The notes under the pieces are model-generated. The model saw nothing but the letters and a program-made list of their open reading frames with translations. It had not been told where the DNA came from and did no database searches. From Acidimicrobiaceae bacterium (GTDB taxonomy: Bacteria > Actinomycetota > Acidimicrobiia > Acidimicrobiales > Ilumatobacteraceae), in assembly GCA_003569125.1 (NCBI GenBank), contig BGOG01000002.1:62001-126000 (forward strand): a stretch of DNA of 64,000 nt, read 5' to 3'. The translations under genes were made by a program, and so were the position numbers. Within the stretch, counting starts at the first letter, position 1; the number at the start of each line of letters is the position of its first letter. Shown here in pieces: positions 1-64,000 of the stretch.

Positions 1-2
1 CA

Positions 3-122
3 ACAGTGGCTGCGATGTGTGACGGCACCGATGCACAGCGAATCGCCGACGCTCTGCCAGATCATGGTTCGACGATGGTCTTGCGAATCGCCGAACACGG
101 GGCACAACTTCTCGCCATCTGA
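3..122 (+). CDS. C-terminal fragment of an unidentified protein (truncated by window start)
   Basis: Open frame 3 from window edge to TGA at 120-122: TVAAMCDGTDAQRIADALPDHGSTMVLRIAEHGAQLLAI*. Confidence 0.35.
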   Translation, partial: TVAAMCDGTDAQRIADALPDHGSTMVLRIAEHGAQLLAI

Positions 123-162
123 TTACTCTGCTACACCCATTGGGCAGTATTCACGTAGTCAT

Positions 163-181
163 TAATTAGAACTACTAATTA
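163..181. promoter_or_regulatory. 7-bp perfect inverted repeat TAATTAG-AACTA-CTAATTA just upstream of an RBS
   Basis: Read directly; followed by gaggag and GTG at 195. Confidence 0.35.
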
Positions 182-194
182 GAGGAGCAGAAAC

Positions 195-437
195 GTGAAA
201 GATTTCCCCAGAATCGCCGTCACCAGCCAAGAATCACCAAGTGACGGGTCACTTGAAATTAGTTGTGAGACCTGTGTGATGCGGGCGAGCGTCGCTTGTG
301 ATGATTGCGTTGTCTCGTTTTTCTGTGATGAATCAGGCTCATCGGCCGTGGTTTTGAACCTCGAAGAACAAAGAAATCTGCGAATGCTGGCAAATGCCGG
401 AATGGTGCCTACGCTTCGGCATCGTGCAGTCAGCTAA
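195..437 (+). CDS. Small Cys-rich hypothetical protein (C-X2-C-X7-C-X2-C-X5-C)
   Basis: 80-aa ORF, RBS-like gaggag upstream, paired CxxC motifs. Confidence 0.5.
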   Translation: MKDFPRIAVTSQESPSDGSLEISCETCVMRASVACDDCVVSFFCDESGSSAVVLNLEEQRNLRMLANAGMVPTLRHRAVS

Positions 438-1594
438 AAAACCCGAGACCAAACCTGGCGAGTCAACGCTCAAATCGCCAACGGCGAAAACCCCTGCCGT
501 CTCATCGAACAGATACGCGGAACAATTAATCGAACTCGGTGTCGCCTCTGGCTTGCACCGTGTGGGCGTGACCAGTGCCGATGTTTTGAATCGTGCCCGA
601 GAAGTGCTCACCGCAAGAAAATCTCTCGGTTTGCACAATGAGATGCAATTTACATATCGCAATCCAATCAGAAGCACAGATCCAACTAGCACGATGCCAG
701 CCGCTCGGTCGATAATTGTCGGCGCGCGATCGTATGCAACGCAGATGCCGATCAAACCCGATGAAGTTTCTGCACGGGTTGCCCGTTATGCGTGGGCTGA
801 CTATTACGAACTTCTTCGTTTCGGCCTCGGGCAAATCGCGACACAATTAAAAGCCGACGGTTGGCGGGCAATTGTTCTGGCCGATGATAATTCGATCGTC
901 GATCGCGAAGTCGCATATCAGGCTGGTCTGGGTTGGTATGGCAAGAATGCCAATCTTTTGATTGAGGGTGCCGGAAGCTATTTCGTTCTCGGCAGTGTTG
1001 TGACCGACGCGCCGCTGCAACCATCAACAAAAACCGTCAAAGACGGTTGTGGCTCGTGTCAAAGATGCATTGATAACTGTCCGACGCAGGCGATAATCGC
1101 ACCAGGCGTCGTTGATGCAAGAAAATGTTTGGCATGGTTGTTGCAAAAACCCGGAGTATTCGATTCTGCGTATCGTGTCGCACTCGGCGATCGTCTTTAT
1201 GGATGTGACGACTGCCAAGAAGTTTGCCCGCCGACGGTTCGCAATGCAATCGTCGAACAGACGCAAGGCAAAACTCGGGCATGGGCAAGTGTGATGTCGG
1301 TGCTTGAATCTGATGACGAGATTCTGCTGAAAAATTTTAAGGCCTGGTATATCGCCGATCGTGACCCAAAGTGGCTTCGTCGTAATGCTTTGATAATTCT
1401 CGGCAACATCGGCGATGCTTTGGATGAAAGAACACAAATAGTTTTGAAGCGCTATCTGATAGACCGCGAACCGATATTGAGAGCGCATGCAGTTTGGGCA
1501 ACAGCCCGTTTAGGTTTGCATAATTTGCTGCCAAGTCGCGATGATCGACCCAATTGTTCAAGCCGAACTCGACACATTGCCGAGCGTAAAGTAG
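394..1594 (+). CDS. queG: Epoxyqueuosine reductase QueG (frameshift near 1545)
   Basis: Ferredoxin-like CGSCQRCIDNCPTQAI and YGCDDCQEVCP motifs, HEAT-like C-terminus; C-term continues in another frame as DPIVQAELDTLPSVK*; start uncertain. Confidence 0.85.
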
Positions 1595-1600
1595 CAACAG

Positions 1601-2718
1601 ATGAAGCATCTACTTGTAACGAACGATTTTCCACCCAAAATCGGCGGCATTCAGAACGTTCTTTACGAGTGGTGGCGCCGTCTGCCGCCCGAGAATTTTG
1701 CTGTGTTGACCAGCCCCTATCGCGGTTCGCAAGACTTTGACGCAGCGCAAAAGTTTTTGATCAAGCGGATTCCTGAGCCAGCACTGTTGCCGCATCCGAT
1801 AATGGCACGACGCATAAATCAGATGGCTCGAGAAGTCGGCGCAGAGTTGGTCGTGCTTGATCCCGCCGTGCCGCTTGGCATTGTCGGGCCATGGCTGGAT
1901 CTGCCGTATGCAGTTATTCTGCACGGAGCCGAAGTAACGGTGCCTGGCCGACTGCCGGTGACTTCAAAATTGCTCAGCAATGTTTTGCGCAAGGCTTCAA
2001 TTGTTATCGCATCGGGTACGTATCCAGCACAAGAAGCACGTCGTGCCGCGAAACGCAATCTAGAAATCACTGTCGTGACCCCAGGTGTTGACGTCTCACG
2101 CTTTCGAAAATTATCGGACGAGCAAAAATCGACCGCGCGAAAACATTTCGGTATCGCTGATGATGCAGAACTTGTCGTAGGCGTAAGTCGACTAGTGCCC
2201 CGAAAAGGTTTCGATATTCTGATTCGTGCCGCCGCATATTTGGCCAGTGATTATCCAAAGTTGAGGGTCGTGATTGCTGGTGGCGGTCGTGACAGAAATC
2301 GTTTGGATCGCATGATTCGCGAGTTGCGGAGCCCCGTGACGATGCTCGGGCGCGTAACTGACGAAGATTTGCCGAACCTTTACGGTTGCGCCGACATTTG
2401 CGCGATGCTTTGTCGATCTCGGTGGGGTGGTCTTGAGCAAGAAGGTTTCGGCATCGTGTTTGCCGAGGCTGCGGCCTGTGGTGTGCCGCAAATTGCCGGG
2501 CGTAGTGGAGGAGCAGCCGACGCGGTCGAAGATGGCGAAACAGGATTGATCATCGACAACCCGAATCGGGTGAGCGAGGTGGTTGCAGGAATGAGACGAT
2601 TATTGGACGACAAAAATGAGCGCCAAAAATGGGTCATGCCTCGCGATTGAGAGCCGAAAGTCTGTTTGACTATGACATTCTCGCGCAGGCTCTGGGTCAA
2701 GTGTTGAAAGCTCTCTAG
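1601..2718 (+). CDS. GT4 family glycosyltransferase, PimB'-like (frameshift near 2628)
   Basis: NDFPPKIGGIQNVLYEW N-terminus, EGFGIVFAEAAACGVPQIAG GT4 motif; C-term MGHASRLRAESLFDYDILAQALGQVLKAL* in shifted frame after an A-run. Confidence 0.8.
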
Positions 2719-2719
2719 T

Positions 2720-3169
2720 TTGTGTTTGAATAGTGGGGTGCCAGATTCAGCAGTCGAGTCAGAAATCATTGCGGCGACGCCCGAACATTGTTTCGCGGTC
2801 GCAGCCGATGTCGAGCACTACCCAGAGTGGGCGCATGATGTAAAAGAAGTGACCATTCGCGAGCGTGACGCGCAATCACGACCAGTGTTGGTCGACTATC
2901 GAGTTGCCGCACTCGGGCGAAGCACGAGTTACTCGCTTAAATACGACTACTCGAAGGCGCCGCAAAGCATTTCATGGCATCTTGCCGAAGGTGACATCGA
3001 GCGCGCGATTGATGGCGAATACAGATTTGAATCATCGGGTGATGCGACGAAAGTTACATATTTATTATCGATTGAGCTAGTAGTTCCAATTCCAGGTTTC
3101 ATAAAACGTCGCGCCGAGGGCCGAATATTACATACCTTGAAGGAACTAAAGGTTCGCTGCGAGTCGTGA
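2720..3169 (+). CDS. SRPBCC/cyclase-dehydrase (START-like) family protein
   Basis: VESEIIAATPEHCFAVAADVEHYPEWAHDVKEV pattern; true start may be GTG 2738. Confidence 0.7.
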   Translation: MCLNSGVPDSAVESEIIAATPEHCFAVAADVEHYPEWAHDVKEVTIRERDAQSRPVLVDYRVAALGRSTSYSLKYDYSKAPQSISWHLAEGDIERAIDGEYRFESSGDATKVTYLLSIELVVPIPGFIKRRAEGRILHTLKELKVRCES

Positions 3170-4022
3170 CCGCCGTTGCTGGCATTGATGTCGGCGGAAC
3201 AAAGTGTCTGGGAGTTCTTTTCGAAGGCGGAGAAATCGTCAACTCCGTTCGGCGCCCGACGCCACACGCTGATCATTTAGTTTCGACACTCGCCGAAATC
3301 GCGCGAGAACTGGGCGAATACAAAACTTTAGGTATCGGCGTACCAGGTCTGATCACGCCAACCGGTGTTGTGCGCGAATCGCCGAACTTGACCGGCGCAA
3401 TAGAACTCGACTTACGAACACTTTTGCAAAAAGAACTGGGCCATGTTATTGATGTCGAAAATGATGCAACTTGTGCGGCTCATGCAGAGTGGCAATACGG
3501 AGCAGGTCGAGGCGCCACCGATATGTGGATGGTTACTTTGGGCACGGGCATCGGTGGAGGATTTGTTTCTGGTTCAAAATTGCAGCGCGGTAGTCATGGT
3601 TTTGCAGGCGAGATCGGACACATGATCGTCGAGTCGCAAGGTATTTTGTGTCCGTGCGGTCAACGCGGATGCTGGGAGCGATATGCATCGGGTTCGGGGT
3701 TGGCGACAATTGCTGGTGGTGAGCGTGGCGAAGAAGTTATCGCCCGCGCAGTTGCTGGCGACAAGCAGGCCTTGGGCTACTTGGATACTTTCGGCAAGTG
3801 GGTTGCAATAGGTCTGGTCAATTTGACCAACATCACTGACCCCAACGTCATAGTGATTGGTGGAGGTTTGGCTGAAGCAGCAGATTCTGTGATGCCACAC
3901 GTCAAAAACTGGTTCAAAAAACTTCTTTACGCCCTGACAATCGTGAGCACCCAGAATTGCGCGTGGCGCAACTCGGTGAAAGTGCGGGAGCAATCGGTGC
4001 CGCGTTGTTGTCGGCGCTTTAA
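3166..4022 (+). CDS. ROK family glucokinase (frameshift in A-run near 3920)
   Basis: GIDVGGTKCLGVL, ENDATCAAHAEW, GTGIGGG, CPCGQRGCWE; C-term EHPELRVAQLGESAGAIGAALLSAL* in shifted frame. Confidence 0.85.
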
Positions 4023-4034
4023 AAACTAGATCGA

Positions 4035-5490
4035 TTATTTCGCCCAGTTCATCGAGCGCTTAACGGCTGTCTGCCAAGTTTCATACCCACTTGGTTTTGT
4101 TGCCGGAGAAAAAGTTTTTTCAAGTTGCCATGCATCTGAGATATCTTGCGTAGATTGCCAAACGCCCTTCGCTAGCCCTGCAAGATAAGCCGCACCAATT
4201 GCGGTCGTCTCTAATTCTTTTGGGCGCAATACATCGACGCCCAAATGATCGGCTTGCAACTGCAACATAAAATCAATCACCGAGGCACCGCCGTCAACTT
4301 TTAATTCGGATACGGCGACCCCGGACGCCTTAGTCATCGCTTCGACAACGTCTCTTGTTTGAAAAACGATCGACTCAATTGTGGCGCGAGCAATATGGGC
4401 GCGCGAGGTGCCTCGGGTGATGCCGAAAATCGCACCGCGGGCATATGCATCCCACCACGGGCTACCAAGACCCGTAAACGCGGGCACGACCACCACACCA
4501 CCCGAATCTTCGACGCTTTGTGCCAGTGCCGTAATTTCATTTGCATTGTCGATGATGTTTAAGCCGTCGCGGAGCCATTGAATTGCTGCGCCCGTCACGA
4601 ATATCGCGCCTTCAAGTGCATAGGTTGGTCGGTCGCTGCCAAGTTGCCAGGCGATTGTTGTCAGCATTCCGTCAGTTGGTTGAGGGCAGGGTCGTGCCGA
4701 CATTCATCAGCACGAAACTTCCCGTGCCGTATGTGTTCTTGGTACTACCCGCATCAAAACATGCCTGGCCAAATAGTGCCGCGTGTTGGTCACCGGCGAC
4801 ACCGCTGATTGAGATGCCCGCAGGTACCGAACCATGTTGAACGGTGACACCGAAATCACTGCTGGATGCACGAACTTCGGGCAAAAACTTTGGTTGCACG
4901 CCCAGCAGTTTGGTTAATTCTTCGCTCCAACATAATTCAGTGATGTCAAACAACATTGTTCTGCTGGCATTTGTGCAGTCAGTGACAAAAGATTTTGAGC
5001 CAGTCAAGTTCCAGATCAGCCAAGAGTCGATCGTTCCGATACATAGATCGTCGTCTTGGCGAATTTCACGATTTGCCAAAAGCCATTCGATTTTGGTTCC
5101 TGAAAAATAAGGGTCGAGAACCAAACCAGTTTGTTGTCGCACCAATGGCAGATACTCGGCGAGTTCAACGCATCGATCGGCGGTACGGCGGTCTTGCCAA
5201 ACTATTGCATTGCCGTATGGCTCACCAGTTTGTTTGTTCCAGGCAACGATCGTTTCACGCTGATTCGTGATTCCGATTGCGGTGATCGTTTGTGTTATCT
5301 GCTGGGCGACTTCTTGCAGTGTCGCCAATACCGCCTGCCAAATTTCTAGCGCATCATGTTCGACCCACCCAGGTTGTGGAAAGTGTTGTGTAAATTCGCG
5401 ATACGACGAAATTGATTTCGAGCCGTCGGCAAATACCGCACGAGATCGCACACCGGTTGTTCCTGCATCAATGGCGATGACGACAGTCAT
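4035..5490 (-). CDS. glpK: Glycerol kinase (two ORFs joined by a frameshift near 4690)
   Basis: VIAIDAGTTGVRSRAVFADG, TNQRETIVAWNKQTGEPYGNAIVWQDRRTA, VVPAFTGLGSPWWDAYARGAIFGITRGT. Confidence 0.92.
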
Positions 5491-5533
5491 GGTGTTAAAC
5501 GTTACAAAAAATTTGCCGGGTGCCCAATGGCAT

Positions 5534-6322
5534 CTAGTTGCCTTCGCACACCAAAACGCTCAAGGCTTCAAAAATTTTGGGACAAGCAATCATGATCTCG
5601 GCGGGGCTAGAAACGCCGCCATGAAAATTGCCGCTGCGCGCACCAGCCTCGATTGCGATTAGTTCCGCCGCGGCAATATCCCAAGAATGCAGATTCTCCT
5701 CGAAATACGCGTCGACTCTGCCACAGGCAACGAAACATATATCCACACTCGCGGCCCCGAGTCGACGGATATCGCGAACTTGATGAATAAAAGTCGAGAC
5801 ACGCTTCGATTGAACGGTCCGATGTTCGGGCAAGTAGCTAAAGCCCGTGCAGACCAACGCCTTCGAGATATCGGTCAACTCGTTGCATCGAATTCGCTCG
5901 CCATTCAAAAAAGCCCCACCGCCGCGAGTCGCCGAAAATACTTCGTCTAGCGCCGGTATATATACGACACCGACGAGTGGTCCGTGTTCGTCGCTAACGC
6001 CAATCGACACGCTCCAACTCGGCAATGCATACAGAAAATTAGTCGTGCCATCAATCGGGTCGATGCACCATGTGTAGTTGCTGCTGCCAGAATGCGAGCC
6101 ACCCTCTTCGCCGATAATCGAGTCGTCAGGTCGGCGAGTGCGAATTTCATTGACGATGTACTTTTCAGTGGCTTTATCGAATTCGGTCACCATGTCGGTA
6201 CTGGTTGTTTTCGTTTGAACATCCTTCAAGCCGGCGCGACGGCCAGCAAATGCTCGCTTACCCCCGGTCACCGCAAGTTCGGTGCAGATCTCAAGAAGCG
6301 TCGTGGCTAACGATTCGCTCAC
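5534..6322 (-). CDS. Inositol monophosphatase family protein
   Basis: GEEGG, WCIDPIDGTTNFLYALPSWSVSIG, SWDIAAAELIAIEAG. Confidence 0.9.
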   Translation of the reverse strand: MSESLATTLLEICTELAVTGGKRAFAGRRAGLKDVQTKTTSTDMVTEFDKATEKYIVNEIRTRRPDDSIIGEEGGSHSGSSNYTWCIDPIDGTTNFLYALPSWSVSIGVSDEHGPLVGVVYIPALDEVFSATRGGGAFLNGERIRCNELTDISKALVCTGFSYLPEHRTVQSKRVSTFIHQVRDIRRLGAASVDICFVACGRVDAYFEENLHSWDIAAAELIAIEAGARSGNFHGGVSSPAEIMIACPKIFEALSVLVCEGN

Positions 6323-6594
6323 GTGTGACCGTCAAGTTCTCGCCATTCACCGACGGCTCGCAGCACCAGCACGACGACAACACTCATTCCTGCTGCACTG
6401 ATCACCGCTCCAGAAACGAGGCCAATCGAGTTCGGAACATCGCACGAGCCTTGACATTGAAGATCTACTAGTGAAAATCCGATCAACGCTCCGGCAAAAC
6501 CCGCAACCATGATTCCGATAAATGCGATTACTCGTGCGCCAACAGAAGGCAGCGCCGATAGCGCGCGAGCATTACTGTTCTGCTTGCTATTCAT
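6319..6594 (-). CDS. Small hypothetical membrane protein
   Basis: 91-aa ORF, two hydrophobic segments, overlaps IMPase start by 4 nt. Confidence 0.5.
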   Translation of the reverse strand: MNSKQNSNARALSALPSVGARVIAFIGIMVAGFAGALIGFSLVDLQCQGSCDVPNSIGLVSGAVISAAGMSVVVVLVLRAVGEWRELDGHT

Positions 6595-6650
6595 CTATAT
6601 GAGCGTAGGTTCGCCAACTCAAGTTGCGTTGCATGGCTAGCGTTTGATTC

Positions 6651-7934
6651 GTGGGTGCCCGCCAAAGTTCTGATTTCAAAACGATATTACATGTGGATAT
6701 GGACATGTTTTATGTCGCAGTTGAATTACGCCGCAATCCGCATCTTGTCGGCAAGCCGGTAGTGGTCGGCGGTGATGGTTCGCGCGGTGTGGTTGCGGCT
6801 GCGTCTTATGAAGCCCGCAGATTTGGAGTTTTTTCGGCGATGTCATCGTCACAGGCGAAACGACTTTGCCCGCAGGCAATCTTCTTGCCCGGCGACCACG
6901 ACCATTATTCAGATGTCAGCGCCGATGTATTTCAAGTTTTCAACGAGTTCACACCATTGGTTGAAGGTCTCTCGCTTGACGAAGCGTTTCTTGATGTTTC
7001 TGGTTCGTTGCGGCTTTTTGGTTCTGGTTCGACGATCGCCCATGAAGTAAGGCGTCGGGTCGCCGAGGCAACGCAACTAACTTGCAGTGTTGGCATTGCG
7101 CCAAATAAGTTTCTCGCGAAATTAGCATCTGTCGTTGCCAAGCCAAAAGCGTCACGACAAGGAGTCGTCGCTGGGCATGGTGTCTATGAAGTCGTGCCGA
7201 CTCGCGAACTCGAGTTTCTGCATCCACTCGATGTTGACGCGCTTTGGGGTGTCGGGCCCGTCACGCTCAAAAAACTTCATGGTCTCGGGATCAAAACAGT
7301 CGGAGATCTCGCAGCCTTCGACTTAACGGTATTGGTCGCGGTGCTCGGCGATTCGCAAGGGCGTCATCTCGCCACGCTCGCACAAGGTGTCGACAATCGC
7401 GACGTCGAACCTGACCGGGATGCCAAATCAATCGGACACGAAGAAACTTTTTCGAGCGACATCACCGAATATGAAAACGCACATGATCATCTGGTGCGAC
7501 TTGCCGATTCTGTGGCTACAAGATGTCGCAATTCTGGCGTTGGCGCACGAACGATTTCGCTGAAAATCAAATATGCAGATTTTCAGTTGGTGACAAGATC
7601 TACCAGCGTCGAGATGCCGGTCTCAACGGCGCCGGCGATGGTTCGATTGCTTGAGCCACTTTTACGAAGTATTGACTTGAAAGCGGGTGTTCGGTTGCTG
7701 GGTGTTAGCGCGAGAAATCTTGTCGCCCCAGAACAGCAAATGAGTTTGTTCGACACGTTTATCGGTGATGATTCTGCCAATACTTTAGATGAGGCATGGA
7801 GCACAACCACTTCGGCAATTGACGAGATTCGTGATCGGTTTGGTGATTCGGCGATAAAGTCTGCGAGCACACTCGGCCAGGAACGTGACCCAAGCTCCTC
7901 AAAGTGGGGGCCTAGCGACCCTAAATCTCGATAA
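6651..7934 (+). CDS. dinB: DNA polymerase IV (Y-family)
   Basis: HVDMDMFYVAVELRRNPHLVGKPVVVGG, SLDEAFLDVSGS, SVGIAPNKFLAKLAS. Confidence 0.95.
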   Translation: MGARQSSDFKTILHVDMDMFYVAVELRRNPHLVGKPVVVGGDGSRGVVAAASYEARRFGVFSAMSSSQAKRLCPQAIFLPGDHDHYSDVSADVFQVFNEFTPLVEGLSLDEAFLDVSGSLRLFGSGSTIAHEVRRRVAEATQLTCSVGIAPNKFLAKLASVVAKPKASRQGVVAGHGVYEVVPTRELEFLHPLDVDALWGVGPVTLKKLHGLGIKTVGDLAAFDLTVLVAVLGDSQGRHLATLAQGVDNRDVEPDRDAKSIGHEETFSSDITEYENAHDHLVRLADSVATRCRNSGVGARTISLKIKYADFQLVTRSTSVEMPVSTAPAMVRLLEPLLRSIDLKAGVRLLGVSARNLVAPEQQMSLFDTFIGDDSANTLDEAWSTTTSAIDEIRDRFGDSAIKSASTLGQERDPSSSKWGPSDPKSR

Positions 7935-8001
7935 ACCTCACCTACAATCGCAATAGCAAGACGGGATATTGCTAAATTGTAAAATAATCACAGGAGGTCA
8001 T

Positions 8002-8355
8002 GTGCCGTTATCCGACAACGAAAAACAAATCCTTGCACAAATCGAGCACGATCTTAAAGCCGACGAAAAATTCGCGCAGGCTGTTTCTTCGAAAGGTCTG
8101 TATCGACATTCGGCACGAACCGCATGGTGGGCAGGTATCGGCGTTGTTGCTTCATTGGTTCTGACAATTCTCGGTTTGCGAGTTCACTTCGCGCTGGCAT
8201 TTGTCGGGTTTCTGGGGATGCTTGCGTGTGCATTAATTGTTGAGCGCCAGTTGCGCGCGATGTCAAAAGCGGGTCTGCGTGATGTCACTGAGTCGTTGCG
8301 CGCTTCTCGCGCGAACGCCCAACGAATGCGCGAAAAATTTACGCGCGATCGATAA
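8002..8355 (+). CDS. DUF3040 family membrane protein
   Basis: VPLSDNEKQILAQIEHDLKADEKFA start after aggaggt; two hydrophobic segments. Confidence 0.8.
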   Translation: MPLSDNEKQILAQIEHDLKADEKFAQAVSSKGLYRHSARTAWWAGIGVVASLVLTILGLRVHFALAFVGFLGMLACALIVERQLRAMSKAGLRDVTESLRASRANAQRMREKFTRDR

Positions 8356-8367
8356 AGATAAAACAGC

Positions 8368-9228
8368 GTGTCAGCGCGCGGCTATTTTGCAGTTGATATT
8401 GGTGGTACGAAGCTTTCAGTCGGAGTTGTTTCTTTAACAGGCGAAGTTCTATCGCACGGTCGCGCCGCTACGCCACAGACCAATGTCTGGCAGGCACTGA
8501 GCGAACTTATCGAAGCACAACTTGCACTGACCGATGTCGAGCTTGTGAGTTGTGGGGTCGGATGCGGCGGACCGATGTCTCCAGGTGGCGAATTTGTTTC
8601 GACCCTGCATATTCCAGAATGGCGCGATTTTCCGTTGCGTGCGAAATTGCAAGCTCTCATGCATCTGCCCGTTTATATTGACAATGACGCAAAAGCTCTG
8701 GTGCAAGGCGAAGTTTGGTGCGGGGCTGTCGCCGGTCAAACCGATGTGATTGGCATGGTCGTATCGACTGGCGTTGGTGGAGGAATCATCTCTGGCGGAA
8801 AAATCCTCAACGGCCGTATTGGCAATGCTGGCCATATCGGCCATGTAATTGTTGAACCCAACGGGCGATTATGTGCGTGCGGCTCACATGGGTGTCTTGA
8901 GGCGCATGCCTCTGGGCGATCGATCGAAGCGATCACGGGTAAGCCAGCCGCCGAGGCGAGTCTTGAAGTGATTCAAAATACTGGTCGCCTTGTAGCGCGT
9001 GCTTTGACGAGCGTCGGCGCGATAATCGATTTACGCAGCGCGGTAATCGCCGGCTCGGTCGCACTCGGTTTTGGTGACCCATTTTTTGACACCGTGCAGA
9101 ACGAGTTAGATCGCAATGCCAAGATCGAGTTTATTCGTGACTTCACCGTCTGCAGGGCTGGACTCGGGCAATTGTCGCCGCTCGTTGGGGCGGCAGCGGT
9201 AGCCCGCAATCTAGGATGTAATTCATGA
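8368..9228 (+). CDS. ROK family sugar kinase/regulator
   Basis: VDIGGTKLSVGVV, IDNDAKALVQGE, STGVGGGII, CACGSHGCLE. Confidence 0.85.
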   Translation: MSARGYFAVDIGGTKLSVGVVSLTGEVLSHGRAATPQTNVWQALSELIEAQLALTDVELVSCGVGCGGPMSPGGEFVSTLHIPEWRDFPLRAKLQALMHLPVYIDNDAKALVQGEVWCGAVAGQTDVIGMVVSTGVGGGIISGGKILNGRIGNAGHIGHVIVEPNGRLCACGSHGCLEAHASGRSIEAITGKPAAEASLEVIQNTGRLVARALTSVGAIIDLRSAVIAGSVALGFGDPFFDTVQNELDRNAKIEFIRDFTVCRAGLGQLSPLVGAAAVARNLGCNS

Positions 9229-10445
9229 AACCCGTCTATGAGCCTCAGGCTGAAGAATATCGCGAGAAGGTCCAAGCATTTTTGGCGGAGAAACTTCCTG
9301 CAACTTGGAAGGGCATCGGTTCGCTAGAGGGCAAAGCGGTAGAAGATTTTATGAAACAGTGGCGACAGACGCTTGCGTCGAGTCCTTATCTTGCGCCAGG
9401 TTGGCCAGTTGAATACGGCGGTGGTGGACTCTCGGCTCTTGAGCAAGTGATCGTCGCCGAAGAATTTGCACATGCTGGTGTACCAACAGGTTCGTTCAAT
9501 GACACTTTTGGTATTCAAATGCTCGGTAACACTTTGTTGATTTGGGGCACCGAAGAGCAAAAACGATATTACTTGCCACGAATTATTTCGGGTCAAGATA
9601 CTTGGTGTCAGGGATACAGCGAACCGAACGCTGGTTCAGATCTTGGCAACGTCGGTCTCAAGGCGACACTTGATGGTGATCAATTTATTTTGAACGGACA
9701 AAAAATTTGGACTTCAGCCGGTCAATATGCAACCCACATTTTTACCCTCGCTCGCACAAACCCCGATGCGCCAAAACACAAGGGCATCTCGTTTCTGTTG
9801 GTTGACATGCGTCAGCCAGGAATTGAAATTCGACCGATCAAGATGATCTCGGGCGAGAGCGAGTTCAACGAAGTGTTCTACACCGATGCGGCGTGTCCGA
9901 AAGAAAATGTGGTTGGTGGACTGAACAATGGTTGGGCAGTTGCGATGTCACTTCTTGGCTATGAGCGCGGTGAGGCGGCAGCAACATTGTCAATTCGCTT
10001 TCAAGCAGAATTCGATCGACTTCTTGCTCTGGCCCATCAACGTGGCGTTGCCAGTGACCCGAGAATTCGTCAGCGCTTGAGCGACTGCTACGGCCGAGTT
10101 CAAATCATGAAGTATCTCGGTCTGCGCACCTTGACAAAATTTGTTGCTGGTCATCACCCCGGCCCAGACGGGGCGATTTCGAAGTTGTATTGGAGCGAGT
10201 ATCACAAGATTGTCACCGAACTTGCGATGGATATTCTCGGCGCTGACGGACTTGTGCCGGTCGGACGTAAACCCATTTCGTCGTTTCAGACTGACGATGG
10301 TGGTGCCGAAAACAGTTCGATGAGTTGGGCGATGACTTTCTTGAATGCGCGAGCGGGCACAATTTATGCTGGTTCATCACAGGTTCAGCGCAATATCATC
10401 GGCGAGATGGTGCTCGGATTGCCCAAAGAGCCAAAACCCAACTAA
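9225..10445 (+). CDS. Acyl-CoA dehydrogenase
   Basis: YSEPNAGSDLGNVGLKA, NGQKIWTSAGQYA, AGTIYAGSSQVQRNIIGEMVLGLP. Confidence 0.92.
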   Translation: MKPVYEPQAEEYREKVQAFLAEKLPATWKGIGSLEGKAVEDFMKQWRQTLASSPYLAPGWPVEYGGGGLSALEQVIVAEEFAHAGVPTGSFNDTFGIQMLGNTLLIWGTEEQKRYYLPRIISGQDTWCQGYSEPNAGSDLGNVGLKATLDGDQFILNGQKIWTSAGQYATHIFTLARTNPDAPKHKGISFLLVDMRQPGIEIRPIKMISGESEFNEVFYTDAACPKENVVGGLNNGWAVAMSLLGYERGEAAATLSIRFQAEFDRLLALAHQRGVASDPRIRQRLSDCYGRVQIMKYLGLRTLTKFVAGHHPGPDGAISKLYWSEYHKIVTELAMDILGADGLVPVGRKPISSFQTDDGGAENSSMSWAMTFLNARAGTIYAGSSQVQRNIIGEMVLGLPKEPKPN

Positions 10446-10448
10446 CAA

Positions 10449-10706
10449 ATGAAAGTTATATCGGGCATGCGGTCAGGTGCGTCGATTGTTATTGCAGTGC
10501 TTCGTCGACCAAGTTTGTGGATCACGGCTTTGACCCAGTTGTTTCGATTGATCCCGCGGCGGTGGTGGGCTCGAGCGCCATTTTTACCGGTGCCGACTCG
10601 CGAGTACCTTAATTTTCGTGTCGTCACTCAATACGGCGAGCGCGGTCACGCGATACGAGTCGAAGATGTACTTAGCTACTTGAATTGGTTGAAAGATTTG
10701 CGATGA
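10449..10706 (+). CDS. Conserved-type small hypothetical protein
   Basis: 85-aa ORF sharing ATGA overlap with the next gene. Confidence 0.6.
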   Translation: MKVISGMRSGASIVIAVLRRPSLWITALTQLFRLIPRRWWARAPFLPVPTREYLNFRVVTQYGERGHAIRVEDVLSYLNWLKDLR

Positions 10707-11200
10707 GAAGTGCGCTGGTGCTGAACGCAACTTTTGAACCTCTTTCGATTGTTCCCGCGCGCCGTGCGATTTGTTTGGTGCTCTCAGACAAAGCCGAAAT
10801 TGTCGAAGACGACGGAACACAAGTTCGCGCTGAAACTTTTGTGATGCCCGGGCCATTGGTTATCAGATTGCGATATGTCGTCAAGGTGCCTTATCATCGT
10901 CGAACCGCAATGTCGAGGCGGGCAATTTTCGCCCGAGACAATCATTGCTGTCAATACTGCGGTGCCTTCGCCGACAGCATCGATCATGTGATGCCAAGAT
11001 CGCGAGGCGGCATGCATGTCTGGGAGAATGTAACTGCGGCTTGCAGGGGCTGCAATCTAAAGAAGCGAGACCGCACGCCTGATGAAGCAGGAATGTTCTT
11101 GGCAAACAAACCACATACACCTCGTGAACTTGCGTGGATAACTGTTTCAGTTGGCAGAATCCCCGAAGAATGGAAACAATATCTCGCATACGCTTCTTGA
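10703..11200 (+). CDS. HNH endonuclease family protein
   Basis: VLNATFEPLSIVPARRAICLVL, CQYCGAFADSIDHVMPRSRGGMHVWENVTAACRGCNLKK. Confidence 0.9.
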   Translation: MRSALVLNATFEPLSIVPARRAICLVLSDKAEIVEDDGTQVRAETFVMPGPLVIRLRYVVKVPYHRRTAMSRRAIFARDNHCCQYCGAFADSIDHVMPRSRGGMHVWENVTAACRGCNLKKRDRTPDEAGMFLANKPHTPRELAWITVSVGRIPEEWKQYLAYAS

Positions 11201-11232
11201 CGATGCTGTAAGAAGTTTTTAGAAAGTCGCTA

Positions 11233-11913
11233 ATGAAATCCTGGCAGGTACATCACATCCGCGACTCCGCTGAGTCTGTGCACTCCCGAGAGTTGCCCGC
11301 CGAGCGCGCGATCTGGCGCGCTTCAATCACCGAGTCGGCGATTGTTTTGGGCTCGAAACAATCATTTGAGATTGTTAATCAGCAAGCCTGCGACGACGAT
11401 GGGGTGAGCGTCGTGCGCCGGCGAAGTGGTGGTGGTGTCGTCTATCTCGGCGTCAATGAGCACTTGTGGGTTGATCTTGTTATTGAGCGCGACGACGCAT
11501 TATGGAGCGACGATATTGGCAGGTCGATGTGGTGGGTCGGCGACTTGTGGGCGGCGGCACTTGCCGAAAACGAAGTTGCTTCGCGCGATCAATTAATTGT
11601 TCATCGTGGAGGTCTCGAGCGAAACGAAATTTCAGAACTGGTTTGTTTCGCCGGGCTCGGGCCGGGCGAAGTAACACTGCACGGCAAAAAATTAGTCGGA
11701 ATCTCCCAACGGCGAACCAGAGAAATGGCAAGGTTTCAATGCGTGCTGCACAGTCGCTGGTCAAGCCGGGCATACGAAAGATATTTAGATTTCGCGAAAA
11801 TATCAGCCACAAAAAAAGTCATCGGGTCAGACTTCAATGCGATTGAAACTGGCGTTTCGGGTGGTCTTGAACAGATCGCTAATTCGTTGATTGTCTTGGC
11901 CGAGTCGCTCTAG
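11233..11913 (+). CDS. Lipoate-protein ligase A-like / BPL-LplA-LipB family
   Basis: VVRRRSGGGVVYL and LHGKKLVGISQRRTRE motifs. Confidence 0.75.
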   Translation: MKSWQVHHIRDSAESVHSRELPAERAIWRASITESAIVLGSKQSFEIVNQQACDDDGVSVVRRRSGGGVVYLGVNEHLWVDLVIERDDALWSDDIGRSMWWVGDLWAAALAENEVASRDQLIVHRGGLERNEISELVCFAGLGPGEVTLHGKKLVGISQRRTREMARFQCVLHSRWSSRAYERYLDFAKISATKKVIGSDFNAIETGVSGGLEQIANSLIVLAESL

Positions 11914-11970
11914 CTAGCGATAACCAACAAATCTAGGTCCACAAAATCTCTAGAAATCCGCCCAAAAATA

Positions 11971-12022
11971 GTGGGGGAAAGTGGGGTTAAATCCACTCTG
12001 GTGGGGGAAAGTGGGTTATACT
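11971..12022 (+). promoter_or_regulatory. mra promoter with MraZ-type TGGGN boxes and a TATACT -10
   Basis: GTGGGGGAAAGTGGG at 11971-11985 and again at 12001-12015; TATACT at 12017-12022; upstream of mraZ. Confidence 0.7.
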
Positions 12023-12090
12023 CTTTTCAGGTCGCGGAGGGAGCTCCAAAGCCTTTCAAATAATGGGTTTTGGGACAAAGCGGAGGGTCA

Positions 12091-12504
12091 GTGTTTGTAG
12101 GTGCACACGAGCGTCAATTGGATCCAAAGGGTCGCATCGCTCTGCCGGCAACTTTTCGTCCCCGACTTGAGCCCAAGTGCTACCTCGCCCTCGGACGCGA
12201 CAAATGCGTTGACGTATTAACTACCGAAGCCTTCTTGTCTGTTGCCAATGACGCGATGGATAAAGTTCGGCGCGGCGAAATGGATCGCAAACAGCAGCGG
12301 GCCTTGGCCTCGAACATGATTGAAGTCACTGTTGACAATCAGGGTCGCATCAACATTGATGAAAAATTGCGCACCTATGCAGGGCTTCAACTTAATTCGC
12401 GCGTAATTGTCAGCGGTTCTTTTGACCGAGTCGAAATTTGGGATCCGGAGCGTCATCAGCGAATCAGTGATTCGGGTGCCCAAGAACTTGCCGGCGCAGA
12501 GTAG
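12091..12504 (+). CDS. mraZ: Transcriptional regulator MraZ
   Basis: VFVGAHERQLDPKGRIALPATFR, second AbrB-like repeat VDNQGRINIDEKLRTYAGL; RBS cggaggg. Confidence 0.95.
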   Translation: MFVGAHERQLDPKGRIALPATFRPRLEPKCYLALGRDKCVDVLTTEAFLSVANDAMDKVRRGEMDRKQQRALASNMIEVTVDNQGRINIDEKLRTYAGLQLNSRVIVSGSFDRVEIWDPERHQRISDSGAQELAGAE

Positions 12505-12564
12505 CGAACAAAGGAGGTCACGCAACAAACTTTTTGCAACCGTCACAAGTTGTATCAGTTTCGA

Positions 12565-12676
12565 TTATCAGCAGTCTTCCGACTAACAAGATGGATAGCA
12601 CCCAACTCCGCTCGCTACCGTCTCGCTATCCGGGGAGAAATCCCGGAGGCACCGTTGGTCGGGGGGCTGCTGATAA
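12565..12676 (+). ncRNA. Structured leader RNA candidate upstream of rsmH (probable mraW RNA motif)
   Basis: Closing helix TTATCAGCAG (12565-12574)/CTGCTGATAA (12667-12676); CCGAC (12579-12583)/GTCGG (12658-12662); GGATAGC (12593-12599)/GCTATCC (12625-12631); CCGGG (12630-12634)/CCCGG (12642-12646). Confidence 0.65.
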
Positions 12677-12718
12677 GCGAAGCGATTGTGGTGACGAGTT
12701 GCAGGTTGCAAGACTGCC

Positions 12719-13719
12719 ATGACGAGTGAAAAAAGTTCTGAGTTAAATTCACAGCACGAATCACAGATCAGGTCGCATCAGCCTGTGATGCTCGAAGAAA
12801 TTGCTCAATGTTTTGCAACGGTGCCCCCCGGCGTTGTAGTTGATGCAACCTTCGGTCTTGGCGGACACGCCAAGGCAATTTTAAAAGCCAATCCATCGGT
12901 GCAAATTTTGGGATTAGATCAAGATGCCGATGCAATCGCAAACGCCGAGCGAATGATTGCTAATGACGCATCGCTACATGGTCGGCTGACAGTTCGTCGT
13001 ATTCGCTTTGATTCGCTGAACACGCTTCTTGAAGAATTATCAATTAAAGAAATATCTGGGGCATTATTTGACCTTGGCGTTTCATCGCCACAACTTGATA
13101 TTGCACAGCGGGGATTTTCTTATCGAAATGATGGCCCGTTAGATATGCGAATGGATCAACGTAGTGAGTTGAGTGCAGCCGATGTCGTGAATAGTTATCA
13201 AGAATCTGAACTTGTCGGGATTATCACAGACAATGCAGATGAACGCTTCGCCAGACGATCGCTCGAGCGATTGTTGCTGCTCGACCGATTACGACGACTA
13301 CGCATCTGGCTGAAGTAATTGTTGCGGCTATCCCTGCGCCGGCGCGTCGCACTGGCGGGCACCCTGCCAAACGAACATTTCAGGCGATTCGCATTGAAGT
13401 CAATAAAGAACTCGAGATTCTCGCGCGGGCTTTACAAATTGCGATCGATGCCACCAAAGTTGGTGGGCGAGTCGCCGTGTTGACGTATCACTCGGGTGAG
13501 AATCGAATCGTTAAACAAGTTTTTCGATCTTCTGAAAAAGACGAAGACGAAGCAAAAATTGGTTCGCCTTATGTGCACGAGTCACAACTTGGTACTCGTC
13601 GTGTTCGTCGTGTTCGAATGGCGCAGTACCCGAGTGAACAAGAGCAAACCCAAAATCGTCGCGCAAAGTCGGCACGGTTGCGTGTTATTGAAAAATCTCT
13701 CGCCGGAGCTTTGGGCTAA
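12719..13719 (+). CDS. rsmH: 16S rRNA (cytosine1402-N4)-methyltransferase RsmH/MraW (frameshift near 13250)
   Basis: HQPVMLEEIAQCF, DATFGLGGHAKAIL, GALFDLGVSSPQLD; continues in shifted frame with AIVAARPITTTTHLAEVIVAAIPAPARRTGGHPAKRTFQAIRIEVN. Confidence 0.93.
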
Positions 13720-13734
13720 GGGCTGGGCGCTGAG

Positions 13735-14334
13735 ATGTCTGCTGCTTATGCTCGTCGCCAAGAATCGATTCGTAAACATCGTCCTGAATCTGTAACGCGA
13801 GCCGTGACTCGGCCAGTTACGCGACAAGTCACACGGCCAGTTACGCGACAAGTTACGCGACAAGGTACGCGGCCAGTCGCGCGACCGAAAAATCAAAGAA
13901 GTAGTTCACAAAATAGATCTTTGAATACTGCAAAACCCCAACTACGAGTTGTTAAACCAGCGACAAAATCAAAGTTCTCCAAAGTAACTTTGGCGATAGT
14001 CGCTCTTGCATCTGTTTTGACGTTCATTGTGATTTTTCAAACCGTGATCGCCGAGCAACAATTACGACTCGACAGAGTGAGTACCGATGTTCGACTTGCA
14101 CGTCAGCACTACAACGAACTGCGTCAGCAACGTGCCGAACTACGGGCACCAGATTACTTGCGAGCCCAAGCGATCATATTGGGCATGTGGCCCGGGTCAG
14201 GTGCGAAATTTGAAGAGATTCCTGCCGATGTTGTGACGATGGTTCTGGCTTCGACTGGAGAAATGGATGATTCGATCGCTTTGCCCCGCAGTTCGGACGA
14301 TCTCGTATTTGAGAACGCTGGTTCGGCGCCGTGA
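13735..14334 (+). CDS. FtsL-like septum protein (single TM, coiled coil)
   Basis: Position between rsmH and ftsI; basic N-tail, one TM, LRLDRVSTDVRLARQHYNELRQQRAELR. Confidence 0.7.
   Translation: MSAAYARRQESIRKHRPESVTRAVTRPVTRQVTRPVTRQVTRQGTRPVARPKNQRSSSQNRSLNTAKPQLRVVKPATKSKFSKVTLAIVALASVLTFIVIFQTVIAEQQLRLDRVSTDVRLARQHYNELRQQRAELRAPDYLRAQAIILGMWPGSGAKFEEIPADVVTMVLASTGEMDDSIALPRSSDDLVFENAGSAP
13792..13887 (+). repeat. Tetrapeptide VTR[P/Q/A]-type coding repeat in the FtsL-like cytoplasmic tail
   Basis: VTRAVTRPVTRQVTRPVTRQVTRQGTRPVARP. Confidence 0.8.
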
Positions 14335-16276
14335 GCCAGTCAATTCGTGAACGCCGTGCCGAAAGTCTTGGCAGATCAAGGCGCATACGAGAATCCAAAG
14401 GTAGGCCCCTTTCAAAGCGCAAAATTCGCGCGAATAATAAACATCGAAAGCACGTTGCCGAGATTTCGCATCGGAATGGTGCCGTCGTTCCAAAGGGTTA
14501 CGACGTATTCGCCAAAGATATAAAAATCGGAACGGTACAAAAACGCACCAGCCTGATGTTTTCAATTGTCGCCTTGATGTTGGTCGGGCTGGGTGTTCGA
14601 GTTGCAATGCTGCAAACAGTTTGGTCCGGTGATTATCGTGAGGCCAGCGTTTCGCAACGAACAAGAATCCAGACACTTCGTGCCGAGCGCGGATCAATTT
14701 TGGATCGCAACGGACAAGAATTGGCGTTGCCGATACCGACACGAACAGTTTTGCTGATCCACGGTCAGTGACAGACCCGGTCGGAGTCGCCAATGCCGTC
14801 GGCGGCATCTTGCAATTAACTGATGAAGCGAAACTTGAATTGTCAATCAAACTTCGAGATCAAAGTTCTAGTTTCGTGTATGTCGCTCGTCAGGCAGATC
14901 AGCGACTTGCCGACTCAATTATTGCCCTTGGGTTGAAAGGCGTTTCGTCGTATCGTGAGTCTGGTCGTGCTTTGACTAGCAGTGGATTGCGTGGATTGAT
15001 TGGTCGCACGGATATCGATGGTCTCGGTATCTCGGGTCTTGAGTTGCAATATCAAGAATTGCTCGCCGGCAAAGATGGACGCATCGCGCGTGAGGTAAAC
15101 GCCAACGGAAAGTCAATGGCGGCCGGCTCTAGTGATGTTGTTGAAGCTACGCCTGGTGGCAGGCTGGTGACGACGATAAATCGCACAATTCAATTTCAAG
15201 TCGATTCAATTCTTTTGCAACAAGTTCAATTTGTTGTAGCGCGTGGCGGTTCGGCAATTGTGATGGACACTAAAACGGGTGAAATTTATGCAATGTCGAA
15301 TATTCGTCGAAATACTGATGGTACTTATACAAGTGATTCAGGAAACTTTGCCGCAGTTGAAGCCCACGAACCTGGATCGGTCGCCAAGGTTTTCAGCATC
15401 GCCGCTGCAATGAACGAAGGCAAAGTTGTGCCAGCCACGACATTTACGGTGCCGTACCAAGAAATTTACGACAAGGGCACCGCCTGGGAGTACAAAGTTT
15501 CGGATGGATATGTTCACCCAACCCAAGACATGACCGTTCGAAAAATAATCGTTGACTCTTCGAATAACGGCACCGTTATGATTTCTCGGTCGCTAGACAG
15601 TAAAACCAACTATGACTATCTCAAGTTGTTTGGTTTTGGAACAAAAACATCGGTGAATTATCCAGCCGAGTCGCGCGGTGTTTTGAAACCGTCAGAAAAA
15701 TGGCAAGGTACCGAAAAAATAACTTTTGCCTACGGCTACGGGTATACGGCAACCGGATTACAACTCATCTCGGCTGTCAACGCGATCGCCAACAAAGGTG
15801 TCTACATTGCACCGAAATTGGTTAAATCGACCGTGGATGCCAAAGGAGTGGTGACCGATACACCGCAGTCACCGACCCACCAGGTTGTCAGTGAAGCAAC
15901 CGCAAAAACAATGACTGAACTAATGACCGATGTGGTGTGCCATGGAACAGGTGGGCTCGCGCAACTCTCGGGAATGAGCGTCGCAGGTAAAACCGGTACC
16001 GCCTACAAACTTCAAAAAAACGGCAAGTACGAGGCGGCGGACGGAACATACTCGTACTTCGCGTCATTCGTCGGGTTTCTTCCAGCAGGTAATCCACAGA
16101 TGACGGTTCTGGTTTCAATTGATGAGCCTGATCCAACGGCGAAAGACCGATTCGGTGGAAAAGCCGCCGCGCCGGTATTTGCGCGCATCGGGCAGGCCCT
16201 GATCAACGAACTTGACATCCGTCCGACTCAAGGTGACGCCGGTTGTGTCGGGCCGCGTCCTGGCGATCTTGGATAG
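14331..16276 (+). CDS. ftsI: Peptidoglycan transpeptidase FtsI/PBP (frameshift in TTTT near 14750)
   Basis: AERGSILDRNGQELA; HEPGSVAKVFSIAAAMNEG, SSNNGTVMISRSL, AGKTGTAYK; one added T restores TRTVFADPRSVTDP. Confidence 0.92.
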
Positions 16277-16285
16277 CACACTGAT

Positions 16286-17722
16286 ATGAACGCTCGATCG
16301 CTTCGATTAACCGATCTCGTGGCAAGGGTAAATGAGGTTGCCGCTCGAGAAGTTTTCGGTGACACAAATATTTCGATAAATGAGATCACGCACGATTCGC
16401 AAAAGATTTCGTCTGGTTGCCTGTTCTGTTGTGTCGTTGGCGAAAAAGCAGACGGTCATGATTTTGCGGCCGATGCGGTCAAGAGCGGGGCGTCAGCGAT
16501 TCTCGCCGAACGAAAATTAGATGTCCAAGTACCACAAGTAATAGTTGATGATGTTCGAACCGCGATGGGTTATTTTGCCGCCGAGTTTTTTGGTCGTCCA
16601 AGTTCACAATTAAAAGTAATCGGTATCACTGGCACCAATGGCAAGACAACGACGGCGCATCTGCTGGCATCAGTATTGCGCCAGCAAGGTTTGGTTACCG
16701 CAGTTTTCGGAACCCTCTCGGGCACACGAACAACCCCCGAAGCCACGGACTTGCAACGATTACTCGCCAAAGAACTGGATCGTGGTTGCAAAGCCGTCGT
16801 GATGGAAGTGTCGTCGCATGCGTTATCTTTGCATCGCGTCGACGGTACGAATTTCGCCGCGACAGTTTTTACGAATCTCGGTCAAGATCATCTGGATTTT
16901 CACGGTTCGACTGAATCATATTTTTCAGCGAAGGCAAAATTATTCACGACACAGTTCACGAAAACGTGCATCGTCAATCGCGACGACCAATACGGCGCGA
17001 AATTGATCGCATTATTAAAAGATGAGAAAATTGATCTTCAAACATTCGGATTGAATGATGCCTCAGAAATCGACGCACAAGTCGATCATCTTTCGTTCAC
17101 CTGGCGAGGCGAAAAAATTCGACTTGTTACGGGTGGATATTTCAATGTAATGAACGCGCTAGCTGCCGCGAACGCAGCAGCCAAACTCGGTGTCGCCACA
17201 AGCGACATTGCCAAAGGTTTGGCTGCTGCGGACGCAATCGCAGGCAGGTTTGAATCTGTGTCAGCAGGTCAGAGTTTCGGAGTCGTGGTCGATTATGCGC
17301 ACACTCCCGAGGCACTTCAAAATGTTTTGGATGCGACCAGAAAATTGCTGAACGACTCGGGTCGCGCAATCGTCGTTTTCGGTTGTGGAGGTGATCGCGA
17401 TCATCAGAAGCGTCCCAAAATGGGAAAAGTCGCCTGCGATTCTGCTGATGTGGTTTTTATCACATCAGATAATCCGCGCCTAGAAGACGCCGCCGTTATC
17501 GCCAAACAAATCAAAGCCGGCTGTGATCCTTCCTCAAAAAAGGCTATTTATGTTATTCTTGATCGACGTGATGCGATAGCACAGGCATTTTCGGTGGCAC
17601 GTAGCGGGGACATCGTCGTAATCGCTGGCAAAGGCCATGAATCAACACAAACGATAGGCACAAACGAAATCGAATTCAACGATGTCGCTGTGTCTAGAGA
17701 ACTATTGAAGGTGGCTTCGTGA
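16286..17722 (+). CDS. murE: UDP-MurNAc-tripeptide synthetase MurE
   Basis: DSQKISSGCLFCCVVGEKADGHDF, GITGTNGKTTTAHL, FTNLGQDHLDFHG, GCGGDRDHQKRPKMG. Confidence 0.93.
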   Translation: MNARSLRLTDLVARVNEVAAREVFGDTNISINEITHDSQKISSGCLFCCVVGEKADGHDFAADAVKSGASAILAERKLDVQVPQVIVDDVRTAMGYFAAEFFGRPSSQLKVIGITGTNGKTTTAHLLASVLRQQGLVTAVFGTLSGTRTTPEATDLQRLLAKELDRGCKAVVMEVSSHALSLHRVDGTNFAATVFTNLGQDHLDFHGSTESYFSAKAKLFTTQFTKTCIVNRDDQYGAKLIALLKDEKIDLQTFGLNDASEIDAQVDHLSFTWRGEKIRLVTGGYFNVMNALAAANAAAKLGVATSDIAKGLAAADAIAGRFESVSAGQSFGVVVDYAHTPEALQNVLDATRKLLNDSGRAIVVFGCGGDRDHQKRPKMGKVACDSADVVFITSDNPRLEDAAVIAKQIKAGCDPSSKKAIYVILDRRDAIAQAFSVARSGDIVVIAGKGHESTQTIGTNEIEFNDVAVSRELLKVAS

Positions 17723-18783
17723 TTGCGATATTGATGGCGGCGGGTGTTGCAATGTTCGCATCACTCGCTGCGACTCGTATTTTGATGCAGATATTCAAAC
17801 GACTCGGCAAGGGTCAACCAATTCTTGGCGCCGAAGATCGTGGGCCGGTTCAGCACATGAGCAAGCAAGGTACCCCAACGATGGGTGGTATCGCGATCTT
17901 GTTTTCTGCGGCGTTTGGCTGGTTGGTCGCCCATATGCGAGATGGTCTTCCATTTTCTGACCAAGCGATAATCATTTGGGTTGCCGTCTTCGTGTTGGCG
18001 ACAATCGGTTTTCTCGACGACTTTCTTAAAGTACAGCGCCAGCACAATCGTGGAATCTTTTGGAAAAAGAAGGGCTACATAACTTTCGCAATTTGCATCG
18101 TTTTGACCTGGTGGTTGCACGCAGCCACTGGTGTCAGTGAAACTCTTTCGTTCACAAGGTCCGATCTTCCGGGTATTACATTCACGTGGCCATTATTCGT
18201 AATTTGGACGGCGTTAATGGTTTGGGGAACATCAAATGCCGTCAATATCACCGACGGGTTAGATGGTCTCGCGGCAGGTTCAGCCACGTTCGGGTTCGTT
18301 GCATTCACGGTGATTGGATATTGGGCGTTCAGAAATCCAAATCTGTACAACAACGTAATCAACCCACTCGACCTCGCGGTTCTTTCGGCGGCATTAGGCG
18401 GGGCGTGTGGCGGTTTCTTATGGTGGAACGCCGCACCTGCGCGAATTTTTATGGGAGATGTTGGCGCACTGGGCATCGGCACTGCGCTCGGTTTTCTCGC
18501 GATAACTACCAATACACATTTGTTGCTGCCAATTATTTGTGGCATCAACGTTTTCGAAGCCGGGTCGGTTGCGGTTCAGATGGGAGTATTCAAGGCATCG
18601 GGTCGCAAAAAACGACTGTTGCTCAATTCGCCGATTCACCATCACTTCGAACAGTTGGGTTGGCCAGAGACAACAGTGATCATTCGTTTTTGGATAATTT
18701 CTGCGATCTGTGTCGCCACTGCGGTTGCAATTTTCATCGCCGATTTCACCGACATGCAGAACCTCGCAAGGTTGCGTCGCTGA
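17719..18783 (+). CDS. mraY: Phospho-MurNAc-pentapeptide transferase MraY
   Basis: KQGTPTMGGIAIL, NAVNITDGLDGLAAG, FMGDVGALGIGTALG, PIHHHFEQLGWPETTVIIRFW. Confidence 0.96.
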   Translation: MIAILMAAGVAMFASLAATRILMQIFKRLGKGQPILGAEDRGPVQHMSKQGTPTMGGIAILFSAAFGWLVAHMRDGLPFSDQAIIIWVAVFVLATIGFLDDFLKVQRQHNRGIFWKKKGYITFAICIVLTWWLHAATGVSETLSFTRSDLPGITFTWPLFVIWTALMVWGTSNAVNITDGLDGLAAGSATFGFVAFTVIGYWAFRNPNLYNNVINPLDLAVLSAALGGACGGFLWWNAAPARIFMGDVGALGIGTALGFLAITTNTHLLLPIICGINVFEAGSVAVQMGVFKASGRKKRLLLNSPIHHHFEQLGWPETTVIIRFWIISAICVATAVAIFIADFTDMQNLARLRR

Positions 18784-18784
18784 T

Positions 18785-20149
18785 ATGACCACGACGCTTG
18801 TCTACGGGTTAGCGATCGCGGGTCGGGCAGTGGCCAAAGAACTTGTTGCACGCGGTCAATCTGTTGTTCTTGCCGATGACTCAATCAATGAGTCGGCGAT
18901 TGCTGCACACAACCAATTCGCCAAAGAACTCGGCTCTCGATTTGTCGGCAGTCCAAATGCGCAACGACTGCGAGAAATCATCGATCAAGTGGATCTGGTT
19001 TCGCCTGCACCAGGAGTACCCGAGAATCATCAAGTAATAGAAATTTCGAAAAATCAAAATAAAATAATTGCCTCAGAAATCGAACTGGCGTATCAATTCG
19101 AACAACTTGCAGCGAGTCCACGACCGATGGTCGCAGTCACGGGAACAGACGGCAAGACGACGACAACTTTGATGGCCGCGGCAATTTTGAAGTCAGCGGG
19201 ATTGCGCGCATTGGCCGTCGGCAATACTGAACTTCCTCTGATTGCTTCGTTGAGCAGTGATGCTCAGGCATTCGCCATTGAATGCTCGAGTTTCAGGTTG
19301 ATGTACACGAAAAAATTTCGTGCCAAGGCATCAGTTTGGCTCAATCTTGCGCCCGATCATTTGGATTGGCATTCGTCGTTCAAATCTTATAAATCTGCCA
19401 AGGCCCAAATGTGGGCACATCTTCATAGTGATGACGTCGCTGTGGTGCCACACGGCGACGAAATAATCGGTGAGATTGCCAAGCAAAGTGGCGCCCGTGT
19501 CGTCAGTTTCGGTTCAGAAGCGGGCGACTATCACCTAAACAACGGAATCTTGAATTCACCAACTGGACGAATAATAAATGTCGCCGAGATGCGCCGCAGT
19601 TTGCCACACGACATTACGAATGCGCTAGCTGCAGCGGCGATAACGATCGAGTCCGGTCTCGCCACCAAGAACGATGTCGCTATTGCGCTCGCCGAATTTA
19701 TAAATGCACCGCATCGAATCGAGTTGGTGGCGACATCGCGCGGGGTTTCGTGGTACGACGATTCGAAAGCTACGAGCCCGCATGCATCCAATGTTGCGTT
19801 GAGATCTTTCGAATCGATCGTGCTGATTGCTGGCGGAAAAAATAAAGGTCTCGATTTGAATGAGATGGCATGTCAGCCCAACAGAATGCGGGCTGTGGTC
19901 GCGATCGGTGCCGCGCAAAAAGAAATCGAGAGCGCATTTTCAAAAGTCTGTGAGGTTCGTACTGCAAATTCAATGCATGAAGCCGTTGCAGCAGCGAACA
20001 CTTTGGCGCAATCAGGTGATGTTGTTCTGCTTTCACCGGGCTGCACAAGTTACGACTGGTATGCCAACTATGGGCAGCGAGGCGAAGATTTCACTCGAGA
20101 AGTAAAAGCTTTGTTAGCCACTGCCGTGGCATCCGAGGCGAACAAATGA
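18785..20149 (+). CDS. murD: UDP-MurNAc-L-alanine:D-glutamate ligase MurD
   Basis: VTGTDGKTTTTLMAAAIL, LNLAPDHLDWHSSF, YDDSKATSPHASNVAL, LLSPGCTSYDWYANYGQRGEDF. Confidence 0.93.
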   Translation: MTTTLVYGLAIAGRAVAKELVARGQSVVLADDSINESAIAAHNQFAKELGSRFVGSPNAQRLREIIDQVDLVSPAPGVPENHQVIEISKNQNKIIASEIELAYQFEQLAASPRPMVAVTGTDGKTTTTLMAAAILKSAGLRALAVGNTELPLIASLSSDAQAFAIECSSFRLMYTKKFRAKASVWLNLAPDHLDWHSSFKSYKSAKAQMWAHLHSDDVAVVPHGDEIIGEIAKQSGARVVSFGSEAGDYHLNNGILNSPTGRIINVAEMRRSLPHDITNALAAAAITIESGLATKNDVAIALAEFINAPHRIELVATSRGVSWYDDSKATSPHASNVALRSFESIVLIAGGKNKGLDLNEMACQPNRMRAVVAIGAAQKEIESAFSKVCEVRTANSMHEAVAAANTLAQSGDVVLLSPGCTSYDWYANYGQRGEDFTREVKALLATAVASEANK

Positions 20150-21343
20150 GCACGATTAACCCTGGTGCGGGTCGCACAGCCACATTGGCCGAGCGTCGTC
20201 GTGATGTGCTCGAAGATCGCGGGATCACTGTTTCTGGTCGCAGTTCTTTGGGCGCTCCCAACGCCACGGTATTTTGGATTTTGATCACCGTTCTCAGTTT
20301 GATCACTTTCGGATTGGTGATGGTTCTGTCGTCTTCTTCAATCGTCGCTCTTAATCGCGGAATGTCGCCGTGGAGAATGTTTTTCAAACAATTGATGTGG
20401 TCAAGCGTCGGAGTTTTAGGAATGTTGCTTTTCTATTTCTTTCCCTATCCGTTGTTACGAAAATTCGTTCTACCAGGATTAATCTTCGCCTTCGGCTTGA
20501 TGGTTCTTCCATTTGCACCCGGCATCGGCGTCAGCACGAACGGTGCTCGTGCGTGGGTTGCCATCGGTCCAGTGGGCTTTCAACCATCAGAGTTTTTGAA
20601 ATTTGCATTGTTGGTTTACTGTGCTCACTTACTAAGCAAACGTCATAAGGACGATGTTGAACTTTCCGAAAAAATGAAACCAATCCTGCGTGTCTGGCTG
20701 ATCTCGGTTGCATTGTGCCTCGTTCAAAAAGACTTGGGCGGCGCAATCATCTTGACCTGCATCGTGTTGACGCTGTTGTTCATGGCCGGCACACCATTTA
20801 CGAGTCGTGTTTCCACTGTCATTGATGTCAATTTTGATCGGCGGTTTGTTTACATTGTCGAGTTCATCCCGACGCAACCGTTGGACGGCGTTCATGAATC
20901 TCGACGAGACAAAAAATGGATACGGGTACCAAGTTTGGCAATCGATTCTGGCGATTTCAAACGGTGGCATTACAGGTACTGGTGCGGGTGCAGGCACCGG
21001 CAAATGGGGCTATGTGCCACTGGCTCACAGCGACTTTATTTTCTCAACCATCGCCGAAGAGTTCGGCTTGATTGGGGTGAGCATCGTCATCGGTGGATTT
21101 CTGATTTTTACACTGTTCGGCTTGCAGGCGAGCAAGCGAGCACCGGATAAATTCGCGGCATTAGTCGCCGGTGGAGTGACAATGTGGTTTGCAATTCAGG
21201 CATGTATCAACATTGGTGGAGTTACTGGCTCAATGCCGGTCACAGGTCTGACTCTTCCACTTATTTCTTATGGGGGAAGCTCATTACTCGTGTGCATGTC
21301 CGCAGCAGGTTTGCTACTCAACGTCGCTCGAAATATGGACTGA
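20146..21343 (+). CDS. ftsW: SEDS glycosyltransferase FtsW (frameshift near 20810)
   Basis: NGARAWVAIGPVGFQPSEFLKFALLVY; second part SDFIFSTIAEEFGLIG and GLTLPLISYGGSSLLVCMSAAGLLLNVAR. Confidence 0.93.
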
Positions 21344-22513
21344 TTGCTCATCGCAGGCAAAATCTTGGATAATTCAAACCAATCAGTTTTTGCGGTTATC
21401 ACCGGCGGTGGCACGAGTGGGCATGTGATTCCTGCGTTGTCAATCGCCGAACTTTTAGTTGATGCAAATATTCCACAAAACCAAATTCATATGGTTGGCA
21501 CGATCAACGGGGTTGAAACAAAACTTGTTCCTCCGACAAGAATTTCACTCACACTGCTAGATGTGCGCGGCTTCAGTAGAAAACTTTCGTTAGGTTCGTT
21601 GAAGACAAATTTGCAGGCACTCGTGATGTTGCGCCGTGCGATCAAGAACGCGGTTGTTTTGTTGGAGAGCTTAAAGCCGGCAGTTGTAATCTCGGTTGGA
21701 GGATACGGCAGCGTTCCTGCCACTCGGGCTGCAGGTCAACTAAAGATTCCAGTTGTAACGGTTTCTTATGATCGCTTGCCTGGTCGCGCAACAAAATTGC
21801 AGGCCCGTGCGGCTGCGGCAACGGCAGTTGCCTATTTGCCGACAAAGTTACCGAATGCAACCCTGACTGGGGCACCAGTGCGACGGTTGATGCGCAATCT
21901 GGATATTGCCGCAACGCGCGATGCAGCCCGAGAACGACTGGGTTTACCGAAAAACCGAAAAGTCGTTGCGGTGACCGGGGGTTCGCTTGGTTCGGCGTTG
22001 CTCAACTCGTTGACTCGTGAACTTGTAGAAAAATATCATCATCGTTCAGATCTTTCGATAATTCATCTGACGGGTGAAAGATATAAAAACTCTGATATTC
22101 CAAAACACGACATGACGAAGAGCGACAATATTTTTTACCTCAGGATGTCGGCGACGGACGCCATGCAAGATATTTATTCGGCGAGCGATCTGGTCGTTTC
22201 GCGTGCTGGTGCGAGCACGATCGCCGAACTGGCAACAGTCGGACGTGCCAGTGTTCTGATTCCGTGGAAGCAAGCCGCGGAGAATCACCAATATTTCAAT
22301 GCCAAGTGGTTGGCCGACTCAGGCGGAGCAATCGTCATAGATGAAGACGCAGTTTCGCAACAACAAATGTGTGATGCCGTGATCGAATTGATCGATGATT
22401 CAGAGAAAATTCTTGAAATGAACCAGTGTGCTCGTGCCGCCGGTGGGGTGAATCGAAACTCGAGGCTGGTACAACTAATTTCAACGGTGATCAACGACAA
22501 CTCGAAATTAAAA
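21344..22513 (+). CDS. murG: UDP-GlcNAc:lipid I transferase MurG (in frame with MurC)
   Basis: VITGGGTSGHVIPALSIAELL, VSVGGYGSVPATRAA, VTGGSLGSALLN, VVSRAGASTIAELATVGRASVLIPWKQAAENHQ. Confidence 0.9.
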
Positions 22514-23932
22514 ATGGTAAATGAGTTCAAACTTGACCGTCGTCGAAAGATTCACGTAGTTGGTGTCGGTGGTCCGGGAATGTCGGCGATAGCCACCGTG
22601 CTTGCCGAGATGGGTCACGAAGTTTCTGGCAGCGATATCCAAGACGGAGAAATAATAGAACGGCTAAGAACAGTCGGCGTAAAGATCAACATCGGGCACA
22701 GCGTCGATGTGGTCAGAAATTGCGATGCTGTTACGGGTTCTCCGGCGATCCCAAAAAGCAACATCGAGTATCAAAGCGCAAAAAATTCAAACATTCTGGT
22801 CTTGTCGCGAGCCGAGATTCTTTCGGCAATATGTAGCCAGGCACGCAGCATCGGTGTCGCCGGAACGCACGGCAAGACCACAACTTCGTCGATGTTGACG
22901 GCCATTTTGATCGAAGCAAAATTGAATCCAAGTTATTTGATCGGCGGCGATGTCAACGATTTTGGGCGTGGAGCATCGTGGACGGGCGGTGAACTATTTG
23001 TCGTTGAGGCTGACGAAAGTGATTCAACACACATACAACTTCCGCTGAGCGGCACGATTTTGACCAATGTCGATATCGATCATCTGGACAATTTTCAGAC
23101 ATTCGATGCGATTCGTGAAAGTTTCAGCGATTTCATCCGCAAGATCGATGGCCCGCGTGTGTTGTGTATTGACGACCCATTTTGTGCCGAGATCGCTCGA
23201 CAGCACGGTGCGACTAGTTATAGCGCATCGACCAATAAACCGGGGTCCACTGAAATTTTAAATGCAGATTTTTTCGCCAATAATGTTCAATTCAATAATG
23301 GATCGGCACAATTTACGGTTTCGCAAAATATCGAAAATCAAACCGTGCGACTGGGTGTCGTCAACATCAAATTACGTGGCATTCACAATGTTCGTAATGC
23401 GCTCGGCGCACTGGTAATGGCTATCGAGTTGGGCGCCAGTTTTGCCCAAGCACAGACAGCACTTGCCAAGTTTGGTGGTGTCGCTCGTCGCTTCGATAAT
23501 CATGGCACGCACGATGGAATTACTTACGTTGACGACTATGCCCATTTACCGAACGAAATTTCGGCGGTGTTGGCCGGTGCGCGAGACCAATCTGATTCGT
23601 GGTCGCGGGTTATTGCAGTGTTTCAACCAAATCGCTTCAATCGAATGTCGGTGATATCTCATCTTTACGCCGATTCTTTCAAGGATGCTGATCTTGTGGT
23701 CGTCACGGATATTTATGCGTCCGGCACGGCTGCAATCGCCGGAGTCACGGGCGAGTTGGTGGTCGACGCGATTCGAACTGCTCATCCAAAACAAAAAGTG
23801 ATTTACCAACCAAAACGCAGTGATCTCATAGAATTTCTAGATAATGAACTCAAGTCTGGTGATCTTTGTATTTCAATGGGATGTGGCGATATTGCCGCAC
23901 TTCCTTCCGAGCTGATTTCACGAAAGTCGTAA
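22514..23932 (+). CDS. murC: UDP-MurNAc-L-alanine ligase MurC
   Basis: RRKIHVVGVGGPGMSAIATVLAEMGHEVSGSD, GVAGTHGKTTTSSML, NVDIDHLDNF, YVDDYAHLPNEI, FQPNRFNR. Confidence 0.93.
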   Translation: MVNEFKLDRRRKIHVVGVGGPGMSAIATVLAEMGHEVSGSDIQDGEIIERLRTVGVKINIGHSVDVVRNCDAVTGSPAIPKSNIEYQSAKNSNILVLSRAEILSAICSQARSIGVAGTHGKTTTSSMLTAILIEAKLNPSYLIGGDVNDFGRGASWTGGELFVVEADESDSTHIQLPLSGTILTNVDIDHLDNFQTFDAIRESFSDFIRKIDGPRVLCIDDPFCAEIARQHGATSYSASTNKPGSTEILNADFFANNVQFNNGSAQFTVSQNIENQTVRLGVVNIKLRGIHNVRNALGALVMAIELGASFAQAQTALAKFGGVARRFDNHGTHDGITYVDDYAHLPNEISAVLAGARDQSDSWSRVIAVFQPNRFNRMSVISHLYADSFKDADLVVVTDIYASGTAAIAGVTGELVVDAIRTAHPKQKVIYQPKRSDLIEFLDNELKSGDLCISMGCGDIAALPSELISRKS

Positions 23933-23938
23933 TATCCC

Positions 23939-26113
23939 GTGATCACTGAAATTACACATGTCAGCGATAAAGATTTATCGCGCATTGCATCGCTACTAGG
24001 AGATCGCATCACCGAAAACGAGCCCCTCGGGCCATACACGACCTACAGAGTTGGTGGTGAAGCTGCGTTGTTCATGAGGGTGATGACGGTCGAAGATTTG
24101 TACTCACTGTCACAAGCGTTGTCCAAAATTAAAGTCCCCGTTGTTGTGGTGGGTCGGGGTAGCAATATGTTGGTCAGTGAGATCGGCTTCCGCGGCATCG
24201 CCGTAACTCTCGGACCTTTCGCTGAGTTGATAAATCTTCCGCCTGTCGGTGAATCTCCAATTTTGATTGCAGGCGCAATGGCTCCGCTTCCTGTTTTGGC
24301 CAGACAGAGCGTGCATCATGGATTGACCGGTCTTGAGTGGGCCGTCGGAGTACCTGGTTCGATCGGCGGCGCGGTGCGAATGAATGCTGGTGGTCATGGT
24401 GCCGACATGATTGCGTCGTTGATCAGCGTTCGAATGTTTCATCTCGAGCGCGGAATCGAAGCGAATGTGTCTGCTGCCGATTTAGGTTTACGATTTCGTG
24501 GATCAGACCTAACCGATGATCATGTCGTTTTGTCTGCAACTTTACGACTGAGTTGGGGCGACACAATCGTTGGACAAGAGAGATTGTCAGAGATCGTAAA
24601 GTGGCGTCGTGAAAATCAACCTGGCGGTCAAAATGCTGGTTCAGTTTTCGTAAATCCAGTGGCAGGTGTGACTTCCGCTGGCGAGCTGATTGACGGGCTC
24701 GGTTTGCGAGGGTATCGAATTCGTACGGCATGCGTCTCTGAAAAACATGCAAATTTCATTCAGGCCGACGAAGACGGAAGCGCAGACGATGTTGTCGAAT
24801 TGATGACATTTATTCGCAAGCGTGTCAGCGAGGCACACGGTATAGACCTGCGGAGCGAAATTCGTTTGGTTGGTTTTCCAACCGCCACCAGTGCTGAAGC
24901 GGGCGCCCCAAGTTTCAAGATAGCAAAATCAATTACACAACTCGATGCCGCATTCGGTGTTGCAACTAGTCCCGACTCGTCGCTACCGGTTCCTGTTGTC
25001 TCTGAAAAACTTTCTGACGATGTTCTCGCAGAGTTGAAAGATGCTTTTGAAGGCAACGCGACCCCGATCAGTATTGTGCGAGTTGTAAAACCCGATGTGC
25101 ATGTCGTTGAATACGAACTTGATGATGATCTTGAACCTGTCGTTAAAGATGCGCCAAGTTTTCTTGATTCTGATATTGCGACGATAACGGGGACGGCAAA
25201 AGAAACTCAGAAAAAAGATACGGCCCCGATCCCGGTTGATGAACCGACGCGAGTCGTGATCATCGACGAAGAATTACGTTTGCCGACCGACATTACATTT
25301 CCGATTGATGCGCTGACCTCTACGGTCAACACTGCACCAACTTCGAGTGCGGTTGTTGTGATTGATGACGAGGAAGCAATTGAAGTGCGCGAGGCGACGC
25401 AAAAGCGCAAATTGCGTAAGAGAACCAGGTACTTGATTGCCGGTTCTTCGATTTTTGCGGTATTTGCGCTGGTGATGATCGTGTTGGCTTCACCGATTAT
25501 CGCCGTTCGTCATGTTGACGTTGAAGGTTCCAAATATATGAGCAAAGATCTATTATCAATCGTGCAGCAATCGTTGCTCGGTAAACCCCTACTGACAGTC
25601 GATACTCGAGAAGCCTCGCGTCGACTCGAAGATGATCCTTGGGTTGAGACCGTGCGAATCAGACAATTTTTTCCGTCTCGGTTGTTGATTGAGATCGCCG
25701 AGCGAGTGCCGGTGGCGTGGTTTATCGGTGTAGACAATCGTGCCCGGATTGTCGACGCACAGGGCCGAGTGCTGGCCGTAGAAGATGGACAGCCAACAGA
25801 ATATTTGCAAATTACTGGTGTCGGCCCGAATCTCGCGCCGGGCAATAGTGCGGGCGCACTTTACAAAGCAGCCGCGCAATTGGCCACAGGATTACCCGAC
25901 GAATTAGAAAAACTCGTGTTAAATGTTGGCACCGGTGGTCCTAACCAATTAGTTATGACGCTTCGATCGGGAACATTGGTCAACTTTGGCGAGCCAGTCG
26001 ATGTGCAGAATAAACTGATCTCGCTGGTGGTGTTGCTTAGGCGTCAAGATTCAAAGCAAATAGTCTCAATTGACCTGAATAACCCTGATATTCCAACTGT
26101 CCAGTCAAAGTAG
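23939..26113 (+). CDS. Apparent MurB-FtsQ fusion: UDP-MurNAc reductase, acidic linker, TM, POTRA/FtsQ domain
   Basis: MurB: YTTYRVGGEAALF, VVGRGSNMLVSE, WAVGVPGSIGGAVRMNAGGHG, QPGGQNAGSVFVNP; FtsQ: YLIAGSSIFAVFALVMIVLASPIIAVRHVDVEGSKYMS, WVETVRIRQFFPSRLLIEIAERVPVAWF. Confidence 0.85.
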   Translation: MITEITHVSDKDLSRIASLLGDRITENEPLGPYTTYRVGGEAALFMRVMTVEDLYSLSQALSKIKVPVVVVGRGSNMLVSEIGFRGIAVTLGPFAELINLPPVGESPILIAGAMAPLPVLARQSVHHGLTGLEWAVGVPGSIGGAVRMNAGGHGADMIASLISVRMFHLERGIEANVSAADLGLRFRGSDLTDDHVVLSATLRLSWGDTIVGQERLSEIVKWRRENQPGGQNAGSVFVNPVAGVTSAGELIDGLGLRGYRIRTACVSEKHANFIQADEDGSADDVVELMTFIRKRVSEAHGIDLRSEIRLVGFPTATSAEAGAPSFKIAKSITQLDAAFGVATSPDSSLPVPVVSEKLSDDVLAELKDAFEGNATPISIVRVVKPDVHVVEYELDDDLEPVVKDAPSFLDSDIATITGTAKETQKKDTAPIPVDEPTRVVIIDEELRLPTDITFPIDALTSTVNTAPTSSAVVVIDDEEAIEVREATQKRKLRKRTRYLIAGSSIFAVFALVMIVLASPIIAVRHVDVEGSKYMSKDLLSIVQQSLLGKPLLTVDTREASRRLEDDPWVETVRIRQFFPSRLLIEIAERVPVAWFIGVDNRARIVDAQGRVLAVEDGQPTEYLQITGVGPNLAPGNSAGALYKAAAQLATGLPDELEKLVLNVGTGGPNQLVMTLRSGTLVNFGEPVDVQNKLISLVVLLRRQDSKQIVSIDLNNPDIPTVQSK

Positions 26114-26192
26114 GTGCTTGGTGATATGCCTGTTAGCCCCTAAAAAATATGGCAGAATAGTAAGAATGAATCTTTTTGGGGGTCTTTGTTAA

Positions 26193-27310
26193 ATGGCCGG
26201 TCAGCCTCAGAATTATCTCGCAATCATCAAGGTTATTGGTGTAGGTGGTGGCGGTGTCAACGCGATTAATCGAATGATCGAATCTGGTATGCGTGGTGTC
26301 GAATTCGTGGCAATCAACACAGACGCTCAGCAACTGCTTTTGAGTGACGCGAACATGAAAATTGATATCGGTCGCGAATTGACGCGAGGTCTAGGCGCTG
26401 GTGCAGACCCAGAAGTTGGTCGTCAAGCCGCAGAACAACATCGTGCCGAAATTCAAGAAGTCATCGCGGGAGCCGACATGGTATTTATTACCGCAGGCGA
26501 AGGGGGCGGAACCGGAACCGGAGCGGCACCGATAGTGGCAGAGATCGCCAAATCTGAAGGCGCTCTCACGGTTGCGATCGTTACTCGTCCGTTCGCTTTC
26601 GAAGGTCGTCGTCGAGCAGTGCAAGCAGATGCCGGAATCGCCGCACTCAAAGAAAAAGTCGACACGCTTGTCGTGATTCCAAATGAAAGGTTGTTGACGA
26701 TCTCAACCGAGAAAACAACTTTGCTTGAAGCATTCAAGCGGGCTGACGATGTGTTGTATCAGGGTGTCTCAGGCATCACCGGTTTGATTACCACACCAGG
26801 TTGATCAACACCGACTTCGCCGACGTAAAGGCCGTTCTCGCAAATGCTGGCACCGCACTCATGGGTACCGGCGCAGCCACTGGCGAGAATCGTGCAACTG
26901 TTGCCGCCAACGCGGCGATCAATTCGCCGATGCTTGAGGCGTCTCTCGAGGGTGCGCGCGGAGTAATCGTCAACATCACCGGTCCTTCGAATGTCGGTTT
27001 GTTCGAAGTTACAAACGCAATGGAGATTCTGCGAAGTGTCGCGCACCAAGATGCCAACATCATTCATGGTCTCGTTATCGATGACGATATCAATGACGAA
27101 GTTCGAGTCACTGTTGTGGCTGCTGGTTTTGATCGAGGCAATGGTTCGTCACAGCGTGCAGCCACTCGCAGTGATGGTCGCAATACAGCAACTTCGGGTA
27201 CGACTCGACCAGATCCGAAGCCTGCTCGTTTGAAAGATTTATTTGGTGGATCTGACCCGTTGCTCAACAATGACGACGACGACGACGATCTTCCATCTTT
27301 TTTAAAGTAA
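26193..27310 (+). CDS. ftsZ: Cell division protein FtsZ (frameshift in T-run near 26802)
   Basis: [31 protein letters not shown]; adding one T restores [17 protein letters not shown]; acidic C-tail [11 protein letters not shown]. Confidence 0.96.
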
Positions 27311-27317
27311 CTGTTGA

Positions 27318-28003
27318 ATGTCGGTGACGACATATAACTCGCCCAACATCGAAGGGCTCGCCGAGCGTGTTTCGGCGATTCGCGACCGAGTCTCAAAAGC
27401 CGGGGGCGAAAGCGTCAAGTTGATCGCCGTAACCAAGACCTTTGATGCGACTGCTTTGACCAGTGCTTTTGCATTTGGATGTGATGCGGTGGGCGAGAAC
27501 TACGCGCAAGAGTTGGTTACAAAATTCGAACAAGTCCCCGAAGCGCAAAGATTGCCGGTGCACTTTATTGGACGATTGCAAAGTAATAAAATCAGATCGC
27601 TTGTCAATTGTGTCGATGTCTGGCAAAGCGTTGATCGACTTAGTTTGATTGATGAAATCGCCAAGCGATGTGAAACTGTATCCAGAGTCGGTTCGGCGCA
27701 AATTATGTTGCAGGTCAACTCGACTAACGAGCCTGACAAAGGTGGCTGCGAGCCAGATGATGTCGAGTCGCTTATGGCGAGGGCCTTGAGCCTCGGCCTT
27801 GATGTTGTCGGGTTAATGACTGTCGGGCCAACGAATAGCGATGCGCCAGAGACCCGTAAGGCTTTTCGATCTGTAAGCAGAATTGCTCATAACCTCGGCC
27901 TCAGTGAATTGAGCATGGGAATGACGGGGATCTTGAAATTGCGGTCGAAGAAGGGTCAACTATGGTGCGAATCGGGTCTGGGTTGTTTGGCACAAGGCTT
28001 TAA
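27318..28003 (+). CDS. YggS/PROSC family PLP homeostasis protein (frameshift in GGGG near 27930)
   Basis: VKLIAVTKTF, VGENYAQEL, HFIGRLQSNKIRSLV; restored end MTGDLEIAVEEGSTMVRIGSGLFGTRL*. Confidence 0.92.
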
Positions 28004-28055
28004 AAGCCGATATTTAGTCCCGTTTTGGGGTCGATTCGGCAACTAAACTTCGTAT

Positions 28056-28589
28056 ATGTCACTGTTTCAAAAAGCCATGGATTATTTGGGTCTAGGCGAC
28101 GACGGGTCTTATGACGAGTACGACGATGAAATGCCAGAAGACCCGTATCCGGAAAATCGTCGCGGTGGTGAAGATGATGTTCGGGGTGCCCAAGGCGCGT
28201 TCAAACGCGGTCGTGTGAATGACTTTGACACTTCAGAAGAATTGCGCTCAGAAGATGAAACTCGCAGAGTGCGAGAGCGCGACGACTCTGGTGTCACGAT
28301 CAGACCAACAGTTGGTCGTCGAAATGACGCGAGTGTTCGAACGATATCTCATTCGACGACGCCAATAACCGTACAGCCTCAGACCTATGAAGAGGTCACC
28401 GGAATCGTCGATCATTTCAGAAAGGGCACTCCAGTAATTATGGACCTGCAAAATACTGATGCTCGAATAATGCGTCGAATTGTTGATTTTGCCAGCGGAG
28501 TTTGTTACGCCCAAGGTGGAGCGATTGAGAAAGTCAGCTCGGGCGTGTTTATGATGAAGCCTTCTGGTGCGCGAGTCATTCGCGGCTAG
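28056..28589 (+). CDS. sepF: Cell division protein SepF
   Basis: QPQTYEEVTGIVDHFRKGTPVIMDLQNTDARIMRRIVDFASGVCYAQGGAIEKVSSGVFMMKP. Confidence 0.94.
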   Translation: MSLFQKAMDYLGLGDDGSYDEYDDEMPEDPYPENRRGGEDDVRGAQGAFKRGRVNDFDTSEELRSEDETRRVRERDDSGVTIRPTVGRRNDASVRTISHSTTPITVQPQTYEEVTGIVDHFRKGTPVIMDLQNTDARIMRRIVDFASGVCYAQGGAIEKVSSGVFMMKPSGARVIRG

Positions 28590-28610
28590 AACTAGTCGAA
28601 AGTTTCAAAT

Positions 28611-28865
28611 ATGCGGATGCTTCTTTGTAATGCAGTCTCACTATTTACGATGATGATCATTGTTCGAGTAGTGCTTTCATGGTTTCCTTCGACAAGCGGA
28701 GGGTTCATCGCCCAAGTTTCTTATTTTGTGGGTCGGATCACAGAACCAGTTTTGGGTGCCGTGCGTCAAAAATTGCCCCGAACTGGGGCCATTGATTTTT
28801 CGGCATTGGTTGTTTTGTTGTTCCTGCAGATTGTTGTGCAGGGCATGATCTTAAAATGTAATTAG
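28611..28865 (+). CDS. YggT family membrane protein
   Basis: IIVRVVLSWFPSTSGG, RITEPVLGAVRQKLPRTGAIDFSALVVLLFLQIV. Confidence 0.88.
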   Translation: MRMLLCNAVSLFTMMIIVRVVLSWFPSTSGGFIAQVSYFVGRITEPVLGAVRQKLPRTGAIDFSALVVLLFLQIVVQGMILKCN

Positions 28866-28868
28866 CGC

Positions 28869-31800
28869 GTGTCTTACCCGCAAGTAGAACCTCAACCAAA
28901 CTTTCCGTTACTAGAGTCTCGAACTTTAGAGTTTTGGAAGCAAGACAGAACTTTCGAAGATTCTGTCGAGTTGCATCAGGCTGGTAATAACGGCGAAAAC
29001 GAATATGTTTTTTATGACGGGCCGCCATTTGCAAACGGTCTGCCACACTACGGTCACTTGCTGACGGGTTTCGTTAAAGACGCGGTGCCCAGGTATCGCA
29101 CGATGCGCGGTCAGCGAGTTGAGCGTCGATTCGGTTGGGATTGTCACGGACTTCCGGCCGAAGCCGAAGCCGAGCGCCAACTTCAAATCTCTGGGCGACA
29201 GGCGATCACAGATTTCGGCATCGACAAGTTCAATGAATATTGTCGAAGTTCGGTATTGCAGTACACCAGCGATTGGGAGCGATACGTAACACGCCAAGCA
29301 CGCTGGGTTGACTTCGAAGACGACTATAAGACGCTCGACACTCCATACATGGAGAGCGTGATGTGGGCGTTCAAAACACTGTGGGACAAAGGTTTGGTTT
29401 ACGAAGGCTTTCGAGTTTTGCCATACTCGTGGGCACTCGAGACGCCACTTTCGAATACCGAAACTCGAATGGATGACGCATACCGTCAGGTGCAAGACCC
29501 TGCATTGACCGTTGCGTTCGAATTAGAAACCGGTGAGTTTATTCTTGCCTGGACAACCACCCCTTGGACCCTGCCATCGAACTTGGCTTTGGCTGTTGCG
29601 GCTGATGTCGACTACGCAGTTATCGAGCATGAGGGTAAAAAATTAATCCTTGCGGCAGAACGGCTTGCTTCCTATGAGCGAGAATTTCCTGAGCCGATTG
29701 TTGTAGCGATGCTCAAGGGCGCCGATTTGCTCGGGCGAAAATATAAACCGCTGTTCGATTATTTCGCTGCACATCCGAATTCATTTCGAGTGATCGCAGG
29801 TGATTTCGTGACGACGGAAAACGGCACCGGAGTGGTGCACTTGGCGCCCGGTTTTGGTGAAGATGACCAACGTGTTTGTCAAGAAGAAAATATCGAACTC
29901 GTCGTGCCGGTTGATTCGCGCGGATGTTTTACGAGCGAAGTCAAAGACTATGAAGGTCAATTGGTTTTCGATGCGAACCCAGCAATTATCAGAGAACTGA
30001 AAGATCGTGGAGTGGTTGTTCGCCATGAGACTTACGATCACGCTTACCCCCATTGTTGGCGTACGGGCAAACCTTTAATTTATAAAGCCGTCGGCTCGTG
30101 GTTCGTAAAAGTTACGGCGATCAAAGAACGCATGGTCGAGTTGAACCAGCAGGTCACTTGGGTGCCCGACCACTTGAAGAACGGCAGTTTTGGAAAGTGG
30201 CTCGAAAATGCCCGAGACTGGACAATTAGCCGCAATCGTTTCTGGGGTTCGCCCATTCCGGTTTGGCGTAGTGATGATCCCGAATATCCCCGCATTGATG
30301 TTTATGGCAGTCTCGAAGAACTACGAAGAGATTTTGGTGTCGATATTCAAGAGTTGCACCGACCAACGATCGATGAACTTGTGCGCCCTAACCCAGACGA
30401 CCCAACGGGCAAGTCGACGATGCGCCGCGTGCCCGAAGTTTTAGATTGTTGGTTCGAGAGCGGATCTATGCCGTTTGCGCAAGTTCATTATCCGTTTGAG
30501 AATCAAGAGTGGTTTGAGAATCATTATCCAGGTGACTTTATTGTCGAGTACATCGGTCAAACTAGAGGGTGGTTTTACACCTTGCATGTTTTGGCGACGG
30601 CGCTTTTTGATCGTCCTGCATTTCTTAATTGTGTAAGTCATGGCATCGTGTTGGGCGAAGATGGCGCAAAGATGTCAAAGAGTTTGCGTAATTATCCAGA
30701 CCCGATGAAGGTGTTCGATAGTCATGGTGCCGACGCGATGCGTTGGTATTTGTTGTCGTCTTCTATTTTGAGAGGCTCTGATTTTGCGGTCACCGAAGAT
30801 GGAATGCGCGACACGGTCCGTCAAGTTTTGTTGCCGCTTTGGAACAGTTGGTACTTTCTCACGCTGTACTCAAATGCCGAGTCGCTGACCGGAAAGTTTG
30901 ATACAACCAGCGACAATGTCTTGGATCGCTACATTTTTGCAAAATTGCGTGACTTGGTTTCTGATACGACGAAAAGTTTCGATAAGTACGATTTGTTCGC
31001 GGCATGTGCAGAAATCAGAACATTTTTGGATGTTTTGACCAATTGGTACATCCGCCGAAGTAGAGATCGATTTTGGTCCGGCGACATAGCGGCGATCAAC
31101 ACCTTGCATTCGGTTCTGCACGTGCTTACACGTGTTGCAGCCCCCTTGTTGCCCCTAATTACTGAAGAAATATTCCGTGGGTTGACCGGTGAGCGCAGTG
31201 TCCATCTGCAGCCATGGCCGACCCTTGAATCGTTGCATCAAGATGATGCGCTTGTGGCATCAATGGATCGTGTTCGCGATGTTTGTTCAACTACTTTGTC
31301 GCTTAGAAAAGTTCATGGTCGCCGCGTGCGGCTTCCGTTGGCGAGGTTGATAGTCGCGACGTCTGACTCGGCTGGTTTGCGCCAATTCGCCGACGTGATA
31401 TCAGATGAAGTCAATGTTCGAGCCGTTGAGTTCACCGATGACGTGTCAGCAGTTGCGGCCTTTGAGTTGCAAGTAGTGCCGAGCATTGTCGGCCCGAGAC
31501 TCGGCGCCAACACACAAAAAGTAATTGTCGCCGTCAAAAAGGGCGAATGGAAGCGAAGCGGCAACGTTGTGACTGCCGGCGGGATCGATCTGTTTGAAGG
31601 TGAGTACAGTCTGAAACTTGTTCCGAAAAGTGCTGGTGCCAGTGCGACCCTAAATAGTTCTGAAGGCGTGGTCGTTCTTGACATCGAATTGACACCCGAC
31701 CTTGAAGCCGAAGGTTTGGCACGTGACTTGATCAGGCTGATTCAACAAATGCGACGCGAAGCCGGCCTAAATGTCTCTGATCGAATCAAGTTACAACTTG

Positions 31801-31955
31801 GTTTGCCAGGCGAATTTGCCAAGCAGGTTACAAGTCACTTCGAGACAATCAAAATTGAAACTTTGGCATTAGAAATCGAACTCGTTGAAAATCAAACTCC
31901 GAACACCGACCTAGATGGTGTTGGTTTATTTGTTTCTCTCGATGTGTTATCGTAA
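28869..31955 (+). CDS. ileS: Isoleucyl-tRNA synthetase
   Basis: [48 protein letters not shown]. Confidence 0.97.
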
Positions 31956-31989
31956 TTTTTAAAATTCAAGAGAAACGAAAGATATAGCA

Positions 31990-32300
31990 ATGGTCGCTAA
32001 AAAAAGTCGAAGAAAAAGTCCAGTCTGAAAAATACCAAAAATGCAAAAAAGAAGCCAGGCAAGAAGAAGTCTGCTGTAAAAACTAAGAAAAAGACAGCTA
32101 AGAAATCAGCCAAGAAATCAGCCAAAAGAAAAACCGTCAAGAAAACGGCCAAGAAAAAAACCGTCAAGAAAGAGACAGCCAAAAAGAGCTCGGACGAGCC
32201 CAATATCGCCCTGGCCGCAGCGGCAATTCTTGATGCCGAAAGTTTCGTTGCCGAAGTCAAACAGGCAGACGAAATTGTGTCTGTTGATACGCCAGAGTAA
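31990..32300 (+). CDS. Lysine-rich histone H1-like protein (hidden by a frameshift in an A-run near 32003)
   Basis: Adding one A gives MVAKKKSKKKSSLKNTKNAKKKPGKKKSAVKTKKKTAKKSAKKSAKRKTVKKTAKKKTVKKETAKKSSDEPNIALAAAAILDAESFVAEVKQADEIVSVDTPE*. Confidence 0.65.
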
Positions 32301-32387
32301 ATTTCAACGTTTACCCCTTTTGATCGGCTACCGTAAGGCAGTCAAATTGGTGGCTCCGGTTTCGGGTTCGCTTGGGAGGTATTGGTA

Positions 32388-33500
32388 GTGGCTTCAAAGA
32401 AAAAGACTGTCAAAAAGAAGGCGGCTAAAAAATCTGGTCAGGTGGGTGCTATAAAGCGGGCTTCATCAAGCAAGAAAACCAAGAAAACCGGTTCTAAGAA
32501 GAAGCTGGACACAGGCGCCAAGAAGAAGCTCGAACTCAAGAAGAAGCTCGAACTCAAAAAGAAGCTTGAACTCAAGAAGAAGCTCGAACTCAAGAAGAAG
32601 CTTGAACTCAAGAAGAAGCTTGAACTCAAAAAGAAGCTTGAACTCAAAAAGAAGCTTGAACTCAAAAAGAAGCTCGAACTCAAGAAGAAGCTCGAACTCA
32701 AAAAGAAGCTTGAACTCAAAAAGAAGCTCGAACTCAAAAAGAAGCTCGAACTCAAGAACAAACTTGAGAAAAAGGCCCGCGAAGCAGCACTTAAGGCCGT
32801 CAAGCGTCAACGCGAAGTCGAAAAGCGTGCCGCGATGGTTGCTAAAGCCCGTGCCTTAAAAGAAAAGCAAAAAGAAGCGGTACGTGTTGCCAAAGAGCGC
32901 GCGAAACTAAAAGCCGAGCAGATCGCCGAGCGTTTAGCACTGCGTGCCGCCAAAGAGAAAGAAAAGCAGGCGATTAAGGCTGCGCGCGAAGCAGAGAGGG
33001 CGGCGAAGTTGGCCGCACGTGAGGCTGAACGGCTTGCCGAGATCGAAGCCAATCGAAAACCTGTTGCTCCGCCGAAACCGCCAATTATTAAAGGTGTAAT
33101 GCAGGACGGTATTACTCCGACAAAAGAATTTAATTTCGAATTCTTGCTTTCACAGCGCGAAATGCTTTTGGCAGAGCGTCGTAACCTTCTTGGGCAAGCA
33201 GATCGCCTAGAAAGTGAAGCGAATGCAATTGTTGAAAACTCAGAAATGGGTGATGTGCAATTTGACGACGAGGGCGGCGAAGGCGACACGATGGTTGTCG
33301 AGCGTGAGCGTGATTTAACTCTCTCGGCATCGGCGCGTCAAACAGTTGAAGAGATAGATGATGCTCTCAAGCGAATTGAGACAGGCGACTATGGCTACTC
33401 AGGTAGATCAGGTTTGCCGATTCCGCGTGAGCGTTTGAAAGCCTTGCCTTGGACAACGGAGCTTGTACAAGAGCGTGCCGGCGGCATTGGTTCTTATTAG
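32388..33500 (+). CDS. DksA/TraR-like protein with Lys-rich N-terminus, KKKLEL repeat helix, and no zinc-finger cysteines
   Basis: C-terminal RQTVEEIDDALKRIETGDYGYSGRSGLPIPRERLKALPWTTELV pattern; GTG after gggagg; located between ileS and lspA. Confidence 0.8.
   Translation: MASKKKTVKKKAAKKSGQVGAIKRASSSKKTKKTGSKKKLDTGAKKKLELKKKLELKKKLELKKKLELKKKLELKKKLELKKKLELKKKLELKKKLELKKKLELKKKLELKKKLELKKKLELKNKLEKKAREAALKAVKRQREVEKRAAMVAKARALKEKQKEAVRVAKERAKLKAEQIAERLALRAAKEKEKQAIKAAREAERAAKLAAREAERLAEIEANRKPVAPPKPPIIKGVMQDGITPTKEFNFEFLLSQREMLLAERRNLLGQADRLESEANAIVENSEMGDVQFDDEGGEGDTMVVERERDLTLSASARQTVEEIDDALKRIETGDYGYSGRSGLPIPRERLKALPWTTELVQERAGGIGSY
32520..32753 (+). repeat. 13 tandem copies of an 18-nt unit AA[G/A]AAGAAGCT[C/T]GAACTC encoding KKKLEL
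   Basis: Counted in sequence; a degenerate 14th unit (KNKLEK) follows. Confidence 0.95.
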
Positions 33501-33527
33501 AACCACAAAAACTCAACCGATTAGTTT

Positions 33528-34013
33528 ATGAACGACGCGCCAGAGCGTAACAGCGCATCAAAATCGGTCGCCTATGTGTTGATGGCGATAATTATTTTTT
33601 TTGATCAATCAACTAAGCATTGGTCGCTTAATGCACTCAGTGCTGGAAAAACGATCAAAATATTTTGGACTCTGCAGTTAAATTTAGTCTTTAACTCGGG
33701 CATGGCTTTTTCACAAGGACAAGGTGTCGGGCGAATCATCGGCGTGTTGGCGATCGGCGTCGTAATCGGGTTGTTGATCTCGTTACGTAAGCCGATGTCT
33801 CTGGTGACGACAATTGGCACCGGTCTGTTGGTTGGTGGTGCTTGCGGAAATATTTTAGATCGAATGTTTCGCGGTAACGGTTGGATGAGCGGTGCCGTCG
33901 TCGATTTTATTGACCTACAGTGGTTTCCTGTTTTCAATGTTGCCGATTCTGCCGTAACGATTGGGGCAGGATTTTTGATATTGGGTGCATTCAATGCAAG
34001 GTCGAGAGCATGA
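33528..34013 (+). CDS. lspA: Lipoprotein signal peptidase (signal peptidase II)
   Basis: FNSGMAFSQGQG, GGACGNILDRMFRGNGWMSGAVVDFIDLQWFPVFNVADSAVTIG. Confidence 0.93.
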   Translation: MNDAPERNSASKSVAYVLMAIIIFFDQSTKHWSLNALSAGKTIKIFWTLQLNLVFNSGMAFSQGQGVGRIIGVLAIGVVIGLLISLRKPMSLVTTIGTGLLVGGACGNILDRMFRGNGWMSGAVVDFIDLQWFPVFNVADSAVTIGAGFLILGAFNARSRA

Positions 34014-34948
34014 TTGACGAAGACAAAAAGCGAATTATCGATGAGACAATTGTTTCGTCGTTGGTAGGTCAACGCGTAGACCGAGTGATTTCACTTGTCG
34101 CAGATATTCCGCGAGCGGCAGCCTCACAGATAATTGATGCAGGTGCGGTGCTATTGGATGGCGTAGTGGTCAAAGCAGGAAAGATCAAAGTCACCGAAGG
34201 TCAGCATTTGGTCATCGACCTGACGATGCTTCCTGAAAAGCAATTGCCTGCAGCCGAGCCAAAAATTAAAATTGATGTGGTTTACGCCGATGACGACTTG
34301 ATCGTCATCAACAAGCAGGCTGGCATCGTCGTGCATCCTGGAGCAGGCAATCCCACGGGCACGCTAGTTAACGCAGTGCTTGCGGTGTATCCAGAAATAG
34401 CGTCAGTTGGTGATGTCTATCGACCTGGTGTCGTTCATCGACTTGACGCCGGCACCACAGGGTTGATGATCATGGCTCGTACTGCCCGTGCATACGACTC
34501 ACTGGTAGACGCGCTTTCGCGACGAGTTGTTGTGCGGCGATACTTGGCGCTGGTTTGGGGCGAGATGAGTGCGCCGAGTGGTGTGATTGACGCCCCACTT
34601 GGCCGTGACCAACGAGACCCGACGCGGATGGCAGTCGTTGCCGGAGGAAAAACAGCGCGAACCAATTACGAAGTTCGTCAGGCGTTCAGTTCGCCAGTGA
34701 GTTGTTCGCTTCTTGAGTGTGGTTTAGAAACTGGTCGCACTCACCAAATTCGCGTGCACTTGGCAACCCTCGGCCACAGTGTTGTGGGCGATGTCGTTTA
34801 CGGCGGTGCGCGCAGTGTGTTGTCTTCACCACGGCCGATGTTGCATGCGATGACTTTAAAGTTCGACCATCCGGTCACTGGTATCGAGATGCGGTTTGAC
34901 GCCGAGATTCCAGCCGATTTCGCGTCAATTTTAAAGAAGTGTTCTTAA
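34010..34948 (+). CDS. 23S rRNA pseudouridine synthase RluD-like
   Basis: S4-like N-terminus, VVHPGAGNPTGTLVNAVL, RPGVVHRLDAGTTGLMIMART, GRTHQIRVHLATLGHSVVGD; ATGA overlap with lspA. Confidence 0.92.
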   Translation: MIDEDKKRIIDETIVSSLVGQRVDRVISLVADIPRAAASQIIDAGAVLLDGVVVKAGKIKVTEGQHLVIDLTMLPEKQLPAAEPKIKIDVVYADDDLIVINKQAGIVVHPGAGNPTGTLVNAVLAVYPEIASVGDVYRPGVVHRLDAGTTGLMIMARTARAYDSLVDALSRRVVVRRYLALVWGEMSAPSGVIDAPLGRDQRDPTRMAVVAGGKTARTNYEVRQAFSSPVSCSLLECGLETGRTHQIRVHLATLGHSVVGDVVYGGARSVLSSPRPMLHAMTLKFDHPVTGIEMRFDAEIPADFASILKKCS

Positions 34949-34951
34949 TTA

Positions 34952-35398
34952 TTATTTTTTAGCGACCGGCCAAGAGGCTTCACCATTCGAAATCGCGGCG
35001 ATATTTTCGAGCGTGTATTTCGTGAGATGCTCGCGCATGTAGTCGCTCGCCAAATGCCAAACTGCCAAGAGCACACATTGCCCATCGTGATCGCACGAGC
35101 CGTCGGTGTGGGGTTCGCCGAAATCTCCAACAGAGATCGGGCCATCCACTGCTGAAATGATTTCAGAGAGATAGATTTCGCTGGCAGGTCGGGCGAGCAC
35201 ATAGCCGCCCCCAACTCCGCGCTTTGATTTAACCAGCCCGGCGCCTTTAAGGGCAAGCAAAATTTGCTCTAAGTAAGGTTGGGGAAGAGCGGTGCGAGTC
35301 GCGATATCGCGCACCGATGTTGGACCATCCTCGTTTTGGTGCAGACGCAAAGACAGAAGCGCTCGACACGCATAATCGCCTCGAGTTGAAATTCGCAC
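34952..35398 (-). CDS. Rrf2 family transcriptional regulator
   Basis: VRISTRGDYACRALLSL, IATRTALPQPYLEQILLALKGAGLVKSKRGVGGGYVLARP. Confidence 0.88.
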   Translation of the reverse strand: MRISTRGDYACRALLSLRLHQNEDGPTSVRDIATRTALPQPYLEQILLALKGAGLVKSKRGVGGGYVLARPASEIYLSEIISAVDGPISVGDFGEPHTDGSCDHDGQCVLLAVWHLASDYMREHLTKYTLENIAAISNGEASWPVAKK

Positions 35399-35478
35399 GC
35401 CTATATCGTACGCCAGTTTTTGATGCCTAAACTCGCTGTCAATAGCGAAGCCTTGAACTATTGTCTTTGAACACAATC

Positions 35479-36624
35479 ATGACGGATAAATTAACGCCTC
35501 AAATATCGCATCAAATATCAAATAGACCGCGCCTGCCGTCGTATAACTCAGGTTGCATCACGGGCATTATTCCGGCTCTGCTCGGACCGTCTGGCACCAA
35601 AGAGATTCCGAGTTGGATGCCAAGTTGCGTTCAGGGTGCGCGCCAAGTCGTGTTGCTGGTGATCGACGGCCTTGGCTGGCATCAGTTGCAAAACAACCTC
35701 GTGCATTGTGAAACACTTTCGTCGATGCAAGGTTCTTCGATCACGACTGTTGCACCAACGACAACGGTGAGTGCATTGACCTCAATTACGACGGGCTTGG
35801 CACCAGCAGAACATGGTCTCGTCGGGTATCGAATCGACATGGGTGGTCGAGTGATGCAGATGCTCAAGTGGGGTGATGAAAAAGGTGATCTACGAAATAT
35901 GTATTCGCCCGATCTAATTCAGCCGTGCCCGCCGTTTATGGGAGCGAGCGTTCCGGTTTTAAGCAAAGCCGAATTAGAGGGTTCGGCGTTTACGCAGGCA
36001 CATTTGCGCGGTGTGCGACCAAAGGGTTGGCGCGCGGCTTCTAGCATCGCCGTTGAGGTCGGAGAGTTATTGCGCGCAGGTGAAAAATTTATTTATGCGT
36101 ATTACGACGGTGTCGACAAGATTGCTCACGAGCGCGGCTTCGGCGCTTTCTACGAAGCCGAGTTGCGCAGCGCCGATGCGCTCGTTGCAAACATCAAACA
36201 GGTTCTCGTTTCCGGGTCGGTGCTGTTGGTTACCGCTGATCACGGGCAGGTAATGGTCGGAAAGAATACATTGCCGCCACACGCCGATGTTCTGGCGATG
36301 ACGGCCTATCAGTCGGGTGAAGGTCGGTTTCGTTGGTTGCACGCGCGAAACGGCACCGAAGTTGAATTGCTTTCACGCGCAACACAGCATCACGGTGATC
36401 GCGCATGGGTCGCGAGCAAAGAACAAATTATTGATGAGCAATGGCTCGGTCCAAGACTTGGCCCTGCAACTCGAAAGCGACTCGGAGATGTTGCCCTTGT
36501 GCCAAGAGACGCAATCAGTTTTGATGATCCTGCCGACACGGGCGCATATATGTTGCAATGTCGTCATGGTGCACTGACGGATGATGAACTTGATGTACCG
36601 TTGCTTGCTGTTACCGGAAACTGA
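35479..36624 (+). CDS. Alkaline phosphatase / nucleotide pyrophosphatase superfamily protein
   Basis: VVLLVIDGLGWHQL, APTTTVSALTSITTGLAPAEHGLVGYR, VTADHGQVMVG. Confidence 0.85.
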   Translation: MTDKLTPQISHQISNRPRLPSYNSGCITGIIPALLGPSGTKEIPSWMPSCVQGARQVVLLVIDGLGWHQLQNNLVHCETLSSMQGSSITTVAPTTTVSALTSITTGLAPAEHGLVGYRIDMGGRVMQMLKWGDEKGDLRNMYSPDLIQPCPPFMGASVPVLSKAELEGSAFTQAHLRGVRPKGWRAASSIAVEVGELLRAGEKFIYAYYDGVDKIAHERGFGAFYEAELRSADALVANIKQVLVSGSVLLVTADHGQVMVGKNTLPPHADVLAMTAYQSGEGRFRWLHARNGTEVELLSRATQHHGDRAWVASKEQIIDEQWLGPRLGPATRKRLGDVALVPRDAISFDDPADTGAYMLQCRHGALTDDELDVPLLAVTGN

Positions 36625-36651
36625 TAAGTCTGATAAGTTACGAGGCCCAAT

Positions 36652-37119
36652 ATGAACGATCCACAACGCGGTGAGATAGTCCCCGAAAATAAACTCGAAG
36701 AAAATAATCTCGTAGAAGAAACCGTCACGGCGCCGGCCAAGGTCATGCGAATCGGCTCGATGATCAAGCAGTTGCTCGACGAGGTTCGTTCGATGACGCT
36801 TGACAGTCCATCTCGTGAACGACTCGCAGAAATTTATGAGCGCTCAATTGTCGAATTGGCGACAGCGTTGTCGCCCGACTTGCAAGAAGAACTAAAGACA
36901 CTTGCCTTGCCGTTCAAAGATGGCGAAATACCATCAGAAGCAGAATTGCGAATCGCCAAAGCCCAACTCGTCGGCTGGCTTGAGGGTCTGTTTCACGGTA
37001 TTCAAGCAACGATGTTTGCGCAACAACTTTCGATGCGTCAGCAGTTTGAACAAAAGCAGATCCAGTCGGGTGAGGCACCCAGTGCTCAGCCAGGAGATCG
37101 CCCCGGAACATATTTGTAA
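36652..37119 (+). CDS. Bacterial proteasome activator (Bpa/PafE family, DUF2587)
   Basis: MRIGSMIKQLLDEVRSMTLDSPSRERLAEIYERSIVEL, AQLVGWLEGLFHGIQATMFAQQ; C-terminus GTYL. Confidence 0.88.
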   Translation: MNDPQRGEIVPENKLEENNLVEETVTAPAKVMRIGSMIKQLLDEVRSMTLDSPSRERLAEIYERSIVELATALSPDLQEELKTLALPFKDGEIPSEAELRIAKAQLVGWLEGLFHGIQATMFAQQLSMRQQFEQKQIQSGEAPSAQPGDRPGTYL

Positions 37120-40100
37120 TGGGTGATTCGTTCACCCATCTTCATGTTCACACAGAGTTCTCGATGCTTGACGGTGCGTCGCGTCTGGACGAACTCGTCG
37201 AGTGCGCGGTCAACGACTCGCAAAAGGCCCTCGGGATCACCGATCACGGCAACATGTACGGGGTCATCGATTTTTATAAAGAGTGCACCAAACGCGGGGT
37301 CAAGCCGATCATCGGTACCGAGGCCTATATGGCCTACGAGACTCGAACAGAGCGTCCAACGCGTCGCGGAAAACTAGATGACAGTGGTGGCGACACTGAA
37401 GCGGGCAAAAAACTTTACTATCACTTGACTTTGCTCGCCGAGAACAACACTGGTTATCAAAATTTGATTCAGTTGGCAAGTTTGGCGTTTCTCGAGGGTT
37501 ACTACTACCAGCCACGCATGGATTGGGAGTTGCTCACGAAATATCACGAAGGTTTGATCGCGACCTCTGGTTGTCTGGGTGGTCATGTGTTGCAAGCACT
37601 TAAAAATGGCAAAGAAGAAGAGGCCTTAAAAACTGCCGCCCGACTTCAAGATATTTTCGGCAAGGATAATTTTTTTATCGAGTTGCAAGATCATGGGATT
37701 CCGTTGCAGATTGAAACGAACCCAAAATTGATCGAGATCGGCAAAAAAATCGGCGCGCCGTTGTTGGCGACGAACGATTGTCATTACACCCATCGCGAAG
37801 ACAGTCATTCGCATGATGCTTTGTTGTGTGTGCAAACCGGTAGCACGATCGCCGACCCGAATCGTTTGAAGTTTGAAGGTCAAGAGCACTACCTGAAATC
37901 TGCCAAAGAAATGCGCTGGCTATTTCGTGAACAGATCACGGCATGTGACAACACTCTTTGGATAGCCGAGCGAGCAAAAGTTCAAATCGATTTTGGTGTG
38001 CCAGTGTTGCCTGATTTTCCAATCCCAGAAGGATTTGCAGATGATCATGCATACCTTGAACACCTGACGTGGCAGGGTGCCCAGCAACGGTGGGGCGAAA
38101 AACTTCCGGCTGATGTCGTTGAGCGCGTGGCATACGAACTATTGACGATCAAGACGATGGGTTTCAGTTCATATTTTCTAATCGTTTGGGATCTCGTGCG
38201 ATATGCGCGAGAGCAATCAATTCGTGTCGGCCCCGGTCGCGGTTCGGCCGCAGGTTGCGCCGTGGCGTATTCATTGCGAATCACCGACCTCGATCCGATT
38301 CGTTACGACTTGTTATTTGAACGGTTCTTGAATCCGGGGCGACGCAGCATGCCTGATATCGACATGGACTTCGACTCGCGATATCGCGATGAGATGATTC
38401 GCTACGCATCTGCAAAATACGGCCGTGATCACGTGGCGCAGATTATTACTTTTGGCACGATCAAGGCTCGCAACTCAGTGCGAGATGCGGCGCGAGTGCT
38501 GGGGTTGCCTTATGGATTAGGCGACAAGATCGCAAAGTTGATGCCGCCGGTCGTGATGGGTCGAGATACACCCCTCAAATATTGCTTTGAAGAGGACGAA
38601 AAACATTTGTCGGGTTATAAAGCAGCGAGCGAATTGCGAGCCCTGTATGACCTCGACCCAGATGTCAAACGGGTAATTGATGTCGCCCGTGGCCTTGAAG
38701 GTCTGAAACGAAATGTCGGTATCCATGCCGCCGCAGTGGTGATCACCAAAGAAAAACTCACGCAGTATTTGCCGATCCAAAGAAAGGCCGAGTCGGGGCA
38801 AGATGCCGAACTCGCACCAATCGTGACGCAATATGAAATGCATGCTGTCGAAGAACTCGGTCTTTTGAAAATGGATATTCTCGGTCTGAGAAACCTGGAC
38901 GTGATTACTGACACGAATAAAATGATCCAAGAGTTGCGCGACCCTGACTTCGATATCGACAAAGTCTCATTTGACGACAAGAAGACTTTCGATTTGTTGC
39001 GTCGCGGCGACACGACCGGCGTTTTTCAACTTGAGTCGACGAACATTCGCGCGTTGGTTCGCAGTATGGTGCCGAGCACTTTGGATGACCTGGCGGCAAT
39101 CGTCGCGCTGTATCGGCCTGGCCCGATGGCCGCGAATATGCACAACGATTTTGCAGATTTCAAGAACGGTCGAAAACAGCCTGAGTTGTTTCACCCCGAT
39201 GCCCAAGAATTGCTCGGCGACACATATGGTTTGATGATTTATCAAGAAAGCATGATGCGTGTTGCGCAAAAATTCGCGGGGTACAGCCTCGAAAAGGCGG
39301 ACGACCTTCGCAAGGCGTGCGGCAAAAAAAATCGCGAAGACATGGCCAAACAGCGCGTGAGTTTTGAGACTGGTTGCGTCGACAATGGTTATGGCCCCGT
39401 GTTGGGTGAAAAACTTTTCGACTCAATCGAGCATTTCGCAGACTACGCATTCGGCAAAAGTCACGCCTACGGCTACGGATTTCTTGCATATCAAACGGCT
39501 TATCTCAAGGCGCATTATCCCGTCGAATACATCGCTTGTTTGTTGACGAGCGTCAAAGCAAACTATGACCGAGCCGCAGTATTTCTTGCCGATGCTCGAG
39601 CCAACGAGATCATCGTGCGAACGCCAGATATCAATACATCGGGGGTCGACTTTGTGCCCGTGATCGATGGCGAGCAGAAAGTCATAAGTTTCGGGTTGTC
39701 GGCGATTCGTAATGTGGGCGAGGCGCTCGTCACTAATTTGGTCGAATATCGTCGCAACAATCAACCCTTCACTTCTTTCTACGATTTTGCCGACCGCGCA
39801 CCGGTGTCGACGCTCAACAAGCGAACCGTCGAGTCTTTGATCAAAGCCGGCGCATTCGACTCACTTGGTCACCCGCGCAAGGGTTTGCTCGCGGTTTTTG
39901 AACCGATAATCGAGAACACTTTGGTGCGACGCCGTGAGCGTGATCAAGGAGTAATGAGTTTGTTCGGCGACGATGATGGTTCAGGTTCTGGGTTTTCGGA
40001 GCGAATCGAAATACCACAAATCAATTACGAAAAGTCAGAACAACTCAAGATCGAGCGCGAGATGCTCGGTTTATACGTTTCAGATCATCCATTGCGCGGG

Positions 40101-40646
40101 GTCGAGGGTCAACTGCGTCGAAAAGTTGAGTGTTCATTGATCGACCTCGAAGAAAAACCTGATGGCGCATTTTTGAAATTAGGTGGAGTAATCACATCTG
40201 TTGACCGAAAGTTCACCCGCAAAGGTGCTCAAATGGCGGTTTTGAAAATCGAAGATCTGCAGGGGTCGATCGAGGTAACGGTGTTTCCAAAAACTTACGA
40301 AAAATTTGGTCATTTAATTGAAGAAGATAAAATTGTCATAGTTCGTGGTCGTCTTGATCGACGCGATGAATCATTGATCGCGTTCAACGCACAAGAGATC
40401 CAGGTTGTCGAACCAATGCGGGCGAGCGACTTGAGCGTGCACATCGAGTTGCCCGGGCCCGCTTTATCAGAAGAAGCGATAAATGAGTTGCAAGAGTTGT
40501 TGCGCGAACACACTGGTCTTACGCCCGTTCAATTGCATATGCCGGGGGGCAAGGCGTTGCGATTGCCTGACGAGTTCAATGTAGATATTGATCGTGCGAT
40601 GGGACGACTTCGTGCGTCTTATGGTGACAGCGTTTATATCGGTTAG
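37119..40646 (+). CDS. dnaE: DNA polymerase III alpha subunit
   Basis: FTHLHVHTEFSMLDGASRL, VGPGRGSAAGCAVAYSLRITDLDP, PDIDMDFDSRYRDEMIRY, KSHAYGYGFLAYQTAYLKAHYPVEY. Confidence 0.97.
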   Translation: MGDSFTHLHVHTEFSMLDGASRLDELVECAVNDSQKALGITDHGNMYGVIDFYKECTKRGVKPIIGTEAYMAYETRTERPTRRGKLDDSGGDTEAGKKLYYHLTLLAENNTGYQNLIQLASLAFLEGYYYQPRMDWELLTKYHEGLIATSGCLGGHVLQALKNGKEEEALKTAARLQDIFGKDNFFIELQDHGIPLQIETNPKLIEIGKKIGAPLLATNDCHYTHREDSHSHDALLCVQTGSTIADPNRLKFEGQEHYLKSAKEMRWLFREQITACDNTLWIAERAKVQIDFGVPVLPDFPIPEGFADDHAYLEHLTWQGAQQRWGEKLPADVVERVAYELLTIKTMGFSSYFLIVWDLVRYAREQSIRVGPGRGSAAGCAVAYSLRITDLDPIRYDLLFERFLNPGRRSMPDIDMDFDSRYRDEMIRYASAKYGRDHVAQIITFGTIKARNSVRDAARVLGLPYGLGDKIAKLMPPVVMGRDTPLKYCFEEDEKHLSGYKAASELRALYDLDPDVKRVIDVARGLEGLKRNVGIHAAAVVITKEKLTQYLPIQRKAESGQDAELAPIVTQYEMHAVEELGLLKMDILGLRNLDVITDTNKMIQELRDPDFDIDKVSFDDKKTFDLLRRGDTTGVFQLESTNIRALVRSMVPSTLDDLAAIVALYRPGPMAANMHNDFADFKNGRKQPELFHPDAQELLGDTYGLMIYQESMMRVAQKFAGYSLEKADDLRKACGKKNREDMAKQRVSFETGCVDNGYGPVLGEKLFDSIEHFADYAFGKSHAYGYGFLAYQTAYLKAHYPVEYIACLLTSVKANYDRAAVFLADARANEIIVRTPDINTSGVDFVPVIDGEQKVISFGLSAIRNVGEALVTNLVEYRRNNQPFTSFYDFADRAPVSTLNKRTVESLIKAGAFDSLGHPRKGLLAVFEPIIENTLVRRRERDQGVMSLFGDDDGSGSGFSERIEIPQINYEKSEQLKIEREMLGLYVSDHPLRGVEGQLRRKVECSLIDLEEKPDGAFLKLGGVITSVDRKFTRKGAQMAVLKIEDLQGSIEVTVFPKTYEKFGHLIEEDKIVIVRGRLDRRDESLIAFNAQEIQVVEPMRASDLSVHIELPGPALSEEAINELQELLREHTGLTPVQLHMPGGKALRLPDEFNVDIDRAMGRLRASYGDSVYIG

Positions 40647-40715
40647 TAGAAACAGTTGCCTTAATTAACCTGCGCTATCGGAAATCGAGTTTTTTGCTGG
40701 CAGAATAGAGGTGTT

Positions 40716-41372
40716 ATGTCGCTTGTTGTCAAGACCAAAGACGCCTCACAGTTAATGGATACTGATCTTGATGAACTCGCCTCGATGGGTGGTTCATTCG
40801 GAATCGGCGCAATTTCGAAAGCAAAAGAAGACTGGGTGCTGTTTGCCAGCGCGCGACTCGACAACAAGTTGCATGGTTTCATGTTCTCGACTCTCGAGCG
40901 CATCGGTGGCACACCTTGTGTGTTGTTGGGCATGCTCAGTGTCAAGCCAACATCAAAACGCGATCAGATTCTTAAAGGTTTGATGAGCGAGGCGTACCAT
41001 CGCGCACTGATGGCGTTTCCAGACGAAGATGTTGTGGTCGGATCACGGTTTGTCGACTCTGACGCACTCGAGGCCTTCAAGTCACTCACCGAAATGATTC
41101 CGCGACCTGACCATAAAGCGGTCGGCGAAGAGCGCGCTTGGGGTCGGCGTCTGGCCCGTCGCTTCGGTTGCGAATCAACTTACGACGAACAATCTTTTGT
41201 TATCAAGAGCAATGGTCAAAGTGGTTTCATGGATTTTCAATCGCTCAAACCAGGCAAGGCTCCTGCCGATATCAAGGCAATGTTTAAAACGGTTTCGTCA
41301 AAGAAGGCCGGTGTACTCGTGGTGCATGGCTGGACAATGACCGAAAATCTTTTGAAGCTCGGCAAACACTAA
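40716..41372 (+). CDS. Hypothetical protein (218 aa)
   Basis: Long ORF; no family confidently recognised. Confidence 0.65.
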   Translation: MSLVVKTKDASQLMDTDLDELASMGGSFGIGAISKAKEDWVLFASARLDNKLHGFMFSTLERIGGTPCVLLGMLSVKPTSKRDQILKGLMSEAYHRALMAFPDEDVVVGSRFVDSDALEAFKSLTEMIPRPDHKAVGEERAWGRRLARRFGCESTYDEQSFVIKSNGQSGFMDFQSLKPGKAPADIKAMFKTVSSKKAGVLVVHGWTMTENLLKLGKH

Positions 41373-41382
41373 GAGTTCTGCC

Positions 41383-41988
41383 ATGCAGTTCGCGGACTGT
41401 GTTCGCTCGCGCAAGATGGTGCGATCTTTTCGCAGCGATCCAGTCGCACCAGAATTAGTTGAACGGATAGTCGAACTCGCATCGCGTGCACCATCGGCGG
41501 GCAAAACTCAAGGTTGGCATTTCTTGGTATTGCAAGGCGCCGAGACTTCGCAGTTTTGGGATACAACATTGCCTGCCAAAAAACGATCCTCGTTCAAATG
41601 GAAGCACTTGCTTGATGCGCCGATCATTGGCTTGGTTTTCGCCGATTCGGCGGCTTATGTCGCGCGCTACAGCGAGTCGGATAAATCTTCAACCGGTTTG
41701 GGTAACAGTGAATCGAGTTGGCCGACACCATATTGGACAGTGGACGCATCTTTCGCAACGATGACATTGTTGTTGGCGGCTCACGATGTGGGGCTGGGTG
41801 CGCTATTTTTCGCGGTGTTCTCAGGTGAGGATGAATTGCGCGAACTTTTGAACGTGCCGACAGATTTACAACTGATCGGCGCAGTGGCGATGGGTTGGCC
41901 TCGAACTCAAGAAAAAAATATAAGCGGATTGAGTGCCAGCCGCACGAGGCGTACGCCAGCACAGATCACGCATTTTGGCAAATGGTAA
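41383..41988 (+). CDS. Nitroreductase family protein
   Basis: RKMVRSFRSDPVAPELVERIVELASRAPSAGKTQGWHFLV, GLGALFFAVF. Confidence 0.88.
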   Translation: MQFADCVRSRKMVRSFRSDPVAPELVERIVELASRAPSAGKTQGWHFLVLQGAETSQFWDTTLPAKKRSSFKWKHLLDAPIIGLVFADSAAYVARYSESDKSSTGLGNSESSWPTPYWTVDASFATMTLLLAAHDVGLGALFFAVFSGEDELRELLNVPTDLQLIGAVAMGWPRTQEKNISGLSASRTRRTPAQITHFGKW

Positions 41989-41990
41989 AA

Positions 41991-43984
41991 TTAATTGAAC
42001 GCCGTGCGCAGAGCCGTCTTAAATTCGTCGATCGTCGAGGCTGGTTTGGCACAGGTGTAGTTCTGGCAGACGAATGCGAGATTTTCTGGTCGATCAAGCC
42101 AGAGCGGCGATTCATATTTTTCGCCCCATGCGATCACAGCGGTTGGCAGCCAATGTTTTTGAAATTCTTTCAGTAGTTCCGGGCGAGAACCAGTTATAGC
42201 GATCTCGGTTACACCAGCAGTTTGAAGATGCACTGCATTCAATAAATTAGCAAACGCACTTGGTGCGCCGGCGGCAATCCGTGAAAAAAGCGCATGATGT
42301 CTAATGCGGCTTGGTTGTATTTAGAACTTCCAGTCAAAGCGCCAAGTCTGATCAGCGACAACGCGGCGGTCGAATTTGCAGATGGTGTGGCATTGTCAAG
42401 CAAATCTTTTTGACGAACAATCAACTGTTCGGCATCGTTGGCGATCGTGTACAGACCAGAATTTTTCGGATCCCAATAATTTTCAAGTAGTTGGTCGGCT
42501 ACGTTTTGGGCGTGGGTTATCCACGACGATTTGCCGGTTGCTTCACCCAGTCTCGTGAAGGCGTCGATCAGATTCGCCAAGTCACTGGCTAGTGCGCGAT
42601 GCCTGGCCTGCGGCACGCCGGATTCTTGCCAACTGCGCAGCCAGCGACCGTTCTCGTCTCGCAATTCGCGCAACATGAACTCGCCATTGCGTTGTGCCGC
42701 ATCAAGCCAATCTGGGCGCTCAAATAAGACCGCCGCCTCGACAAGTGAAGCAGTCATCATCGCGTTCCATTCGGTTAGAACTTTGTCGTCAAGTAGTGGC
42801 CAAGTTCGTGATGAACGTGCCTTCAATAACAGGCTTCGAATCTTGTCAACTTCGGGCGTGCGTTTGAACAATCCGCGGTGGTTCAAGCGAACCGGAATAT
42901 TTGAGCCTTCAAAGTTTCCCGACTCGGTAATTTCGTACCATTCAAGTGCGGTTTCGACAAGGTCAGCAGGCAGAATTTCTCGCACCTGCGAGGGTGTGAA
43001 GACGTAAAAATATCCTTCGTGTGAATGCCCTTGGTCGTCTAGTGAGTCGGCGTCTTGAGCGCTGAAAAATCCGCCGTTTTCGTGTCGCAGATCGCGCAGA
43101 AGATACTCGACAGTTTCTTCGACCACTTGTCGCCACTTTGGTTCATTGAACACAACCGCCGCATGTGTGTAGACACGAACAAGCAGAGCCTGGTCGTAGA
43201 GCATTTTTTCGAAGTGTGGCACCAGCCATTTTTCGTCGACACTGTATCGCGAAAAGCCGCCACCCAGATGGTCGTACATGCCACCTGAAGCCATCGCATC
43301 TAACGTCGTAGTCAAGATGTTGCGCGTGGTCGGACTGCCGTCGTTCAAATAACTTCGGACAAGCAGATCGAGGTTCATTGTGCTCGGAAACTTCGGAGCG
43401 CCACCAAACCCACCCCATCTCTGATCAAAGGTTTGACCAAGTTCACTGACCGCGTGGGTAAAAAGATCAATGGTTGGCAGAGTTGCGTCTGGCGTGATTC
43501 GCGCCGTTCTGCCTAAAGACTCGACTAGTGCCGCAATGTTGTTTTCGATGTCATCGCGTCGATTATGCCAAGCGTCATTAATCGCATTCATCAACTGGAT
43601 AAATGACGGCTTCGGAAAATATGTTCCGCCGAAAAATGGTCGACCATCAGGCGTCATAAAAACCGTCATCGGCCAACCGCCCCGACCCGACATCGCTTGC
43701 ACGGCGTCCATATAAAGGGCGTCGATATCGGGTCGTTCTTCGCGATCAACTTTGATGTTGACGAACAGTTGGTTCATCAGGTTTGCAGTTTCGTCGTCTT
43801 CAAAACATTCATGAGCCATGACATGGCACCAATGACATGCCGAGTAGCCGACCGACAGCAATACCGGAACATTTCGCTGGCGCGCCAGATCAAAGGCTTC
43901 AGACCCCCAACCAAACCAATCAACCGGATTGTCTTTGTGCTGGCGTAGATACGGACTTGTTTCAGTTGCGAGTCGATTTGTCAT
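41991..43984 (-). CDS. Thioredoxin domain-containing protein (DUF255/YyaL family), frameshift near 42245
   Basis: NRLATETSPYLRQHKDNPVDWFGWGSEAFDLARQRNVPVLLSVGYSACHWCHVMAHECFED. Confidence 0.93.
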
Positions 43985-43988
43985 TGAC

Positions 43989-45584
43989 TCAAACTTTGAC
44001 TTTTTCGATCACGTCGATTAACACAGTGCTCCTGAGTTTTGGGTATTTTGCTGTCGCTGCACTGCTAACTCGCATCAGGCATTTGCCGATTTCGCTGAAC
44101 ACAACCGAAGACTTGTTTTTTATCGAACACGGACCTGAAATAATTTTCAAACTTGGATTGCCTTTGGATGCGCTTTCAATCAGGGTCTTGAAATTGACCG
44201 TAGAGCCGACTTCGAATGCCGTTGACGAAGCCCATACGCCTACAACGCGTGTAGTCGTCGCCGAATAACGGATTTGTGGTGTTCCACCGAGAGTGATCAG
44301 GGTTCCGAGTCGAAGAAATGAACCGAGGTCATCAATCGTCGGGGTATACCGAAGTTCTTGCGCGCGGGCGATCGACACACAATCATTGGGTATCACCGCT
44401 GTTGCTTCACCTGGTGAACCGCAGCGGTACCACTGCAGTCTTTCGGTTTGTGGCAGTTGCAATGTGTTGGCGATGATTTCGATGCTGACGCGACCAACAG
44501 GCGAGAAAGTTGGATACGCAATTTCATTGGCAAAAAAACCAAGCGCCCTAAATATTGCGTACACATTCACCAATCCCGCGCCAAAAGTCGTATCTCTGCC
44601 GATTTCGCCGATGTCTGTTGCTGTCGCAACAATCACTTCGCGAACTTGCATGGCAGTCATTGTCGGTTTGGCTGACATGATTAGCGCTGCAACACCGCTG
44701 ACAAATGCGGTGGCCATCGATGTGCCGCTCATCGTGATGTATGGTTCGCCCGCGTTAGCGCAAGCGCGCGTGGCGTCGACTCGTGATCCGGTTCTAATTG
44801 TCGAGCAGATGCCAACGCCCGGCGCCGTGACATCGATGTAACCGCCACGCTGCGTAAATGTCGGCGAACCCATTGTTTGATCTATTGCCGTGACCGCCAA
44901 AGTCAAATCATTACCGGCAGGATAGGTCGTTGCTGCATTCGGCCCGGCGTTACCGGCTGCGGCTATCACGAGTACGTTTTTATCGACGGCATATTGAATC
45001 GCGCTTTGTAATGGTTCAGTCTGTCCGATGCCGCCGAGTGAAAGATTAATCACCCGTGCACCAAGCTCGACCGCATATCGAATAGCAAGAGCGACGTCAG
45101 CTTCTGAGCCGTCGCCATTTGAGTCAAGAACTCTGATCGGAATAATCTTCGCATCTGGCGCTACACCCGCGATTCCGATGTCGTTGTTGGCCTGGGCCGC
45201 AATAATTCCAGCGACGTGAGTGCCATGTCCAATTGGATCGACATCGTTCGCACCGTCAACTGAACGACCACGGATTATTGAACGACCAGGCAAAAGATTC
45301 ACCGAGAGGTCTACATTTGGCCCTGAGCCCGAGTCGACAACCGCAACCAAAACATTTGCGCCGGTAGAAACACTCCAAACTTCGTTGGCATGAATGATTT
45401 GCAATCCCCATTGTGCTTCGTAGCCGACATCTACCCCTAACGCTTCAACTTGGGTGGAGAATTCGTTTTGATAATCTCGTCTTGAGTCAGTTGAAGCCAG
45501 TGCTGCACCCTGAAAATTTGCGAGAACCAGAACCACTGAGATTAATTGAACGATTAATTTTCTTAACTGAAATACCTTTTTCAA
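43989..45584 (-). CDS. Secreted S8 (subtilisin-like) serine peptidase
   Basis: Signal peptide; VAVVDSGSG, GHGTHVAGIIAA, SGTSMATAFVSGVAAL. Confidence 0.93.
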   Translation of the reverse strand: MKKVFQLRKLIVQLISVVLVLANFQGAALASTDSRRDYQNEFSTQVEALGVDVGYEAQWGLQIIHANEVWSVSTGANVLVAVVDSGSGPNVDLSVNLLPGRSIIRGRSVDGANDVDPIGHGTHVAGIIAAQANNDIGIAGVAPDAKIIPIRVLDSNGDGSEADVALAIRYAVELGARVINLSLGGIGQTEPLQSAIQYAVDKNVLVIAAAGNAGPNAATTYPAGNDLTLAVTAIDQTMGSPTFTQRGGYIDVTAPGVGICSTIRTGSRVDATRACANAGEPYITMSGTSMATAFVSGVAALIMSAKPTMTAMQVREVIVATATDIGEIGRDTTFGAGLVNVYAIFRALGFFANEIAYPTFSPVGRVSIEIIANTLQLPQTERLQWYRCGSPGEATAVIPNDCVSIARAQELRYTPTIDDLGSFLRLGTLITLGGTPQIRYSATTTRVVGVWASSTAFEVGSTVNFKTLIESASKGNPSLKIISGPCSIKNKSSVVFSEIGKCLMRVSSAATAKYPKLRSTVLIDVIEKVKV

Positions 45585-46361
45585 TTAGGCACCCATCGCG
45601 TGGAAACCGCCATCCACATGAATTATCTCTCCAGTGGTTGAAGGAAACCAGTCACTGAGCATTGCCACGCAACTTCGCGCGACGCTATTCGAGTTGTTTA
45701 CATCCCAACCAAGAGGTGCACGTTCACCCCAGACATCTTCGAACGATCCAAATGTGGGTATTGATTTGGCGGCCATCGTGCGAATCGGGCCGGCAGCAAT
45801 TAAGTTGCAACGAATTTGTTTTGCACCGAGTGCCTTGGCCAAATATCTGTTGGTGCTTTCGAGTGCCGATTTTGCGACGCCCATCCAGTTGTAGGCGGGC
45901 CAAGCGACCGTGTTATCGAAATCGAGACCGACAATTGAGCCACCATTGGTCATCAACGGAGTGAATGACTCTGCAAGTGTCTTCAACGAATACGCCGAAA
46001 TTTGCATCGCCACGGCGACATCAGCCCAAGTCGCCGCCATGAAATCATCACCCAGACAAACCGCTGGCGCAAAACCAATCGAGTGCAGCACTCCGTCTAC
46101 ACGACCCAGATCGCCAAAATGTTGTTTAACTGCATTTCGTGCGCTTTCAACATGGGCATCCACGGTGACATCGAATTCGACCACCGGCGCCGGCTTGGTC
46201 AACTTGCGAGCCGTTCGCTCGGTAATAGATAAACCACGTCCTGCACCAGTTAAGACGACATTTGCCCCTTCTTGTTGGGCAAGTTGGGCCACGCCAAATG
46301 CCAGAGACGCATCGGTGAGCACACCCGATATGACGATATTTTTCCCATCAAGAATTCCCAC
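45585..46361 (-). CDS. fabI: Enoyl-ACP reductase FabI/InhA family
   Basis: LDGKNIVISGVLTDASLAFGVAQLAQQEGANVVLTG, YNWMGVAKSALESTNRYLAKALG, IHVDGGFHAMGA; GTG start. Confidence 0.92.
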   Translation of the reverse strand: MGILDGKNIVISGVLTDASLAFGVAQLAQQEGANVVLTGAGRGLSITERTARKLTKPAPVVEFDVTVDAHVESARNAVKQHFGDLGRVDGVLHSIGFAPAVCLGDDFMAATWADVAVAMQISAYSLKTLAESFTPLMTNGGSIVGLDFDNTVAWPAYNWMGVAKSALESTNRYLAKALGAKQIRCNLIAAGPIRTMAAKSIPTFGSFEDVWGERAPLGWDVNNSNSVARSCVAMLSDWFPSTTGEIIHVDGGFHAMGA

Positions 46362-46453
46362 GTGGTAAACGGTAGTTGGTCGAAACCAGTTTGCGTTGCG
46401 TCGGAGTTCATTGGCTAGTAAATACACACCTCAAGTAAGTAGTGTTGCGAGTC

Positions 46454-47122
46454 ATGCGGATCGGAATTCTTGGAGGTACGGGGCCCGCGGGAGTGCACTC
46501 GGGTTGCGCTTGGCTTCGATTGGCTGTGACGTACTCCTTGGCTCTCGAGATGCGCAACGAGCAGTTGGTATCTGTGCCGATCTTGCTCGTAAGTGGCCTG
46601 ACTTTAAATTGAACTTCAATGGTGGCGACAACGATGCGGCGGCGAATTGTGAAATCGTAATAATCGCGACACCCTGGGATTCGGCGGCAACGATTGTCAA
46701 CGAGCACACTCAACAATTGGTGGGCAAAATAGTCGTGACGATGGCCAACGCCTTAGTTCGTGTAGGCAAGAGTTTCAACCTCTCGTGCCACCTCGCGGAA
46801 GCATCGCTGCGCACATTCAAGCCGAGATTCCGTTGTCGCAAGTTGTCGCGGCGTTTCAACACTTGCCGGCCACAGAATTAGGCAATCTCGCCCACGAAGT
46901 AGACAGCGATGTTTTAATTTGTTCCGATGACCGAAAGCGACGGCAACAATCTCCGAGATTGTCGCACGCATTCCTGGTTGTCGACCCTTGAACGCAGGCA
47001 GTCTGTCGAACGCTTTGGCGATCGAAGCGTTTACTGCCGTGTTGTTGCAGTTGAATGTGCGTTACAAAACTCGTGTCGCACCACGCCTAACAGGCATACC
47101 AGATACAGGTAAACCTAGGTGA
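46454..47122 (+). CDS. F420-dependent NADP oxidoreductase-like protein (several frameshifts)
   Basis: MRIGILGGTGPAG then, shifted, GSALGLRLASIGCDVLLGSRD, IVIIATPWDSA; then PRGSIAAHIQAEIPLSQVVAAFQHLPATELGN and RIPGCRPLNAGSLSNALAIEAFTAVLLQLN. Confidence 0.75.
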
Positions 47123-48240
47123 CCATGAAGTTATACGACACCGTCAGAAAAAGTGTCGTTGATTTTGTACCAGACAAAGAAGTTCTGATGTATACATGTG
47201 GCATCACGCCATACGACGCAACCCATATTGGTCACGCTTTTACTTTTGTGAGTTACGACATTTTGCAACGCCGACTAATAGATAAGGGGCACAGCGTCAA
47301 ATGTGTTCGCAACGTCACCGACGTCGATGACCCACTGTTTGCAAAAGCCAGAGAACTCGGCGTGCACTACCTGGATCTTGCCGCGGGCGAAGAAGCACGA
47401 TTTGATGCAGACATGAAAGCGCTGAATGTGTTGGATGTTTTCAGTAAGCCTCGCGCATCTTCGGCGATTCCCGATATTCGAAAGTTCATCGCAATGGTCT
47501 TAGACAGAGGTTTTGCTTATCAACGCGGCAGCAGTGTTTATTTTGACGTAACAAAGTTTGAATCGTTTGGCAGTGTCTCAAATTATGACAACGAAACAAT
47601 GTTGCGGTACGCGGCTGAGCGGGGTGGCGACCTGGATAATCCAGACAAAAGGCACCCTCTCGATTTTGTGCTGTGGCAACCATCAGCACCAGACGAGCCC
47701 AGTTGGGACACGATCTGGGGACCAGGGCGACCTGGTTGGCACATTGAATGTTCGGCATTGGCGTTGCGAGATCTTGGTACGACGATTGATTTGCACGGTG
47801 GTGGAAGCGATTTAATTTTTCCGCATCACGAGTGTGAGCGGGCACAAACTGAGGCCGCAACCGGTAAAAATTTGTCAAGCATTGGATGCACGTGGCGATG
47901 GTTTTCATGGATGGCAAAAAAATGTCGAAAAGTTTGGGCAATCTTGAGTTCGTAGATCGCCTGCGCAAGACCCAAGATCCGCGAGCGATCCGTCTCGCAC
48001 TGATTTCAAATCACTACCGTCATGAGTGGGAATGGAACTCATCGGCGATGACTAATTCGTTGGCGCGGCTCAGAGCATGGTCGGCGGCAAAAAACTGGTG
48101 ACGGCACCGCTGGCCTTGCCGAAGTCAGAGATGCGCTCGACGATGATCTGAATGTTCCTGCCGCAATCGAAGTTCTTGACAAAGTCGCCTCTTCTGGTCG
48201 CAGCATCGGCGCCTCAGCAAAACTTCTCGGATCGACCTGA
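47119..48240 (+). CDS. mshC: Mycothiol ligase MshC-like (CysS family), frameshifts near 47875 and 48095
   Basis: YTCGITPYDATHIGHAFTFVSYD, RNVTDVDDPLFAKA, HPLDFVLWQPSAPDEPSWDTIWGPGRPGWHIECSAL, LHGGGSDLIFPHHE, KMSKSLGN. Confidence 0.8.
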
Positions 48241-48270
48241 CGAATAGTTGATTTTTGATTGTCTGGTGCC

Positions 48271-48986
48271 ATGACTAAAACCAATTTTGATCCGCTGAAA
48301 TATGTTGGTGCGACAAAATTTCAAACTCGTTTCAGACCATTCGTGCGTTTTTTTCTGAATCGTGTCTGCAAATTTACATTGGTCGGCTTCGACCAGATTC
48401 CGGCCACGGGCCCGGCAATTTTGTGTGCCAACCACATTAGTTTTTTGGATTCTGTTTTTATGCTCACGCACTCACCGCGCAACATGTCGGTGGTTGGCAA
48501 AAGCGAATATATGGATTCATGGAAGACGCGTTGGTTGTTTACAAAAATCGGCATGATCCCACTTGATAGAAGCGGGGGAGAAAGTGCCACCTCGGCGATG
48601 ATTTCAGTTGAGGCGGTTTTGGCGCGCGGCGAACTCTTTGGAATATTCCGGAGGGCACGCGCAGCCGTGATGGCAAACTTTACAAAGGTCGCACCGGCGC
48701 GGCGCGACTTGCGCTGAAATTCGGTTGTCCGATTTTCCCTGTCGGGATAACGGGCACAAGCGCAATCATGGCGCCCGATACGGTGATGCCGAAGTTTGGC
48801 AAGCACTGCAAAATTGAGATCGGTGCGCCGATCGACACGAAGAAGTACATGTCTCGTGTCGATGACCCTGCGGTGTTGCGAGAGTTGACCGACGAAGTGA
48901 TGCTAAAGATTCAGGCATTAACGAATCAGCAGTATCTATATGAATATGCACCAAGACGCTCGAGCACCCACCGCACTCATATCTAA
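48271..48986 (+). CDS. 1-acyl-sn-glycerol-3-phosphate acyltransferase (PlsC family), frameshift in T-run near 48645
   Basis: NHISFLDSVFM; adding one T restores GELFGIFPEGTRSRDGKLYKGRTGAARLALKFGCPIFPVGITGT. Confidence 0.88.
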
Positions 48987-49014
48987 AACATTCGCAATCT
49001 AGACTGATTGAGTC

Positions 49015-50997
49015 ATGACCACGAACAACTCCACGATTACAGTTCGGCTTCCAGACGATTCGACTCGCGAATTACCAAGTGGCTCAACAGGTTTTGATCT
49101 CGCAATGTCAATCGGTAAGCGTCTGGGTCAGGCTGCTGTTGCAACCGTTATGGACGGCGTCGAAACTGACCTTGGGGTGTCGCTGGTCGAGGGTGCGAAA
49201 GTTTCAATAATCACCGCAGACTCAGATGCGGGTCGGCACGTGCTTCGTCATTCGACTGCCCATGTTCTGGCACAGGCTGTCGTGCAACTTTTCAAGGGTG
49301 CAAAATTTTCAATCGGCCCAGCGATCGAAGACGGTTTTTATTACGATTTCGAACTGCCGAACTCGAAAACTTTTAGTGACGATGATCTGGCAATGATTCA
49401 AAAACGAATGCAAGAGATCGTCGCCGCTGACCAGCCTTTCGTGCGCTCGGAGATGTCGGCACACGATGCGCTGAAACTTTTTTCAGATCAGCCATACAAG
49501 TGTGAAATTATCGAGCGCGTCACACAGGGTGATGCAGACTCAAGTGATGCCGGCGAGGCGGGTAGCGCAGATGCTGTAAGCGTCTATCGGAATACCGATG
49601 ATTTTGTTGATCTCTGTCGCGGGCCCCATGTGCCATCGACAAGTCGTCTGGGTCATTTCGCATTAATGAAAGTTGCAGGTGCCTACTGGCGCGGCAACGA
49701 AAAAGGTCCGATGTTGCAACGCATCTATGGCACCGCTTGGGAGTCGAAGGCGGCGTTGGCAGAACATCTACATCGGCTTGAAGAAGCCGAGAAGCGAGAT
49801 CACCGTCGGTTGGCGGTTGAAATGGATTTGCTTTCGTTTCCACAAGAACTCGGTGGCGGACTTGCGGTTTGGCATCCAAAGGGTGGCATCGTTCGCAAAC
49901 TGATGGAAGATTACAGTCGCGAGCGTCATCAAAACGGCGGATACAAATTTGTTTTCACTCCGCACTTGGCGAACGCCCATTTGTTCGAAACATCCGGTCA
50001 CCTGCAATTTTACAAAGACGGCATGTACCCACCAATGGAGATGGACAACGGTACTTATTATCCAAAGCCGATGAACTGTCCGATGCACTGTTTGATTTAT
50101 CGCGATCGCCAACGCAGTTATCGCGAATTGCCGTTGCGTTTGTTCGAACTCGGAACCGTCTATCGCTATGAGCGTGCAGGAACTCTGCACGGACTTCTTC
50201 GCATTCGAGGCTTCACCCAAGACGACAGCCACATTTTTTGCACCGAAGAACAGATGGCCGATGAAATCGCTTCACTTCTTGATTTTGTGTTGAGCGTCTT
50301 GCGCAGATTTGGTTTCAATGATTTTGATTTCAAACTCAGCACCCGTAATCTCGAAAAATCTGTTGGCTCCGACGAAATTTGGGGCAAAGCAACAGATGCG
50401 TTAATGGAAGCCCTGAATCGTCATGGTTTGCAATACACAGTTTCGCCCGGTGATGCGGCGTTCTACGGACCAAAGATAGATATCGATGTTCGCGATGCAA
50501 TTGGCCGTAAATGGCAACTCAGCACTATTCAGTGCGACTTCAATTTGCCAGAGCGGTTCGGTCTTGAATACATCGCGACAGATAATGCAAGAAAGCGGCC
50601 GATCATGTTGCATCGCGCCCTGTTTGGATCAATTGAACGCTTTTTTGGCGTCTTGCTCGAGCATTACGGCGGTGCGTTTCCAACTTGGTTGGCGCCGATT
50701 CAGGTTCGCGTGTTGGCCGTCGCGTCGGCTCACGAACAATATGCGCTTCAAGTCACTGAAACTCTCGGCAAACTCGGCTATCGCGTGGATCACTTAGTTG
50801 CCGATGAGCAACTCGGCAAGCGGATTCGTGCATCAAAATTAGAGCGCATACCGTATGTCTTGGTTGTCGGCGATGATGATTTGGCAGGTGCAACAGTAGG
50901 CGTAAATCCGCGTGGTGGTGATGTGATTCGGGATGTCGCGCTGACTGATTTCATCCAACAGATCGCCGCCGACGTCGGTCAAGAGATCAAGTCGTAG
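49015..50997 (+). CDS. thrS: Threonyl-tRNA synthetase
   Basis: TGS domain start, HSTAHVLAQAV, PMNCPMHCLIYR, RPIMLHRALFGSIERFFGVLLEHYGGAFPTWLAP. Confidence 0.97.
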   Translation: MTTNNSTITVRLPDDSTRELPSGSTGFDLAMSIGKRLGQAAVATVMDGVETDLGVSLVEGAKVSIITADSDAGRHVLRHSTAHVLAQAVVQLFKGAKFSIGPAIEDGFYYDFELPNSKTFSDDDLAMIQKRMQEIVAADQPFVRSEMSAHDALKLFSDQPYKCEIIERVTQGDADSSDAGEAGSADAVSVYRNTDDFVDLCRGPHVPSTSRLGHFALMKVAGAYWRGNEKGPMLQRIYGTAWESKAALAEHLHRLEEAEKRDHRRLAVEMDLLSFPQELGGGLAVWHPKGGIVRKLMEDYSRERHQNGGYKFVFTPHLANAHLFETSGHLQFYKDGMYPPMEMDNGTYYPKPMNCPMHCLIYRDRQRSYRELPLRLFELGTVYRYERAGTLHGLLRIRGFTQDDSHIFCTEEQMADEIASLLDFVLSVLRRFGFNDFDFKLSTRNLEKSVGSDEIWGKATDALMEALNRHGLQYTVSPGDAAFYGPKIDIDVRDAIGRKWQLSTIQCDFNLPERFGLEYIATDNARKRPIMLHRALFGSIERFFGVLLEHYGGAFPTWLAPIQVRVLAVASAHEQYALQVTETLGKLGYRVDHLVADEQLGKRIRASKLERIPYVLVVGDDDLAGATVGVNPRGGDVIRDVALTDFIQQIAADVGQEIKS

Positions 50998-51001
50998 TCG
51001 A

Positions 51002-51508
51002 ATGTTAGATCGAATCTGGAACGGTTGGCGTGCCGACTATGTGATGCACGGGCAAGACACGCGAAGCACGAGTGACGCATCGATTTTCACCCAGATTTTA
51101 AAAAGTGGTCTGACAGATGAACAGAGTTACATCGTGCATCGGGGCGAAACAGTTTTCGTAATTATGAATGCGTTTCCTTACACGTCTGGCCACTTGTTGG
51201 TGGTTCCGTATCGTGAAGTTGCCGATCTCGAAATGTTGAACGCCGACGAGACAAGTGAACTTTGGGCGACCGTCACCGACGCGACAAAAGTTCTTAAATC
51301 TGTCTATAAACCAGAAGCACTGAATGTCGGTCTCAACCTTGGTGCTGCGGCCGGCGGAAGCATCGCCCAACATCTACATGTACACATCGTCGCTCGTTGG
51401 AGCGGAGACACCAATTTTATGGTTGTGACCGCCAACACAAAAATTTTGCCCGAAGCGCTTGACGTCAGCGCCTCTAGAATTCGATCAGCATGGAAAGCAA
51501 AAAACTGA
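51002..51508 (+). CDS. HIT domain protein
   Basis: NAFPYTSGHLLVVPYREV, GGSIAQHLHVHIVARW. Confidence 0.92.
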   Translation: MLDRIWNGWRADYVMHGQDTRSTSDASIFTQILKSGLTDEQSYIVHRGETVFVIMNAFPYTSGHLLVVPYREVADLEMLNADETSELWATVTDATKVLKSVYKPEALNVGLNLGAAAGGSIAQHLHVHIVARWSGDTNFMVVTANTKILPEALDVSASRIRSAWKAKN

Positions 51509-51996
51509 TGGCATCTGATTCGGCAGATGAAATTCGTGATTCACTGCCCGACGATTTGAATGTCACCGCGTTTGTTGGTCCGTACAAGTTTCCAGACAAC
51601 AGTCGACGCAAGATACCGGCGTGGTTATATCTCGGCATCGCGCTTGCGTGCGCGGTCACTTGGTCGATGCAACATACAAATGAAAATGGTTTGGTCAGTG
51701 ACGGGTTTTTGTGGGGGGCAATCTTGCTCGGCGTATTCGGTTTGTATTCTTTGTCATCATCGTGGCGAATGACGGTCGACGAAAAACTCGCATTGATTTA
51801 TGCAACGCGCGCCGTCGACTTCGCTGTCGGTCACGCTTCGGCGCAACAAGTTTGGCGCGGGTTTCGTAGTCGTCCGACATGGCGCGTCTTTTGTTACAGC
51901 GAACAAGAACCGCCACTGCAGCGCGGTCTGGTATTGATTGATGCAATCGACGCCCGAATCGTCGAATGCCTCGTTGAGGCAAACCCAGACAATTAA
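51490..51996 (+). CDS. Uncharacterised membrane protein in the PIM gene block
   Basis: Two hydrophobic segments; overlaps the HIT gene. Confidence 0.65.
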   Translation: MESKKLMASDSADEIRDSLPDDLNVTAFVGPYKFPDNSRRKIPAWLYLGIALACAVTWSMQHTNENGLVSDGFLWGAILLGVFGLYSLSSSWRMTVDEKLALIYATRAVDFAVGHASAQQVWRGFRSRPTWRVFCYSEQEPPLQRGLVLIDAIDARIVECLVEANPDN

Positions 51997-52019
51997 GACC
52001 ACCGCACTAGACTGTTGCG

Positions 52020-52709
52020 ATGTTCGACGGCAGGTTTAAGAAAGAAGTCGAGCGCATCGTGCGCCCAGTGGGCGAATTGTTGCGTAAAACGAAACTTGCT
52101 CCCGATCATTTGACTCTGATCGGTCTGGCGGTTGCTTGTGTCGCGGCCGTAACGATTGCCATTGGAGAATTGCAACTAGGTTTGCTGCTGGTTATTTTAG
52201 CCGCACTTCCAGATTTGTTTGATGGGGCATTGGCCAAAGCCTCGAATCAAAGCAGTCAGCGTGGTGCATTTTTCGATTCAACCATCGATCGCGTCACTGA
52301 TGCCATTCTGCTGGGTGGTGTCGCATGGTTCTTGGGTTCGCAACGTGGTGCCCATGCGGCAGTTTTGCCGTTTGCTGTAATGGCGGTTTCATCTTTGATT
52401 TCGTATCAGCGAGCCAAGGCCGAGTCACTCGGATTGACGGCCAAGGGCGGGTTGATGGAGCGCGCCGAACGCATCATTTTGTTGTGCGTCGGTTTGCTGT
52501 TTGACGCCGCGTTGTTTTGGGTGATGTGGTTGATGTTGATTCTGTGCACAATCACCGCTGTGCAGAGGTTTATTAAGGTCTGGAAACAGGCGGCGATTGC
52601 ACCGGCAGCCGCCGAACGCGTTGCATTGCGCCAGTCTCGCCGTGCTTCTCGCCGCGCTCAGCGCGCCGATCGACGAATGCGTCTATCGCGTCGTCGCAAC
52701 ATGAAGTGA
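52020..52709 (+). CDS. CDP-alcohol phosphatidyltransferase (PI/PIP synthase PgsA type)
   Basis: DLFDGALAKASNQSSQRGAFFDSTIDRVTD motif. Confidence 0.9.
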   Translation: MFDGRFKKEVERIVRPVGELLRKTKLAPDHLTLIGLAVACVAAVTIAIGELQLGLLLVILAALPDLFDGALAKASNQSSQRGAFFDSTIDRVTDAILLGGVAWFLGSQRGAHAAVLPFAVMAVSSLISYQRAKAESLGLTAKGGLMERAERIILLCVGLLFDAALFWVMWLMLILCTITAVQRFIKVWKQAAIAPAAAERVALRQSRRASRRAQRADRRMRLSRRRNMK

Positions 52710-53635
52710 CATCGGCACCTCAAAAAAATCGTTCTGATTCGCTGGTTATTTTTGGCTACCGCTGTGTTGCCGTGTTGGCGAGATTCACACCAACTTTTGT
52801 CATAGCCGCGTTAACGGCCGTGTTGGTGCCGATGGTGACGATTTTCTTGCGCAAAAAACGTGCGGTCGTCTCGCGTCACATGCGTCGCATCAATCCGCAA
52901 GCAAGCGCTCGACAAATACGTCGGTCGGTACAAAAATCTTATGAGAGTTATGCCCGTTACTACATCGAAACTTTTCGCCTACCACTTTTGAATTCAAAAC
53001 AAATTCAGGCAGGTGTCGCGATCGAAGGCTTTGAACATATCGAAAATGCTCTCAAACTCGGCAACGGGGTGATTCTTGCGTTGCCACATTTGGGTGGCTG
53101 GGAGTGGTCGGGTCGGTGGTTGATTCAACGCGGGCACAATCTCAATGCCGTTGTCGAGAAACTTGAATCACGTCGGTTGTTTGAAATGTTTTTGCAACTT
53201 CGCAAAAGTTATGGGGTACAAGTGATTCCATTGGACGAGCATGCAGGAGTGGCAGTACAACAAGCGTTGGCAAAAAATGAGATCGTCGCACTTTTGAGCG
53301 ACCGTGATATACAAGGTTCGGGTATTGAAGTTGAATTTTTCGGAGAACGAACGACGATTCCTACTGGTCCCGCATTCTTTGCATTGCGAACCGGCGCTGC
53401 CCTCGTGCCGCTTGCTACTTATTTTTCAAAACGGCTGGACGGTCACGAAACGGTCGTTCGCCCCGCTGTGAAAGTTGAGCGACTCGCGACGCTCCGAGAG
53501 GATATGCAAAGGATTTCACAAGATCTGGCTGTTGAACTCGAACTACTTATTCGTCGCGACCCATCGCAATGGCATTTGTTTCAACCCAATTGGCCGAGCG
53601 ATAAGGCAGTTGAGCCGGCATCAAAACTAATTTGA
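52706..53635 (+). CDS. PIM acyltransferase PatA-like (LpxL/HtrB family)
   Basis: LALPHLGGWEWSGRWLIQRG, VALLSDRDIQGSGIEVEFFGE. Confidence 0.88.
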   Translation: MTSAPQKNRSDSLVIFGYRCVAVLARFTPTFVIAALTAVLVPMVTIFLRKKRAVVSRHMRRINPQASARQIRRSVQKSYESYARYYIETFRLPLLNSKQIQAGVAIEGFEHIENALKLGNGVILALPHLGGWEWSGRWLIQRGHNLNAVVEKLESRRLFEMFLQLRKSYGVQVIPLDEHAGVAVQQALAKNEIVALLSDRDIQGSGIEVEFFGERTTIPTGPAFFALRTGAALVPLATYFSKRLDGHETVVRPAVKVERLATLREDMQRISQDLAVELELLIRRDPSQWHLFQPNWPSDKAVEPASKLI

Positions 53636-54550
53636 ATACGCCTCGAATAATTCGTTGACCGCTTTGGCCTGACCGCCAGAAGTCGAAGACATCACGGCAA
53701 TCGGAAGAACGCCTGCTTGAGACCAAGCCCAAAGTGCTTCTCGAACCGTGTCACCGTCACCAGAAATTGTGCAGTCGTCTAACCATGCCGTATCCATTGC
53801 TGCGATGATTTCGGCTGATCGAGTTTCTTTGTTCGGTGACTCAAGGATTTTCTCGAATGCATCGATCTGCTCGTCGTAACCGCACGAGCGCCAATAGTTG
53901 CGATAATTCGGAAGCGAAACATAGCCAACCAAAGTCTTGCGATGTATCGCTTGGGCTTCAGAAAGATTATCGCTGATCACCGTCGGCACCATGTTTGCAA
54001 AAAAAGTATCCGTGTTTTGTGGCGTCTGAACACGCGTGAGTTGTTTGGCGATATTGCTCAATGCGGCGTTCGCCCAGATCGCACCTTGTGAAATTTCGGT
54101 TGCAAGATCCAACATTTTGTTGCGAAGTGCGGCCAAATAGATCGGTGGAAGTTCTCCCGAAAATCTCTCTTGGGCCCGCATCGTTTCGACATATGTTTTG
54201 ATATCGGCAAGTGGTGTGGCTGTGGTCGCCCCAAGTCGATTGATCACTGGTCCGTGACTGACCCCGAGACCCAAACCAAATCGTTTATTTGAAATTTCGT
54301 GAATGTGGGCGGCGGTGTTCGCCATTTCGATCGCGTGGCTGTAATAAATCGGTTGGATCGAAGTCCAAAACTTTATTGTCTTGGTCGCGTGTGCCAACGA
54401 GACACAAAATCCCATCGCCGCACCAAGACTCGGGCATGCGATACCAGAAAAACCGAGCGTCTCTGCTTGTCGAGCCAGGTCGAGAACTGCCGCTCGTTTG
54501 TTGGCTGTTGCCACCAGTGAGATCGCTGGCCTGAAGGTCTCTGGGGTCAT
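53627..54550 (-). CDS. LLM-class (probably F420-dependent) oxidoreductase
   Basis: ARQAETLGFSGIACPS, NKRFGLGLGVSHGPVI. Confidence 0.8.
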   Translation of the reverse strand: MTPETFRPAISLVATANKRAAVLDLARQAETLGFSGIACPSLGAAMGFCVSLAHATKTIKFWTSIQPIYYSHAIEMANTAAHIHEISNKRFGLGLGVSHGPVINRLGATTATPLADIKTYVETMRAQERFSGELPPIYLAALRNKMLDLATEISQGAIWANAALSNIAKQLTRVQTPQNTDTFFANMVPTVISDNLSEAQAIHRKTLVGYVSLPNYRNYWRSCGYDEQIDAFEKILESPNKETRSAEIIAAMDTAWLDDCTISGDGDTVREALWAWSQAGVLPIAVMSSTSGGQAKAVNELFEAYSN

Positions 54551-54682
54551 AGAAACAAGTTAGTTGCTGAGCAGGTTCGATCAATTAGTGATGCCTTTAT
54601 TCGGGACATCGGTCGTACCGTGTAGGCAATGAGTTTGGCGAGCAATTCGATTGGTGGCTCAAACAATTTCGAGCGCAAAAAG

Positions 54683-55843
54683 ATGTTGCGTATCGGATTG
54701 GTGTGTCCATACAGTTTGACGATTCCTGGCGGGGTTCAATCGCAGGTTCTTGGTCTGGCCCGCGAACTGCGACGGATGGGTCACGAAGCGCGAGTGCTTG
54801 GTCCTTGCGATGGGCCGCCACCCGAGCCGTTTGTGACTCCGCTCGGAAATAGTCTGCCGACAGCGGCCAATGGCTCGACTGCGCCGCTTGCTCCAGACCC
54901 TTCTGCAGCATTGCGTACGATTCGTGCGATCAACGATGAAGCGTTTGACGTTTTGCATTTACACGAGCCAATTGCCCCTGGGCCAACGCAAACTGCTTTG
55001 GTGTTACGACTTGCGCCAATGATCGGCACATTTCACGCGGCCGGAGACATCGCATGGTATGGACGCATCAACAAAGGGGTCAATTGGCTTGCGAATCATC
55101 TGGATGTTCGGGTTGCGGTTTCGCCTCAGGCACGAGAGCTCGCATTTCGTTATTTGGGTGGCGATTACGAAGTTTTATTCAATGGCATCGAATGCGAACT
55201 TTATGCACGACCAAATATTTCGCGTAGCGCAGAAAAGATAGTTTTCTTTTGCGGCAGGTACGAGCCGAGAAAAGGTCTTGCTGAATTGCTGCAGGCATTC
55301 GCCAAACTTCCTGACGATGTGAAATTGTGGATCGCCTCGGATGGAGATGGCATCTCGTTGTTGAAGCATAAATATGCGCACGATGACCGCATCTCGTGGC
55401 TCGGAAGAATCACCGATGAAGACAAAATTGATCGTCTGGCACAATGTTCAGTTTTTTGTGCGCCATCGCTACACAGCGAATCTTTTGGAATCGTTGTTCT
55501 TGAGGCGATGGCGAGTGGTACACCGGTCGTCGCAAGTTCGCTAGAGGGCTATCGCAATGTCGGCACTCATGACGTGAACGCGTGGCTGGTCGAACCTGGA
55601 GACATCGCCGAACTTGCCGATGGTTTAGCTCGAGTGTTATCTGACAAGAAACTCGCCCAAAAACTAAGTGACGGTGGTCTCGTCAGGGCAAGCGAACTGT
55701 CGATGAGTCGACTAGCAGAAATTTATATCCAGATGTATCACGCAGTGCTCGAGCGTGAGCATTTCTCGCCTGATCATCACCCAAAAAGCCGAGTTGTTCG
55801 TCTTTTCTCTGATCGAGTCTTGCGGAAAAATCCAGCTGTTTGA
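54683..55843 (+). CDS. pimA: Phosphatidylinositol alpha-mannosyltransferase PimA-like
   Basis: MLRIGLVCPYSLTIPGGVQSQVLGLARELRRMGHEARVLGP, SFGIVVLEAMASGTPVVAS; context after pgsA/patA. Confidence 0.9.
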   Translation: MLRIGLVCPYSLTIPGGVQSQVLGLARELRRMGHEARVLGPCDGPPPEPFVTPLGNSLPTAANGSTAPLAPDPSAALRTIRAINDEAFDVLHLHEPIAPGPTQTALVLRLAPMIGTFHAAGDIAWYGRINKGVNWLANHLDVRVAVSPQARELAFRYLGGDYEVLFNGIECELYARPNISRSAEKIVFFCGRYEPRKGLAELLQAFAKLPDDVKLWIASDGDGISLLKHKYAHDDRISWLGRITDEDKIDRLAQCSVFCAPSLHSESFGIVVLEAMASGTPVVASSLEGYRNVGTHDVNAWLVEPGDIAELADGLARVLSDKKLAQKLSDGGLVRASELSMSRLAEIYIQMYHAVLEREHFSPDHHPKSRVVRLFSDRVLRKNPAV

Positions 55844-55890
55844 ATCAAGCACTACAATGACCCAATCAAATTAGTTAACTGGAGGTTGTG

Positions 55891-56442
55891 ATGGGCATTT
55901 GGATCGGTCTGGTTCTGGTTTTTGCGGTGATCACAATCCTGGTGATGATTTACAACTCGCTGGTGGCACGTCGTAATCAAGTCAAGAACGCTTGGGCCCA
56001 AATTGATGTGCAATTAAAACGACGGATTGAATTGATACCAAATCTCGTTGAGACTGTTAAGGGTTATGCAAACTTCGAGCAAAAGACATTGCAAGATGTA
56101 ATTGCGGCTCGAAACACGGCAATGTCGGCACCAAGCACGGCAACCGGTCAGGCAACCGCAGACAACGCACTTTCTGGTGCATTGCGGCAGTTCTTTGCAC
56201 TTTCCGAGGCTTATCCGGATCTTAAAGCCAATGCGAGTTTTTTAAACTTACAAGAAGAACTCAGCAACACCGAGAGTCGTATTGCCTACGCCCGCCAGTT
56301 CTATAACGATGCCGTGCTGGCTTACAACAATTCGGTGCACAGTTTTCCGAGTGTGTTGATTGCTTCGCTTTTCAAATTCGTCGAAAGTGATTCGTTTGAA
56401 GCAACCGATGTCGAAAAGACTGCTCCGAAGGTGCAGTTTTAG
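55891..56442 (+). CDS. LemA family protein
   Basis: YNSLVARRNQVKNAWAQIDVQLKRRIELIPNLVETVKGYANFE, ESRIAYARQFYNDAVLAYNNSVHSFPS. Confidence 0.94.
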   Translation: MGIWIGLVLVFAVITILVMIYNSLVARRNQVKNAWAQIDVQLKRRIELIPNLVETVKGYANFEQKTLQDVIAARNTAMSAPSTATGQATADNALSGALRQFFALSEAYPDLKANASFLNLQEELSNTESRIAYARQFYNDAVLAYNNSVHSFPSVLIASLFKFVESDSFEATDVEKTAPKVQF

Positions 56443-56469
56443 AGCTCGTCTTATAGTCACTGGCTGATC

Positions 56470-57375
56470 ATGTACGACCTAATTGCATCAAACAAACGGC
56501 GTTCGGTATTTTTGCTTGTGGGTTTTTCTTTGCTTCTTGGCGTAGTTGGCGTTGCCGCCGGTTTGGTTTTGGGTAATCCTGCAGTTGGCACAATATTTGC
56601 GTTGATTGTTTCTGGTTTCATGTCGACCGTCTCATATTGGAAGTCAGACACAATTGCTTTGAGAGTGAGTCGCGCCAGACCCGCCGATGAAGTTACATAT
56701 AAACGTCTGCATAACTTGGTCGAGGGTTTGTGCATCGCTGGTGGTTTGCCAAAACCGCGTCTGTATGTGATTGATGATGAGGCGCCAAATGCTTTTGCGA
56801 CGGGTCGAAATCCAAAACATGCTGCGGTTGCCGTTACATCTGGGTTGCTAGAAAAACTAGATCGTGTCGAACTTGAAGGAGTGTTGGCTCACGAACTTTC
56901 GCATATCAAAAATTACGATATTTTGGTTTCTACACTTGCGGTGACGCTCGTCGGTGCCGTTGCACTACTAACCGATTTCGCCATTCGCATGATGTGGTGG
57001 AACGGTGGGCGAGTGAGCCGCAGCAATGACCGTCGCAATTCTTCGAATCCGCTGGCTTTTATTGGCTTCGCGTTGTTGATAATTGCGCCTCTTGTGGCAC
57101 GAATGATGCAGGCGACAATCAGTCGGCGGCGTGAAACTTTGGCAGATGTGTCAGCATGTCAACTCACTAGATATCCGCCCGGTTTAATTTCGGCGCTTGA
57201 GAAACTTCAGGCTGACAGCACCGTCACCCACTCGGCGAGCATGGCTACGGCACATATGTGGATCGAGCAACCGCTGTCTGGCGTCAACGATTCAGGTAAA
57301 CTTGCGGGGTTCCATAAACTGTTCAACACCCACCCACCACTGTCAGAACGAATTGCTTTATTAAGGGAGATATAA
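56470..57375 (+). CDS. M48 family zinc metalloprotease, HtpX-like
   Basis: PNAFATGRNPKHAAVAVTSGLLEKLDRVELEGVLAHELSHIKNYD. Confidence 0.92.
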   Translation: MYDLIASNKRRSVFLLVGFSLLLGVVGVAAGLVLGNPAVGTIFALIVSGFMSTVSYWKSDTIALRVSRARPADEVTYKRLHNLVEGLCIAGGLPKPRLYVIDDEAPNAFATGRNPKHAAVAVTSGLLEKLDRVELEGVLAHELSHIKNYDILVSTLAVTLVGAVALLTDFAIRMMWWNGGRVSRSNDRRNSSNPLAFIGFALLIIAPLVARMMQATISRRRETLADVSACQLTRYPPGLISALEKLQADSTVTHSASMATAHMWIEQPLSGVNDSGKLAGFHKLFNTHPPLSERIALLREI

Positions 57376-57376
57376 A

Positions 57377-58459
57377 ATGAAAAGTCAATCAACTCGTGTG
57401 CGCAATTCGGGACTCGCCTCGATCGTCGTATTTGGCTTGATCGTCGCAAGTTGTGGTGGTAAATCTGACACTGCCGCAACACTGCCGGTTGAAGAAATAG
57501 TCACGACGACAGTCCCTGAAACTACGACCACGACGACAATTCCAGTTGTTGTAAACCCGCTGACTGGCACGCCAGCAGCAGATGAGACGATTCTTGGTCG
57601 ACCAGCACTGATCGTGAAAATCGACAACCACCCTCAGGCGCGCCCGCAGTGGGGATTGAACCAAGCCGATTTGGTGTTCGAAGAAAATGTCGAGCAACTG
57701 ACTCGTTTTGCAGCGATTTTTCATTCACAAGGCAGTGACCCTGTAGGGCCAATTCGCAGTGGTCGTATTCAGGACATCGACCTATTGGGCTCGCTCAATC
57801 ATCCACTTTTTGCATGGAGCGGTGGTAACTCAAAAGTTACCTCGGCGATTCGCAAGTCATGGCTCGTCGACTTGAGTCACTCGGTTGCCAACGAGAAGGG
57901 CGGCTACCGTCGCGAGTCAAGTCGTAATGCGCCGCACAACCTGCTCGCAGAAACCACAAAACTTTGGTCTCTGGCACCTGAAGACTCCAAGCCTCCGCTA
58001 CCTCAATTTGAATATCGCAAAGCAGATGAAGCAGTCACCACGGCTTCAAAGCCTGCCGCTGCGGTCAAAATTTCGATGGATGGTGTCGACGTGATGTGGG
58101 AGTGGAGCCCAGATCTTTTGACTTTCGTTCGCTCGCAAGGCGACAAACCGCATGTTGACATGCAAGATGTGCGCGTCAATGCGCAAAACGTCGTGGTGAT
58201 GTCGGTTGTCTACGGAAAATCTGGTTCGAGCCCGGTTGCTAAGTCTGTCGGAAGTGGAGAAGTTTGGGTCTACACAGCAGGGGTTTTGGTGCAAGGGTCA
58301 TGGGAGCGAACCGATCCAGAGTTGCCTTTCGTCTACAAAGATATAAATGGTCAGGTAATCAAATTCACACCTGGTCGTACATGGATAGAAGTGATACGCG
58401 CGAAGTCGGCGATTAACATTGCGCCAGGCGAAGATATCAAGAAGGCAAAGTACCCGTGA
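57377..58459 (+). CDS. DUF3048 family lipoprotein
   Basis: Lipobox VASCGG; VKIDNHPQARPQWGLNQADLVFEENVE, GPIRSGRIQDIDLLG. Confidence 0.88.
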   Translation: MKSQSTRVRNSGLASIVVFGLIVASCGGKSDTAATLPVEEIVTTTVPETTTTTTIPVVVNPLTGTPAADETILGRPALIVKIDNHPQARPQWGLNQADLVFEENVEQLTRFAAIFHSQGSDPVGPIRSGRIQDIDLLGSLNHPLFAWSGGNSKVTSAIRKSWLVDLSHSVANEKGGYRRESSRNAPHNLLAETTKLWSLAPEDSKPPLPQFEYRKADEAVTTASKPAAAVKISMDGVDVMWEWSPDLLTFVRSQGDKPHVDMQDVRVNAQNVVVMSVVYGKSGSSPVAKSVGSGEVWVYTAGVLVQGSWERTDPELPFVYKDINGQVIKFTPGRTWIEVIRAKSAINIAPGEDIKKAKYP

Positions 58460-58533
58460 TCAGCAAGTTTTTAAGTTAGACCGCTTGGTACTTTTGGTTA
58501 CGATTATTAACAACGACGCTAAAGGTGCAAAAA

Positions 58534-59426
58534 ATGGCAAAGAGTGAAGTGAGCAAAACCGGTTCAATGGTTGTTAAGCGCGGTTTGGCAGAAATGCTCA
58601 AAGGCGGCGTAATCATGGACGTCGTCAATGCTGAACAAGCAAAAATCGCCGAAGATTCGGGTGCCTGTGCAGTGATGGCTCTTGAGCGAGTGCCAGCAGA
58701 TATTCGTCGCGATGGTGGCGTGGCGCGAATGAGTGATCCTGAAATGATCGAAAAGATTCAAGCAGTTGTCTCGATACCGGTGATGGCAAAAGCGCGCATT
58801 GGTCACTTTGTTGAAGCACAAGTTTTAGAGTCTTTGGGTGTCGACTTCATTGACGAAAGCGAAGTTTTAACGCCTGCAGACGAGTCGCATCACATCGACA
58901 AACTCGCATTCAAGTCACCGTTTGTTTGTGGTGCGACAAATCTCGGTGAGGCGTTGCGTCGCATCAGTGAAGGTGCCGCCCTGATTCGTTCAAAAGGTGA
59001 GGCTGGCACTGGCAACATCGTTGAAGCGGTTCGACATTTACGGTCGATAATTGGCGACATTCGCAAGATCACTCAGCCGATTCTGCCGAGTTGTTTGAAT
59101 GGGCAAAGAGACTTCAAGCGCCATTGCCTTTGGTGCAAGAAATTGCCGAGAGTGGTTGGTTGCAAGTGCCGTTATTTTGTGCCGGCGGTATCGCTACTCC
59201 AAGTGACGCCGCTTTGGCGATGCAACTTGGTGCCGAAGCTGTTTTCGTCGGCTCCGGAATATTCAAGAGCGATGACCCGATGCCGCGCGCACGGGCAATC
59301 GTCGAAGCGACGACTCATTTTAGAGATGCCGAGATAATTGCAAAAGTTAGTCGCAACTTGGGCGCGCCGATGACCGGAATCGGCATGGACAATATTCAAG
59401 AGCGTTTCGCAGAGCGTGGCTGGTGA
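58534..59426 (+). CDS. pdxS: Pyridoxal 5'-phosphate synthase PdxS (frameshift near 59090)
   Basis: [55 protein letters not shown], then [33 protein letters not shown]. Confidence 0.95.
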
Positions 59427-59444
59427 GCGACTCGAGGCCTCCAG

Positions 59445-60041
59445 GTGGTCGGTGTCTCGCGGAATAAGTCTGCAAAAAAAATTGGTGTTCTAGCCCTACA
59501 AGGTGCCTTCGCTAGTCATCAAAAAGTTTTTCATAAATTATCTGTTGATGCGGTTGAAGTTCGCACACCCACAGATCTCGAAAAAGTTGACGCTCTTGTC
59601 ATGCCAGGTGGAGAGTCGACGACGATGTCGCAGTTGCTCGAGTCGTCACAATTATTTGATCCGATCAAAAATCGCCTCAAAGATGGTCTGCCAGTTTTCG
59701 GCACATGTGCCGGCATGATTTTGCTTGCTAAAAATATTCTGGATGGTCGAGATGATCAATTGTCTTTTGACGCGATCGAAATTGACGTGCAACGCAACGC
59801 ATATGGACGTCAGATCGACAGTTTTGAGGCGGAGATCGACATTGACTCGTTAGATCAACCGTTTCATGCGGTTTTCATTCGGGCGCCGCGAATCGTCTCG
59901 CTTGGGTCGCAAGTACAGGCATTGGCATATTGTGGAGATGATGTCGTGTTGGCGCAACAAGACAATATTTTGGTCGCCTCATTTCATCCAGAGTTAGCCA
60001 ACGATGTTCGATTACATGAATTGTTTTTGAAAGGGGTTTAG
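59445..60041 (+). CDS. pdxT: PLP synthase glutaminase PdxT
   Basis: IGVLALQGAFASHQKV, MPGGESTTMSQLL, GTCAGMILLAK, ASFHPEL. Confidence 0.95.
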   Translation: MVGVSRNKSAKKIGVLALQGAFASHQKVFHKLSVDAVEVRTPTDLEKVDALVMPGGESTTMSQLLESSQLFDPIKNRLKDGLPVFGTCAGMILLAKNILDGRDDQLSFDAIEIDVQRNAYGRQIDSFEAEIDIDSLDQPFHAVFIRAPRIVSLGSQVQALAYCGDDVVLAQQDNILVASFHPELANDVRLHELFLKGV

Positions 60042-60043
60042 AA

Positions 60044-60790
60044 ATGTCGGGTCACTCTAAATGGGCAACGATCAAACACAAGAAAGCCGCGATTGACAAG
60101 GTTCGCGGTAAAACTTTCGCCAAGTTGTCGCGATTGCTCGAAGTCGCCGCGCGCGAAGGTGGCGGAGACGTGGCTGTAAATGCAGCGCTGCGAACGGTTG
60201 TCGCCAAAGCCAAATCTGCACAGATGACGAACGACGCGATCGAGCGTGCGATCAAACGGGGCATGGGCGAAACCGACGGAAAGGTTTACGAGTCGGTGAC
60301 CTACGAGGCGTATGCCCCCGGTGGAGTAGCGATGTTGATCGACATTCTCACCGATAATCGCAATCGAACGGCGGCTGATGTGCGGATAATTTTTTCGAAG
60401 CAAGGCGGTTCAATGGCAGCGCCGGGCGCGGTCGGTTGGCAGTTTTCGCGCAAGGGTGTGATCTTGGTTTCGAAATCTGTGAGCGAAGACGATTTAATGA
60501 CGGTCGGGCTCGACCACGGTCTAGAAGACATCACCGCTGACGAAGAAATGTGGCACGTAACCTGTGATCCAAGTCAGGTATGGGATTTGAAGAATTCACT
60601 CGAGGCGGCAAAAATATCCGTCAACTCGGCGACGACGACGATGCTCTCGGCGAATACAGTTGAAGTCACGAATCCAGATGAGGCCAAGGCGATTCTCAAG
60701 ATCATGCATGAACTCGACGACAACGATGATGTGCAAGATGTCTACGCGAATTTCGATATTTCTGAAAAGTTAATGGAAGAGGTGGGGTAA
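60044..60790 (+). CDS. YebC/PmpR family transcriptional regulator
   Basis: [30 protein letters not shown]. Confidence 0.95.
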
Positions 60791-61265
60791 TGACCGGCGA
60801 ATCAACAATTGAAGTTGGTAGCAAAGCGCCAGATTTCAATTTGCCTGGCACTGGCGGCAAAAATTATTCGCTGTCGCAATTTCGTGGCGTGACGGTCGTG
60901 CTCGTGTTCTATCCTGGTGATTCGACCGCGGTCTGCACGAAGCAGTTGTGTTCATACAACAATGAACTAGAGCAGTTTTCGAAAGTTGGTTCGCAAGTAC
61001 TGGCAATTTCCCATCAAGACATGCAAAGTCACGACAAGTTTGCGGGCAAGCACAAATTTGGGTTTCCGTTGCTTTCCGATCCTGATAAGAAAGTGCTTGG
61101 CGATTACGGGGTCGTTGGCTTCGCCGGTCTGCCGAGGCGAAGTGTTTTTGTGATTGATCCAAATGGAATCGTCAGATATGTGCATCGGGCGCTTGTGGGG
61201 TCACTTATCGACCTGTCAAAGAGCTGATTGAAGCGGTCGCCAATGCCCAGGCAGGTATCCAGTAA
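60790..61265 (+). CDS. Peroxiredoxin (AhpC/TSA, BCP-like), frameshift in GGGG near 61199
   Basis: [31 protein letters not shown]; restored end [24 protein letters not shown]. Confidence 0.9.
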
Positions 61266-61275
61266 CCTTGAACAT

Positions 61276-61839
61276 ATGTTCGCTCGGTCAACAGACAGCG
61301 TCAATCAGGTAAATAATCTCAAGTCATCGGTTGTTCTTGGCATCGACCCCGGTTTAACAAGGTGTGGCTACGCAGTTTTAGAGGTTCAAGGTGCGACAAA
61401 AATTTCGATGCGCGCGCTTGGTGTTTTGCGCACGAGTCCAGATCAAGCATTGCCGCAGCGACTCGCCGAAATTAGTTTAGAAATTGAAGAATTGTTGGAC
61501 GAGTATCTACCGTCGGTCGTGGCGGTAGAACACATTTTTTTTCAATCCAATGTGCGCACTGCAATGAGCGTCGGTCAAGTTAGTGGTTTGGCACTGAGTG
61601 CCGCTGCACGCCGAGGTCTACAAGTCGAGCAGTACACACCAAACCAAGTGAAACTTGCGATCACTGGTTGGGGCTCGGCAGATAAAGCGCAAGTGCAAAA
61701 GATGGTCAAGCAGCGACTCGGTCTAAATACGATTCCGAAACCTGCGGATGCCGCGGATGCCGCAGCGATTGCTTTGTGCCATATTGCCTCAAGTAGCTTG
61801 GCGCAAAAAATCACCGAGGCTAAAGTGCGGTCGGCATGA
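61276..61839 (+). CDS. ruvC: Holliday junction resolvase RuvC
   Basis: VLGIDPGLTRCGYAVLE, VVAVEHIFFQSNVRTAMSVGQ. Confidence 0.95.
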   Translation: MFARSTDSVNQVNNLKSSVVLGIDPGLTRCGYAVLEVQGATKISMRALGVLRTSPDQALPQRLAEISLEIEELLDEYLPSVVAVEHIFFQSNVRTAMSVGQVSGLALSAAARRGLQVEQYTPNQVKLAITGWGSADKAQVQKMVKQRLGLNTIPKPADAADAAAIALCHIASSSLAQKITEAKVRSA

Positions 61840-62423
61840 TTGGCTCATTGCGCGGAACAATTCTCGAACGAACGACTGAATCAACAGTGTTGATCGAGGC
61901 CAACGGAGTCGGATATTTGGTGCATGTAACACCACGAACTCTCGGTGAACTTGAGCCGACGACGACTGCATTTGTTCATATTCATCATCATGTTCGTGAA
62001 GACACGCAAACTCTTTACGGTTTTCTCGACAGGGATGAGCGGCGCTGTTTTGAAATTTTGATCGCCACCCACGGAGTCGGGCCGAACATGGCAATGACGA
62101 TCTTGGCGACACATTCGCCGAGGGCGTTGGTCGACATCGTTGCCGGCTCGGATATTCCGGCATTGACACTCGTTTCGGGGGTCGGCAAAAAAACAGCAGA
62201 GCGACTGTTGATCGAATTAAAGAGTCGATTGCACCTCAATATTTTGGAGGCCAGCAACACTTTGAATGGTCCATCTAGCATCGGCGATGTGCGTGATGCA
62301 CTTTCTGGGCTTGGCTATTCAAGCGAAGAGATTCGTGATGTGCTTCGAGAGATGTCTGCGACCAACGACTCAGAGGCAATGTTGCGTGAAGCACTGACCA
62401 TGTTGGGTGCTCGCCGTGCGTGA
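61836..62423 (+). CDS. ruvA: Holliday junction helicase subunit RuvA
   Basis: [43 protein letters not shown]. Confidence 0.95.
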
Positions 62424-63435
62424 AGAATTTACTGATCCTGCCTTAACGACAGACCCCGCAGATCACGACGACATTGGTCTGCGCCCCAAATCGTTGGGTG
62501 ATTTCGTTGGTCAACGCGAACTAAAAGAGCATCTCGGCATCGTGCTTGAAGCCGCTCGCAAACGAGAACAATCTGCCGACCATATTTTGCTGGCTGGGCC
62601 ACCGGGTCTGGGTAAAACAACGATGGCGGGCATCGTCGCCAGTGAGATGTCGGCCAAGATTCACATCACGTCTGGTCCGGCACTTGAGCGGGCTGGAGAT
62701 CTGGCGGCGATTCTGACAAAACTTGATGTCAATGATGTTTTGTTCATCGATGAAATCCATCGGCTCTCGCGCCAAGTTGAAGAGATTCTTTATCCGGCAA
62801 TGGAAGATTTTCAAATCGACATCGTCGTCGGCAAAGGTGCCTCGGCGTCGTCTATTCGGCTGACCTTGCCGAGATTCACCTTGATCGGTGCGACAACTCG
62901 TACGGGCATGATCACTGGTCCGCTTCGCGATCGTTTCGGTCTCGTCGCACGACTTGATTTTTATGAGGTCGACGAACTCGAACTGATCGTGCAACGCACG
63001 GCACGAATTTTGAAAGTGCCAATCAACACAGATGGTGCCCACGAAATTGCGCGTCGATCGCGCGGAACCCCTCGAATCGCCAATCGTCTGTTGCGTCGTG
63101 TGCGTGACCATGCCGAGGTTCGCGGCGATGGTCAAGTGACGCAGATCAGTGCTCGCCAAGCGCTCGAAGTTTTCGGTGTCGACGATTTGGGTTTAGACAA
63201 AGTCGATCGGGCAATTCTGTCGGCTTTGTGTCGACAATTTGGCGGCGGGCCGGTTGGCTTATCGACTTTGGCGATTTCGGTCAGCGAGCAAACAGAAACA
63301 ATCGAAGATGTCTATGAGCCGTTCTTGATTCAGCAAGGTTTATTGGCGCGCACCCCGCGCGGTCGAGTAGCGATGCCATTGGCGTGGCGCCACATTGGCG
63401 AAACTCCGCCCGCATCACCGCCAGAATTATTCTAA
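62416..63435 (+). CDS. ruvB: Holliday junction helicase RuvB
   Basis: [55 protein letters not shown]. Confidence 0.96.
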
Positions 63436-63447
63436 AATTTTACCGTT

Positions 63448-64000
63448 GTGCGACTAGAAGATTTTGATTATCAGTTACCCCATGAACTGATCGCCCAGAC
63501 GCCGATTGAGCCGCGAGATTCGGCGCGGTTGCTAGTTGATAACGGCACCGAGAATCCCAGCCATAAACATGTCAGTGACTTTCTCGAGTTTTGCCACGAA
63601 GGCGATGTGCTGGTTGTTAATGACACAAAAGTGATTCCGGCGCGACTTCGATTATTGCGCCAAACCGGTGGTGGTGCCGAAGTCTTGTTGCTCGAGCGCC
63701 ATGATTCGTCGCAAGAAACTTGGGAGGCGTTGATTCGACCCGCCAAGCGTCTGAAACTCGGAGAGATTTTGTATGCCAGCGATGGCACTGCACTCGTTCG
63801 CATCGGCGAGCGAACAATCGCCGGGGACACTTTTTTGGTGAGTTTGTTGAAGGCGAGCGACAGTGTCGAAGATTTACTTGGCAAATATGGTGAGATGCCT
63901 TTGCCACCGTATATCAGCACGCGGCTTTCACAACCAGATCGTTATCAGACGATTTATGCAAAGCGGCCGACATCGGCGGCCGCGCCAACTGCCGGCTTGC
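63448..64000 (+). CDS. queA: tRNA preQ1(34) S-adenosylmethionine ribosyltransferase-isomerase QueA (truncated by window end)
   Basis: GTG start, VRLEDFDYQLPHELIAQTPIEPRDSARLLV, VVNDTKVIPARL, PLPPYI...DRYQTIYAK; absent from the ORF track. Confidence 0.93.
   Translation, partial: MRLEDFDYQLPHELIAQTPIEPRDSARLLVDNGTENPSHKHVSDFLEFCHEGDVLVVNDTKVIPARLRLLRQTGGGAEVLLLERHDSSQETWEALIRPAKRLKLGEILYASDGTALVRIGERTIAGDTFLVSLLKASDSVEDLLGKYGEMPLPPYISTRLSQPDRYQTIYAKRPTSAAAPTAGL

Follow-up and report, generated by a model that had tools for sequence, protein, structure and literature searches.

A predicted MurB-FtsQ fusion protein kept across three genera of Ilumatobacteraceae

The fused gene and its neighbours

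The stretch of DNA analyzed here (hereafter, the window) is 64,000 nucleotides long and carries dcw genes in the order mraY, murD, ftsW, murG-murC, murB-ftsQ and ftsZ, the last of which starts at 26193, downstream of murB-ftsQ. A single 724-aa open reading frame (Table 1) contains FAD_binding_4 (residues 43-165), MurB_C (214-311), POTRA_1 (523-589) and FtsQ_DivIB_C (600-713), all above the Pfam cut-offs. The initial annotation had read this frame as a MurB-type reductase joined through an acidic linker and one transmembrane helix to a POTRA/FtsQ domain, an arrangement borne out by Pfam, by hydropathy and by the predicted model.

Table 1. Features of the murB-ftsQ gene and of the gene directly upstream, in window positions
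Feature	Position	Strand	Residues	Basis or remark
murG-murC fused gene	21344..23932	+	862 aa	6-base gap to the start of murB-ftsQ; halves match NCBIfam murG and murC
Fused murB-ftsQ gene	23939..26113	+	724 aa	GTG start, TAG stop; full-length stop-free relatives
MurB domain	23939..24877	+	1-313	Pfam, NCBIfam TIGR00179, PDB sequence match, Foldseek, residue invariance
Junction segment	24878..25015	+	314-359	alignment; restricted to fused proteins
xLDxxFG-like motif	24938-24958	+	334-340	inside the junction segment
Motif A, DVLAELKDAFEG	25016..25051	+	360-371	predicted short helix; common to unfused FtsQ tails
Motif B, RVVIIDEELRLP	25250..25285	+	438-449	common to unfused FtsQ tails (genus g2, weaker in g6)
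Single transmembrane helix	25433..25498	+	~499-520	hydropathy; predicted helix 477-517
POTRA domain of FtsQ	25505..25705	+	523-589	Pfam PF08478; Foldseek matches to FtsQ
FtsQ/DivIB C-terminal domain	25736..26077	+	600-713	Pfam PF03799; predicted model
LVGFPTATSAEAGAPSFK				stretch of the fused protein lying at the junction peptides

The N-terminal half belongs to MurB, with FAD_binding_4 and MurB_C over their curated cut-offs; it also matches NCBIfam TIGR00179 at 168.7 bits (cut-off 144.5) and, by sequence, the solved MurB structures 4pyt and 1hsk in the PDB. Residues R187, S235 and E307, which we take to be the catalytic Arg, Ser and Glu of MurB, align with their counterparts in 4pyt and 1hsk and are invariant across 42 fused sequences. 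In the predicted model this half resembles 4pyt with a Foldseek TM score of 0.90 by target length. It thus shares fold and catalytic residues with MurB of the S. aureus and 4pyt kind, from which it differs in that its C-terminal extension is the linker, the membrane helix and FtsQ.

The C-terminal half has the features of FtsQ/DivIB: a cytoplasmic tail, one transmembrane helix (directly preceded by the basic stretch RKLRKRTR), POTRA and C-terminal domains, and a position in the dcw cluster ahead of ftsZ. Its predicted model matches 6h9o, 8hhf, 5z2w and 2vh1 at Foldseek E values of ~1e-8 to 1e-10. Like these relatives, it has a single membrane helix with both domains outside; its cytoplasmic end, however, bears a whole enzyme and not a tail alone. 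Both ends of the model are folded with high confidence, residues 374-480 are disordered, and two helices are predicted in between, a short one at motif A and a long one over 477-517 that includes the membrane span. As in bifunctional Mur fusions, the two partners occupy one unbroken frame that is kept across species, but the second partner here is a non-enzymatic divisome protein and not an enzyme of the precursor pathway. NCBIfam includes models for MurC/Ddl and MurE/MurF fusions and none for a Mur enzyme joined to FtsQ; only the separate murB and ftsQ models match this frame.

The dcw cluster of the family contains further fusions. Since fused murG-murC frames of 841-890 codons, with a short junction, recur in same-genus relatives whose locus covers both genes, we take the murG-murC fusion of the window to be genuine. 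The sister genus g2 (genera other than the window's carry working labels) has a murC-murB single frame of 832-854 codons (loci L123, L124, L141 and L142 among them), a state with a separate single origin on the tree, and in three g2 genomes (G029, G106 and G102; loci L119, L120 and L122) murG, murC and murB together form one frame of 1164-1185 codons. In the GC-rich genome G200 (genus g5), locus L118 shows very long stop-to-stop frames at 4470-9257 and 6758-10387, with MurG (380-751) and MurC (752-1205) in one frame, possibly a second origin of that fusion.

Distribution, origin and linker

Across the loci compared, we found 91 fused murB-ftsQ frames, 55 of them distinct in sequence, in three genera of the family: the window's own, g5 and g9. 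Within the window's genus, the sole MurB_C match and the sole POTRA_1 match share one frame of 659-770 aa in 27 of 29 genomes; in one of the remaining two the contig breaks off within the gene, and the other lacks both matches. No second copy of murB or ftsQ was found in these 29 genomes, which are 57-91% complete. Where fused sequences have record titles, their source is a metagenome assembly and not an isolate; the titles name uncultured Actinomycetota, Acidimicrobiaceae or Ilumatobacteraceae, several being labelled acIV or coming from lakes and bays, and most of these records stem from lakes and other surface waters. For acIV in general, cultured freshwater members are on record (PMC8353197).

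Outside the three genera, no frame combining FtsQ with MurB was found in any of 138 genomes of the class and 140 of the phylum, in a survey by FtsQ frame length with an added check, resting in part on frame length only. Several candidates were discarded on inspection: G442, G452 and G397 have an FtsQ frame without MurB, and the long FtsQ frames of G128, G137, G044 and G392 are GC-rich overlaps that lie out of frame with murB. A frame of 770 in G033 (genus g6) was likewise rejected. In its locus (L125, 3640-5949), murB and ftsQ share a frame but are kept unfused by two stop codons that separate the domains, which shows that the unfused state can come very close to fusion.

In a tree of MurC, MurB and FtsQ from 95 loci, built by a quick method, all 45 fused rows fall on one side of one branch (SH-aLRT 95), so that one change accounts for them; we grade the support for this deep branch, which joins the three fused genera, as moderate, since it comes from this quick tree only. 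The nearest unfused genera are g3 and g2, and no loss of the fusion is seen in sampled members of the three genera. The fusion thus arose once, before these genera split, most likely when murB lost the stop that separated it from ftsQ, its downstream neighbour in the dcw cluster, and it has since been the sole MurB and sole FtsQ found.

The linker of the window protein spans ~190 residues (34 D/E and 20 K/R), and linkers in fused proteins range from ~160 to 230 residues. Unfused FtsQ proteins of sister genera have an acidic cytoplasmic tail of ~125-145 residues with conserved short motifs (loci L119-L125, L138 and L141). In alignments, the linkers of fused proteins match these tails and have motif A (VLxELxxAF) in common with them; motif B (R-VI-DD; RVVIVDDDL) is common to the fused linkers, the g2 tails and, more weakly, the g6 tails. 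MurB and motif A are separated by ~45-60 residues that are restricted to fused proteins and contain a conserved xLDxxFG-like motif of their own; L335 and F339 of this motif are present in at least 90% of 42 fused sequences. Judging from these alignments, most of the linker descends from the FtsQ cytoplasmic tail, and the fused-only stretch indicates that the end of MurB was joined to an existing tail with a short conserved connector added. The first description of the linker as acidic and of low complexity holds as to charge; homology to FtsQ tails and the conserved motifs speak against mere low-complexity filler.

The junction between MurB and FtsQ

An assembly artefact was the most immediate concern, as the initial annotation had proposed that one T lost from the TTTT run at 24874-24877 might have joined two separate genes, and had described one-base losses as common in the window. 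The latter holds for nearby genes. ftsW (20146-21343) and ftsZ (26193-27310) are each split here into two overlapping open reading frames; the assembly probably carries one-base errors at both, because in relatives the two genes are unbroken, at ~411 and ~370 codons, respectively. MurB homology, moreover, stops at the suspected spot. The proposed loss itself is refuted by the relatives: all ten compared, drawn from the same genus and two other genera, read through in frame, the codons at the suspected base being GGT/GGC/GGG-TTT/TTC in the window and in all ten, and separate murB and ftsQ genes with an extra T at 24874-24877 were not seen among the relatives examined. Full-length single-protein relatives, proposed at the outset as a check, are present as 55 distinct unbroken sequences in three genera, so an artefact would require the same error in all these separate assemblies. 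The fused sequences also form a single clade on the tree, and the junction is under selection (below). We consider an artefactual junction in this assembly extremely improbable.

The reading frame of the linker is the only open one, its other two forward frames holding 8 and 20 stops, and a stretch of the same length and composition was open in none of 5000 shuffles. For the junction segment, taken from the end of MurB up to motif A, 14 pairwise comparisons of related genomes gave a dN/dS of 0.115 (209 synonymous versus 95 nonsynonymous changes); the corresponding values were 0.14 for the rest of the linker (0.01-0.43 for the linker by pair), 0.06 for MurB and 0.046 for FtsQ. These ratios indicate that the junction is under purifying selection. 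A separate FtsQ start within the linker was considered and rejected: the GTG and TTG candidates are scattered and unconserved, a conserved ATG inside the gene with a ribosome-binding site was not found in the fused relatives examined, and the linker of the window gene contains no ATG at all. Given this selection and the lack of an internal start, the simplest reading is one continuous polypeptide. The fusion is genuine and old, with no sequencing error at the joint; the frame in three genera, the single origin, selection on the junction and the failure to find a separate murB or POTRA/ftsQ copy uphold the fusion as first proposed.

Topology, rival readings and significance

FtsQ has type II membrane topology, the N-terminus being cytoplasmic, which would place MurB in the same compartment as its substrates. 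We favor, with a probability of about 0.82, a long-established genuine fusion gene whose product is a membrane protein with a cytoplasmic MurB tethered by FtsQ. In this single-chain protein, the N-terminal MurB would carry out the reduction of UDP-GlcNAc-enolpyruvate that yields UDP-MurNAc. It would be followed by a flexible acidic linker, for the most part inherited from the cytoplasmic tail of the ancestral FtsQ, and by the one transmembrane helix of FtsQ; on the far side of the membrane, the POTRA and C-terminal domains would work as part of the FtsQ(L)B divisome complex. We infer that the protein is translated as one chain without cleavage, that both halves are active and that it locates to the septum. 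All UDP-MurNAc would then be made within tether reach of the inner membrane, the amount of MurB would equal that of FtsQ, and MurB would gather at the septum whenever FtsQ does.

It could instead be that the gene is fused but yields two working proteins, through linker cleavage or an internal FtsQ start, as a harmless by-product of genome shrinkage within a tightly packed operon. The fused lineages do have small genomes (0.9-2.2 Mb), several neighbouring dcw pairs are fused in the family, as expected if stops are easily lost, and the linker is long and predicted to be disordered. However, the fused relatives show no conserved ATG with a ribosome site inside the gene, a junction peptide that is useless once cleaved is nonetheless conserved under purifying selection, the fusion was never lost in sampled members of three genera, and it was not seen in g34, g35 and g47, other genera of the family with small genomes (mostly ~1.5-2.8 Mb). 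We regard two separate products as unlikely.

The same grade of doubt applies to a dedicated septal supply, by which UDP-MurNAc would be delivered to the divisome apart from the precursor pool for elongation. UDP-MurNAc is soluble and precedes lipid II by several steps, a second MurB that could serve another pool was not found, and MreB is present in every sampled genome of the fused genera, usually with two SEDS proteins (RodA/FtsW-type). FtsQ is a divisome protein, and the grouping of division genes with wall genes has been interpreted as reflecting coordination (“genomic channeling,” Mingorance et al. 2004, as cited in a passage of PMC6736417), yet we find such a reserved supply improbable. 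For the same genomes, the notion of a clade without elongation machinery, in which septal tethering would be natural, was rejected, given MreB and the usual two SEDS proteins. As these are retained, the elongation machinery remains and must draw on the same precursor from the tethered MurB, and the fusion is probably not reserved for the septum alone. Of the proposal that MurB forms the cytoplasmic part of FtsQ at the septal membrane, the topology fits the predicted model, and an exclusively septal role is unlikely; on the best reading, FtsQ anchors the entire MurB supply at the membrane's inner face.

A more tentative extension, doubtful but somewhat less so than the two alternatives above, is that the linker is a docking platform whose LDxxFG, VLxELxxAF and RVVIVDDDL motifs bind further proteins of wall synthesis or division, MurC, MurG or FtsZ for example. 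The fusion would then make covalent a membrane-bound precursor-making complex that had already assembled on FtsQ; two of the three motifs pre-exist in unfused FtsQ tails of sister genera. If so, the MurG-MurC and MurG-MurC-MurB fusions would stabilize this complex by different routes.

Fusions between Mur enzymes have been published. Verrucomicrobium spinosum has a MurB/MurC fusion enzyme (PMC4803751), which resembles the present case in that MurB is fused to a dcw-cluster neighbour in a restricted lineage, and which the murC-murB frame of g2 recalls; its partner, in contrast, is the next soluble enzyme of the pathway and not a membrane division protein. The relevant passages of PMC6420597 and PMC4929429 describe the MurE-MurF fusion of Bordetella pertussis, list MurG/MurC, MurC/Ddl and MraY/MurG as well, and read such fusions as evidence for a multi-enzyme complex. 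These likewise join wall-precursor genes, and MurG/MurC is also found in the window, but all partners named in those passages are precursor-pathway enzymes, none being FtsQ or another non-enzymatic divisome protein. A fusion of a Mur enzyme with FtsQ is apparently unreported: we found none in the open-licence literature, and an earlier report elsewhere is possible.

The question of physical coupling between cytoplasmic wall-precursor enzymes and the division machinery is an old one, debated on the basis of gene order and of transient interactions. The murB-ftsQ fusion would be one such link made covalent, kept over three genera without separate copies of either partner having been found, and it makes the coupling testable. 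It also directs attention to the cytoplasmic tail of actinobacterial FtsQ, so far little studied, as a possible meeting point of the wall-precursor and division systems.
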